Positions 1 to 64,000 of a stretch of DNA of 64,000 nt are shown here, piece by piece; the first letter of the stretch is position 1, and every line of letters begins with the position of its first letter. The DNA lies in the NCBI GenBank assembly GCA_032173965.1, contig CM063294.1, positions 7,424,452 to 7,488,451 of the forward strand, read 5' to 3'. This DNA comes from Sitta carolinensis (lineage: Eukaryota > Chordata > Aves > Passeriformes > Sittidae). A program made the translations under genes and the position numbers. The notes under the pieces were generated by a model. The model saw only the letters and a list, made by a program, of their open reading frames with translations, ran no database searches and was not told the DNA's origin.

Positions 1-696
1 ACCAGAGAGATTTTGATCAGCAGATAAATGAGGTGTAATGGCCTTGGGAAGGCTGAGGGGTCTGACTCAAGGCTGTGCCAAGCCCTGCCCCATCTCCCAT
101 CCCTTACAGGGCTCAGCACCCTGCAAACCTTCCCAGATCCCTGCAGGAGGGAGCCTGTGGCAAGGTCAGAGCCAGTGGGAAGAGCTTTGTGTCTGGCTCA
201 GTCTCTGGGCTCTGACCACTGACAGTCCCCAGCTCCTTCTTCTTTTGCTACCAAAAGAACCAAATCCAGACAAAAATCTCAGGAGAGCTGCCTCTGAAAC
301 AGGAACGCCCCTGGTTCTGTGCACACCCCGCAGTTTGTTCTGATATTTTGGGAATGAATTGTGCTTCCCTCCCTTCCTGCTGCTGTGCCTCCCACCTCTG
401 GCTCGGTGTCCCATTCCCCTGAGCCCCCCGTGTCCCTCTGTTATAAATGATAAAATTGGCTTTTTGCAAATATTAACATGAATGCTACAAGTGTAATGTT
501 GGAAAGCTCTGCTGTATTAATACAGTTTCTTTTATTTCTGCTATTAACAAAGACTTAGTAATGTGATAAATATATTTCTCTTAGGCTATAAAGTGGTAAC
601 GTAAAAAGGGGTTTTGTAACTAACTCAGAGAATGGTAATCAGGAAATTCTTCACAAAATGGAAGCACAAACTTCTCTTGCTAGTGGCTGCAGGCTC
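1..696. other. Non-coding flank, nothing recognised
   Basis: This stretch lies 3' of the last HTR4 exon found (minus strand), so it is downstream intron or 3' flank. The short open frames have no recognisable domain. I looked on the minus strand for a variable 5-HT4 C-terminal exon and did not find one. The 440-620 part is AT-rich. Confidence 0.5.
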
Positions 697-1143
697 TGGG
701 CTGATGCCTGAAGTTTGAGGTTTCACATTTTCCAGGTTCTGTACTGAATTAGTGTGTGACTGTGCCCTCCCTGTGCAGTGCCAGTGCTCTGCTCCCAGCT
801 CAGCACACAGAACAATCCTCAACCAGCCCCACAACCAAGGGCACCGCTGCAGCTTCAGCCCAAGAAGTGCCCAAAAATCAGGAATTGAGGAGAGAATGTG
901 GGAGGGTGGGACTGCATCCCCTGGGGCTGGCACTGGACAATGAACCCCAGCGTGGAAATGGAGCAGAACTGAGCCAAGGGGGAAAACTCCTGAGCAGGAT
1001 CCACCTCGGGTGGAGCCCTGGCCGGGCTCTTGTGCTGCCCAAGGTGCATCCTGTGAAGAACTTTGAATAAATCCCTGCTTTAATAAATCCCTGCTTTAAC
1101 AAATCCCTGCTTTATTCCTCTAACTCTGCCCAGGGAGCCTCTG
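697..1143 (+). repeat. Dispersed repeat, copy A
   Basis: This segment is almost identical to 38305-38750, about 37.6 kb away in the same orientation. Both copies share long runs, including the tail phrase 'gaactttgaataaatccc' followed by two or three short repeats of 'aaatccctgcttta'. Repeated AATAAA-like signals near one end suggest an LTR or other retroelement terminus, but I cannot name the family. Some open frames here are shared word for word with the other copy because of the duplication and are not genes. Confidence 0.8.
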
Positions 1144-1276
1144 CAGGGAAAACTCCTGACCAGGACCCACCTTGGGTGAAACCATGGCCGGGCTCCTACG
1201 AAGACCCTTTTCATAAATCCCTATGGACTGCTCTGAGCCTGCCCAGCCGTTCTGGGTGCTCTGGGTGCTCACTGAC
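1120..1276 (-). other. Possible read-through C-terminal tail of HTR4
   Basis: If the donor at 1276-1275 is not used, the HTR4 frame continues from THVLR for about 50 more codons ([19 protein letters not shown] and onward) and stops at 1120. The extension has no match I recognise among known 5-HT4 tails, and it runs into repeat-derived sequence at 1146-1224. I read it as intron, although retained-intron tails are possible in a gene whose C-terminus is normally variable by splicing. Confidence 0.35.
1146..1224 (+). repeat. Diverged tandem partial copy of the dispersed repeat tail
   Basis: The sequence from 'ggaaaactcctgaccagg' to 'cataaatccctat' is a diverged second copy of the last ~80 bp of the element ending at about 1143 (there 'ggaaaactcctgagcagg' to 'aataaatccc'). 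It lies between that element and exon 6 of HTR4, inside the read-through tail described for 1120-1276. Confidence 0.6.
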
Positions 1277-1647
1277 CTCAGCACGTGCGTGGAGCCGTTG
1301 ATGGTGGTGGTGGAGCAGGGCACGCTCTGGCCCAGGATGGAGGGCCGGCGGGAGCGCTCGTCGCCGCAGCACAGGATGATGAGGAAGGCACGTCGGAAAG
1401 CCTTGTTGAGGAAGGCGTAGAGGAAAGGGTTCAAGCCCGAGTTGATGTAGCCCAGCCACAGGAAGGCTGTCCACAGCTTGCCAGGCACCGTGTAGTTTAT
1501 GAAGGGATCCACGATGTTGGTGATGAAGAAGGGTGCCCAGCAGAGGCAGAAGCAGCCCATGATGATGCACAGGGTCTTGGCAGCTTTGGTCTCGGTCTTC
1601 ATGCGGTGGGTGCTGTGCTGGTCGGGGCCGTGCTGCTGGGGGGGCTC
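1277..1647 (-). CDS. HTR4: 5-HT4 serotonin receptor, coding exon 6 (TM6, TM7, proximal tail)
   Basis: This exon encodes the end of intracellular loop 3, TM6, TM7 and the proximal C-terminal tail of the Gs-coupled 5-HT4 receptor, a plasma-membrane GPCR. It opens with [16 protein letters not shown], and the human receptor also has DQHSTHRM before TM6. Visible landmarks are the CWAPFF motif of TM6, NPFLY of TM7, a Cys-Cys pair after FLIIL that fits tail palmitoylation, and the conserved [12 protein letters not shown] that ends the common part of all 5-HT4 isoforms. The acceptor is CCCAG at 1648-1652 and the donor is GAG|GTCAGT after 1277, leaving phase 2. Mammalian 5-HT4 switches to alternative C-terminal exons at this point, so the true end lies elsewhere. 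The acceptor's pyrimidine tract is supplied by an LTR. Identity is very secure; the 5' boundary is inferred. Confidence 0.92.
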
Positions 1648-1652
1648 CTGGG
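1647..1652. repeat. Left target-site duplication of the intronic LTR
   Basis: The six bases CCTGGG lie directly before the TG end of the LTR and match CCTGGA at 2325-2330 in five of six positions. Read on the minus strand they form the CCCAG|G acceptor of exon 6. Confidence 0.6.
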
Positions 1653-2324
1653 TGTTGGGGAAGGGTGAAACGGGAAAACCTTATCAATAGGATTGCCTGG
1701 CAAAAGATTTTTGAGAATGTGGAGACTATAAGGGAGATTGGAATGAAAGCAAGCTTTGAGATACCAAGCCTTGGTTATTGAACAACTGGAAAACAATGGG
1801 ATGGCCACTGAAGGCAATCCCCTTCTGATTAAACAATGATCTCTGCCTGCAGACAGCTCCAAGGGGCAGAGCAGACCCCACCAGCCTGGCAGAAGGGCCC
1901 AAAGAGCAGTTTTAGGGTTAAAAATGTACCACAGTATGGTAATGTAATGATTCTTACAGGCTGTATGTAAATGCTATAGGATTTGTATCCTGTACTAGAT
2001 TGGTTGGTGAGAATTAGAATATTCACCACAGAAGGAGATTTATTGCATTGTAACGGGAATTTTGGGCATTCTATCTTTTCTCTTCCAGCATTCTATCTTT
2101 TTCTCTTTCTTGCTCTCTCTCTGGCCTGCTCCAAGCTGTGGCTGGCAGCTCCAAGCAGGCCCCCTGCACCCAACAGTAATAACAGTAACAACAATCTCAA
2201 TAATAACAATAATAACAACAATTGCCCTTTGCAATAAACCGCAACTTGCAAGATTGGCATCAGAGATCTCTGGTCACCGTTTGTCCTGACCATCCATAAT
2301 CCATACCACACTGACCATACCACA
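1653..2324 (+). mobile_element. Solo LTR, family A copy 1, forming intron 5 of HTR4
   Basis: The element starts TGTTGGGG and ends ACCACA. It is closely similar over about 600 bp to a second copy at 10760-11541, and both contain a 'ttgcaataaacc' polyadenylation-type signal near their 3' end. No gag, pol or env is present, so it is a solo LTR. It lies antisense to HTR4 and accounts for all but about six bases of the 678 bp intron between exons 5 and 6. Its 5' end, read on the minus strand, supplies the pyrimidine-rich tract before the exon 6 acceptor. Its last base supplies the T of the exon 5 donor GT. The 5' edge is well supported by the second copy. The 3' edge rests on the CA terminus, the target duplication and the resumption of the minisatellite at 2325. 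Confidence 0.8.
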
Positions 2325-2330
2325 CCTGGA
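2325..2330. repeat. Right target-site duplication of the intronic LTR
   Basis: CCTGGA directly follows the CA end of the LTR and is also the first part of a 21 bp minisatellite unit. On the minus strand it reads TCCAG|G, the exon 5 donor, with the G of GT from the duplication and the T from the LTR. Confidence 0.6.
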
Positions 2331-2797
2331 GGTGCTGCCGTGGCTCCTGGAGGTGCTGCCGTGGCTCCTGGAGGTGCTGCCGTGGCTCCTGGAGGTGCTG
2401 CCGTGGCTCCTGGAGGTGCTGCCGTGGCTCCTGGAGGTGCTGCCGTGGCTCCTGGAGGTGTTGTCTTGTCTCCTGCCGTGTTTCCAGCCGTGGCTCCTGG
2501 AGGTGCTGCCGTGGCTCCAGCCGTGGCTCCTGGCTGTGTTGCCATGTTTCCAGCCATGGTTTCTGGTTGTGTTGCCGTGGTTCCTGGAGGTGTTGCCCTG
2601 GTTCCTGGCTGTGTTGCCCTGGTTCCTGGAGGTGTTGCCGTGTTTCCAGCCATGGCTCCTGGCTGTGTTGCCGTGTTTCCAGCTGTGGTTCCTGGAGGTG
2701 TTGCCCTGGTTCCTGGCTGTGTTGCCCTGGCTCCTGGCTGTGTTGCCATGTCTCCAGCCCTGGCTCCTGGCTGTGTTGCCGTGGCTCCAGCCGTGGC
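2325..2797. repeat. 21 bp coding minisatellite in HTR4 loop 3
   Basis: The proximal part, 2325 to about 2458, is six near-perfect 21 bp units containing 'ggaggtgctgccgtggctcc'. Further along, variant units with 'ggctgtgttgcc', 'ggttcctggctg' and 'tttccagcc' are interspersed. Unit lengths remain multiples of three, so the receptor frame is kept. No frame has stops in either direction, so openness alone is not proof of coding. The homogeneous end lies next to the LTR and looks the most recently amplified. Confidence 0.9.
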
Positions 2798-3000
2798 TCG
2801 CCCGCGTTGCCGGCACGCTGCAGCAGCCGGATCTGGCGCGCGTGTGCCCGCGCCGTCACGTAGATGCGGTGGTAGGCCAGCACCATCAGCAGGAAGGGGA
2901 TGTAGAAAGCCACCACGGAGCAGGTGATGGCATAGGGCTTGTTCACCATGAAGATGCAGTAGGTGGAGTTGGAGGCCTTGTTGAACTGTCTCTGCTGGAT
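2326..3000 (-). CDS. HTR4: 5-HT4 serotonin receptor, coding exon 5 (ECL2, TM5, expanded ICL3)
   Basis: The exon begins [17 protein letters not shown], which carries the conserved extracellular-loop-2 cysteine (residue 184, partner of Cys93) and an Asn-Ser-Thr glycosylation site. TM5 follows ([19 protein letters not shown] and onward), then [21 protein letters not shown]. In human 5-HT4 only about eight residues follow RAG before the segment leading to DQHSTHR. Here 161 codons follow within this exon, nearly all in a degenerate repeat of the type QHLQEPR, ending QHLQ. The acceptor is CCCCAG before 3000 and the donor is CTCCAG|GTGTGG at 2325-2324. Both phases are 0 and join exon 6 in frame. TM5 identity is certain. 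The use of the far donor is inferred from phase and from repeat continuity with EPPQQHG in exon 6; nearer donors were considered and rejected. Confidence 0.85.
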
Positions 3001-3084
3001 CTGGGGTGCGGAGGGTGAGGAGGGAAGAAGCGGGGCTCAGAGGATGGGTTGGCTTGGGAGACACCTCAGAGATCATCCTGGGTT

Positions 3085-3197
3085 TACTCCCTGTCACTCT
3101 GCACTAGACCAGGGTGCTCCAAGCCCCATCCAGCCATGCTGGGACATTTGGACACATCCACCCCTCCCAGGGCATCCTGTGCCAGAGCCTCACCTCC
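3085..3197. mobile_element. CR1-type LINE fragment
   Basis: The phrases 'gaccagggtgctccaagcc', 'gccccatccagcc' and 'ctcacctccctcacaggg' follow the order of the 3' part of avian CR1 elements. The fragment leads directly into the minisatellite at 3198-4632, whose unit is the next piece of the same CR1 sequence. Confidence 0.65.
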
Positions 3198-4632
3198 CTC
3201 ACAGGGAAGGATTTTTCCCTGGAGCCCATCTAACCCTGCCCTCTGGGAAGGATTTTTCCCTGGAGCCCATCTAACCCTGCCCTCACAGGGAAGGACTTTC
3301 CCTGGAGCCCATCTAACCCTGCCCTCACAGGGAAGGATTTTTCCCTGGAGCCCATCTAACCCTGCCCTCTGGGAAGGATTTTTCCCTGAATCCCATCTAA
3401 CCCTGCACTCACAGGGAAGGATTTTTCCCTGGAGCCCATCTAACCCTGCACTCTGGGAAGGATTTTTCCCTGGAGCCCATCTAACCCTGCACTCACAGGG
3501 AAGGACTTTTCCCTGGAGCCCATCTAACCCTGCCCTCTGGGAAGGATTTTTCCCTGGAGCCCATCTAACCCTGCCCTCACAGGGAAGGATTTTTCCCTGA
3601 ATCCCATCTAACCCTGCCCTCACAGGGAAGGATTTTTCCCTGGAGCCCATCTAACCCTGCACTCACAGGGAAGGACTTTTCCCTGGAGCCCATCTAACCC
3701 TGCCCTCACAGGGAAGGATTTTTCCCTGGAGCCCATCTAACCCTGCCCTCTGGGAAGGATTTTTCCCTGAATCCCATCTAACCCTGCACTCACAGGGAAG
3801 GATTTTTCCCTGGAGCCCATCTAACCCTGCACTCTGGGAAGGATTTTTCCCTGGAGCCCATCTAACCCTGCACTCACAGGGAAGGACTTTTCCCTGGAGC
3901 CCATCTAACCCTGCCCTCTGGGAAGGATTTTTCCCTGGAGCCCATCTAACCCTGCCCTCACAGGGAAGGATTTTTCCCTGGAGCCCATCTAACCCTGCAC
4001 TCACAGGGAAGGACTTTTCCCTGGAGCCCATCTAACCCTGCCCTCACAGGGAAGGATTTTTCCCTGGAGCCCATCTAACCCTGCCCTCTGGGAAGGATTT
4101 TTCCCTGAATCCCATCTAACCCTGCACTCAGAGGGAAGGACTTTTCCCTGGAGCCCATCTAACCCTGCCCTCTGGGAAGGATTTTTCCCTGGAGCCCATC
4201 TAACCCTGCCCTCTGGGAAGGATTTTTCCCTGGAGCCCATCTAACCCTGCCCTCTGGGAAGGATTTTTCCCTGGAGCCCATCTAACCCTGCCCTCTGGGA
4301 AGGATTTTTCCCTGGAGCCCATCTAACCCTGCCCTCTGGGAAGGATTTTTCCCTGAATCCCATCTAACCCTGCACTCACAGGGAAGGATTTTTCCCTGGA
4401 GCCCATCTAACCCTGCCCTCTGGGAAGGATTTTTCCCTGAATCCCATCTAACCCTGCACTCACAGGGAAGGAATTTTCCCTGGAGCCCATCTAACCCTGC
4501 CCTCTGGGAAGGATTTTTCCCTGGAGCCCATCTAACCCTGCACTCACAGGGAAGGATTTTTCCCTGGAGCCCATCTAACCCTGCCCTCACAGGGAAGGAT
4601 TTTTCCCTGGAGCCCATCTAACCCTGCCCTCT
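3198..4632. repeat. ~40 bp intronic minisatellite derived from CR1
   Basis: About 35 tandem units occupy intron 4 of HTR4, between exons 5 and 4. The unit contains 'gggaaggatttttccctg', 'agcccatctaacc' and 'ctgccct', in variants of roughly 41 and 43 bp that differ by 'ctctggg' versus 'ctcacaggg'. Because 41 and 43 are not multiples of three, open frames here cycle through phases and encode nothing. Each unit contains a short imperfect palindrome, 'gggaaggatttttccc'. Confidence 0.92.
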
Positions 4633-5048
4633 GGCAGCATGCAGCCATCCCCTTGCCCAGCACTATAAGCTCTTTTTATTTTTTTGGTTTTTATCTACCA
4701 AGAGAATAATCCTGCCTCTTGTTTCAGTGAGAGCTGCAAAGGCCAAGGGGCCCAAGGACTCCTGAGGTGCTGTCAGGGGCCAGCTGGGGCTCAGCCTTTG
4801 TTCCAAGGACTCCTCACAGACCTGAGAGTGAATGTGGGTAAAATCCTCTCCCAGGGCCACCACAGTCCCTGTGTCAGTCCTTCCAGACACAGCCACTTCA
4901 ACCCCCCCTAAAAATCCCCTCCAGAAACTCCGCAGCCCCCCACACTGGGAACTGGAAATTTCTCCTTTTTCCCCTTCCCTGAAAACTACTTTTTCAAGAA
5001 CATCCAGCACCCAATACATTGGATGGGTGTCCCTCCTTGGCTACTCAC

Positions 5049-5202
5049 CAGATCAATGATGCCAATGCTGTTCCAGCCTTGCATGATAGGGAGGAAAGAA
5101 ATGAATGTTGGGATCACCCAGCAGCCTCCCAGCATCACGGCGATGCGCAGCGGCGTCATCTTGTTCCTGTACACCAGGGGCTGGCAGCAGATGGCATAGT
5201 AC
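5049..5202 (-). CDS. HTR4: 5-HT4 serotonin receptor, coding exon 4 (TM4)
   Basis: The exon supplies the last base of the Arg of the DRY motif, then [22 protein letters not shown]4 ([20 protein letters not shown]) and [11 protein letters not shown] at the start of extracellular loop 2. This matches 5-HT4 receptors almost residue for residue (human GWNNIGIIDL). The acceptor is CCCTGCAG just upstream of 5202 and the donor is CTG|GTGAGT at 5048. It enters in phase 2 and leaves in phase 0. The intron on its 3' side is where a small extra loop-2 exon is inserted in some human 5-HT4 isoforms; I saw no convincing counterpart here. Confidence 0.95.
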
Positions 5203-8019
5203 CTGCAGGGCAACCACGGCACAGAAACACTCAGGGCAGACTTGAAAATTGGAATTGTAAAGTCCTTTCCCTGGCTGCTCCTCCTGCCTTTCAAAAGAGA
5301 GGGAAAATAGGAGTGTGTAGCCTGCTGCCATTGGGTCTCTGGCACAGGAACTTGGGATATTTCCACAGGGTGCATGGTGGCTTGCAAGGAAAAAAAACCT
5401 GAGTTTTCTGCTTACCAGCCAGGGAGAATGAGGCAAGGTAAATTCTGGGGGTTGTCTGAGGTGGCAGGGCAGGGGGGAGGCTCCATGTTCTGCCCTGCTC
5501 TCTCTCTGCACTGAGGATGTCCCCACCCTCCAAGGAATATGAATATCCACCCCCTCCTTCCAGCCTCAGCTGAATTTCCTACCTGCACTGGGCATTTATT
5601 TTGACAAGGCTGCAAAAGCTGTTAGCACAAATTACAAACTCTCCCAAAGCTGTGAAAATGTGGGTAAAATGAAGTGTGCTTTTCCATTTCTCAGGAATTC
5701 ACCTCTTTTCCAGCTGGGCTTTAACCTTCCCAAGGGCAAGGCAAAGGTGTTTTTGCACCCTCAAGGGGATGTGCCCTGAACTCTCCTCCCTCCTCCTGAT
5801 CCATTCAGAACATCCCAAGCACAACAGGTCCCTGCTCCTAAAATAGTTATGACCTAATCAAAGAGATAAGAAATCAAATTTTCTGTTTGTTTGATCCCTG
5901 TGCCACCCCCTGCAGGTGGATGTCTCCATCAGGAAGGGGCAGCAAACCTAAAACTGGAAATCTCTGGCTCTGAAATTATTATTAATTCCTAAGAAGGCCA
6001 CATCAACAAATATCCAAGTGCAGACTTTCAGTGGTCCTGACCTGACAATCAGTCTCAGGTTCCCAATAAAATATTTTTTGCTCTTTAGATTTTTGGATTT
6101 TAGCACACTCTGTAAAAAATTTTATGAGGTCAGCAGAACCATGAACTAAAGAAGAATTAAATTATTAATTAACACATGTGTATTAAAGAGCTGCTCTGTG
6201 AGATGTGCGTTTATCTCATCAAGATTGGAGTAGGAACCACCAGCTTTGTCCTAAACAAGCACAAAACCATAAGATTTTCCTTTTTTTCCTAAGGTGCTTT
6301 TTTTTTTTTTTCTTAAAGTCATGTGGAGTCATCTGAATTGCTTTATTTTGATAAAATCAGATGATATATTCCACACAGAGGCTTGAAATAATATCAAAGT
6401 GTCAAAAGAAAACATTTCTTAAAAGTCTCTCTGAAACAAGATTCAGAATGTCACAGGGGAAAAACGCTGAAACAGGCATTCAACTCCTGCAATTTGATAA
6501 TTCCTCCATTCTCCTCTGGTTTCCTGCATGAAAAATCAGCCTGCTCCTCTGGAAAGCTACACTTCCAAAGAAATAGGATTTGCCAGGAGCTGCTTTTTTA
6601 GACCTGTGGGTGAAAAGTTCCTCTCGTGGAGCTCCAGCTCCCCTGGGCTCATCCCTGACCCAGGAAATTTGAATCCCAATGGGAATTTTTGGGATGTTTA
6701 CTGGGACAGAGGGAGCTTCCCTTGGCAGCAGAGCTGCTCCCCTGACTCTCCAGACAGATGATCTATTTGAAAAATATATTTAAACCATTTAATTGTTTCT
6801 TATCTCAAAGTCACCCACTGAAAGTGTTGGACATCAAAGCCAAGTCACGAGAGACTCCATCTCTTTGCAGAAAGGGCAAAAGAAGAAAGCCAATAAATAA
6901 AAGGATAAAACCAGCCAAGACAGCAGCTACCCTTTGACAAGCTGGATAAGCAAACAGGAAGAGAAAACCACTGTACACTGCTAATTAACTACAGCAGGAA
7001 AACAATTCTTGCCAGCAGTGTGAGTGATCACATTTCTCTGCTCCTCTCTCTGCTGCAGCTGAAAGAATTACACTGAATTGTTCCTGCTATTAAAGGCCAT
7101 TAGAGTAAAAATTATGCCTGTAAAAATGACACCTTAAGCTCTCATATTTCTTCCCTCCTAGTGATTCAGCAGCAATTTTCCTCCACTTTCACGTCAAAAG
7201 ATTTTATTTTATTTCACTTTCGCTGGTGCTGCTCCCAGAACTTCCCCCGTGCTCAGGGCTCCTGCTGTCACTGCTTTGGGTGACAAAGTGCCCTGAGCAG
7301 GGTGTGGGTGACAGTTGTGTGATGGGGAGGGAGGCAGAGGAGCAGAGCAGCCACTTCTGCAGAGCCCAGCAGGGTTTCCAGCCAAGGAATCAGGCAACAG
7401 ACAGCTGGGAGTGCCACCACAGGGCCTGGAAGTCACACTTTTGGCAGGAGCTGGGGGTTTGATGTATGTGGTGGCCTGAGCATTTAAGCAGCTATTTATT
7501 CACTGGGAGAAAAGTAATTATATCTGGGAGATTATCAATAGTTTTGGTCAGAGGCTGGAATAAAGACATGCTCTATATTTCTGCTTCATTTCAAGGCAGA
7601 GCAGTTTCCCTGGGCTCTCGAGGAGTATCTGTTGTGTGCTGTGGCAGTGTGATGGATGAACAGAAAATGCACTACATACACATGATTAATACCATGTCCA
7701 GGCCAAATTAAATATTAATTCTCTCTATTATCAGTCAAGTTCCTTGCAAATGTTCACTTCCCTGTTGCCTACAGCGGAGCAGCTGCTGTGAAACCTCCTC
7801 TCCTCTGCAGTGACATTCTCCACTGAAGGGGAAACACAGGAATCCCTTCCTGAGAGCTGCAGCCCTTCCAATAAAGCAAAGGTTATTCTAATCCTCCTCC
7901 TCTCCCCTACCAGACATTTGCCACAGGAATGAATTGAGTGCTGACATTTCACAGGTGGCTGAAAAGAAGAAATCCATCATTTCTCTGGCCTTATGGCTCT
8001 TCTGCAGAATGGCCACTGC
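5203..8019. other. Intron 3, non-coding
   Basis: This is AT-rich intronic DNA with no recognisable exon. The open frames are short and carry no domain. A short poly-T lies at about 6300. I see no transposon signature in this part. Confidence 0.5.
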
Positions 8020-8215
8020 AGAATTCACAGAATCACAGGGGAGGGACTTGGGAAGGGACCTTAAAGATCATTTAATTCCACCCCAGCCATGACTGGGACA
8101 CTTTCCATTATCCCAGGGGGCTCCAGCCTGGCCAGGGATCCAGGGGCAGCCCCAGCTGCTCTGGGTGCCTGTGCCAGGGTCTGCCACCCTCCCAGGGAGG
8201 AATTCCACCAGTCAC
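8020..8215. mobile_element. CR1-type LINE fragment
   Basis: The phrases 'agaatcacaggggagggac', 'accttaaagatcattta' and 'ggctccagcctggcc' are typical of the 3' region of avian CR1 elements. The fragment ends where the purine microsatellite begins. Confidence 0.8.
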
Positions 8216-8227
8216 ACAAAATCACCC

Positions 8228-8449
8228 AAACTGGAGAAGGAGGAGAAGGGAGGAGGAAGAGGAGAAGAAGGAGAAGGAGAAGGAGAAGGAGAAGGAGAAG
8301 GAGAAGGAGAAGGAGAAGGAGAAGGAGAAGGAGAAGGAGAAGGAGAAGGAGAAGGAGAAGGAGAAGGAGAAGGAGAAGGAGAAGGAGAAGGAGAAGGAGA
8401 AGGAGAGGAGAGGAGAAGGAGAAGGAGAAGGAGAAGGAGAAGGAGAAGC
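8228..8449. repeat. (GGAGAA)n purine tract
   Basis: More than 30 copies of the hexamer GGAGAA make an almost uninterrupted 220 bp homopurine tract, with one small break at about 8404-8413. It translates to poly-Arg, Gly-Glu or Ser-Pro repeats in different frames, none of them a gene. It sits directly behind a CR1 tail inside intron 3. Confidence 0.95.
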
Positions 8450-8984
8450 CCTAAACCCTCCATCTCGTTACATATCTATTACAATATTCCAAACCCCCAA
8501 ACTGTGAATTTCTCACCCTGTGCTATAACCCACTTCTCTTCAATGACACACTCACACTCTCCATGCTATCCCTCAGTTTTGGAAGCCTTTTCCATGGCCT
8601 CAGGCCAAAAGCAGTGTATCTTTGAGGATCAGTCCCTGCCAGCATAGAAACCTTCTGTGGCCAGGCTTCCAACACCTGGGCACTACAGAAACAGAATTCC
8701 TGAGCTGCAGGAATTGCCCTTGGAGAGGGATGAAAGCATCCCCCTGGCTGGCAGTGCAGTTTGGAGCTGGGAGCCTGGAGGCACCACCCTGCAAGGAGCT
8801 CCTGGGCTCTCTCAGCCAGACAAATCCACCCCCAGGCTCATTAACAGCCTGGCCCACGCTCCAGAGCCTTGGGTGTCAGGTGCAGATGGAAAATGATGCA
8901 CAGAGCATATGCTGGATCATCACTGGGGCCAGGAGGAGGCACAGAACACTCACACCGAGGGAAATTTCACCCCCTCTAAATCAG

Positions 8985-9325
8985 CTAGGAAAAAAAGAAG
9001 GCAAAAGATGGGAAAACTGGGAGAAAAGGAAGACAAAAGGTAGGAAAACTGGAAAATAAGAAGATAAAAGGTGGGAAAACTGGAAAGTAAGAAGATAAAA
9101 GGTAGGAAAACTGGAAAATAAGAAGATAAAAGGTGGGGAAACTGGGAAAAAAAGGAGGCAAAAGTTAGGAAAACTGGAAAAAAAAGAAGACAAAAATGGG
9201 GAAATGAAAAAAAAGAAGACAAAAGATGGGGAAACTGGAAAAAAAGAAGACAAAAGATGGGGAAACTGGAAAAAAAGAAGACAAAAAATGGGGAAACTGG
9301 AAAAAAGCAAGACAAAAGGATGGGA
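8985..9325. repeat. Purine-rich ~30 bp minisatellite
   Basis: About a dozen imperfect units of the form 'aaaactggaaaaaaagaag', 'acaaaagatgggg' are arranged in tandem. Phe/Leu/Ser-rich open frames on the minus strand are by-products of this composition. Confidence 0.85.
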
Positions 9326-10584
9326 GAACTGCTCTCTCCCACAGTTAGGGTGCAATAGCCAAGCCCTCTGTCACTGCCCTTGTCCAGGGAATCCAGGCTG
9401 GGACAGAGTCTCCAGTTTAGCCCTGACCAAGTGATGAACCTCAGGAGCCACAATTTCAGTTTATTTGTGCCTGTGGGAAATTAATCCAACACTACTGTTG
9501 CTGATATCTCAGTGAAAACAGGTTCTGGCCTCTGTATAGCCAGATTTGAACATTTTTTTGGAAAGAACAGCTCTTTCTATTTTCCTTTTTCCCACCGAGC
9601 AAATAAGCTTTGGGCTCTCGTTGTGCCAAAGAAAACAAAGTTCTGCATCGTTGGTCCAGAAAAAGAAAATGTCCTAGAATGATTATATCTAACAAAATTA
9701 AATTCTTATTAGAAAAACAACGGCCTGCTGGTGTTGAGATAATTACACTGAGAAAAATGCTAAAGAGAACAGTTAATTTGAGCTGGATAAATTTAGCAGG
9801 GAACACAAACAAATGTATGTTGCCAGGTGGAGAGAGAGGGGGCTCCTCCATGGTCCCCGTGAGGCTGGGGTGTGTGGAGGGTTATTGGCAGCAAGGGTGG
9901 CAAAATAAATGAAATATTTCTGGAGGGTTTGCAAAGATAAATGAAGGGCAGAGCATCCCTCAGCCATCTGCTCTGGGATTCTCCTTCATGCGCTCAGACC
10001 TGGTCTCTGCAAAGCCTGGGATGGTTTTTGGGCTGGCAGGGACAATTCCCCAGCTGTGTCACCTCCTGGGGACAGCTCCAGCTGCTGAGCTCAGCCCTGC
10101 CTGCACTGCCCCAGCCCCAGGAGAGACAGGCACAGGGAATCCCCAGCCTGGGTACACCTGCTCCTGGGATTTGGGGCACTTCATGGGGCTGTAGCCAGGA
10201 ATTCCTGCCAGCTCCCCACAGCTGGATCATTCTCCCCACTGAGCACCCCCTCCATGGCCCTGGACAGCTGGGGGTCCCATGGGGCGCAGCAGCTTCCTCC
10301 CAGCCTGGGAAAACACCCCGGGCACCCTCTGGGCACCTGGTGCCTGCCAGGGATGCCATGGGAAGGGGCGGAGCACTGGGAGCACTGGGAGTACTGGGAG
10401 CAGGGCAGTGCCCACCCCCTGTCCCTCTGTGCCCTGGCACAGGCTGTCCCCAGCCTTGCCAGCATCCCCTCTCCCTCGGGGGGATTAGCTGGATGAACAG
10501 GCCATTAACGGTAATTAATGTTTGCAAACAGCACGGGGAGCATCTGCTCCGACACTGCCGGGCACACCTGCCCTGCTGCAGCCC
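9326..10584. other. Intron 3, non-coding
   Basis: No exon or mobile element is clear here. The 10000-10500 part is GC-richer with clustered CTGG and CCAG words, so long frames are open on both strands, but none shows a protein domain. Confidence 0.45.
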
Positions 10585-10735
10585 GGGGATCCAGGGATTC
10601 CAGCAGGGATCAGCAGGATTCCAGCAGGGAATCCAGCTGGGAATCCAGCTGGGAATCCAGCTGGGAATCCACCAGGGATTCCACCAGGGATTCCACCAGG
10701 GACTCCACCAGGGACTCCACCAGGGAATCCAGGCT
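10585..10735. repeat. 12 bp minisatellite
   Basis: Tandem 12 bp units shift from 'gggaatccagct' to 'gggattccacca' and 'gggactccacca' along the array. The units are a multiple of three, so repeats such as ESSW and STRD appear in open frames. It ends about 25 bp before a solo LTR. Confidence 0.85.
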
Positions 10736-10759
10736 GAGCCTGAATGTGAGGTCACTTTG

Positions 10760-11541
10760 TGTTGGGGAGGATGAAACAGGAAAACCTCATAAATAGGATT
10801 GCTGGCAAAAGATTTTGAGAATGTGGAAACTATAAGGGAGATAGGAATGAAAGCAAGCTTGGAGATACCAAGCCTTGGTTATTGAACAACTGGAAAACAA
10901 TGGGATGGCCACTGAAGGCAATCCCCTTCTGATTAAACAATGATCTCTGCCTGCAGACAGCTCCAAGGGGCAGAGCAGACCCCACCAGCCTGGCAGAAGG
11001 GGCCCAAAGAGCAGTTTTAGGGTTAAAAATGTACCACAGTATGGTAATGTAATGATTCTTACAGGCTGTATGTAAATGCTATAGGATTTGTATCCTGTAC
11101 TAGGATTGGTTGGTGAGAATTAAAATATTCAGCAAGGAAGATTTATGGTATTGCAATGGGAACTTTCTCTCTCTCTCTTTCTCTCTTTCAAACCTGCTCC
11201 GAGCTGTGCTGGCAGCTCCAATTTTATATATATTATAAAATATATATGAGATATATATATATATATAGATAGATAGATAATATAGATATAGTATATAGAT
11301 ATAGATATAGATATAGATATAGATATAATATTTATAAAATATATATGATATATATATAACATATATATTATAATATTCACAACAATTATTATGTATATAT
11401 AATAATTGTTCTATTATGATAACAATAATAACAATATAACAATAATAACAATAATTGCCCTTTGCAATAAACCACAAGTTCCAAGTCCTGGTGTCAAAGA
11501 TCTCTCATCTCTGTCCATCCTGACCACCCAACCCACCATCA
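10760..11541 (+). mobile_element. Solo LTR, family A copy 2
   Basis: It starts TGTTGGGGAGG and is closely similar to 1653-2324 through to a 'ttgcaataaacc' signal and the terminal 'catcctgaccaccca'. It sits in intron 3 of HTR4 in the same orientation as copy 1, antisense to the gene. It is longer because of an AT-rich expansion at 11219-11420. The right edge is approximate and I found no clear target duplication. Confidence 0.8.
11219..11420. repeat. TA/TATAGA microsatellite inside the LTR
   Basis: Runs of TATATA and (TAGATA)n interrupt the LTR where copy 1 has only a short 'aataacaataataac' stretch downstream. This looks like expansion after insertion. The Ile/Tyr-rich frames on the minus strand come from this tract. 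Confidence 0.9.
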
Positions 11542-11734
11542 CTCCTTCAAGTCTGAGATCCCAGACCCTGTTCAGGGCTGGTTTGTGGTGTGCCAGTGCC
11601 TGGGACACTGCAGCAAACAGAGGGACACAGCCCTGGGGGACCAGCCCAGGAGGGTGCAGGATGCAGGCAGAGGATGCTGTAGTTGCAGGAAGAGGTGCCA
11701 CATGTGAATCCAAACCCAAACCCACAGACATTTA

Positions 11735-12240
11735 GTATGGGAATCATTAAAAGTAAAAGGGTCTTGGGAAAGCTGTAAAAGCAGGTCTCAGGGACAGAAG
11801 GAAACAGAAAAATTCAGAGCTGTGCTGTAGATGCTGATTCTGAAAGTAAAAGAGTTACATTAGACAATAAGCAGTGTCTTCAATCTAAGCCAAGCAAACC
11901 TTAGGATAGCAGAAAAATTTATCTGTCAAGATACAGAGAGTTTTAATCTTAATAATGAAGTACTGTGCATTGTATTTTAAGACTAACAAGCAAGCATTGT
12001 TTTAAGCAAGTGTCCATGTATCTGTATTGGTTGGCTAAAGCTCATGTCAAGTGAGCTTCTGCTTTCTGCTATTGGCTGAAAGACCTTTAAAGTATATTTT
12101 AACACTTATAATATACGGGCTGCTTGGGATGGGAGCTGCTGTCTCAGTCACGCAATGAGACTTTTGAAAACAATATAATAAAATATAGCTCGAGACGCAT
12201 CCCGCAGCAGTCCTGTCCTGCTCGTGGATTGTTTCTATTT
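11735..12240 (+). mobile_element. Probable LTR-like element
   Basis: The stretch has LTR-type architecture: a TATA-like 'cttataatatacgggctg', then about 60 bp on 'caatataataaaatatag' as a polyadenylation-type signal, then a GC-richer end with 'ctcgagacgcatcccgc'. No second copy exists in the window and the boundaries are not seen, so this is a structural guess. Confidence 0.4.
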
Positions 12241-13772
12241 TCCTGGTCAGGGCAGAATTTAGGACCTGTTTGTTCCTCTGTTGTTTTTCCCACCCCTCAC
12301 CCCAAAGACTTTGAGAAGTAATTGCATTGCAAATTGGACTGCAAATATCGGAGGAGCAAATTGCCTCTCCTGACAGGTTCGCTGTATTCGGAGGCTCCAT
12401 CAGAGCTTCTGGGTCTGTTTATCTGCAGAGCAATTATTTTTTATTGCACTGGCACAAAGAATGGACATGTATGCATAAAACATGTGATAAATAAACATTT
12501 CAAGGGTAAATCTCTCTAATATATTAGAATATCAAAGGGATGATGAAAAAGCATAAAGCAGTGGCAGCAAACTTTGGGTTCAGTGAGCCCTGAGATGCCT
12601 TTGCTACCCTGGAAAATCCCTTTTCCAACTGAGACTGACAGAGGCTCTCTGCAGTGCTTTTCTCCCTGTGTCTGAGCAGTAAAATCAGTTTATTACGTGG
12701 TGATTTCTCCAGATTCTCAACAATGCCTTTGAGGATTCAAGCCTCAGTGCTTGTTTCCTTCTTTTCCAGAGGCAGCAGTGGAAATAGCTACAAGGCATTA
12801 TCAGATAAAAGTCTTTTCAAGCAACACTTTGTGAACATGCTGAAGGGAATGACTTTCCAAACAGTCTTTAGGATTAGATTAACCACCCGGTTTTCTTAAA
12901 AAAACAACAACAACTTAAAACTCACACCTGCATGCCCTGAAATAAAACAGAAGGAAGGAAATAGATCACAGGAAAAATACCAACTGGAAGCAGCACGCTC
13001 CCGCAAATTCTGAATGAACACAAGAGCAAACAGCTGAAAAAATTGAATTAAGTCCTGGGAGGAAGCAGTGCTGCCCCTGCAGCCCAGGCAGGGATTGATG
13101 CTGGGCTGAGTCATCCTTCCCTCCACTAAACCCTCTCATCCATCCACCTGCTCTGCCCTCTTGGGCTCACCCTTCTCCTCGTCTCTCCTGGCCCCTTCAC
13201 ACCGTTCTCAATCAATCCTCACTGTGGGAAAAAACCAACCCCGAGCCAACTAAAAAATGCTGGAGAAATTCAAGTTTCTGCCAGGAGCCTTTAATGCCAA
13301 GGGCTGAGGTGGAGGGTCCCTAAAGCATCAGCTCCAAGCCAAGGCTGTCCCGGGATCCTGGGGACAGATGTGGGGCAGATGTGGGGGGGTCTCCATCCAG
13401 GAGGGCAGGAGAAAGGGGAACCTCCTGGCAGTGCCCCCACCCCCTGCTGCAGATCCGGGGCTGAAAGCTCATCCTCCCTTCTCTCCATTTAATTAAGAGC
13501 CTGGAGAATCCAACTGCACATTTCAGAGAGCAAGGTCATGGCCAGAGCATGGTGCCCAACATCTGCTCTGCTGGTAATTGGCTCAGAGTGGCAATTTGTC
13601 AATGGTTTGAAGATAACGAGCTTCCCATTTGTGTTCTAGCCATCTAAACTTGCAGATAAGCACAGGAGCTGTGGCTGCTGGACCTCAGCTTCTCTCTGGA
13701 AACAAAACTGCCTCTGCTGCTGCCCTGTCTCCCACCCCACAGCAGTGCTGCCCATCAATACAGAGGCTAAGC

Positions 13773-13806
<34 letters not shown>

Positions 13807-14159
13807 GAAGTCTGGCTGCACTCAGACTCTCAAGATATTGAAATATCATATTTAAATATCAGCTGTCGTAATGACAAGACTAATTATGGTTATTTTGGCC
13901 CTCTTAGCAATGCTAAGTAACAGTGTTTTTAAAGGTATTGAAATCTCCATGTAGAACTCAAAAATAAAAGCTATAAATATTATCAGAATAGCCAAATCGT
14001 TTTCTCCTGAGTGTTTATCTTGTGAAAAACTCTTATGGAAGTTCTGCCATTTACCCTGAAAATCTGCAGACAGCAGTCACAGCAGAACTGCTCTCCATAA
14101 ATTATGGAGGCTTTGGGCTTAATTTTTAGGTGGAAAGGAAAGTTTGAACGAAAGGAAAG
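12241..14159. other. Intron 3, non-coding
   Basis: No exon is recognised. A poly-T run of about 30 bases lies at 13774-13803. The remainder is AT-rich single-copy-looking DNA. Confidence 0.5.
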
Positions 14160-14520
14160 TTTTTAGGATCTCCCAGGAGATTTAGGCTGGAAAAGACCTT
14201 CAAGACCATCCTGTGCTCAATCCCCACCTTGTCCCCAGCCCAGAGCACTGAGTGTCAGATCCAGGTGACACCTCCAGGGACAGGCACCCTGAACCTCCCT
14301 GGGCAGTTCCAATCACCCTTTCCATGGGGAAATTCCTGCTGCTGTGCCCCTGCCCCTGCCCTGCTGCAGTTTGAGGCTGTTTCTCCTCATCCCAGGAGCA
14401 GAGGAACATCTCTGCTGGAACAACCCCCTGTGCACCACACCCCTCCTTCTGCCCAGCTCAGCTCCCACCTCGGGACACACTCCAGGTGTCTTTATCCAAA
14501 GAGGGACCAGAACCACACCT
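14160..14520. mobile_element. CR1-type LINE fragment
   Basis: The phrases 'ggctggaaaagaccttcaag', 'accatcctgtgctcaatcc' and 'gggaccagaaccacacctgg' follow the order of an avian CR1 3' region. The last gives way to single-copy sequence and then the 39 bp array. Confidence 0.7.
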
Positions 14521-14635
14521 GGCCAGTGCTGCCAACGGAGCTGTGCACAGAACAACCCTCACCATCAATCTCATCCCATTCCAAGTTTTTCTGCCTTCAA
14601 TCTCTCCAAAATCAGCCACTGGGAAAGACTTCTGG

Positions 14636-15015
14636 CTCTGCCATTCCAGGCAGGTCCCTCTTTGCAATTCCTGGCTCTGCCATTCCAGGCAGGTCCATCT
14701 TCGCAATTCCTGGCTCTGCTATTCCGGGCAGGTCCATCTTTGCAATTTTAGGCTCTGCCATTCCAGGCAGGTCCATCTTTGCAATTTTAGGCTCTGCCAT
14801 TCCAGGCAGGTCCATCTTTGGAATTTTAGGCTCTGCCATTCCAGGCAGGTCCATCTTTGCAGTTCCTGGCTCTGCCATTCCAGGCAGGTCCATCTTTATG
14901 GTGTCTGGCTCTACCATTCCAGGCAGGTCCCTCTTTGCAATTCCTGGCTCTGCCATTCCAGGCAGGTCCATCTTTGCAATTCCTGGCTGGGCCATTCCAG
15001 GCAGGTCCCCCTTTG
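14636..15015. repeat. 39 bp minisatellite next to exon 3
   Basis: About ten 39 bp units contain 'ggctctgccattccaggc', 'aggtccatctttgcaatt'. The length is exactly 13 codons, so a long frame of GSAIPGRSIFAIP repeats is open on the plus strand and a related one on the minus strand. Neither has a start context or domain. The array ends about 70 bp before the exon 3 donor. Confidence 0.92.
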
Positions 15016-15084
15016 CCCTCTGGCAGCCCAGGATAACCAAGAGCCCAGCAGAGCCTTCAAGCAGTGTCCCTGGCCAGCTCCTAC

Positions 15085-15285
15085 CTGTCCAGGGAGATGC
15101 AGCAGAGGTGCAGGATGGATGCTGTGGTCAGCAGCACGTCCAGGGAGGTCCTCACCAGGCAGAACATCTCACCATAGATCCAGTTGTCCTGAACCAGCTC
15201 GATGGCTCCAAAGGGCATCACCAGCACCGACACCAGCAGGTCAGCAAAGGCCAGGGAAACAATGAAATAGTTGGTCTTGATTTTC
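15085..15285 (-). CDS. HTR4: 5-HT4 serotonin receptor, coding exon 3 (TM2-TM3)
   Basis: The exon encodes [20 protein letters not shown] (TM2 with Asp66), extracellular loop 1 with Trp86, Cys93 for the loop-2 disulfide, and TM3 with Asp100 in [11 protein letters not shown], the residue that binds the serotonin amine in this family. It ends CISLDR, the start of the DRY motif completed by exon 4. The acceptor is CTCGCAG before 15285 and the donor is GACAG|GTAG at 15084. Both phases are 2. Numbering from the proposed start codon puts Asp100 exactly where it is in the human protein, which supports the assembled upstream exons. Confidence 0.95.
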
Positions 15286-16479
15286 CTGCGAGGCAGATCA
15301 CAAAATTAGGGTGGGTTCAGTGCAGCAGCCTCCACACGTGGGCAGAGGTTCAGCTGGAATTTGGGTTTAATCTGCTCCATCACCCTGAAAGCTCCTTGCT
15401 GACACACTCCTCATGTTTTATGGTCGCCCCTGGCTTGCTCCTGGAATTTAAAGGGAAATATCCACCATTTTCCTGGCCTAAACACATCTTTCTGCTCACC
15501 CAGAGGAGGCAAATGGATGCTCACAGACCTCTGCATGTGGCTCAGCCTCACATCTTGCACTGGAGACTCTGGGGTGGAGGAGGGGGAATTTTATTTTAAC
15601 TTGTAAATGGAGAAAATCCTTCCAGAAAGCACTGAGAATAATCTAGACTGAAGCTGTAATTTTAACTTGAAGAGTACTTTTTAAATCACAACAATAAAAT
15701 AGAATTAAATCCATTAAAAATCCCACGCAGCACATGAATAGAGGCTGTTAAATCTCTCCCTCTGCTCCTAAGGCTGGGCTGACAATTCCCAGGGTTAGCA
15801 GCAGCCTTGAGACAGGAATTGTGCCCGTGACCCCCTCAAATCATGGGCAACATTTGCTAACTTGTGCTGGTGCTGCCCAATCACAAGGAGCCCTTGCTCT
15901 GGGTGCTGCTGCTAAGCTCATTGGGAAATCTGAGCTGGAAAAGGAGCAGAGGCCACCCTGGCTCTCCAGGGAATTGCTGCTCTGCTGTGCTTTTCACGTG
16001 TTTGTCTGCTTTTCTACACTGAGAACTTCTCAACGCTGAAATTTTTTCTGCACTCCAAAGGTGAGGATGGGAATTGCAATTTGGGATGAGCCAGGGGCAG
16101 AGCAGGTGTGCAGGGCAGGGAAAGCTCAGCTTGGGCTGCAGTGGCAGCTGGGAGCAGAGCTGGGAGTTCTGTCCGCAGTGCTGGAAGCGGGCTGGGGCTG
16201 GGGAGATGCTCTGCTCCTGGCAGCTGTTCAATCCAGCTGGTCAGTTTGCTTCAGCCCTGCCAGGACCCAGCCTCAGCCAGGAGAGAGCTTCTGCTCAGGG
16301 GCCACTGAGTCTCATTGCATGGCTGAGAAAATTCCATCAGCCCATGGCACAGGCTGCACCCAGCATTCCTGCCTGGCTACAAGCTGGGATTTGGCACACC
16401 AGGGCTGCCTTTCCCTGCATCCCCAGAGGAACACCCGGCCCAGGGATCCCCACTGGAGCTGCAGAGGGAATCTGCCCCT
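15286..16479. other. Intron 2, 5' of the 41 bp array
   Basis: No exon or clear transposon is visible. The long open frame covering 15286-15599 belongs to the 39 bp repeat readthrough and is not a gene. Confidence 0.5.
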
Positions 16480-16930
16480 TCCTGCAGGATCCCTGCCCCA
16501 GCACAGCCCCCTGTGCCCCTTCCTGCAGGATCCCTGCCCCAGCACAGCCCCCTGTGACCCTTCCTGCAGGATCCCTGCCCCAGCACAGCCCCCTGTGCCC
16601 CTTCCTGCAGGATCCCTGCCCCAGCACAGCCCCCTCTGCCCCTTCCTGCAGGATCCCTGCCCCAGCACAGCCCCCTCTGCCCCTTCCTGCAGGATCCCTG
16701 CCCCAGCACAGCCCCCTCTGCCCCTTCCTGCAGGATCCCTGCCCCAGCACAGCCCCCTCTGCCCCTTCCTGCAGGATCCCTGCCCCAGCACAGCCCCCTC
16801 TGCCCCTTCCTGCAGGATCCCTGCCCCAGCACAGCCCCCTCTGCCCCTTCCTGCAGGATCCCTGCCCCAGCACAGCCCCCTGTGCCCCTTCCTGCAGGAT
16901 CCCTGCCCCAGCACAGCCCCTCTGCCCCTG
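16480..16930. repeat. 41 bp minisatellite
   Basis: Eleven or so near-identical units contain 'ccttcctgcaggatccctgc' and 'cccagcacagccccct'. Because 41 is not a multiple of three, each long frame rotates through three peptide versions (CPFLQDPCPSTAP, then SAPSCRIPAPAQPP, then LPLPAGSLPQHSP). All six frames lack stops, so the 200-330 codon open frames here are artefacts. Confidence 0.95.
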
Positions 16931-17237
16931 CAGGAGCTGCACCCATGGGATGGCTCTGCCCAACACCCACACCCACGGGGGCAGGGGGGGATTCTCACTC
17001 TGGCAGGGTTTGGGTTTTTTAAATTTTAATTCTCCTAATAAGAACTGTTATTCCTATCCCCATCTCTTTGCCTGACAACCTCTTAATATCAAAACTGTAA
17101 TAATTCCGAGGGAGGGGGTTTGCATTCTCCATCCCTGCCTTCCTCAGCACACACCTGTCCCTCAAACCAAGACAACTCCTGCCCTTGCTCATCAGGAGAG
17201 GGCTCTGTCCCCGGGGTGGTCACCTGGGTGGGCTCAC

Positions 17238-17363
17238 CTGAGCTGCCTGTCCCTGCACACGGCCACCATGACCAGCAGGTTGCCCAGGATGGCCATCAGG
17301 ATGACGGCAGAGATGAAGGAGAGCAGCAGGATCTTCTGGGCCACGCCGATGCCCTCGCTGGAA
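17238..17363 (-). CDS. HTR4: 5-HT4 serotonin receptor, coding exon 2 (TM1)
   Basis: The exon encodes the end of the extracellular N-terminus and TM1: [16 protein letters not shown], then [19 protein letters not shown] and CRDRQLR. Asn in GNLL is the conserved TM1 asparagine. Human 5-HT4 has GFGSVEKVVLLTF and CWDRQLR, so the Trp of CWD is Arg here. The acceptor is TTTGCTCCCTCCCAG before 17363 and the donor is CTCAG|GTGAGC at 17237. Entry and exit phases are 2, and the first base completes a Ser codon begun in exon 1. Confidence 0.94.
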
Positions 17364-18094
17364 CTGGGAGGGAGCAAAGGAAATGAAACGGAGGGTGAGA
17401 GGTAAGGCTCACTCTAAAACTGTTAGAAGTTTAATAAGGGTGAGGCCTTAAGATGCTTTAAGTTTGAGCTTTTCTATTTTTTAGATTCTGTGCTCTTTAG
17501 TGGGCAGGTTTAGGTTTCATGTTCAGTGCTGCTCAGCTCTCCTCACAGAGCAGGGAGACAAAACAATTCCTGCTCCAGCCTGGCACCAAGGACAACTTTC
17601 AGCCCCAAGAACAAACCCAACGGGGAAGGGAGAAGGAAAACCAAGGAGGATGGAGCTCCATACCCTGGAGCTGGAATTGCACCATGAACTCCAATGTGCT
17701 GATGGAGCTATTTCTACAAACTTATTGAAGTTATTCTCACTATTGTCAGTTAGTTACAAAAGTAGAAGTTGACATTATACTGTCTCTATTTTAATATTTT
17801 GAGAAAGTCTAAACTACAAGATATGTTTGTCACACTAGTACCTAGATGAGCTACACATGGCCAGGGTGTTGGCCACAAAAGCTGACAAATTATATCAAAA
17901 CCAGTCAAGAAGTGATTACAAACCGGGCTACATCAAAATTGCTGTGATTAATAATAGTTTGCAAAAGTTAATACATAACAGTGAAAGCCAACAACTACAC
18001 AATTAGTTATAATAAAAGGAAAGGAGCTTTTTTGGTCGGTTTTTTTTTCCTGTCATTTTTCCATTTTTTTTTTCCCCAAGGTTTTAGTATCATT
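17364..18094. other. Intron 1, non-coding
   Basis: AT-rich intronic sequence with no recognised element. Confidence 0.5.
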
Positions 18095-18245
18095 AATCAC
18101 AGAATGGTTTGGGTTGGAAGGGACATTAGAACTCATTCCACACCTTCCTCTATCCCAGGAGCTCCAGCCCCAGTGTCCAGCCTGGCCTGGGGCAGCCCCA
18201 GCTGCTCTGGGAATTCCAGCCCTGCCCACCCTCCCAGGGAAGGAT
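18095..18245. mobile_element. CR1-type LINE fragment
   Basis: The phrases 'cacagaatggtttgggttgg', 'agggacattagaactcattc' and 'ccctcccagggaaggat' are a clear CR1 3' signature on the plus strand. Confidence 0.85.
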
Positions 18246-20449
18246 TTTTTTGGTGCCTGTAACCTCAATTTCCCCTTTTTTCACTTCGAACCCGTCACTC
18301 TTTGTCTGTCACTGCAGCTCCTGATGTGATGTGACAAGGACTAATGGGTTCAAACTTTCCTCAAGACAAGTATTTTTCATCTTGAATTTGGAAATCTGAA
18401 TAATGTTTTGTCTTTTTCTCTCTTCCCTTCACTCTGTGCTACAAAACACAAAACAGTCTGGCTTTTCTTGGTTTTTTTTCTCTTTTCTAACTTAGTCATT
18501 TTTCCAGAGTGAAGGAAAGGAAATTATTTTTTTTCCAAGTGCCCAATTTCCCCCTACTCTGAGATCAATAATTTCTTTCAGTTACTGAAGAGGAAGTAAA
18601 GAAAAAGGAAGAATAACACAAATCCCCCCATACACACAATGTCAGCCATATTTTAAATCTGCATTTCCACAAATAATTTGCTGTTCCAAAGAAAGTTTTT
18701 TGGCTTTCCTTTTTTTTTTTTTTTTATTTTCAGAGCTTGCAAAGCAGGAAGGTAACACCTAGCAAGCAATAAATTCCTCATAAATCTGGTTTTATTATGA
18801 AATGTTATTTTTCCTCTAAAGCTATTTCTAATGACATATCCTGAATAAACTGCACCCTAAACCTTCACCTGCTTTACATTGCCCAGGTGAGGATGGGGTT
18901 TTTTCCTGTTATCAGGTGTGGCTGGAGATAAACTGGCATTAAAAGCAACACTTGACACTAATTCAGCAGGGAAATTTCTTCTCAGCTTACAGAGCTGGTG
19001 TTGGACAGCCAGGATTAATGCTGAGAGATTGCCCAGGTAATTGAAAAATGGAACTGTTATTCTGTTTTACCTTGACTCATTCTGGGGTCACTTTTTATTT
19101 ACTGAACAACATCCCGGGCTTTTTACACTTTTATCTCACTGAGTTTTCCTGATTTGGAGAAAAGCTAAACCAAGAGATTTCTGTTGAGTTTTACTCACCC
19201 AGACAAGCTCTGGGATCGCCGAAGGGGCACAGCCCTGAGCCACATCTCTGCAGACATTGCCTGGGGGAATTTCACCTCTAAGAGTTTTTAAATCCGCATT
19301 TCCCACCCTGTGCATCACAGCCCTGAGCGTGGTGACATCCCTGGCTCTGAGCAGAGCCCAGCAGGGCAGGACCCCCTCTGGCACATTGGTGAGAGGAAGA
19401 TTTGCTGTGAAATCTTATTTTTTGGGAGGGTTTCTCCCCCCGGGAACATTGAACAGGCAGATGCCTCACTGGGGTGCAGCAGGGATTTCATCTGGGCTAT
19501 TTCTGCCTTTGGAATAATCCATCATCAGGCAGGGGCACTTGTTAATTATTCAGTCTTAGTAATTCCAAGTCGTTAATAATGGAAGAAGTGGATATTGCTG
19601 TAAATTAAAATCAATGGTTTGCATAACATCTTTTATCAAATCGGAGTGCTCTGGCTCCCAAGCTCGCTTCCCTCTTTAATAAAGCAGAGATTGATGGGTT
19701 TGCTATTATGAGGAAATGAGATTCAGGCAAAATGATTGCTGGTTAGCAGGGATATAGAAATCACTTAAGGAAAAAGGTGAAATACTGATGGGGAATGAAT
19801 GCTTAAAACCCACATATGGACACATTTAAAAAGCTCTTCTGCATAGTCATTAATGTGAAAGTAAAAAGAAGGGTAATTACTTTTGCAAGCTCAATTTCCA
19901 CTTTCCTGTAAACACCCCAACTTTTCTAAATGAACTCGGGTGCTTTTGCATATATATATATATATAATTTTTATATTTTTTTTTGGCAGTAAAAGAGCAG
20001 GGATCAGTCCCGGGGGGCAGTGCAGGAGCATCCCCTGGTGCTCATCCCATCCTCGGGGAAAGCCCTGGAGCAGCTCCGAGCTGAGAGCACCCAGCCGTGG
20101 CAGGAGAGAGGAAAAACGCAGAGCCGGTGGAAGGAGAACAGGATGGAAGGAAAAGCTGATAAAAGGATGGCCCGCTGAGGGCTGGAAGGGAAAAATAACT
20201 CTGGGGGAACGGGAGCATCCCCAGGAACGCTCCCCACCAAGGGATGTGCACAAGGAGATGAAAAACTCCGAGTAGTGGGAGCCTAGAAAAAGAGATTTCC
20301 TGATTTAACAGTGTGTAATCTGGTTTTCAGGCCTGGAGTTTCTTTCTGGGTTACTGAAAGTGCTTTCCCAAACAAAAGAACAGAACATCAGGATTGTTTC
20401 TGTAACAAAAACTCGCGTTTGGAATTCTTCGTGCAAGACACTTTCCTTT
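18246..20449. other. Intron 1, non-coding, AT-rich
   Basis: Contains poly-T at about 18712 and a short (TA)n at 19950-19968. The 19550-19900 part is AT-rich and looks single-copy. No exon is supported. Confidence 0.5.
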
Positions 20450-20640
20450 GATGTCCCTCTGGTTTAGCCAGTGTAAGTGAAGAGTTCTGTCGCCCGTTCA
20501 CCAATCACAGTGGCCTGGCAAAAATGTGTAAAAAGAGAACCATTGTTTGAATAAACAGAGCCAAACTGGTCTCTCCAAACTGCTTCAGAGAAATTCGTGT
20601 CGTGTGTTACTCGCCAGTGACACGGGTGTGGGGAACACAG
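20450..20640 (+). mobile_element. Possible LTR remnant
   Basis: The order 'caccaatcacagtggcc' (CCAAT-like), 'gtgtaaaaagagaacc' (TATA-like) and 'gtttgaataaacagagcc' (polyadenylation-type) resembles the U3-R layout of the element at 63640-63780. Boundaries are not visible, so this stays tentative. Confidence 0.35.
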
Positions 20641-22189
20641 GGGAAGGGTTGGGTGGATTTGTTTCCAGCCAGGGATTTTCCCTCTGTAACTCCGTATTTC
20701 ATAATCAGAAATAAGCTGCCGTTGGCCTCTCCTCTCTTTCCTGCTTCCCTGATTATTCCTAGGCATAAAAAAATCATTAGGTCTTAAGCACCTAAAAATC
20801 AAGATAAGCTGTTTTATGAGTAAACCCGATAATGTGTCTCAGCACAGAAACATGACAATAGGGAAGCGATGATTTGATCTCTGCCCTTCCAGCTGTTACC
20901 ACGTCCTTTTCTAAAATATTAATCAGGAATCAGCATTAATCCAGAAGCATTTAATTTCCTTTAATGCCGTTAAATGCTACACTGCTTCACTTCAGCCCGT
21001 GCAGATGGCAGGACAACTCCTAACAGACTCCAGTCAATTATGTCCTTCACTTCTGCTTCAGAAACAGATTGAAATTAATTAAAGTATTGACAAGCCAGGA
21101 ATAAACAACATTCCACGTATCAAAATAACTCGGTCATATGATTCGCTTATTTGAGTGGCTTTTTGACCAAACAAAACAAAACAAAAAAATCAAACAAACT
21201 GTGGCGGTGGGGTGGGAGGGAAAGGGTGAGGTTTTCTCATTTTGTGCTGGTTTGAAACAAAACTCCTGCTCACATCGCAACCCCGCACCTCCAAACCCAG
21301 AGGCTGCAAGAGAACGAAGCGTTTAAAGCAGCTGATAGCGCTGATTAAACCCGATTGTCGGGATGAAGCGGAGAAGAAGCAGCCAGGCGATTTGATGGTG
21401 TCAGCAGCTGCCGTGTGGGGGCTGGCACAGCCCATCCCAACTGGGAGCGCTCCCAGTTTGGGCACTGGGACCCTCCGGGCACGGGAGACCGCGAGGACAC
21501 CGGGGCTGCAGCGGTGGCTCCAGCCCTGAGTCCACCTCTGGCTCTGGGACTGGATCTTGGAATAACCTGAGTTCCCACAGGATCACCCAGCCCTGCACAG
21601 CCTCAGAATCCCAGTCTGAGCATCCATCCAAACACTCTGACTCTGGCAGTGCCGCCAAAACCCAGCTGGCATCCTGAGCTCCAGGAGCTAGCTGCCCACA
21701 CTCTGGAAAAACATCCCAAAATCCCAGCCTGGGCATCCCTGGAGCTCCAGGAGCTCTGGGGCAGTGCCAGCACCCTCTGGGGAAAAACAATTCCCAAAAT
21801 CCCACCTGACCCTCCCTGGCCCAGCTGCAGCCCTTCCCTGGGTGCTGTCCCTGTCCCAGAGCAGAGATCAGAGCTGCAGACCCCCCCTCATTCCCAGAGC
21901 CCCCAGCAGCTCCTCCAGACCCTTCCCCATCCCCGTGTCCCTCTTGGGAGGCTCTCCCAAATTTTAAAGGTATTTTTCCCATTGTGGTGGAGGTGAGGCT
22001 CTCATGCAGGGCACACGGGGCTCCAAAGCCAGGAGCCCCTGGGCTCTGCAGCTCTGGGCACTCTCCTCAGCAGCAGCACAACTTCTGCCTCTTCCCAGTG
22101 GGAAAGGCACCTGCCAACCCACCCAGGACAGTGAGATGCTTGGCCATGGTCAGAGCCAGGGAGCGAGGCAGGAGTCAGCACCTGGGGCA
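20641..22189. other. Intron 1, non-coding
   Basis: No exon is recognised. Around 21530-21960 the sequence is rich in 'ccagctg' and 'ctgggca' type words and open in several frames, which suggests old repeat DNA. Confidence 0.4.
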
Positions 22190-22800
22190 TGAGGGAGGAA
22201 ATGAAAGCAGCCCTGGGGAGCTCTGGGCTCTGCCTGAGCCCTGGGGCTCTCAGAATCCCAGGATCCCCAGGTGGGAAGAGCCCTCCAGGACCATCGAGTC
22301 CAGCCCAGCCCCTGGCCCCAGTGCCACAGCCAGGGATGGGCACTGCCAACCTCCCTGTGCTGCCTGAGCACCCTGTCCATGCAGGAATTCCTCCTGGAGA
22401 ATCCCAGAGTCACTGGGCTGGCAGAGCCCCCCAGGACCATCGAGTCCAACCCAGCCCCGACCCCTCACCCAGCCCCTGGCCCCAGTGCCACAGCCAGGCT
22501 GTCTGAAACCCACCCAGGGATGGGGATGCACCCCCTGCCCGGGCAGAACATTCCAGCACTTCATCACCCTTCCTGTGGAAAGCTTTCTTCTGATATCTAG
22601 CCCAATTTTCCGTTGACTCAGTTTGAGCTTGTGTCCTCCCATCCTGACTGTTGCTGCCTGGTGAGAGAGCCCAACCCCACCTGGGCACAGGCGCCTTTCA
22701 GGAGGTTTAGAGAGTGAGGGGGGCACCCCCGAGTCTGCTGTGCCCCACCGAGCCCCCCCAGCTCCCCCAGGGCTCCCTCCCAGGGTCTGTATCCCAGCCC
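22190..22800. mobile_element. CR1-type LINE, internally duplicated
   Basis: The phrase 'ccaggaccatcgagtcca' with 'ccctggccccagtgccacag' occurs twice (about 22287-22340 and 22431-22498). It is followed by 'tttcttctgatatctagccc' and 'gagcttgtgtcctcccatcc', a typical CR1 3' portion. The arrangement suggests tandem partial duplication or two insertions. Confidence 0.75.
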
Positions 22801-23445
22801 CTCGTCCCCTCTGGATGTGCTCCACGTCCTTCTGTCCTGCTCCCTGCAGGAGCGAGGTGCCCCCGGCCACCTTCCCTGCCTGCCTCTCCCGCAGGGCACA
22901 TCGGCAGTTACATAATTCACACCCACAGGCGAGCAGATATCGCTGCAGGGCTGATGTATGTGAGCACAGTCCTCAAAACCCATTAGACTGTCACCTAAAA
23001 TATAAGCTAAAATTAACTTATGAAATCAGCATGAGATTAAGATCACAGTATTTACACCGAGCAAAGGCAGCTGCTGCAAATACTTTGTTTGGATCCTCTA
23101 ACAACTTCCACAGGAGAGCCCTGGTGCCACCCAAATCCCACCCTGACATCCACCTGGGCTCTGCAGCACCTTGGATTAATTTTTTTTTTTTTTTTTCCTT
23201 ATAATATATTTGCAAGTCTGCAGACTTTAATCCAGCTGTCCCCCTTCAGGTGCTGAAGATTCCCCTTTGGTTTTCACACACACCCCACTTTGGGATGTGC
23301 AGCACAGGGAGGATGTGGGGCTGCTGGAGAGAGTCCAGAGCAGGTACCAGGATGCTCAGAGGGATGGAGCTGGGAGGAAAGGCTGGGAGAGATGGGACTC
23401 TGTGCAGAGGATTTGAATGCAGTTATCAAACACTCCACAATGATT

Positions 23446-23476
<31 letters not shown>

Positions 23477-26400
23477 GGAGGAAAAAGATTTCCTCCCAGA
23501 GAGGAAATCTGCTCTGCTGGAGGAAAGGCTGAGAGAGCTGGGACTCTATGCAAAGTATTTTAATGGAGTTATCAAACACTCCACAACAATGAAAAAACCC
23601 AAATCTCTGACTTAGGCAGGGATTTAGACACAGCTTACACTGCAGAGCACAGCAGAAGTGTTGTAACAATCAGTTCTCCTTTGTAAGTGCTGCATGAAAC
23701 CAAAGATCAAACACGCTTTTAATCAGAAATGTTTTGATCAGATCCTAACTAGAATTGCTCCTCCAAAGTGAGTCCATGGGCTCTACCACCAGCAGTTTAA
23801 TGATGAACAGAGGAGGAGGAAAGGAGCAGAACAGCAGCCCTGACTTCTGGTGCATAGCCCACAGTCATAAAGTGATTATCCCCTGTTTTCCCTGCCTGTC
23901 TCCTGTCACACACTGCTGAACGTTCACCAACATCCAGCACAGAGCTGAGCTCAGGGGAGCTGTTGGAATGAAGCACCTCATTGCCAATATTCTCAATAAT
24001 TGCCATTCATTTCCCTTCTGCATTCCCCAAGTGCTGAGGGCAGAGTCCAGGGTGTCCTTCTGCACAAGAAGCTTTGCAATTTGGCTACTCTACACGAATA
24101 ATTTTACATCACAGAGACCTCACCATTACACACAGGTATGACTCAAGCTTTATCTCAGGAGTTTAGGCAGGGACTGGATGCAGGTCCATGACACAGAGCA
24201 GGAAAATAAAGGTTTAGGCTCATACCAAACATACTTGAGTGCCCAGATTTCTCACAGAATTGAGAATTATTGCCTCCTGCAATAACCAGGTGCAGAAATG
24301 AGGTGCACAGAGCCCACAGCTCTTCAGGTGCTGCTGCTCCTGGCCTCAAAGCATTTAATGCTCTGTGTTATTATTCCTTTTCCTGTAAAAATTCCCCCAA
24401 AATAAGCCTTAGCCTATGCCCAGAAATTTGTTACCTTTTGATCAAAGCCCTTCAGGCAGTTCTGTCATTCTCAGCACTCTCATTCTGACTTTCTCAAACC
24501 TTTGTTCCCATCTTTGCCCGGAGCCCAGGCCTTGCAAGATGTTCAAACCAGAAACCATGAAGGTCCTGCTCTGTCTTTTCAAGCAATATCTGCAGTCAGG
24601 AAAATATTGTTAAATGAGAGGCATTTAGTCAGGACCCTTGGAAGGGTCCTGGCATGAGGCTGGGTATTAAAAAATATGGGGATTAAAATATCCAGGCTGT
24701 GCCCTTTCCCCACTGCCTGTTTACACCTTGGACAGCAAAAGACAAATACAGCTATTGGCTGTCTAACTTCGAATATTTCCTGGAGGGTTTCCCAGTTTCA
24801 AGCCTCCAGGGGAACGAAGAAGTTCCTTGCAGTTACCTCTGCTAATGGAAGGCTTGGCACAGACAGGATAAAACATTGATTTCTAGAATACATTTTATTT
24901 GAGACACCCTCCAGGCCCCCTGTGCGACTCCAAGCCACACAAAAACAGCTCCCAAAAAACTCATTTTGAGCTTTACTATAAAAAAAAAAAAATGAAAAAA
25001 ACAAAGCTTGATCAAGATAATTGCAGTGGTGGCAGCCAGAAACCTTCCAGCCCCTGATGTTCACCAGCTCATTTTTATTGCTCTCACCCGTGGGGAGGCT
25101 CCAGCAAGGTGTCCTCTCCAGGCAGTGGAATGTCCTTGATTCAAAAGCAGAGCTCTTAAATTCCTTATTTTATTTAAACCTCCTTCTACAGCCCCAGCTA
25201 AGTGCATGTTCTGAATACTCCCCACAAAGCCCTCATCACATTTCCCACTTCGAATAAACACCAGGGGAGGTCAAGGTGCTTTGAGGATGGGAAGTGCAGG
25301 CTCCAGATGCCACCCAGGAGTCAGGACCAGCACATTTCTGCAGCCTGGGGAGCTCTGGGGTGTTTGTTAATTGGGGTTAATTGTGGCTAAGCAGGGCAGG
25401 AGCTTCAAGAAAGGAATGGGCTCATCTTCAGGAGTCCCTGATTCCTGGAAAGAGCCACTCCTGGGGAAGAGGGCAGTGGGGACAAAAGAAATTTTGCCAG
25501 CCTTGTGCTGAGGGTCAGCCCTGGAATAGCAAGGAAGGTTTTGTGGAAAGCCCCTGGCACTGCAGCTGCCCTGGGCTAAAACTGGCAGTAAGGCCCAGCC
25601 CATTTTTGCCAGGATATCCCAGTTTTTAGGGTGGTTTTCACATCCTTCCACAGCCTTTTCCTGACCTCCACTCACTGCCCCTCTGTGCAGAGACACTGAT
25701 GCTAAAAAACATGATGCAAGACATCCAAAAAGTTCAGTTTTGTGGCCCAGCTTTTAGTCCAGGGAATTTTCATGTGCACAGATTGCTCAAATAAAAGCAG
25801 ATGAAAGCTCACAGAGGCGTGTGATGGCCTGACCTCCCCGTGGGGCTGAGCACAAACACAAACAGGAGCTGCCCCTCTGCACTCTCCAACTTGATTTTAT
25901 TAATTTATTATAAAATACCTCATTTATTTACAGAGCCTGTGTGTCTCCCTTGCTCCACAGCTGCCATCAGAGAGCACACTATTAATTTGCAGAAGCTGGA
26001 GCCAGGCTTAAAAACTCCATTAATTAAGTGTTGGCGGAGGTGTTTGGAAAGATGTTCCCATAAATATAGTGCTTTAAAGTGTTTCCCTAGAAACTGAGAA
26101 AAGAGTTGAACAATATGAAAAATACCCAGGCTGATGACTCCCCCATGGAGCAGTGCCTGGGCTGAAGGGAGCATTTAGGAAAGAGAACTTTTTTTCCCCC
26201 AAGGTTTTTTTGGTTATTTTTGGCTGGTAGCACAAAATGTAGAAGTGATGGTTTATCCCAAGGTTTGTCATTCCTTGCTTCCCTGTGCCCTCCTGCTTTG
26301 CCCTGGTGTTGTTGGCAGGTGGGGAATGCTCTGTGCACTCTGTGGCTGCAGGTTCAGAAATGCCCCAGGTGTTTGAGTATTCCCAGTTTGTGGATCCTCC

Positions 26401-26499
26401 CAAAGTGTCCCTGCTGTGCCCAAACCCCTCAGCACCTCCAGGCAGGAGAGGACAAACATGGCAAACCCCACAGCCCCTTTCACCTGGCTCCTTAGAGCC
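22801..26499. other. Intron 1, non-coding with small CR1 pieces
   Basis: At 23290-23430, 'ctgctggagagagtccagag' and 'ggatggagctgggagg' resemble a CR1 internal segment, followed by a poly-A run of 27 bases at 23445-23471 and a second similar segment at 23516-23590. Elsewhere I see no exon. Confidence 0.5.
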
Positions 26500-26900
26500 T
26501 TTCATGGAATCACTGAGGTTGGAAAAACCCTCCCAGGACACAGAGACCAACCTGTGCCTGATCCTCACCAGGGCACTCAGTGCCACCTCCAGGGATGGGG
26601 ATCCAAATCCCCCTGGGCAGTTCAGGGCCTGAGCATCCTTTCCATGCAGAAATTCCTGCTGCTGTCCATCCAACCCTCCCTGGGCAGTTCCAGTGGCTGA
26701 GCATCCTTTCCATGCAGGAAGTCCTGCTGCTGTGCCCCTGCCCAGTTCCCTCTGCTCTTGTCCCTGTCCCTGGAGCACAGCCCGACCCTCCTGTCCCCTC
26801 CTGGCAGGAGCTGTGCAGAGCCACAAGGGCCCCCTGAGCTCCTCTGCTCCAGGCTGAGCCCCTCTCCAGCTCCCTCAGCCCCTTCCCCAGCCTGGGGGAC
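26500..26900. mobile_element. CR1-type LINE fragment
   Basis: 'tcatggaatcactgaggttg', 'gcctgatcctcaccagggc', 'ccatgcagaaattcctgctg' and 'aggctgagcccctctccagc' follow the CR1 order on the plus strand. Confidence 0.8.
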
Positions 26901-27488
26901 CGGGTGGAGGCAGAGTTTGTCAGAAAATCTCGATCAGTTCATTTATCTCTGCAGAAATGCAAGAGCAAATCCCTTTCTGGATGGATGCTGCTGAAACTAC
27001 AGCAGGATTAGAGTTGATCTCCCCTTGGAAAGGCAATGAGGAAGAGAACTCCAGGCTGATTGTGGCCTGTAAAATGGCATTTTATAGCCTGTTATTTCTC
27101 ACCTAAGCAGAAATGCGATCAAAGGACTCGAGATAAACAATGATTTAATGACTCCAAGCGGAGAAGCTGCAGAGGGTTTGAGCAGAGCTCGTGTACACCA
27201 GAACAAACACTTCGATTGCACCCTGAGCTGTTTGTTTTCTGTGAAACCCCGCTGCAGGGGCACTCGGAGCACACCAACTCCTCCCTAAATCCCTCCCATT
27301 TCCCACACTTGGGGTCATTCCGGTGCCTGTTTGGCTCCAAGCGCTCAGCCCAGCCCCTCCCAGGACAGCCCCGGGGCTCCAGGGATTGGTCTTTGGGCTC
27401 CTGAATCTCCCAGGTTTGGATGGGGAGTGGAGACTGAGGACCCTCCCTGCCTGCCCTGGCACTGCGCAGGAGCCAAACCCATCCCAGA

Positions 27489-27970
27489 TGTTACAAATAC
27501 GTATTTTGGTGTTGGCTTTTCCTCAAATATTGAAATGAATGTTATAAATATGATGGGTTTTCTGTAGTATTTACTCTGTTTTAACTGCCTGAAGAGATGT
27601 ATAAAGTTTTTTCTTTGCTGTAGTTTAGAATTTAGGTGCAGTGTGTTTCAGCTGCCTGAATAGATAAAATAACTTCCAGAAGAAGCCCAAGTGACTCTCA
27701 GCATTCACCAATTGTGAAAAAGAGACCCAAGCCCAAATCAAAAGATAAGAACAGAATAAAAGTGGAACTGTGCTTGACAGACCCAAGGAGTGACCATGCA
27801 GAACAGTTCCTGAAAAAGTCCATAAGTCCATGCATGAAGAACAGGATAAAAGGGGATTCCAAGACACCCAGTCGACCTTTTTATATTAACCTTTGTTTTA
27901 TTTTATTTCTCTTATTGTCTCTATTAAACATTTTTAAATTTTACCAAGAAAGTGAACCTCGTTTTTCACA
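27489..27970 (+). mobile_element. Solo LTR, family B copy 1
   Basis: The element starts TGTTACAAATAC and ends TTTTTCACA, flanked on both sides by CAGA (a 4 bp target duplication). It is similar along its whole length to the inverted copy at 36949-37445. A late 'ctctattaaacattttt' provides a polyadenylation-type signal. No internal coding region remains. It lies in HTR4 intron 1, antisense to the gene. Confidence 0.8.
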
Positions 27971-29247
27971 CAGAGCCAGCCCCCATTGTGAGCCACAGGG
28001 ATCCTGAGCCAACTCCAGGCTCTGGGACTCATCAAACCCACAATCCTGTCAGGACCAGAGTCCCTGTGCCTTTGGGTTAAAAACCCAGGAGATTTCCTCT
28101 GCTTCAAACAAACACAACCAATCCAAGCCAACATTCCTCCTTCCCTCACCTTGCTGCTCATTCCTCAAAGTCAAGATAAGATTAATGAGGCACACACAGA
28201 ACTGCTGGAGGGCTCTGCACTTTCCGAGCCACAAGAACACCTTCAGCAACAAAACTAAAGCTGATAAAGCCAAGTTTGGAGGCAATTAACATCAATCTAA
28301 AATTCAGCTGGTTTAGGGGCTGGGCTTAAAAATAAAAAGCAATTACTGCTGTGGCAAACTGGAATAATAATATTGTTTTTTCATAGTTGATTTAGCAAAG
28401 GGAGTCTGCCTTCAGCAGCAGCTACAATTAAAAGGGTTTTGTAAAAGCTGTTTACCTGCACTAAAGGGTGGGGAAAAGGCAGGAAAAAGGGGGTTGGGAA
28501 AAACCAGGTGGGGGGGAAAAGGTGGGAATAAAAGGGGTCAGGAAAAAGGGGGTGGGAGAAAAGGCAGAAAAAAAAAAAAAGTCAGGGAAAAAGGGGTAGG
28601 AAAATGGTGGGAAAAGAAGGGATAGGGTGAAAGGGGGAAAGGGAAGAGAATGGGCAGGAAAAAGAGCCAGGACATGCAGAATTTGGCCTCTCTGGATTGC
28701 TGTAACCAATTTGAGGTTTTCATTTCAACCCACTTGACAGGAGCTCATTAACCCACTGCCGATAATAAATGTTCCCAATACCAATCGCCACGTCACACGA
28801 AATTAAAAAAAAGCCAATAAAATATAAATAGGAAATACACGTGGGTCATTTATTTTTCTACTCTGGAATTAGAGAAAATGAGGTCTGCCACCTCCCTCGG
28901 GCTGTGATGAATGCAAGTTCCACACTGAACTGTCAAAAAATTTCCAGGAATGTCTCTCCAACATCACGTCGCAACCTTTTCAAAATTCATAACATTTTCA
29001 ACTGAAAAGAAATCCTCGCCATGTCTAGGCCACGTTTGACACTTATCCAAATACCAGGGTGATGCCACGTCCTCAAAGAAGCTCCAGGAACCCCCAAACC
29101 AAGCCCTGCTGCCTGAGCAGAGACTTTTCTCTGCAGGCAAAGAGGAAATGCCAGCCTGCAGCCCTGCAGGTGCATTTGGAGGATTTGCAGGGTCAGGATT
29201 TGTTTGTCACAGCTCAGGGGCTGCAGGAGCTCAGTCCTTCCTCCTAC
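27971..29247. other. Intron 1, 5' end, with G/A-rich tract
   Basis: A 230 bp purine-rich stretch at about 28465-28680 is built from imperfect 'gggaaaaaggcaggaaaaag' words. The remainder is AT-rich with no recognised element. Confidence 0.5.
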
Positions 29248-29273
29248 CTCACATTCACATCAAGTTCTTCCAT
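29248..29273 (-). CDS. HTR4: 5-HT4 serotonin receptor, coding exon 1 (start codon)
   Basis: This 26-base coding segment reads MEELDVNV plus the AG of a Ser codon, ending at a donor AG|GTAGGA. Human 5-HT4 begins MDKLDANVS, so five of the first eight residues match, including LD and NV, and the N-V-S glycosylation site is recreated across the splice junction. Phase 2 matches exon 2. The start context is GTGATGG, with G at -3 and +4. From this start, Asp100 and Cys184 fall at the human positions. It is too short to appear as an open frame and was found by searching the minus strand for the expected N-terminus. Confidence 0.85.
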
Positions 29274-29329
29274 CACAGGCAGCAGGCACAGGGAGCTGGG
29301 AGTTCAATGTCCATAGAAGAGACCTCATC
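29274..29329 (-). other. Probable 5' UTR part of HTR4 exon 1, with overlapping upstream ORF
   Basis: A possible acceptor, CTCCACTGCAG, ends at 29330. The 56 bases between it and the start codon hold two upstream ATGs. One opens a 13-codon frame (MDIELPAPCACCL) whose TGA overlaps the receptor ATG as TGATG. The other runs past the start in a different frame. The acceptor choice is a guess. Confidence 0.4.
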
Positions 29330-29381
29330 CTGCAGTGGAGACAGAAATACAGGGATTGGTTCCAGGATCTCCCAGAAATGC

Positions 29382-29466
29382 AGATTTACCCCCACTGCAG
29401 GATCCAAGCCAGGTGCCCTTGGTAGATTTACCCCCACTGCAGGATCCAAGCCAGGTGCCCTTGGGT
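29382..29466. repeat. 42 bp tandem duplication
   Basis: Two consecutive identical copies contain 'gatttacccccactgcagg' and 'ccaagccaggtgcccttgg'. A poly-T/poly-pyrimidine run follows at 29536-29595. Confidence 0.9.
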
Positions 29467-30414
29467 TTTTTGCCACCTGGGCACACACCAGCTCATGCTC
29501 AGCTGCTTTACAGCAGCACTTCCAGGTATTTCGCTTTCTTTTTTTTTTTTCTTTTTTTTTTTTTTCTTTTTTTTTTCTTTTTTTTTTCTCTTCCTCTTCC
29601 TCCAGCCTGGTCGTGCCCATTCCAAATTACCTTCACACCTGCAAGGCTTCCCAAGTTACCTCCCAACTTTTCAAAGCTACGAAAAGTAGTTTGAATAGAG
29701 CCAAGCTGAGGAAAGTTTGCAAAGCCCAGGTGGGAAAACACAAGCAAGAAGTCTTGGTAAATTAGTTTCTGTTTTTACACAAAATTAAAACATTGACTTA
29801 CCACTAAATTAAACCAGGTTTCCTGTGACACTCTATTGTGCAGCCTTATGAATACTTAATAGCAGTGCTGTAATTACAAAGAACTAAACGCTTTGCAGCC
29901 TGAGTTAAAATAAATGTACTTACTTCCAGCACCACTAAGTGATGTAAATATTAATGGGGTTTTTTAACTCCATCGAAATTCCATCCTGACTCCAAAGAAA
30001 TGAATGCACCATCTTAATAATGTGCTTGTGCATTTGCTGCTGCTAATCCAGTGGAAAAAAATAGGCTCAGTTTCGGAGCACTTGAGGCTGCTGATTACCC
30101 CTTGTGCTGTCTCTAGGGAGCTGGGGATAAATCCACCAGCGCCGAGCTGTTCGTGCCAGCCCAGATGCAAATAATGCCATTGTGGTGCCTTGGCTTCAAA
30201 GGGAAATCGGCTGCCGGCTCCCAGACAGCTCTGCAATGCAAATGAGCCCCCATCAGCGTTTGGGGCGGCAGGAATTCGGGGGGGATCTGGCAGGAAAATG
30301 AATCCACGAACACCGGGGGTTTATGTGCAAAAAGGAGGCAGAGGGGTCCTTTGGCTTGGTTCCAGTAAAGGCAGATTCTCCGGGGGGTCTCTCACATCTT
30401 TGGAGGACACAGCC

Positions 30415-30900
30415 TTCTTTTTATCCCAATTAATAATCATTTCCTCCCTTTTATCCCACTTAATAATAATTTTCCTCCTTTTTATCACAATTAATAATTG
30501 TTTCCTCCTTTTTATCCCAATTAATAATAGTTTCCTCCTTTTTATCCCAATTAATAATAATCTTCCTCCTTTTTTATCCAATTAATAATAGTTTCCTCCT
30601 TTTTATCCAATTAATAATCATTTCCTCCTTTTTATCCCATTAATAATAAGTTTCCTCCTTTTTATCCAATTAATAATCGTTTCCTTCTTTTATCCCAATT
30701 AATAATCGTTTCCTTCTTTTATCCCAATTAATAATAATTTTCCTCCTTTTTATCCCAATTATAATCATTTCCTCCTTTTTCCCACTGTAATGAGAACCCC
30801 TTATACCAATTCCTAATGGACCATTTTTATCCCAATTAATAATCGTTTCCTTCTTTTTATCCCAATTAATAATAATTTTCCTCCTTTTTATCCCAATTTC
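30415..30900. repeat. ~30 bp AT-rich minisatellite
   Basis: About 15 imperfect units of 'tttatcccaattaataata' with 'gtttcctcctt' lie in tandem in the presumed 5' UTR intron. Lys/Ile-rich frames on the minus strand are by-products. Confidence 0.93.
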
Positions 30901-31904
30901 CCAGCCCCATTTCCCTCTCTCTTTTCCCCACTGGCTGAGGCACCTGAGAACCCCTGATACCTGAGATTCCCCTCTAATGGACACCCTCCCTTTAACTCTT
31001 AATTCTTATGGAATTTATGGTTTCTCCCCATTGTTTCTTTCATCTTTCAATATCCAATTTAATTTCTCAGCCAACCTACAGGTTGTTTGTAAAGGCAAAT
31101 ATCTTTTTTTTTTTTTTTTTTTTCCATTCATCAATCAGTAAAATCTTTCCCATTGTTTCTTTTCTCTCTCAGTGCTGGTTTTATCTCCCAGCAGACCCAC
31201 AGCTTGTTTGGAAAGACAAATCCCTCATCCCTCTCAGATATATTAGTCATAACTTTGCAAGGAAAATTTGCTGGAGTCCAAAGGATATTTTTATCAAAAA
31301 AAAAAAAAAAAACCAACAGAATTTGGCTGGCCCCTTTTGCAGCTTAAACCTTCAGCTGGGGATTCTTTGGGCACTCAGGAATCTGGTGATTCCAAAACTG
31401 CTGCTGTATTTTGCAAAGAAAAGGGTGGGAGGTCCAGAGTTTCACCTCTGGGTCCCTAAGACCTGATCTCCAACTTGAGTTTGGAGGAAAAACCCAAAAA
31501 TCCACTCTCCTGTGCTCCTGCTCTGGAGTTCTTCCACAGGACAAAATACCTGCTATGGTTTCATTCTTTAAGATACTGGCATAAAATGAATTCTGAGTTT
31601 TTTCCTGAAAAAACTTTTCAGTGATTTTGTATGTCAAAATTCTAGTTTGGGGGCATCTTTCTCCCTTTGTTCTTCTGGGAAAAAAATGTCATTTTAGTGT
31701 GCACTAAGGTTTCATAATATCTGTACCATCTTGCTGTCATGGAGAGTTCTACAATAACTGAAACTTTCTATATAAGAGTTAAAAAAACCCCAACCCACAA
31801 AAAACCCAAGCTATCCCCCTAAAACCCCCCAATTTCTAAAATGGAAAAAAAATCTTTACAAACAAATAAACCCCCAAAAAGGCAATGGCAACCAGCATGG
31901 AAAG
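30901..31904. other. Non-coding, poly-T runs
   Basis: Poly-T at 31107-31123 and poly-A at 31297-31312 flank AT-rich sequence. The segments 31033-31130 and 31150-31230 look like diverged tandem copies ('cattgtttctttcatc' and 'cattgtttcttttctc', then 'acctacaggttgtttg' and 'acccacagcttgtttg'). No gene is supported. Confidence 0.5.
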
Positions 31905-33510
31905 GCTGCACTGGTGGCACTGGGAATTCAGGAATGCCCCAGCTGAGCTCACCTGGCACACTGGGAATTCAGGAATGACCTGACTGTGCTCAGCTGGCAC
32001 ACTGGGAATCAGGAATGACCTACTGAGCTCACCTGGTGCACACTGGGAATTCAGGAATGCCCAAGCTGAGCTCACCTGGCACACTGGGAATTCAGGAATG
32101 ACCTGACTGAGCTCACCTGGCACACTGGGAATTCAGGAATGCCCCAGCTGAGCTCATCTGGCACACTGGGAATTCAGGAATGACCTGACTGAGCTCAGCT
32201 GGCACACTGGGAATTCAGGAATGCCCCAGCTGAGCTCACCTGGTGGCACACTGGGAATTCAGGAATGCCCCAGCTGAGCTCACCTGGCACACTGGGAATT
32301 CAGGAATGACCTGACTGAGCTCACCTGGTGGCACACTGGGAATTCAGGAATGCCCAAGCTGAGCTCACCTGGTGGCACACTGGGAATTCAGGAATGCCCG
32401 GCTGAGCTCACCTGGTGGCACACTGGGAATTCAGGAATGACCTGACTGAGCTCACCTGGTGGCACACTGGGAATTCAGGAATGACCTGACTGAGCTCACC
32501 TGGTGGCACACTGGGAATTCAGGAATGACCTGACTGAGCTCACCTGGTGGCACACTGGGAATTCAGGAATGCCCAAGCTGAGCTCACCTGGTGGCACACT
32601 GGGAATTCAGGAATGCCCCGCTGAGCTCACCTGGTGGCACACTGGGAATTCAGGAATGCCCCGGCTGAGCTCACCTGGTGGCACACTGGGAATTCAGGAA
32701 TGCCCAAGCTGAGCTCACCTGGTGGCACACTGGGAATTCAGGAATGCCCCGACTGAGCTCACCTGGTGGCACACTGGGAATTCAGGAATGCCCCGGCTGA
32801 GCTCACCTGGTGGCACACTGGGAATTCAGGAATGCCCCGGCTGAGCTCACCTGGTGGCACACTGGGAATTCAGGAATGACCTGACTGAGCTCACCTGGTG
32901 GCACACTGGGAATTCAGGAATGCCCAAGCTGAGCTCACCTGGTGGCACACTGGGAATTCAGGAATGCCCAAGCTGAGCTCACCTGGTGGCACACTGGGAA
33001 TTCAGGAATGCCCGCTGAGCTCACCTGGTGGCACACTGGGAATTCAGGAATGCCCAAGCTGAGCTCACTGGTGGCACACTGGGAATTCAGGAATGACCTG
33101 ACTGAGCTCACCTAGTGGCACACTGGGAATTCAGGAATGCCCGGCTGAGCTCACCTGGTGGCACACTGGGAATTCAGGAATGACCTGACTGAGCTCACCT
33201 GGTGGCACACTGGGAATTCAGGAATGCCCCGCTGAGCTCACCTGGTGGCACACTGGGAATTCAGGAATGACCTGACTGAGCTCACCTGTGGCACACTGGG
33301 AATTCAGGAATGCCCCGCTGAGCTCACCTGGTGGCACACTGGGAATTCAGGAATGAACTGGCTGAGCTCACCTGGTGGCACACTGGGAATTCAGGAATGA
33401 ACTGGCTGAGCTCACCTGGTGGCACACTGGGAATTCAGGAATGCCCCGGCTGAGCTCACCTGGTGGCACACTGGGAATTCAGGAATGCCCCGGCTGAGCT
33501 CACCTGGCAC
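31905..33510. repeat. ~44 bp minisatellite, 1.6 kb
   Basis: Roughly 36 units contain 'ggtggcacactgggaattc', 'aggaatgccc' and 'gctgagctcacct'. Three main unit types alternate ('gaatgacctgactgagctc', 'gaatgcccaagctgagctc' and 'gaatgccccggctgagctc'). Early units lack the 'ggtgg' and are shorter. Every unit carries GAATTC and GAGCTC, so EcoRI or SacI digestion would collapse the array. Confidence 0.96.
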
Positions 33511-36500
33511 CTCACAGCCCCCTTGTCCTGTCCCTTCTCCTCCTCTCCACGGGGAAATGGGAAAACCCAGCGAGGCTGGGGATAAATGGATAAATGTCCC
33601 GTGGGTTTTAAGGCAGTAACCAAGATCTCACCTTTGTTGTCAGAGCCACGAGGGGCTGGCTGGTGGCCAGCAGGTGACCCTGCCTCGAGGCACCACAGAC
33701 CCTGGAGGTGGGAATGTCCCCCCAGATGCCAGCAGTGGCCACCCCATCTCCCCTGCCAGCACCAGCTGGCTGAGACACTGACACATTCCCCATCCCGTTT
33801 ATTTTCATCCCACTCAGCCCCCATCGAGTTCCACTCTCTGCCACTGCTGAGCCGATGACAAGAGGAGTTGAGTCACCGTGAAAAACTCCCACCCCCATTT
33901 CCTGCAGTGCTGGGCTGTGCAGCTGCTCCAGCACCCCGAAGGAAGCTGGTCCAGGTGGGCTGAGCATCCTGCAAACCCCATTTTGCCCACCCTGTCCCTT
34001 GTGCCCTGGGAGGGGTGGGTTTGAGCCCTAACCCAAACCAGCCACAGGCTGGGACAGGCTCCAGAGGCAGGGATTGCTGCAGGAAACCCTCCCAGGAGAA
34101 CGTGGGACCAGCCATGGGACACTGATGCCACAATTAACACGTGAATGGCACCTGGCAGCTCTGCCAAGACACATTTCCCAAGGAACAAAGCAAGTAAGGG
34201 ATCTCACACACACCTTTCCCATTTGTGTGCAAGTTGACTTCCAGGCAAACACTTCTTTCCTTAAATACAACAAGATTCCTTACCTGAGACTGAGAGATTC
34301 TCCCTTAGCCAAGGCTGAGACCTTGCAATCATCACAGACCTTGTACTCATCACAGACCTCAGCTGCTGAATTAATTCTGATTAAATCCATGTAGCCAAAC
34401 TCCATTAGCACAAACTCATCCCCAGACTGCACCTAAACTCCCTCAGGAGTTTAGAGGGCAAAGGGGTTCCCCTCTGAACCTCACAACCCCTGGGAGGGGC
34501 TCCCTGACCCTTTTGGGTCTCTGGTCGCTGCGACAATAATTTGTAAATAATTCTAAACCAATTTTAACTCTCTTTTCCTTTGTATTTTTCCTCCCTGCAG
34601 TAAAGAACAGAGCAAACCTCACCAGTGAACTTTCTTAAGTCCCCCTTTTACAACATCCTATGAAACCCCTTCTGCCAATACCTTTGGAGAGAACTCTGAG
34701 TGATCAAAATTACAGATTTGTGACACGCTCTGCTGCACCACAGAGCAGGGAGGGGGATGTAAAAATAAACTAAATTCAGTTTCTGCACATCTCAGTGAAG
34801 AATTGGGCTTATCACTGAGTGACTTTGTTCTTCTCTTTGTAAGTGTAAGGTAAAAAATCCCCTTTATAATACTTTTCCCAGCTTTCTAGAGCACAGAGTG
34901 GTGTGCAGTGATGATGTCTGATTTCAGTGTGGTTTTCTGGCAGATACACCTTTTTTTTTTTTGGGGGGGGGGGGGGGTAACACAGAGCAAAAGATGTTTA
35001 GAAACTCTTTAGCCTTTCCCTGGAAGCTGCTGTCCTCCACAGCTCAGGCAGGAGTTCTTGGAAGTGCAGGGACTCATTTAGTGTGTGATCCCTGATTGGG
35101 GCCAGCAGAATCACTCTAACATCAATAAAGGCTGCTGCTGCCATCTAAATCCCTGATTTCCAGAGGCTCCTCTCCTTCTGGAGTGAACAGCTGCTAAATT
35201 GAAGCTAGGGGTGAAGAAAAAAAGAGCTGTTGCTCGATTCCCTACACATTATTTCACATTTGGGGTGGTGATTTTCCTCATAGCTCCATCATTCTCAAAA
35301 AAGAAGCTGTTAGCAGAGGTTAACTGGACCAGACCTTCCCAGCCCACACTAAACTGATATTTTTGAAGTGAGAGTCACCTCGATCCAAAGACAATTTCTT
35401 GCTCATCACTGCAGAGCAGTCCAAAACCCTCCAAGTGTTTTAAGAGAATATCCTGCCCATGACAACACTTGAAGAACAGGAAATATCAAAGTGATTCATC
35501 TCATTCCCTCCCAGATAAAATGGATTTATTTCCCCCCATTTCTGCCAAAGGCACTGCCCCCTCCCACAGCTCCTCTTGCCTTCCCTGTCACTGCTGTCTC
35601 TTTTCCCCCCAGGAAGGACAAAGCTGAGGAGAAGCCCCTCAGCTGTCAGCAGAGACAGATTGCTGGGTTGATTTTAACCCAGCATCATTCCAGCAGGTCA
35701 GAATGGAGCAGTTTGCTTAAAGACAGAAATTAAAAGGGAGACGTGACACATCCCAAAAAATGAAATGGAGTCCAGCTCGAAGCAGAGAACACAGAAGAGA
35801 TGTCTTTTTATTTCACAAGCTCTCTAAGAAAGTCCCTGGCTTGCCCAAACCCCAGGGGCTGAGTCCAGGGGCTCGTGTGCCCCAGGGATGCCAGTCAGGG
35901 GTGGCACGGGGGTGCCCCTAGCAGCCACCCCTCGTGTGCAAACAGCCTTTCCCTAGTGCCACTCTGCCCTCCACAGCTCCCAGACGTGCCCTCTGTGCCT
36001 CCTCAGCCTCACATCAGATTATTCTGTCCTTGTTCAGGTTTAAATTTCACCCTGGAGTTCCAAACCAGCTCTTGGGGTTTGCTCTGGTCCAGATGACCCC
36101 GAGGTGTGTAAAAAGTCTCTGTTTCCCAACCCAGCTGTGGAAGAATGAGTCAGGAGTCTTCAGCTGATGCTCTCAAGGTTGTTTTATTGTTTTTAATCTC
36201 AAATATTTTCTGTCTGGGCTGCCCAGGTCTGTTCAGCAGGGCAGCCCCAGGCACACTCTCTGCCCCTGGGGCAGGAGCTGTTTTTATACTCCAAATTCCC
36301 TGTTAGTTATTGACAGTGCTGATCCAATGCCCATCACCTGTGTCAGACAGTTCCATTCTACTCCAATCCCATCCCCAAGTGCCACCATCCCCAAGAAGAT
36401 GGGGTTAGGAAGAAGAAGGAAGGAGGACAGGACAACACCCAAATCCCTCCATCTTACCCCCTGAGCCCCCATGGTAAAATCCCCAAAATTTCCCTTTTCA

Positions 36501-36948
36501 CTCTACAACTACTACTATCATGCTGTCTAAACTTTTGTGCTCTTTCATTCCTCATTCACAGGTGGTAATTTGTTCAAACTCAAAGCTCAGGAGCCCTTGG
36601 CTGCTGCCAGGGTCTGTGACCCCCCCCCCGGCAGGGCTTTGAATCCCCCTGGCTGGAGCTGGGATCATCCAGGACTGTCAGACACATCCTGGGTTCCAAC
36701 AACCAGCCCCAGCAGACAGCTCAGCCCGAGGGCTGCTCCCCAGCCCAGGGCAGCCAGAGCTGCTCCTGCTCAAATCCTCCCAGCAGCCAGCTCCAGGCTG
36801 GCTCGGGGCTGACCCTGCCCAAAGCAGACACGTCTGTGCCGGGCTCTGCCCGTGCCAGGCAGGCAGAGCAGCCGTGAAGCCTGCAGGGTTATTGGCTGTG
36901 CCAGGGGCACTGGGAGCTCCCACAGCTCGCTGCTCTCACCTTCAGCAG
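33511..36948. other. Presumed 5' UTR intron, non-coding
   Basis: No exon is recognised. A T-run followed by a G-run lies at 34951-34977. Short purine- or GC-rich stretches occur at 33650-34030 and 36590-36860. Frames in these parts have no domain. Confidence 0.45.
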
Positions 36949-37445
36949 TGTGAAAAATAAGGTTTGGTTTTTTTTTTTTTTTTTTGGTAAAATGTAAAAA
37001 TGTTTAATAGAGAAAATAAGGGACATAATAAATAAAGCAAAGGTTAAATACGGTCGGCTGGGTGTCCTGGTGAGCTGCTAAGAGCATGCTGGTGTCCTGG
37101 AATTATTCTTTTTTATGCATATTTACTTTTCTAGGAACTGCTCTGTATGGTTATTCTTGGGGTCTGTCAAGTGTAATTTTATTTTTATTTGGGTTTTATA
37201 ATTTTTTTATATGGGCTTTGGTCTTTTTTTCACAAGTGGTGAATGCTGAGAGTCACTTGGGTCTTTTTTGGAAGTTATTTTATCTATTCAGGTAGTTGAA
37301 ACACACTACACCTAAATTCTAAATTACAGTTAAAAAACTTCATTATGCATCTATTCAGGCAGTTAAAACACACGAAAAACTACAGAAAAAAGATCACACT
37401 TATAACATTTGTGAAAAGCCAACACCAAAATATGTATTTATAACA
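36949..37445 (-). mobile_element. Solo LTR, family B copy 2 (inverted)
   Basis: Read on the minus strand it starts TGTTATAAATAC and ends TTTTTCACA, matching copy 1 at 27489-27970. The flanks on both sides are GCAG, a 4 bp target duplication. A T-run at 36967-36986 interrupts the 3' part. It is in the same orientation as HTR4. Confidence 0.82.
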
Positions 37446-38304
37446 GCAGCCACTGCCAGCTTTGGGATCCAGCCCGAGCTTTCAGCTGCAAACCTCAGCC
37501 CTGAGAAACATCCCACGGGAGAGCCTGGCTCTCTCAGAAAACCAGAAATTCAGGGAGAGATGTCGATTAACCACTGAGGGCAAGAGGGGTGGGTGAGCCC
37601 TTCCTCAGCCCCCCGGTGTGAGCTGTGCAGGGCTGCCCTGCTCCCTCTTTGCTCACACCAAACTTCCTCAGAATTCACCTCTTCCTTCCTCAAAACACCT
37701 TCCAGCTTTTCTTCTCTCACATCAGCACCGGGCTGTGGAAAGCACCAGCTGGGCTTTGTGTGCCGAATGAATTGTTTGTTTGCACAGCCAGGAAATGCTG
37801 GAAAATGCGGGAATGCCTCAGCTTTGCCATGGGGGTGGTGCTGCTGGCCCCTGCCAGCCTGCTGGAGGGACTTGGGGATGCTCAGCACACACCCTGGGCT
37901 GCCCTGCTGGGTGAAAAGCTGCCCTGCTGCACGGCGAACAGGAGATGACCCATGGAGGAATTCCCATGGACGTGTCAGAGCCCCTGCCGGGCTGCTCTGA
38001 GCTCTGCCAGCTCTGCCAGCTGCCACCTGGCACAGGTGAGGGGCAGGGCAGTGCCAGGAGCCACGCTGGAGCATCCCAGGGATTGCCCGGAGTCACCCCG
38101 AATAAATTCAATCCATGAATCCCTGGCTTTTCCAGCTGCACAGAGGAGCCTTTGTCCCCTTTGCTGTCCCTGCCTTGGGTCCCTGTCCTGCCTGCAAACC
38201 CCCCTGGGCAGCCCTGCCTCACCCAGGAGGGGAGGAGTGGCTGAGTGAGCCAGGAAAATCCTCACTGCACTGAGGATTTATCCACAGCACCACAGGAATG
38301 GCGC
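37446..38304. other. Non-coding
   Basis: GC-moderate sequence open in several frames, without any recognised domain or element. Confidence 0.4.
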
Positions 38305-38750
38305 TGATGCCTGAAATGTTATCTTTCACATTTTCCAGGTTCTGTATTCCATTAGTCGCTAACTCTGCCCTCCCTGTGCAGTGCCAGTGCTCTGCTCCCA
38401 GCTCAGCACACAGAACAATCCTCAACCAGCCCCACAACCCAGGGCACCGCTGCAGCTTCAGCCCAAGAAGTGCCCAAAAATCAGGAATTGAGGAGAGAAT
38501 GTGGGAGGGTGGGACTGCATCCCCTGGGGCTGGCACTGGACAATGAACCCCAGCGTGGAAATGGAGCAGAACTGAGCCAAGGGGGAAAACTCCTGAGCAG
38601 GATCCACCTCGGGTGGAGCCCTGGCCGGGCTCTTGTGCTGCCCAAGGTGCATCCTGTGAAGAACTTTGAATAAATCCCTGCTTTAACAAATCCCTGCTTT
38701 AATAAATCCCTATTTTTTCCCTTAACTCTGCCCAGCCTCTGCTCCAGGGA
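38305..38750 (+). repeat. Dispersed repeat, copy B
   Basis: This is the second copy of the element at 697-1143, in the same orientation and nearly identical from 'tttcacattttccaggttc' to 'aataaatccc'. The homology carries on weakly into 'taactctgcccag'. The order of the terminal short repeats differs between copies. Confidence 0.8.
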
Positions 38751-40483
38751 GTCTCTCCAGGCTCCAGCACGAGCACAATTTGGTTTTTTCCCCCTGCCTC
38801 CACCTCCTGCCCCAGTTCCTGCCCCGTTGTTGCCTCGTCCCGCTCCCCACCTGGAGCTCAGGCACAGCCACAGCTTTATTGGGCTGGCATTAAACACCTC
38901 GAGAGTGTTTTTATTGCTGCCATAAGCTGGGTTTGGAGGCTGTGAAGCACAAGCAGCTCCTGCTGTGAAGGCCAAGGTTTAAGGTTTATGGTTTATGGTT
39001 CCTTCCTTCCCATCCTCAGCTGGGCAGCAGCAGGGCTGGGAGCATCTCCTGCCCGGGTGTCTGCCCGTGCTCCAACCACTCCAGTGAAACTCTGAGAAGT
39101 CACTGTGGTGGTGCTGAATTGCTGAGTGATTTCAGCTCCACACAGGGTTTGGGCAGACAAAATCTGCTTCCCTCCTTGTTTCCAGGCTCACACCTGGCAG
39201 CACAGCACCCCTGCCAACTGTGGAGCTGTTTACAAAAACCCCAAAAAGTGGCTTTAAAATTGTGATTTCCTGTTTGCTCTCCCTCTCTGGAGTACAGGGA
39301 TACACAGGGGTGGAGGAGTAGCTGCAGCCTACAGATGCAGTTTGAGGCTGCTTTTAAAATCTTCCATGTGGGTGTTTGCCAAAGGAGCTTTTTTTTTTCA
39401 TATTATATTTTCTTCCCTGCTCGTGAAACAACTGACTTTTATTCATATTTACACAGTCCCTCCGAAAGCAAATGAAAAACTCTTCCTGAGAAGTAGCAAA
39501 GTATTAAATTAGCCAAAAGTAAATGTTATTTTTGGAAAACAGGTTCCAGGTGTGGCTGCCAGACTCCTTCCACCCAAAGCTGCAGCATTTAATGGAACAA
39601 AAGAGCCTGGACACGACAAAAGGAATGTCACAGCTCTTGAAATAAAAACAGATTTTGCTCCTGAGAGACATTTCTTTCACCTGGATGCTTTTTCCAGGGC
39701 TGGCAAGGAAATCGGGGGGGCTCTCAGTCCCCAGAATGATCTGGCAGCCTCCCAAGCCAAGGCAGTCACTTCAAAGTCACTCACAACGAACAATTTGTCA
39801 TTTCAGATTTTTTTTCTCTTTTCTATTTTTCATTCTTCTCTCCCCAGTCCTTTAAGATCCCTCCACAGGCTTTTATCATCACATACTTTTCTGCTTTGAG
39901 TTCATTTCACCCTGAAATCCCCTGACTCCAGCACTTTCTAGTGGGTCCTAACTTGCCCTTTAAATAAATTATTCCTTTGAGGAATAACACACCCACCTTA
40001 ACTAGAGACTTGATTCTTCCACTGCATTAATTCTATTAATTAATTCCTTTGCCTTCACTCCAATTAAATATAATTTCTAGAAGCACAAGAGATGCAGCTC
40101 ACTGGGGCCAGACCCTCTCTGTAAATCCCTTAGGAATTCATGGTAGCTCAGATTTTGGAGTGCTGGTACCAATTTAGTGATTTGTATCACAAGAGGAGGT
40201 GCTGCTGAAAAAACTCCACCATCCTCAGCTGTCTCTGCAAGCTCCTCCATACACAAGACAATTTAAAATAACAGTGATAAAGGATAAATACTCATTTAAA
40301 AAAGGCTGTTGGGCACATGGTTTACAGCAGAGGCAGGGCAGGGCCAGGCAAGGTCACAGAGTCTGCAGCTGGCTGTTAAAGTTAAATGTGGATTTATCAG
40401 GACTGGATCCTCTGCAATAAACCTGCCTGCACACCTGACCTCCCTGAGATCTTTCCTAATATCCCAGGGGGTGCACAGAGGTG
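38751..40483. other. Non-coding
   Basis: No exon or clear repeat is recognised. The 39950-40080 part is AT-rich. Confidence 0.45.
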
Positions 40484-40729
40484 GTTTTGTAAGATTTGTC
40501 ACAGCTTAGGGCTCCTCAAGGTCACTGCATCAGCTGGTTGTGACTTTCCACTGGGATCCAGAAGGTGGGTGGAGAATTCATGAATTTCTTGATCCGTGCA
40601 TGTGACCCTCTGGGATTTTGGACCTTGGCCTGCATCCATACCAGCCCTGACCTTGGAAACCCCAGATGTGATGGCATCACTCGAGCTGACCTCCCCAGGC
40701 CAGTCTCAGTCCTGCACTATCTGGTGCAG
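40484..40729 (+). repeat. Left arm of long inverted repeat
   Basis: About 246 bp whose reverse complement recurs at 41092-41337 with only a handful of mismatches (for example 'cactcgagctg' against 'cacttgagctg', and 'tccataccagcc' against 'tccattccagcc'). Both arms therefore contain the same 44-codon frame beginning MHVTLWDFGPWPAS, on opposite strands. Confidence 0.95.
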
Positions 40730-41091
40730 CCCTTCTCCTCCTGCTCCTCTTCCTCCTTCTTCCCCTCCTTCTGCTCCTCTTCTTCCTCTTCCTTCTTCTC
40801 CTTTTCCTCCTTCTCCTTCTTCTCTTCCTCCTCCTTCTGCTCCTCTTCTTCCTCTTCCTTCTTCTCCTTTTCCTCCTCCTCCTTCTTCTTTTCCTCCTGC
40901 TCCTCCTCTTCCTTCTTCTTTTCCTTCTCCTCCTTCTCCTCTTACTTCTTCTCCTTTTCCTTCTTCTTCCCCTCCTTCTGCTCCTCTTCTTCCTCTTCCT
41001 TCTTCTCCTTTTCCTTCTTCTTCTTCTCCTCCTCCTCCTCCTTCTTCTTCTCCTCCTCTTGCTCCTCTTCCTCCTTCTTTTCCTCCTCCTT
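40730..41091. repeat. Pyrimidine-rich spacer of the inverted repeat
   Basis: A 362 bp tract of CTT, CCT and TCC with occasional G in 'ctgctcctcttc'. It separates the two arms. Ser/Phe- and Arg/Lys-rich frames across it are compositional. Confidence 0.95.
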
Positions 41092-41337
41092 CTGCACCAG
41101 ATAGTGCAGGACTGAGACTGGCCTGGGGAGGTCAGCTCAAGTGATGCCATCACATCTGGGGTTTCCAAGGTCAGGGCTGGAATGGATGCAGGCCAAGGTC
41201 CAAAATCCCAGAGGGTCACATGCACGGATCAAGAAATTCATGAATTCTCCACCCACCTTCTGGATCCCAGTGGAAAGTCACAACCAGCTGATGCAGTGAC
41301 CTTGAGGAGCCCTAAGCTGTGACAAATCCTACAAAAA
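41092..41337 (-). repeat. Right arm of long inverted repeat
   Basis: Reverse-complement partner of 40484-40729. The innermost bases are 'ctgcaccagatagtgcagg', themselves a short palindrome-like sequence. Similarity fades outward near 'acaaatcctacaaaaa'. Confidence 0.95.
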
Positions 41338-42109
41338 TGCCTGGCTCCCTCACTGCTAAAAACCTCATTCCAAGCAGCAGACATTGACTTTTCTCCCTGC
41401 ATGGCAGAAATTGCCCAGGCCCTGCTGGGGGTGATGCAGGGGTGAAGTTTGAGCTCACCCAGCACAAACCACTGCCCAGGGCAGCTCCAAGTGCTCAGCT
41501 CTGGTCACACCAATTCCCTGGAAACTGCTCCCTCCAGGAATCCATGGGCAGCAATCAGCTGTTCTCTCTTTCCACCACAGCTCAGAAATTGGGCAGGGCA
41601 GGCAGAGGCCGAGGTGTGAGCAGGGAGCAGATCCAGCCTCAGAAGAGGAACCGACGTTGCAGTTTTTGCCCTGCTCATTTTACAGTAAATAAAGAATTAA
41701 GGCAGATTGCTGGAAATGTGTCCATTCAGGCAGCAGCTGAATTTCCTGTTAATTGCTTTGGGAGTGAGGGAGGAGGGACAAATGTGGAGACATCACAATG
41801 AGCAGTGAGTGACTGGTGAGTACCCAAACCCTTACTCTGCACATGTGTTGCTAATGATAGAAATAGAGATGTGCTCTCATAAAAACCCCTACTTAGTGAA
41901 TGAGGGTGAACATAAAAAAATAAATCTCCCAGAGAGAGAGTGCAAGGTGATTTATCATGGCATTTGTTTTGGAGGAAGGAGGGGCACCAGGTTTTCCCTG
42001 CAGCACGAGCAGTGCAGCCCCAGTTCCCCCAGTGGCTCCCACTGCCCTGGGACTGGAGCCAGCTGAGCACAGGGTGAGGAAGGGCCTTGCATGAAAAACA
42101 TCAGCCCAA
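41338..42109. other. Non-coding
   Basis: No recognised exon or repeat. Confidence 0.4.
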
Positions 42110-42425
42110 ATCACAGAAACATGGGATGGTTTGGGTTGGAAGGACCTCAAAACTCATCTATTCCATCTCTGCCATGGCAGGGACACCTTCCACCAGCCCA
42201 GGCTGCTCCAAACCCATCCAGCCTGGCCTTGGGCACTGCCAGGGATCCAGGGGCTGCCACAGATGCTCTGGGCACCCTGTGCCCACCCTCCCAGGGAGGA
42301 ATTTCCTCCCAGTATCCCATCCAAACCCACTCTCTGCCAGTTGAAGCCATCCCCTGTGTCCTGGCACTCCAGGCTCTGGTCAGAAGTCCCTGCCCAGGGT
42401 TCTTGGCTCTCTCCAGGTTAACCCT
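42110..42425. mobile_element. CR1-type LINE fragment
   Basis: 'gggatggtttgggttggaag', 'gaccatcaaaactcat'-like text ('gacctcaaaactcatc'), 'ggctgctccaaacccatcc' and 'ctctccaggttaaccctgtc' follow the CR1 order. Confidence 0.85.
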
Positions 42426-43547
42426 GTCAGGTGCCAAGCCTGGCCTTGTTCCTGCCCCTCACAGGCACTTCTGGACTCACAGGGAGGGGAAGCTGCTGGG
42501 AAACCAGGAGATCCTTGGCTGTTTATCCTGGATGCACTCAGGGGGAGGGAAGGAGAGCCTGTGCCAACGTCACACCTTTCAAAGCCAGCTGGGGCAACCA
42601 GCAAGAAGTGCCTCTGAACAGGGAAGCAGGAAACCCTGGGCTGACACAACCTCCTGCCCTGTTATCTGTACCTTTGGTTTATTGTATTTAACCAGGCTTT
42701 TGATCTGGAGGAAGAACATCCGAAGAGAAAACAGCAACCAAATCTTTTGTCAGCATCAACTTCACAGCTCCAGTCAAACCTGAGGACAACCTCAAGTCAG
42801 CAGATCCAGCAAACAGCTTTTCCTTGTGAGATTGGCTTTTTCTCAGAAAATTACATTACACTGAAATCAGAGTTTTCCAACAGGAAGCTTCCATTTGTCA
42901 CTTAAAAAACCAACTCACTACCAAGAAAATCTGTCATGCAGTTGTTTTGGCTCTCTATTTCTTTTCAGGCTGTAAAGCAGATTCTGAGGCCATGGAGAGA
43001 AGAATCAGGTGAAGAAAAAGGCCTGGGAGGGACCCTGAGGAGCTGTTTAAGCAGGCCCAGCTATATTTTCACCTGCTGTGGATGACATTTGTAGATGGAG
43101 ATTCCACATTCTCGTTATGCAGTCTCCCAGGGGAAGCACAAGTTGGGATTTTTCTGGGCTCTCTCCTAAATCTTCCTTGCTGCTTTTTATTGCTGTGACT
43201 TCTATTCCTGCCTTGACAGACTGTTTCTCCCTCTTGCTGCAGACACTCCTGCATGTGCCCAGCAGCTCTGTGAGCAGCCCTGGATGTGCTGTCACTGACA
43301 CAGAGCCCCCTGCCCCAGTCTGCTCATTCCCAAGCTCCCAGATCCCTCCCGTGGCTTTCCTGAAGTGCAAGCCTGAGAAGAGCACTGGGATGAAGGATTC
43401 CTCCCCTGCTGCCCACATCCCACCCCTCTGGATGAGCACTGCTGCTGGGTTTGCTCTTTTCCAGCATTGCTTGGGGGGTTTTGGAGATCCCCTGCTTTCT
43501 GTGTGTGACTTGCATGTCCTTTGCCATGCAGCACCTTCCTAACTGAT

Positions 43548-43800
43548 CATGGAATCCCAGACTGGGTTGGAAGGGACCTAAAGCTCATCCAGTGCCACTC
43601 CTGCCATGGCAGGGACACCTCCCACTGTCCCTGACTGCTCCAAACCCATCCAGCCTGGCCTTGGGCACTGCCAGGGCTCCAGGGGCACCCTGTGCCAGGG
43701 CCTGCCCACCCTCCCAGGGAACAATTTCTTCTCCAGGCTGAACAATCCCAAACCTCTCAGCTTTTCCCAGTGCTCCTGGCCTTTTCTCCATGCTCTCCTC
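43548..43800. mobile_element. CR1-type LINE fragment
   Basis: 'gactgggttggaagggacc', 'taaagctcatccagtgccac', 'tgactgctccaaacccatcc' and 'ccaggctgaacaatcccaaa' identify a CR1 3' region, with 'cagcttttcccagtgctcc' at its end. Confidence 0.88.
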
Positions 43801-46800
43801 GTGCAGTCAGGGATTCCTGCCTTGGCTCAGATCATCCTCATCAGCTCCGTGGGTTTCCTCGTGCAGATCCTCCCCCTCCAGGCACTCAGGGATGGACACA
43901 GGCTCCAGGAAGGCTCAGCAGGGAGGCTGGAGTTGTGCACTGTTGTCCCCAGCAGCTCCAGGACACAGAGACCTCCTGAGGTGTCCCATGGCTGAGGAGT
44001 GAGTGAATTCCAGAGAGTGGCTCCTGCTGCAGGGGCCAGCCACAGCCATGGCTCTCCAGGGTGCTGCTCTTGCTTTTGGCTGGGTTTTGTTAAGTGTTCA
44101 TCACCTAAAAATGTTTCCATTGGAGATTTCAGTCTCTCCTGGTTGCCTGTTTTTGGATCCTTGATCTGGGCTCTCCTTGTTGATTTTTTTTTTGTGTGTG
44201 TGTGTGTTTGTTTTCAAATAAACCAAAGCTGGAGCAATAAATGTCTGGGCACCTAGAGAATGGTGAGGGACCAGAGGTTTGTGAAAGAGGAGGGATGTGG
44301 GAAAGAAAGGAAACCCTGCAGAGCCAGAAGCCCTCTCAGCTCATCTGTCAGGAGGGCTGCCAGGAGGGGGGGGCAGGGAGTTTTTGGGGATGCAAACAAA
44401 CACGGATGAGCCAGAGGGAAGCATTAATCCAAACCAGAATTAATCTGCCGCCACCATTAGCATTATTGCCAATAACAAACAGTGGGGTGTGCTCACTGCC
44501 CTTCCTCATTGCCAGAATTCCAGGCAGCAGGAATTCCTGACTTCTGGAAACCCTTCCTCTGCTCCAAGCTCTTCTCTGAGCTAAGAATTTCCCATCTTAC
44601 ACGTATTTGTTGCCCTCCCGTCACCCCAGACTGTCCCCTGCAGGTGAACAACCCAGATTTCTGCTCCTTTTTAGCATTTACATGGTAAAAATGGCTGTTC
44701 CATGGAGCAGGGAAATCCTGAGCTGAATGGGGAGAAGGAAATCCCTTCTTCCTCCAGTCCCCAGTTCCCTGGTTGTGTTTTAATCATCCCTGAGCAAGTT
44801 CTGCTTGCTGTATTTTATTAAAAGCAAACACAAGTGCAGAAGGGCTGCTTGTTTTCCTCCCTGAGCTACAATAGAAGGGATCTGATCAATAAAACAACTC
44901 AGCCAAGCAGAGCCCATGGAAAACCAGGCACTCATAAAAGGCATCCTGGCAATTAGTTTTTATCAGCTCCACGATTTTCTGCTGACCAAGGAGGCTCCTA
45001 AACTCAGACCAGCAAGGAGGTGCTGGCTCTGCACTTCCCTGGTGCCCCTGTGGCACAGAACAGGCTGGGTTATTTACTCTGGAAGATTTTGGAGGCTGCA
45101 GAGCTGAATTTCCTGTGTCTGTGAGACTGGGACCATGTGCAGCACAGCCTGGAAGTCAGAGCCAAGGATGGAGAGAGGGAAGGCAAAGAGCAGGAGGGGA
45201 AGGGAATTCCATTTTCCACAGCAGTTTGCACAGAGGGCCTCTGCCACAGGACCTGCTCTACTGTCAAATTCCAGTTTATGCCCCTGACTGCCTGGCCAGA
45301 GCTTTCTCTCACCTGGAAGAAGTCTGGGGGTAGCTCAGTAGTTGATATTTCCTGGAGGGTTCAGTCTAACTCTGCCTTCTCCTGTTCTCACTCTGCCATT
45401 TGAACCCAGCCAAGCAGTTTCTGAACACAACTTCTGCTGGTTCTTAACATTCTTGGAAGATGCTTTCCCTTCATCCTTAACCCCCCTGCTCGTTACTATT
45501 TCACAGATTCCTTTAGCCTCCCTTATCAGACACCTACATGTTCTAATTCCTAATTTATATTCATTGCTGCATTTCCCTTATTTTTCTGGGCACGGTGTTG
45601 ACTGGGTTTGGGTTTCTATTTTATTTCCTTTTTTTTCCCTTCTCTGCTGAATAATAAAAATTTTCCTTGGCAGTTTTTTCCTGTTAGGGAAAACATGTTT
45701 TCGTAACAGTCCCATGGAGGGCCCATGACGAAGGAACACGGGGATGAGCCTCACTGCAGGCAGGGCTCTGAGCTGCTGCCTCAGCTGGGGGAGCAGCTCC
45801 AGAACGCTCAGGGAATGATCTCCCAGCTCAGCTTGGGGCAGCAGGTCCAGCTCCCAGCTCTGCACCAGCCAGAGCCAGGCACAGCTCTGGGACACCCACC
45901 TGGGAACAGGCAAACCCTCCTGGCTGCACCACGGCAAAACCAGCCAGCATCACCCAGAGAGGGCACACAGGGCTTTTCCAGCCTCCTGTCCCTGTGCCAG
46001 GCTGGAGACAGCAGCTGCCACCCCAGCACCATCTCCCTGCAGCCACTGCACCTCCAGCGATTTTCTCCAATTGTTTCCCTAATCACATCAAATTGCCCAA
46101 GTCCCATTTGTGCTCTTACAGAGTAATTTTCTTTCCCCCTCTCCCTGCTGGCCCTGGAACCCCCCAGCTCCTCAGGGCTGGGGGGGGCCCTGAATTAGAT
46201 TATGGGTTCTCATAAAACTAAGTCTAATGGAATTACACGAGACCAGATTAAAGGCAGCTGCTTTGCAAATCCTGGGTTGCAGTGGTGTGGGTTGAGGGAA
46301 AAAGCACATGGATCATCCCTCTCCCACCTCCTGATCCCAAACACCCAGGAGGAGTTAACCCACCCTCTGCCCCAGCTGAGGCAAAGGGAACAGCTCCCTG
46401 GCAAATAAGAATATAATAAAGGTGGTCCTGCAAAAAATGCACCAGGGAGAGCAGAAAATGCCAGGAAACAGAAGGGCAAGGAGTTAAATGCAAAAGCCAT
46501 GAAGCACTTTCCCCCCTTTCCCATAAACTGCACCACGATGAGGTTCTTCACACTCTGCTTCCTCCGGGGGTCAACCAGGTTTACACTGGCACCATTTAAT
46601 TGGGTGGACTGGTCTTTTTAGAAAGAAATTTTTTTGAGAGATTACCTAAGGAATGAGGCACAGGAATGACAAGGTCAGAAGAGGGGATAATCTCTAACCT
46701 CATCAGTCTTTTTCTCCAGTTGGGCCAGGGAAGCCCTAAGTGGATTTTAACTAGTGGTGTTCCCATGAGAGGTTTCCTTTAACCCCCAGAACTTGGCACT

Positions 46801-46854
46801 GTCACCCCAGGTTTTAGCCACAGGTTTCTCAGGATTTACACCAACATTCACTGC
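43801..46854. other. Non-coding
   Basis: A short (TG)n lies at 44195-44208. I recognise no exon. The AT-rich 45560-45700 part carries 'ctgaataataaaaattttcc', which may be an old retroelement end. Confidence 0.4.
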
Positions 46855-47130
46855 AGTCCCAGAATCCCAGAATCATTTGGGTGGGAAAAGCCCTCCCAGC
46901 CCTTCCAGCCCCAGCTGTGCCCCATCCCCACCTTGTCCCCAGCCCAGAGCACCCAGTGCCACCTCCAGGGATGGGGATTCAACCCTCCCTGGGCAGTTCC
47001 AGGGCCTGAGCACCCTTTCCATGCAGAAATTCCTGTGCTGTCCAACCCTCCCTGGGCAGTGCCAGTGCCTGAGCAGCCTTTCCATGGGGAAATTCCTGCT
47101 GCTGTTCCCCCTGCCCTGGCCCAGCCCGAG
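46855..47130. mobile_element. CR1-type LINE fragment
   Basis: 'cccagaatcatttgggtggg', 'accttgtccccagcccagag' and 'ccatgcagaaattcctg' match the CR1 pieces at 14160 and 26500. The last part is duplicated ('gcagttccagggcctgagc' and 'gcagtgccagtgcctgagc'). Confidence 0.8.
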
Positions 47131-48985
47131 TCCTTGTGGATGCCCAGGCAGCTGAAGCCAGAGGAGCTGAAGCTTCTCAGAGAAATTGCTCTGATTATTT
47201 CCATTTGTGCCCCTGTGCACAGATCCAACCAGGGTAACCCTGCCCTGCTTCCCTGCACAGCAGCAGGTGTTGGCAGGGTGGCACTCCCCCGCTTCCCCCT
47301 CACACAGCAGCTGTGCTTTCAGACACAAACCACAGGGAATATTTCCACAGCGTGGCACTTGGGTGTGCAGGGCAATCTGCTGCCTCCTCAGCCCTTCCTG
47401 GCCCTCCCTGCATCCCTCCCACTGCTCCTGCAGGGTGGCAGGCAGCAGCGAGCACAGCCACAGAGGACACTGGGGTCCTCACCCTGTCCTGCTCCTTGTC
47501 CCCCCATCCTGCTGGCTCCAGGAGCAGAGGGTGGGAGGCAGGACTGAGCTGTCCTCAAAGGAGAGCTGGGCAATTCCCAGCTCCTGTTCAGCCCCAGCTC
47601 CTGCATCCTCTGTCCCACGTGCAGCTGCACCTGCCCTGAGTTCACCTGGCAACTCCTGCCACCAGTTCCACAGGTTTCTCACCCGGGGGGCTCAGCCCCA
47701 TTCTGTCCCTTGCTCTTTGTCCTGCCCCAGACTTCCTGGGATTCCTGGAAAAGGGGGGCAAACGTGGAAAACTCATGGCAGGCCAGCTGGCTCCAGAGGC
47801 TGGAGAGGAGGAGGAGGGGGGAAGCAGCAGCACTGCTGGCACTTGCAGCAGCACAGTTGGCGCAGAGGAGCTGAATGTACGATTTGGAGACTTCCTAGAA
47901 GGCCTTAATGAGCCAACAGGCTCAGTCAGAGCACTCTTACTTTTCAATCAGTGTTTACAAAGTCCTGGGCAAACCCAGCTCTTTCTGCCTGTCCCTGGTC
48001 AGAGCCTGCTGGAGGGAACTCACCTTGGCAGAGCAGCAGTTGTTATTTCAGCTCACTCACAGCCTGACTCATGTTTGTTTTTCAACGGTGTTATTGGACA
48101 GTGCTGGCAGAGCCAAGGTCAGGCTGGCAGAGGGAAGAGGCAGAGGGAAGATCCTCTCAGAGCAGAGGAAGGTGCTGCTGCTCCTTGCCCAGCACAGCAG
48201 TGCCCATCCCTGGTGGGAATGTTCCCATCCCTGGGTCCTGGGCACACCTGTGGCTCTTCCCCCAAGGAGTGGCACTGCACAACTGCTGCACATCCCTGGA
48301 CAATAACGTCAGCCAGGCCATCCCTCACCCCCTGCCACACGGATAAAATCCAAATAATCTCCTAAAAAGCTCCACCCTGCCTTTTCCAAGCAAAACCAGC
48401 CAGCTGCAGTAACAGGGGACAGAGAAAAAAACATCCTCCTTCAAGAAACACTGGGCAACATTCCCATTAAAAGCAAAGTATTTCGGTTTTAAGAAGAAAT
48501 GAAGTCATCATGATATCACACATTTCAAAGCACCCCCCAGGCTGTCCGGGAGCCTAAAGCTGGCAAACCAGGACTTGGCACCTTCCCCACCACCCTCAAG
48601 CAGCACAAACTTGCAGCTGGGCAATGTTTTAATTGCTCACCCTTCTATCAAGTTGCCGAGGGTTTAGTTTGTTTTGGAGCCAGGGGAGATGCCTCAGGGC
48701 GTTGAGGAAGTGACACTGTTCTTTCACTCCCAGCTCTGCCTCTCCCGGAGTCGGCTCCACAAACTGGCTCCACTCCCAGCACTTGAATCAAAGCATCCAG
48801 GCTTAGGCAGGACTCCTGTGAGCTTCCCTCACTCTGGAGTCATTCTGAGCGAGCTTCAGCAGCAATGAAATGCTTTAACCTCAGTGACACGAGCTGGGAA
48901 GGGATGCGGAGCTCGGGGAGCTCCAGTGTGACCGGAGCCTTGGCACTCTGGACCCTGGCACAGCCAGAGACCTGGAAAACACCTT
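47131..48985. other. Non-coding, GC-rich
   Basis: Long frames are open on both strands because of GC-richness. None has a recognisable domain or a partner exon. Confidence 0.4.
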
Positions 48986-48989
48986 CCTT

Positions 48990-49085
48990 CACCGCAGAAT
49001 CACAGAATTGGGAAGGCTGGAAAGCCCCTCTGAGATCCTCGAGCCCAACCGCTCCCCGGCACTGCCAAGGCCACGGCTGAACCGT
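48990..49085. mobile_element. Short CR1-type LINE fragment
   Basis: 'cacagaattgggaaggctgg' and 'cctctgagatcctcgagccc' are a CR1 3' start, truncated after about 90 bases at the edge of the CpG island. Confidence 0.75.
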
Positions 49086-49099
49086 GTCCCCAAGCGCCG

Positions 49100-50330
49100 C
49101 AACCCGCCCGTCCTCTGAACTCCTCCGGGGATAGCCTTCCATCCTCACTTAGGCAAAGTTTCCCACTCTGCAGAGCCCGCCGAGCCTCCCCTCCCGGCGC
49201 CCTGCCCCCTGCCAGGGCTCTGCTCCCTGCCAGTGCCGGGGCAGAGCTGCCCCTGCCAGCCCTGGGCGGGCACAGGAGCCGCACATCCGGCGGGGCACGG
49301 TGCTGCTCGTGCCACCTTCACCTGGGCACCCACACACCACCACCAACCCAGCGCCGCCGAGCTCTCCGGGATCTGCAGCACACCCGGGGCACACCGGGCA
49401 CCGACACCGGGCACCGCACCCGGGGGATACCGGGCACCGACACCGGGCACCGCACCCGGGGGATACCGGGCACCGCACTTGGGGAACACCGGGTGATACC
49501 GCGCCTGGGGCACACTGGCACGGCACCCAGGGGATACCGGGCACCGACACTGAGCATCACACCTGGGGGATATCGGGGGATACCGGGCACCGCACCCGGG
49601 GTACCCTGGGCACCGACACCGGGCACAACACACGGGGCACACCGGGTGATACCGCACACGGGGCACACCGGGCACCGCACCCGGTGGATACCGGACACTG
49701 ACACCGAGCACCGCACCCGGTGGGTGACACCGAGCACCGCACCCGCATCTCCCCGCCGCTGCCGAGGGGCTCTCCCAGGGCGAGGACGGCGAGCAGCTCC
49801 CCCCGAGCTCGTTTCCCCCCACCCAGCCCCTCTGCCCGACCCTCTCCCGGCCGCTCCCTCCGCCTCTCACCGTGGCCGGGGCAGAGCCCCGCAGCGCCCG
49901 GCGCGGCTCCCCCGGCGCTGCCGCTCATCCTGGCGGGGCGGGCCGGGGCCGGCGCTGCCCAGGTGAAGGATGCGATGCCTCCCGCCCGTCCAGGTGCGGG
50001 AATGATGCGGGGATGATGCGGGGCTGCGCTCCCGCCCGCGGCTCCGCGGGCAGCGCCCGCCCCCGGCCCGCCCCGCCCGGAGAGCGGGGGATGCCCGGCC
50101 CCGTCCCCGCCCCGCCCGGGGGAAAACCGGGGCCGGTCCCCCCGAGAGACAGAGCCCGTGCTCGCCCGTGTGCCCCGGGAGCCGTGCGAGCGCTGTGGGC
50201 ACGGCGCCTCTCCTTTAATCCCGGTCAATTCCCGCTGGCGCTTTTCCCTCGCTTTCGGAGCAGCGTCAGGGATGGGTGGTGTGGCTTGGTTCGGTTTGGT
50301 TGTTTTTGTGCTGAGGCGAAGTGCAGCGAA
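49100..50330 (-). promoter_or_regulatory. CpG island, candidate HTR4 promoter and first exon
   Basis: CpG dinucleotides are abundant here (especially 49840-50215) and scarce on either side. The minus strand has a clean donor, CCACG|GTGAGA, at 49870-49869, so a 5' untranslated exon running from about 50.2 kb to 49871 would point toward HTR4. An ATG at 49928 opens MSGSAGGAAPGAAGL but leaves phase 1, so it cannot be the receptor start and would be an upstream frame. No TATA box is evident. It could instead serve an unrelated or divergent transcript. Confidence 0.6.
49380..49735. repeat. GC-rich minisatellite inside the CpG island
   Basis: Imperfect units of about 30-36 bp are built from 'ccgggcaccgacaccgggc' and 'accgcacccgggggatac'. 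Thr/Pro/His-rich and Val/Arg/Cys-rich frames over it are artefacts of composition. Confidence 0.9.
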
Positions 50331-50354
50331 CCCACCTTACTACAACTTGCTCGG

Positions 50355-50460
50355 TTGGAACTGCTTTTTAAAGATCTGAGGGGTTTTGGCAAAGATCTTT
50401 CAATGGATTTCTCAAAACAAACAAAATTTGGCGGTATTTCCAAGCACGCTGCAAAGGCTT
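50355..50460. repeat. Diverged repeat, copy 1 of 2
   Basis: 'aaagatctgaggggttttgg', 'caaagatctttcaatggatt' and 'tttggcggtatttccaag' recur in altered form at 51025-51115 ('aagatctgggggttctgg', 'caaagatttttcattggatt', 'tttggtggtgttttcagg'). Confidence 0.7.
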
Positions 50461-51024
50461 TTTTGCTTGCAGCATCAGTCCAGCTCCTCTGAGATTATTG
50501 GAGCTTTGGCAGCTGAAATCTGGCCCTGGCACCCTTCACAAAGTTCAGTCTTGGCAGAACAGGACACCACAAGCAGCTCATCAGCTGAACTTTTCAAATA
50601 TCCACCAAAATATCAGACTGAGCACAAACCCAGGATCCGGGCAGCTCCATCTCCAGGTGTGGTCACCTTCACCTTTCACTTGTGGAGCTGCAGTTTGGGG
50701 TTTGGGGGTTCCAAGCCTTTTTGTAGTCACTGAGACCTTCAGGCTGGGATTTCTCAGAGCAGAACTGCATTAGGTCACTGGATTCACGGGGAGAGCCAGA
50801 GCACACTCAGATTCAGAGAAGTGCTTTGGTTTGGAGCATTTCCACAGCCTTTAATCACAGCTGAGGTCCTTGCCCCTGGAAAAGGGACATCCCCAATTTT
50901 GTGTGGATGCAGGAGAAGCCAGAGCACCCACAGAATTGCACTATCTGCTGCTTGCTGACAAAACACATTAAAAAAAAAAATAAATGCATATTAAACACAT
51001 CATCAACTCGTTTGATAGGAGTCA

Positions 51025-51115
51025 TTTTTCTAAGATCTGGGGGTTCTGGCAAAGATTTTTCATTGGATTCCTCAAGAATTTGGTGGTGTTTTCAGGCTGT
51101 GCAGGCAAACACCAC
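51025..51115. repeat. Diverged repeat, copy 2 of 2
   Basis: Partner of 50355-50460 in the same orientation, about 670 bp away; an old tandem or dispersed repeat of unknown family. Confidence 0.7.
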
Positions 51116-51599
51116 CCAGGCTGCCAGGCCTCGTGTGTGCTGCATGTGTTTGTCCATCACTATAGAAACAGAAAGACAGAGAAAGAATAACATTAACAAA
51201 AGTAAAACACATCCAATCCACGAAGAAACACCTTGTCACAGTCCAGATTTACTCAGACTCCAAGGACCAGAACCAAAGTGAATGGAGCTGGTCTGGGTGG
51301 AGCTGTTAAAGAGTTCCTGAAACTATTTTGGTTTGCCTTCATTTTCCTCTCCATGGTACTGATGTGAGTTTTCTGGACAGTACTAATATTTACTAATAGT
51401 AGACTCTAGTGGTAGCTATTCATTAGTGTAGCCTCTAGCTTTAATGCTGAATTTATACATAAATATCTGTGGCTTGATGTCTTTTTGTGGAGCAAACAAC
51501 TGTAGTTTTTCCTGCCGAGTTCTGAGTGCTCAGAGCAGCTCCTCACCTGCCTTCCCAGGTGTTCCCAGCCAGGATCTCCAGCAGCAGCTCCTAAAGGGG

Positions 51600-51705
51600 A
51601 AAAATGGCACAAAAAGGGAAAAATCAGAGTGTGCAGCCCTCAGCCAAACCCATCCTGAGGCTGCAGAAGGGGAGAACTGAGGTTAAATGGATTTTTGTGC
51701 TCTCC
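51600..51705. repeat. Repeat shared with 54655-54755, copy 1
   Basis: 'agggaaaaatcagagtgtgc', 'gccaaacccatcctgaggc' and 'aaggggagaactgaggttaa' recur about 3 kb downstream with small changes. The family is unknown. Confidence 0.7.
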
Positions 51706-51946
51706 TTTCAGTGCTTGAGAGGGTTGGGGGCCAGCAGTGCTCTGGGGCAGGGTCAGAGCTGCTCAGGGGAGGGATTTGGTGGAGAAGGCAGAGCCCAAGC
51801 CCCTTCCATCTCTGACTGTTCTGAAGCTGAGCCATGCTGAGCCCCAGTGCTGTCACCAGCCGGGGTCATATTCCATCCCTCCTCCCCCTAATGCAGGTTC
51901 CTCTCCAGGATTAGCAAAAGTTTATTCCACCTGAATGGGATGCCTG

Positions 51947-51991
<45 letters not shown>
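51947..51991. repeat. Poly-A run (45 bases)
   Basis: An uninterrupted A-run. Its left flank 'gggatgcctg' shows no obvious retroelement tail, so its origin is unclear. Confidence 0.95.
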
Positions 51992-51993
<2 letters not shown>

Positions 51994-53470
51994 AATTAAA
52001 TTTTTAAACCGAAAAATTGGAAAGGATTAGAGAGGGAGATAAAGCACTGGGGTTTGTCTTTTGGAGGGTTTTTTTTGCTGTTTTTCCTTCCTCCTCCTTT
52101 TCTTCCTGCTCTAACAATGATGAATCCCAAGATGTGGTTGAGAGGGAGAGTGGCTGGGTGATTCATCGGGACTGAATCACAGGCGCTCTGCAGAGGAATT
52201 CGCTGCCTTTGCTGCTCCATCCCTGCTCCGGATGCCTGCGGCTGCCCCGGCAGCAGCGAGGGTCGGAGCCCAGCCCCGGAGCAGCTCTGCTCCCCTCTGC
52301 CCACGGGGAGGGCTCTGATGGAGGGGCAGCCCGAACGCGTTGGGTTCCTGAGGGTTTCACCCACTGCTGGATCACGCAGCCTCCCACTCCCTCGGGAAAG
52401 AAGTTCCCTGCTGTTCCATTTGAGATGCGAGCTTTCCCCCTCCTCTCAGAGATCCCCCCCTAATCCTGGGGTACAGCAGCAATTGGCCTCCAGAGCTGAG
52501 CTGCAAAGTCGGGGTGCAGCAGCTGAATTCCTGGGATTTCCCAGTGGCTGGGTTTTCTGAGGGACATCAGAGGAGAGGCAGGAGGAAAAAAAAAAACTGT
52601 CCTGCAGCTGATTTACAGCATCAGCTGGGTTGATGCTTGTCCTTACACAGAATTTTGTCTCTCTGCTGTCACCACCTCCTCTCTGCCCATTTTTCACACC
52701 CAGAACACGCTGGGCTGCCAGGAATCCACACTCCAGGCTCCTGGGGAAAGTGCTCAGCCAAGCCAAGGTGGGGAGCAGTTCAAAGCTGGAAGGATCAGAG
52801 AGGAGAGGGTCACCCTGGCGATTCCTGAGCTGACAGGGTTTTAAATAATCCAACTCTGCCCTCTGTGGTGGGAACTGTCCCTGTTTGCAGAGCACTCTGA
52901 TCCACTCCCCACGTGTTATTTACAGCACTACCTGCAGACACAAATCTAAACCCCAGTTTAGGGCAGGTCTGACTTTTAGATTTAAAGCAGAACATTTGGG
53001 TTCATTTTTACCAGCTAATCATCACTGGTCATGGTTAGCTCAGCTTTCACTGGAGGGGCACAGAATTATTCTACAGGCATTGTAAGACCCTCTCAGAGTG
53101 ACCCTTGGAGATATTTGTTCTCTCAGGACCAAAAGTGGAATCAAAGCAAGGGGCAGCCGTGTCAGCATCACCTGGAGGTCAGAGCTGGAGGCAAATTCCA
53201 CATTTACAGTCTGTAGGCTGGAAGCTCCTAAACAATCCCTCAGAAATTTAAGGATGGGACTCCTGGGAGAGCTTCTCTGACTCCTGGGCCATCTCAGTCT
53301 CTCTCTGTAGGCCACAGAAATGCGACAGAACTTTCCATCAGGTTTGTCTTTTTTTCTAAAATCCTATTCCTAATGAAAATTCCCCACTTGATTCTCTGCT
53401 CCAGCGAGTAAATTTTGGAAGAAAAAGACTTTCCTGGGAAGCAGAAATCCATCTCCAGCCTCCTGCCACA

Positions 53471-53497
53471 CCCCCCCCCCCCCCCCCCCCCCCCCCC
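53471..53497. repeat. Poly-C run (27 bases)
   Basis: An uninterrupted C-run, rare in vertebrate DNA and prone to sequencing length errors. Confidence 0.95.
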
Positions 53498-54654
53498 AGT
53501 GCTGAGGGGTGGTTGGGTGTCCTTGTGCCCTGCAGAGCTCCCTGGATCCCAGGGAATTCTCATCATTCTCATTGCCATGCAGATGAGGCAGGGTGTGATT
53601 CCATGGGAGTGCAATTCCCGGTGAATAGGGATAACTGTGAGGCTGTGAGCAAGGCAGCCGAGTGAATCATTCATCATGGATTATTGATAGCATTAATTTT
53701 ACCTCTTTTGCTGCTCTCAGGATGCCCACAAGCCCCCCCTGAATTTATTTCCCCCCTATTTTATGGAATATTTCTGGAGATAAAGTAGATTCAAGCCGAG
53801 TAATTTTCCTCCTCTTTGCCGGGCTGAATGAGAGGCTTGCTGTCAGGGTTTAACCCTTGCAAACTCTCCCTGGAAGTTCTCTGCTGGCATCATCACCCCC
53901 CTTGGACTGACCCTGTTCTGGCACATCAGCTCTTCTCCAGACAGGACATTCCCAGTTTGTGTGCTGCCATTTGTACATTTGTACAGCCCCTCCCTGGCTG
54001 TGACACAAGTCCTGTCCTGTCTGAGCGTGGCTTCCCTGGGCCCCCCAGCACCCCGGGGATGCTTTGGGATGATTTTCCCCAAACAGGCTCCTCGGAGATG
54101 GCTGCAAACCCTGCCGGGGCCCGAGGCTGCAGTTTCCATGGCAGCTGATTCCGCTTGTGAGCAGCCCCAGGATTGAGCACAAACCAAAATAAACCTGCTG
54201 GGAGTCTGCTCCCTGCCCACCCTGGGCCCCTCACCCTTTGCTCCCTGCTGCAAACCCCAGGCTGCTGCTGTGGCTTTGTCCCCTGAGTTCCCTGGGGCTG
54301 CTGCAGCTGTGGTTGTGGTGTTTGGGGTTTCTGTGAGATGCAAACCCAATATTCCCAGCTCCTTTACCTGCTTGGCGAGGCAACGTCCTTTCTGATTATT
54401 GACTCCCGATCAAAAACCTTCAAATGCAAAAGGAAAAAGAAGAATGTTTTATTCAGAGCTGTTCAAAAGGGGGTTTGCAGACCCTGCCAACCTCCAGAGT
54501 AAAACCAGTATGAACTGTTGCTGAAGAGAGTCCTGAGCTCAGCTCCTGCCAGGGCTCCTCTCCCCAGAACAGTTTCCTCACATCCCCTTTACAATTCCAG
54601 GATGGCACCCAGGAATCTCCAGGGCAGGAGTTAATGCCCATCCCTGAGCTGGGC

Positions 54655-54755
54655 TACCCTAAAGGGAAAAACCAGTGTGGAGCCCTTAACCAAACCCACC
54701 CTGGGTTTGCAGGAAGGGGAGAACTGAGGTTAAATGGGTTTTATAAGACAGACAC
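54655..54755. repeat. Repeat shared with 51600-51705, copy 2
   Basis: 'taaagggaaaaaccagtgtg', 'accaaacccaccctgggttt' and 'aaggggagaactgaggttaa' match the earlier copy in the same orientation. Confidence 0.7.
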
Positions 54756-55391
54756 AGGGCTTTTCCCCTCTCTGACTGGGACTCAAGGCACAGCGGGATT
54801 GGCACAGCCAGCCCTGGGTCCAATGAATGCAGAAGACAATTCAGTGTTTTTCCTTCCAGGAAACAAACACCAGGAGTTCCTCACCCAAATTAAGCTCACC
54901 TCTTGGGCTGAGTTTAACCTTCAGCCACTTTCACATCTCCTTTCTACAGTTTCCACCCTGGTTTGGGCAAAACTCACAGCAATATTCACAAAACCCTGAA
55001 CGGAAAGCCATTCTGCAACTTCCCAGCCACAGGAGGTGGAATATTTGTAAGGGAAGGCTAGGACTTGCTGGAAGCTCAAAGAGCCAATTAAATGCCCTTT
55101 TCTTTAAAAGAAAAGAATAAATTAATGTAATGTAGAAAGCACAGATTCCTTAGTAAGGATGAAATAGAAACGCCTTGGAGTTGTCAGCATTCAGCAGTTT
55201 TATCTCTGCTTTGCTTTGGTGAACTTTGGGATCTGTTATCCACTGCCTGCCTGGCTCGGCAGGTATTTTACAACACATTTAATCTTTATATAGAAACCAC
55301 AATTGTACCTGCTGAAACACTCCCCAGTCGCCAAAGAAAGAAAACAAAAGAGACATTTTCTTCTTGCGGCGCTCTTTTCTCAGCCTTTAGA

Positions 55392-55394
<3 letters not shown>

Positions 55395-55439
<45 letters not shown>
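55395..55439. repeat. Poly-A run (about 45 bases)
   Basis: An uninterrupted A-run after 'cagcctttagactt'. Lys-rich frames across it are not genes. Confidence 0.95.
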
Positions 55440-55440
<1 letters not shown>

Positions 55441-57527
55441 CACCTTTTCTGCAGCTCTTTTATCTATAACTACGTGGGTTATACACTTCTTTATTTTAAA
55501 GATTCGACAGCCATCTCCAGGAACTGCTATGGCTTCAGTTCAGGTACTTACCTGAAAACCCTGAAACTGTGAAACACGAAACAAACTGCAGGAGTTTTAA
55601 TAAAAAGCCGAGGGCAGCAGAAGAGCAGAGCTGCTCCAGTGCAGGTGGAACTGGAGGCCAGCTTGGTGCTGGTGCTCTAAGCTCACCTCCCCTGATTCAG
55701 GGGTTTTTTAGTTCCTTTCCTGCCTTTTGCCATTTCTCTCTTCCTTTTTCCTGCCCTTCTCTGAGCCTGGAGACTGAGGATGCCAGTGGGTTCCCTTGCT
55801 GCCAAACAGGGAATACAAATCCCACAAATCTCTCTCTGCTCCTCTCGTGCCCCCAGCCCTGCCCGAGCTGGACCTCGACCCTCAGTGGGCAATTCCAGCC
55901 TTGTTCCCGCAGCTCAGCAGCCAATCTCCTCGGGGCTTTGCTTCCTTAATTATTTCTAATCGTGACAATTAACGCGTTTGTTGTTATTATTGCCGGCGAG
56001 CGTCTCAGCCTCTCACAAGGGGCACTGATGAACCAGGAGGCTGCCAGGGGGGCACAGCAGAGCCCTGGGCTGGGTCGTGTCCGTGTCCTGCCCAGCAGGA
56101 CAGCAGGAATTCCCTCGTGGGAAAGGCCCAGGGAGGTTTGGAGGTGTCCCAGGAAGGGCTTGGGCTCAGTCCTGGGGGGCTTTTCCAGTCTCTCAGTGGC
56201 CAAAGCACATCAGGAGGCTGAGCTCAGGAGGAGGGAGCACCCCAGGCAGGTTCCTGGGCAGTGACAGGGGACAGGTTTGTCACTGAAGAGCCTGGGCTGG
56301 CCCCAGGGGGAGCTTGATGTGCCCCCTCTCTCTTCCTGAGAGGCAGAGAAAATCAGAGTGGGACAGTCCAGCTCCTCTCCATCCAGGATGGAAAAGGGGC
56401 AAAAGGCAGAGCCAGTTCCGTGGCAAAGCAGCAATTACAGGGAGATTTCCCCATCCCTGGGCTGACTCCCCTATTTTGGAGATCACACAGACCACTGCTG
56501 CCCCTGAGGATCCTGGACACTGCAAGAATTATTTTCCTCCTCAGATCATCTCACCCTGTCCTTGCCCTTTTTCTGTCCCTCTGCAAGAGCCGACAGCTCC
56601 TCCCAAGCCGCTCTCTGCTGGCTGCTCTGCCACCAGGGCACCTCCAGGGATGCATTAACCTTGACTTTCACCCCAGAAAACCCAGTGCCATCACCTGCAG
56701 TTCCCTGCTCTCCCCCTCCAGCTCAGTTTTGTCTGCTGGGGGGAGTGCGCATGGGTGGGTAAGCACGTGCTGGCAGCACTTTATTTGCTTTAGAGCACTT
56801 AGAGAGCAGCAGAAACAACTTCTTGCCATTCCAGGGGGTGTTTTTCCAGGAACAGGCGCTGGGAGAGAGAAGAATTCCCCCCCCCCCCCCACCCCACGCA
56901 CATCAGTGTCTCCAACGCTTTCCAGAAGGGAAGCAATCAGCAGCAGCCACAACCTTTACTCTTGAAGCTTCCCCAGAGGGAACATTTCAAAGCATCAAAA
57001 GGATTTAAACCTGTCCAGCTGCTGCTGAGCCGTAATTAACAGTTGCACAGTCAGCTCCGACTGCGGCTGGCAAAGCCTCGGCAGCAAATCCTCTCTTTAT
57101 CACACTGCTGGAGTATTTATAGAGCCCCAGCCAGGCAGGGGGCACAGGAGGAGGACGAGGAGCTGCTTGCCTGGGGGGGATAACATTTGGTTTTGGCTGC
57201 CTGGCCTATCCTCAGCCCCTGGGGAAGCTCCCAGAGGGATCCTGGGCTGCAGCTTTTGGGGATGGGTGGCAGCAGAGTGGCAGCTCTGGGATGGGTTTTG
57301 GGGTCCCTGCCATGGCGGGGGTGCCCTGAGATGGGTTTTGGGGTCCGTGCCATGGCAGGGGGGCACTGGGATGGGTTTTGGGTCCATGATATGGCGGGAA
57401 TGCCCGCCCGGGATGGGTTTTGGGGTCCCTCCCGAATCCCGGCAATTCCCGGCCCCGCACGCGGCTCACTTCGCGCCCCCCAGCGCCCACGCGGGCTGGC
57501 GCAGCTGGGACCCTCCCGAGCATCGCC

Positions 57528-58340
57528 CCCTGCCCGAACCCCTGAGCATCCCCCCTGTCCGAACCCCTGAGCGTCCCCTCTGCCCGAACCCCTGAGCGTC
57601 CCCCCTGCCCGAACCCCTGAGCATCCCCCCTGCCCGAACCCCTGAGCGTCCCCTGCCCGAACCCCTGAGCTCCTCCCGACCCCTGAGCATCCCCCTGCCC
57701 GAACCCCTGAGCGTCCCCCTGCCCGAACCCCTGAGCATCCCCCTTCCCGAGCCCCCTGCCCGAACCCCTGAGCGTCCCCCCTGCCCGAACCCCTGAGCAT
57801 CCTCCCTTCCCGAGCCCCCTGCCCGAACCCCTGAGCGTCCCCCCTGACCGAACCCCTGAGCATCCTCCCTCCGAGCCCCCTGCCAAACCCCCCTTCCCGA
57901 GCATCCCCTGCCGAACCCTTCCTCGAGCACCCCCTGATCATCACGAGCCCCCTGCCGAACCCCTGAGCATCCCCCCTTCCCGAGCCCCCTGATCATCCCC
58001 CCTGACCGAACCCCTGAGCATCCCCCCTACCCGAGCCCCCTGATCATCCCCCCTGACCGAACCCCTGAGCGTCCCCCTCTGCCCGAACCCCCTGCCCGAA
58101 CCCCTGAGCATCCCCCCTACCCGAGCCCCCTGCCCGAACCCCTGAGCATCCCCCCTACCACGAGCCCCCTCCCCACCCCGAGCATTCCCCCTGCCCTGCC
58201 CGAACCCCCTCCTCCCCACCCCGAGCATCCCCCTGCCCGAACCCCTGAGCATCCGCTCTGCCCGAGCCCCCTCCCCACCCCGGGCATCCTCCCTGCCCTG
58301 CCCGAACCCCCTCCCCACCCTGAGCATCCCCTGTCCTGCC
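57528..58340. repeat. C-rich ~25 bp minisatellite
   Basis: About 30 irregular units of 'cccgaacccctgagcatcc' with 'cccctgc' form a strand-asymmetric array, C-rich on plus and G-rich on minus. The minus frames give GFGQG and VRAGG repeats in all three phases and are not genes. G-runs of four to six every ~12 bases on the minus strand fit quadruplex potential. Confidence 0.95.
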
Positions 58341-61300
58341 CGATTAATTATTGTTAAAACCAAAATAATTAATAATTGATAAATAACAATTGTTAAAACC
58401 AAAATAATTGATAATTGAGAAATAATAATTGTTAAAACCAAACCAAACTGGAACAACAAAATCTCAAAAAAAAAATGCCTGAATAATATATAAAGTCCTG
58501 AATATGCACGTATCCCCAGCAAATTAACAGTGTATAGAGAACAATGCTTTAAGCTGAGGATGTCTTTGGCTGATCACCAAAAGCACCCCAGCGCTGGATA
58601 TTTAGTAATAATAATTATTAATATTATTATTATATATAATAGTATAATATATTTTGGCATATATTAAATATTACTGTATTAATATATGATTTATTATTAA
58701 TAATTTATTATTATATCCCTTATTAAGCTTTTTAAAATTCTAGAGAGTGAACTCTGCTTTTTACCACTGGGACGAGGAGAAATCCCATTCCCCCTGCCAA
58801 CCACCAACCCTTACCTCTGCCTGCAAACTGGGATTTCCTCAGCACCTGGGCACAGAGCTGTGCCCACCTGGCAGCACCCCCGGGCAGGGCACACCTGGCC
58901 CTGTGCCCCTTCCCTGGGGCTCTGAGTCCTGAGCCAAGCTTGCCAAGGTTTTTATCCCGGTGTCCCAGAGCCCTGCTTGGGAAACAAGCACCAGCCTGAA
59001 AGGGTATTTTGGCTGACAGCTCGTTCTGGACACGAAGAATGATTGAGAGGGCTTAGAGAATTGTTCCTGGCCAGGGAAAGGGGATTGCTGGGTTCTGGAG
59101 AAGTGTTTGCTAAACAAGGGGAAGGATGGAAAGAAACCTCCCTGCTCTGCCCCTGTCTGAACTGAGCGAGCTCACGTCCTGCTGGGCTTCTCTGGAACTT
59201 ATTTTATATATTTATGTATTTATATTCTATTCCAGAATAGGTTTTCATCTCTTCTGGACAAGCTTTTGTGCCAAAAATTGAGAAGCAAAGCTCCTTCCAG
59301 AGCGATTCTCTGTTCCTGGTGGTTTTTCCTGTACAGCAGAGAGCAGAGCTGTGGTGACACAGGTCATTCCAGGCAGACAGCAGAACTTTGGACGTGTCAA
59401 ATCTGTACAATTCACATTTTGCAGAGCCTTCTAGAGACCAGCACGCCCACCATGGGGTTTTGCTGTGCACAGCTGGGAAAGGAGCAGGGCTGTGTGATGG
59501 GGCAGGTAAAGGTGAGCAGCAGCAGCAGCAGCCAGCAAGGAGGGGCTGCTCATCCCCTGAGAGGCAAGAGCAGCTCAGAAACAGCAGCTGGAACTGCTGT
59601 GCCCTTGGGAGCTGTGCCAACAACCTCCACCAGGCCCCAGCAACCCTCCCACCCCCCTTTTCCAGCTCTTTTTCCATTGTCCTAGTCCAAGTTTGCTGGA
59701 TGAATGCCTGCAGACACCTTGGCCTTTTCCTGGGGCCCACGGGAGCTGGGGTGGGGATGGAGAGGGGGAATTGCCACCAGGTTTGGGTGTGGATGCTGGG
59801 GAGACTCCCCGAAGGAAGAGAAGGGGGGAACCCAGCATCCTGAGCTCCATTTATCTCATCAGGGGAAGTCTGGCTCTCAGTAATTAGGAGTAAATAAATA
59901 AGAAACATCCGTGTTCTCTGGCAGCAGGAGAAAATGAGAGCACATGGTAGGGAGGCAGCTGCTCAGTGTTTTTTATCTATTTATATCAATTCTTTTTTCC
60001 TCTGCCATTCCTCCCCAGCTCATGTATTTTCAGGTGCTTTTCCCCTTCCCCTGCTCTCAGTAACAGGCTCTATCTCTCCTTGGCCACCTGTCCTGAAAAG
60101 ATGATTCTTTCAGACACTTTGTTCCTAGCTCATTTTTTTGCCTTGGCCTGGATGACGTGGTCTCTACTCACTCATTTTCTTTTTCCATCTTCTTCCCTAG
60201 CAAATGACCCACATTTCCATTTTTCTCTACGAATCCTTCATCCTGAAATTCCCTGAAGAAGGGATGAGTCCTGCACTGGAGGCTGGCCAGGCTGGACTCT
60301 GCTCTGAGCACAATCCACCTTTGGGTTTGAGCTGACTGAGGAAGATGCAGCTCTGGATCTCTGCCCTGCCCACCACAAAAATGGGACAAAGCCCTTTTAG
60401 CACCTGTGGCAGGATTTAGGATAACTCCAGCCTGCTGCTGCTTTTCCTTCCAAATTCCATCTTCATTTACACATTCTGCAGCTCTTTTTTTTTTTTTTTT
60501 TTTTTTGTTAGGTTTTCTTTATGCCCTGCTCTTCCCCCTCTCCAAGCCTTCCCTGCCATCCTCCCCTAGAGCTTTTTTCTCCCCTTTTCTTGTGTTCAAA
60601 GTCCCAAGCTTTTGTATATTTTTGCTGTTTAAATATCTTCCATACTTTAATTTAAGCTGTTCCATGCTTTTGGCAGTTCTCAGGCTCCTTGTCCCCCCTG
60701 AGTTTGGTTCTCTGTGCTGGAAATTCCACCTGTGGGCACCGAGGAGAAGTCACTCCATGTTCCCCATCCCAGGAATTCTGGAATTCCTTTTTCTGCATGA
60801 GGTGAGGCAGGGGCAGAAAATTCAAAAGTTTCACATTCACTGTGGGAAATGCATCATACTGAGGAATTTATGAATAGTAGAAGTTAGAGACTGAGCTAAG
60901 TGGAATTAAATTCTGAGCTGCTTTAGATGGTGAAGTTTATTTTCTTTTTATCTTCTGCACAGGCAGAGGGTGAGTTCTGCTCCCATCTCTGCCTCGTGGT
61001 TCAGAAGGTCCCAAGACCTTTTAAGGATTAATTAACCAATAAAACACTGAGAATATTTACATTTTTAACCCAGGAATTAGTTATTTTGTTTCATATGTTT
61101 TGCCACAGTGCTTTCTTAATCAATCACCTCATGACACACAAACTTTTAGTATAATTTTAAAACTTATTATTATCTTTATAACGACTTCTACATCTTAAAT
61201 TTTAAACTCTAAACTCCTTATACTTAGCATGACATGTTTCTATTTAAACTACAAATCAACATTTTTGCTTCTAATATCTAGAAGATCATGCCTGGCACCC

Positions 61301-63499
61301 TCTGGGGGAAGAAAAATTCCCAAAATCCAACCTGGGCATCCCTGGGAACTCCTCTGGCACCCTCAGGGAGAAGAACCTTTCCTCCCAACCTCACCCATCC
61401 CATCATCAGGCATTTATCTGACAACAGAAACACCCCACAAATCTCATCTTTTAATTGTGCTGAAGCAATCCCAATGATTTTTACCAGATTTGACAGGAAA
61501 TTCTCAGGCTAACAAATCTCCAGTGACAAAAAGGCGCCTGCACAGTTCAAAATAACAACAAAACAACAATAAAACCAACAATTAACAGTTAAAATAACAG
61601 TAAAATAGCAATGCCCTGTCCTCAGATGGGACGGGGAAAGCAGAGCCACCACCAGGCAGAAGATGGACACAAAACTGATTGTGAAACAACCTGATAAAAT
61701 CAAATTTTCCCTACAAACATCCGGTGGGTGAGACCAGCACTGAGGGAAGGGCTTTACCTAAAATTATTCTGGATTTTCAATTATTAAAAAATGACACCCC
61801 AGGACATACCAAGAACATGCTAGAGATGGTCAGGAACACAAAACTAAAGCATCATAGGCTTGTCATAAAAAAATGAGATTTTACCTCTCCTTAAATGTGT
61901 TTCAAATGCACATAAAATTTACTTCTTTAAGTAAAAAATCAGATATAAAAAATTTGATCCAAGTTCAACAAAATGTTTCCTACCTTCTCTCCTTTAGCTC
62001 ATTTGGGAGCTGGACTAAGTGCTGTCAGAGCTGGGATACAAATATTTAAGCAGTAATTTTACTTCAGTGGAAATTTGGTTCTCCATTCAATGCTGAAATA
62101 TTTGATGAATTTGCACATCAAATATATATATATATAAAGAATACCATTATGCCTTAGCTTACAGAATCTCTAGAAATAGGCACTAATTATGCTAGGAAAG
62201 AAATATATATATATTAAATATTTGCCATTTTACCTAACCAGTGCTTTTAGGATCTCAAAGGGAAAAAGCAAAGGCTCAGAATTATTTCCACTTCAGATGG
62301 AATTTGACTGAAGTTGCAAAGCTCAGGTTGATTTTCACACGAGCAGCTGAGCCTCCCAAAGCTTGTAATGATGATGGCCCGGTGTAATTAATTGTTGGGA
62401 TTTCACGAGGTCATTCCCAGTGCAAAGGCTGCACTAAGGACAGGATTCCTCTTGTCTGTGCCAACCTTTCCAGCGTGGAAAAATACCCAATATTGGAGTT
62501 AAATCAATACTGGAGTCCCCCAGCCTCATCCTACACTCAAACTCACAGAGCCCCAGCGTGGCAGGAGCAGCTCAGCAATATTTGCATCACAGCTTCATCA
62601 GCTTAACCATGCCTGTGAAAAATACAGCTCAAAATATCCATTTCCTCCAGCATTTAATCACTTTTCCAAAGCAGCTGGAAAAAAAAACCAGCCCACCACA
62701 GAAGATAATGCCCTGAAATGATTTTTGCCTGAGGAGTTTCACCCCCAGCTGGACTCAGGACAGAGCCCAGGCAGAGTTCTCCAACCTCAGCCCCAGGCTC
62801 TGGGCATGGCTTAAACCCAGGCAATTCTCACCTCAGCCCCCCCAGCAGCACATTGGAACCTCTTGGCAAAAGCCAGCAGAAATAAGCAGAGGTAAAATAT
62901 TTTTAAAAAATTTTTCCTCCCCTGGGACAGCCAGGTGTGGGCTGAGACTGAAATGAGACCAAAATAAAGAACCATAAGCCCCAAAATCCCTGATTTCTCC
63001 CCCTGCTGCCACACTCACTGCGCACAACACAGCAAATCCCAGTGATCCCAGCACAAAGACACCTCCAGGGTTTTTTGGGGTTCCTGGGCAGCACAACCCA
63101 GCCCCACAAAGCCTCCCCTGAGCCAGCAGAGCCCCCAGCCCTGCTTCTCCCAGAGGACTGGGCGGGCTGGGGGCTGTTTCACACTCATTCCACTCTTCAG
63201 GAGCTTTGGCTTTATCAGAAGATCCTGCAAACCGAGCAGCAGGTCACAGGGAACACCCACACACAGCTCTGCTGTGTACAGTCAATATGCAGAGAGCAGC
63301 CCCAGGAAGGGGGAGGTTGCTCCTGCAGGGGCTTAAAGAAATCAGCATCACTAAATGTCAGCTTGGCAGAGGCAACAGAAACCCAAAACAAGCACCCCGT
63401 GCCTGTCCCTGTCCAGTGGAGTGGACTGAAAATGGGTTTAATGTCAAAACACTCAGAGGAGTGAAACATTTCTCAGTGCAGCTGGAACTGGCAGCACTC
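58341..63499. other. Upstream non-coding DNA
   Basis: The array is followed by (taattnttaaaacc)-like A/T-rich repeats at 58345-58445 and a TA-rich tract at 58600-58730. Poly-T lies at 60487-60506 and short (TA)n at 62120-62137 and 62203-62213. No exon or clear transposon was recognised. The 61100-62250 part is AT-rich. Confidence 0.45.
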
Positions 63500-63785
63500 T
63501 GTAGTTTAGTTTTAAACTCGATGTTTTAGTTTTCTAATGTTCTTTCTTAGGGAAGTGTGATAAACATAAATAGAATGGGGTTTTTTAATAATATTTACGT
63601 TATTCATTCCTGACAGGAGGATATCTTCTTAATATCCCTTTAGTTTGACCAATGTGATTGAAGAAGTTTCCCTTTGTTTCACCAACCACATTGGTCTGTG
63701 TCAAATTGTATATAAGGGAGAACCAACCCTAATAAAAAGAATAATTTTTAACCTTCTGATCACAGAGTCTGTGTTGTGTATTAAC
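63500..63785 (+). mobile_element. Probable solo LTR
   Basis: The sequence shows an LTR-like order: 'gaccaatgtgattgaag' and 'accaaccacattggtctgtg' (CCAAT and inverse), 'attgtatataagggagaacc' (TATA), 'ctaataaaaagaataat' (polyadenylation-type signal), then 'cacagagtctgtgttgtg'. Boundaries and a target duplication were not found. Confidence 0.55.
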
Positions 63786-64000
63786 TAAGGCAGAGACATC
63801 TGGTTCCTCAATCACATTAATCAAACTAAAGAAATATTTAAAACTGATTTATGCCAGCTTCCAGTCTGGCTCTGAAGGTGTCACATCCCTGATGAATAAC
63901 CCAAACCCATGGCTCTGCCCACAATTTACACATTCAGGGGAGGCTCAGGAAGCTGGGAGTGTGGCAGATTTCCCCTTAAAAATCCTGGCACATGCCTGCC

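Follow-up and report, generated by a model that had tools for sequence, protein, structure and literature searches.

What becomes of a receptor gene when a long terminal repeat (LTR) sits in the middle of one of its coding exons? This question is raised by HTR4 of Sitta carolinensis, which lies on the minus strand of a 64,000-nucleotide stretch of DNA (hereafter the window; C19:7424452-7488451 of the 1.03-Gb genome) and whose last common coding exon, running from 3000 to 1277, is broken by a solo LTR. A sequence-only reading of the same stretch had left two options, namely that an intron was born here or that the LTR replaced an older intron. As we argue below, birth of an intron by LTR insertion is quite probably the best explanation.

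The split exon and the LTR in it

Among solved structures, human 5-HT4 is the best match to both parts of the split exon, with E values of 3.3e-27 for the TM5 part and 1.7e-74 for the part from TM6 to L358. The common coding region of HTR4 is complete in the window, with five blocks if the split exon is counted once (Table 1). Tail exons lie downstream, two of them outside the window, with 20/20 and 27/28 residues matching, and there is also ANSWKC for VNSWKC. No second HTR4 that could act as a backup copy was found in the assembly: five candidates were obtained and all five scored, and the other four are partial matches of 67-80%, presumably paralogs.

Table 1. Positions in the window of the HTR4 exons, the proposed intron and the repeats around it (a slash marks a splice junction).
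Feature	Position	Strand	Remarks
HTR4 first coding exon	29248..29273	-	MEELDVNV + 2 bases
HTR4 coding exon	17238..17363	-	TM1
HTR4 coding exon	15085..15285	-	TM2-TM3
HTR4 coding exon	5049..5202	-	TM4 region
HTR4 last common coding exon, 5' part	2326..3000	-	TM5 + loop 3
HTR4 last common coding exon, 3' part	1277..1647	-	loop 3 end, TM6, TM7 to L358 equivalent; donor AG/GTCAGT
Proposed LTR-born GT-AG phase-0 intron, 678 nt	1648..2325	-	exact frame restoration; donor/acceptor ranking
Candidate 3' splice region	1648..1690	-	pyrimidine tract 16/20, branch-like motifs, AG-free 30 nt
Solo LTR, multicopy endogenous-retrovirus-like family	1653..2324	+	TGTTGG...CCACA, antisense to HTR4; family copies, TG...CA ends
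Left target duplication	1647..1652		CCTGGG; holds acceptor AG (minus strand CCCAG/G)
Right target duplication	2325..2330		CCTGGA; first base = G of donor GT on minus strand (CTCCAG/G)
Coding minisatellite of HTR4 loop 3	2325..2800	-	21-, 33-, 12-bp units, QHLQEPR-type
Second LTR of the same family	10760..11530	+	in HTR4 intron; 11530 = last matched base, not mapped end
Near-identical 261-bp LTR tract	1758-2018 and about 10860-11125		also in copies L009, L010

The inserted element had been described as a 672-bp solo LTR with TG...CA ends between CCTGGG and CCTGGA, and all coordinates of this description proved exact. Its flanks form a 6-bp target duplication with 5/6 bases identical, of which the left one is probably the copy that changed, since the repeat units beside the LTR read CCTGGA. 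As the flanks lie in or at a CCTGG-rich repeat, a chance partial match is somewhat likelier here than elsewhere. When the LTR was compared by BLAST with the 1.03-Gb genome, 64 matched pieces came from the 40 candidates scored out of 324; within this sample the family has many dispersed copies, whose main pieces are 82-89% identical to the LTR, besides the HTR4 copy itself (100%) and the second copy in the same gene (93%). Thirty-nine other copies were fetched. In an automatic end scan a flank pair was readable in 34 of the 40 aligned copies: 11 match at 6/6, 10 (the HTR4 copy included) at 5/6, three have a perfect 5 and 10 are poor. Flanks that match at 5 or 6 of 6 bases, and thus form a duplication of family-typical length, are seen in 21/34 copies, some of these matches possibly being due to chance as the scan tried several offsets. 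The family scan also favours the LTR start TGTTGG with 6-bp duplications, and the alternative start TGTGTT was rejected. One 30-base exact pattern from the LTR gave no match in viral contigs.

The coding minisatellite of loop 3 adjoins the right end of the LTR, as had been noticed before. On the gene strand, its stretch 2331-2800 has no GT at all and AGG is frequent (22/475 positions of the minisatellite). All unit lengths found are multiples of 3, and the loop-3 insert reaches 169 residues here as compared with 31-155 in the 27 fetched proteins listed, being short in goose, turtle and the antbird Willisornis. One protein, P0179, apparently from another passerine, has an unrelated 18-residue leader directly before the loop-3 repeat, which is either a second insertion in loop 3 of another bird or an assembly artefact; a search for this leader in the window gave no match. 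Large minisatellites also occur at 3196-4631, 14632-15016, 16471-16929 and 31911-33507, with units of 43, 39, 41 and 44 bp, respectively, and copies of the 41-bp unit are 98% alike.

Candidate splice signals at the edges of the LTR

If the LTR is removed as an intron, which splice sites would it use? On the minus strand the donor edge reads CTCCAG/GTGTGG and the acceptor edge CCCCAACACCCAG/GAGCCC (equally TTTCACCCTTCCCCAACACCCAG/GAG). The junctions proposed before, TCCAG/GTGTGG for the donor and AG/G at the acceptor edge, are both read in the sequence, and so is their proposed composition: the GT of the donor consists of the last base of one duplication and the first base of the LTR, and the AG of the acceptor lies in the other duplication. 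The proposed intron equals the LTR plus one target copy. Its removal joins Q and E and restores the coding sequence and, as had also been claimed, the frame, which together with the other coding exons is a single one of 517 codons. Read unspliced into the LTR, the same frame meets a stop after 21 codons.

The U1 and branch motifs used for scoring are general knowledge. By computed U1 pairing, the candidate donor is second among the 45 GTs from 2999 to 1641, the top rank being taken by CTG/GTGGGG at 1881 inside the LTR (-7.8). Its pairing of -7.1 is weaker than that of three of the four further HTR4 donors that were scored (-11.1, -10.7, -8.9 and -6.3), a set without the donor of the first coding exon. 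The candidate acceptor ties for the most pyrimidines among 56 AGs, with 16/20, while three normal acceptors of the gene have 13, 13 and 17; on the gene strand of window 3100-64000, 101 of 4937 AGs reach this count. Branch-like motifs are TTCAC, with its A at -19 (about 1666), and TTGAT, with its A at -37 (about 1684). The features of a U2-type intron, GT...AG, donor, pyrimidine tract and branch-like site, are therefore all present in the sequence. The pyrimidine tract appears to be a trait of the LTR family, because the second LTR has the same pyrimidine-rich edge (21 of the last 30 bases, equal to the HTR4 LTR) and the aligned 5' ends of other copies look alike. In the opposite orientation the LTR would offer 12/20 pyrimidines instead of 16.

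How might such signals have come together? A retrovirus-like element would have entered the coding repeat of loop 3 in antisense orientation at the gene-strand target TCCAGG, these 6 bp would have been duplicated, and the element would then have been reduced to a solo LTR. The last G of the target and the terminal T of the LTR would make up the donor CAG/GTGTGG, the acceptor AG would come from the second copy of the target, and the pyrimidine tract and branch site from the antisense reading of the LTR's purine-rich 5' edge. The spliceosome would most likely remove 1648-2325 from most HTR4 transcripts, and full-length receptor would be made. LTRs begin with TG and end with CA, and for this reason a duplicated target ending in AG/G gives an exactly removable GT-AG intron. 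This TG rule may well hold in general, to judge from the anatomy of the HTR4 insertion. In the joined coding sequence without the first coding exon, 35/1515 positions (2.3%) end in AGG and would allow exact removal of a TG...CA element. The use of the splice sites and its efficiency, as well as the age of the LTR and its fixation in the species, are what we infer from the DNA.

The LTR might instead be spliced mostly via other sites, for example the in-frame AGs 12 and 15 nt downstream, or be spliced in part so that the dose of receptor is regulated. We give a modest chance to this possibility, which overlaps with the main explanation: GAGCCCCCCCAG/CAG comes directly after the candidate acceptor with the frame kept, and the candidate donor is only moderate, but the AG at 1648 is the first to be met after 30 nt free of AG, and none of the 56 AGs exceeds it in pyrimidines.

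Age, constraint and ancestral state

Is this proposed intron young? Trees were built of 39 and of 40 copies; in them the terminal branch of the HTR4 LTR is 0.075 without the second LTR (median 0.047) or 0.066 with it (median 0.050). Split by region, it rises to 0.155 over bases 1-105 and 367-520 taken together (median 0.074) and to 0.123 over 1-105 and 572-646, which lie clear of the converted tract and of low-complexity sequence (median 0.071). Over bases 106-366 it falls to about 0 (median 0.016), since this tract is shared by three C19 copies. Four C19 copies within 0.63 Mb (HTR4, L020, L009 and L010) are 0-1.5% apart over this tract of 261 bp, where each of them is at least 5% from the 36 others, while the same four are 6-15% apart over bases 1-105. 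Such a pattern suggests that interlocus gene conversion among neighbouring C19 LTRs likely took place after the insertion, which fits an old LTR; alternatively, the elements may be mosaics inserted more recently. Dated by the 261-bp tract, the insertion would be young. Outside the tract the HTR4 LTR and the second LTR differ by about 12% (bases 1-105) to 32%. Songbird rates are 2-3.5e-9 per site per year, and a divergence of 0.07 would correspond to about 20-35 million years with a large error; closer copies beyond the 40 of 324 candidates scored would make this age younger. The insertion thus seems old by its divergence outside the converted tract, with an age that is not firm. The intron had earlier been called newly formed. 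It does look like one new to the lineage, yet not like a recent private insertion, since the LTR beyond the converted tract exceeds the median divergence of its sister copies.

What has happened to the coding sequence behind the LTR? For the 115 residues after it (TM6-L358), 36 sequences were picked, and 34 remained after Lamprotornis and Chelonoidis were dropped as the motif was missing. Three residues of the sequence in the window differ from the nearest passerines, with no change at any position invariant in the other 34 sequences. The I at residue 34 is shared, among the passerines compared, only by the Sitta protein, and also by the tinamou; at Y91S the residue is Y in most of the 34 and differs also in Sitta, Malurus and Sylvietta. 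In a simulation without constraint (and without indels), three or fewer changes had P 0.0635 at a divergence of 0.03 and 0.0008 at 0.05, and were seen in 0/4000 runs at 0.07; at 0.01-0.02 an intact downstream exon is no surprise. If the age of the unconverted part holds, the second half of the receptor, having been kept over the age of the LTR, must be read across it, and splicing would be the plain way. Efficient splicing of the LTR is likely the best explanation of intact TM6-TM7 and tail exons in a genome where no second HTR4 was found.

A less favourable view is that the LTR is a disruptive, unspliced insertion, which leaves a truncated receptor or is a rare allele in the sequenced bird. 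The in-frame stop after 21 codons speaks for it, and so does an AATAAA on the gene strand of the LTR (2039-2044, minus strand; 282 nt from the donor and followed by TGTGGTG), a possible premature polyadenylation site that could truncate transcripts. The near-identical 261-bp tract would also fit a young insertion if it did not come from gene conversion. However, the LTR outside this tract has diverged further than the median copy of its family, downstream and tail exons are intact with no other HTR4 found, and an exact AG/G target is to be expected at no more than 2-5% of positions. We consider this view unlikely. An assembly error that placed the LTR in the exon is very improbable: the second LTR 9 kb away in HTR4 with its near-identical 261-bp tract might invite one, but the LTR has full-length ends and a target duplication, the two HTR4 LTRs are about 12% to 32% apart outside the tract, and the contig is 18.4 Mb long.

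There remains the ancestral state of the exon. Protein searches (the best 120 of 1017 matches, 24 matches, and the best 120 of 131) gave 240 distinct proteins. Under a strict filter, a frame had to lack TM1-TM4, to start with a leader that is not receptor sequence and whose last residue before the exon is Q, and to run through TM5, loop 3, TM6 and TM7. Twenty-six frames pass, 25 from assembled contigs (lgn or ena) and one being an annotated protein (P0166); another 26 fail, mostly starting at or inside the exon. We read the filtered frames as genomic exons, because F, L, S and P are often abundant in their leaders, which so resemble translated pyrimidine tracts. By their residues they belong to fish, mammals, and birds or other sauropsids (P0122, P0123), and one of them, P0121, is passerine by its long loop-3 repeat. 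Loop 3 is read through unbroken in 26/26, including the 25 genomic frames from other vertebrates. The common region of human HTR4 comprises exons 2-6, to L358, in the excerpted text of PMC5665867, that is, five exons, the same number as here with the split exon counted once. The site thus appears intronless in the relatives examined. The protein of Sitta europaea shares 19 residues across the junction, and its DNA may be unbroken or have been spliced by a predictor. Annotated passerine proteins that skip part of loop 3 (e.g. P0130, P0135 and P0139-P0143) were excluded as intron evidence, since they look like gene-prediction artefacts that fit a short reference.

That the LTR lies inside, or replaced, an older intron has scarcely any weight left. 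Any intron could lie at a phase-0 position, but the exon is unbroken in the 25 genomic frames, one of them with the same kind of passerine repeat, and the five human common exons of PMC5665867, as excerpted, equal the five blocks here. Of the two options that the sequence-only reading had kept, replacement is thereby contradicted, and the phase-0 intron in other vertebrates that it had named as evidence against intron birth is found in none of these frames. Intron birth has good indirect support from the frame, the splice signals, the conserved downstream and tail exons and the single copy found, and would be the option that stands.

HTR4 among known routes of intron gain

Retrotransposon 412 sits in the vermilion gene of Drosophila (Fridell et al. 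1990, as cited in PMC2586383), reportedly in a mutant allele of the fly; the HTR4 insertion, unlike it, is a solo LTR, and the gene that it has entered is the single HTR4 copy found in the genome of a bird. Insertion of transposons into AGGT is a known route of intron gain, and Table 1 of the review (PMC3443670), as excerpted, listed in 2012 35 such events in Oryza, Drosophila, Oikopleura and Zea and none in a vertebrate. As in those insertions, the proposed splice sites in HTR4 come from the target duplication, and the original coding sequence is regained exactly on removal; unlike them, the target needs AG/G only, and the terminal T of the LTR completes the GT (PMC3443670, same excerpt). Introners also are mobile DNA taking one splice site from the target duplication, but their families make many similar introns per genome, whereas one intron is proposed in HTR4; in the excerpt of that paper vertebrates show no pattern of gain by Introners according to the authors, and the word LTR does not occur (PMC9860276). 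Another known case is that of the novel introns in GPCR genes of ray-finned fish, some of them in the TM5-TM6 loop and largely at proto-splice sites. These, like HTR4, are intron gains in vertebrate GPCRs; in the available part of the paper they come without a named inserting element with target duplication, unlike HTR4, and repeats are given for medaka and stickleback and none for pufferfish (PMC3151243). In human LTR exonization, too, the splicing machinery uses LTR sequence, but there, according to the excerpt, the LTR becomes an exon, while in HTR4 it would become an intron (PMC2008291). In the open-licence literature, as judged by titles and abstract openings for the terms used, no intron born from an LTR was found in a coding exon of a vertebrate. 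In genome-wide studies vertebrates were found to gain introns extremely rarely, as the excerpt of PMC3257199 puts it, and that paper itself argues for intron gains in domesticated genes.

Mechanisms of intron gain are seldom visible. In HTR4, a receptor of known pharmacology, the element, its target duplication, the ancestral state and the split donor can all be read, and for this reason the proposed birth of an intron can be tested base by base. The case also yields a searchable rule for finding other LTR-born introns. We lean towards seeing here a vertebrate coding exon that has acquired an intron from an LTR, one that has been fixed for millions of years and shows the TG rule. More introns of this kind would then be expected in bird genomes, since the TG rule is joined by a pyrimidine tract and a branch site that this LTR family would offer whenever it is read antisense.
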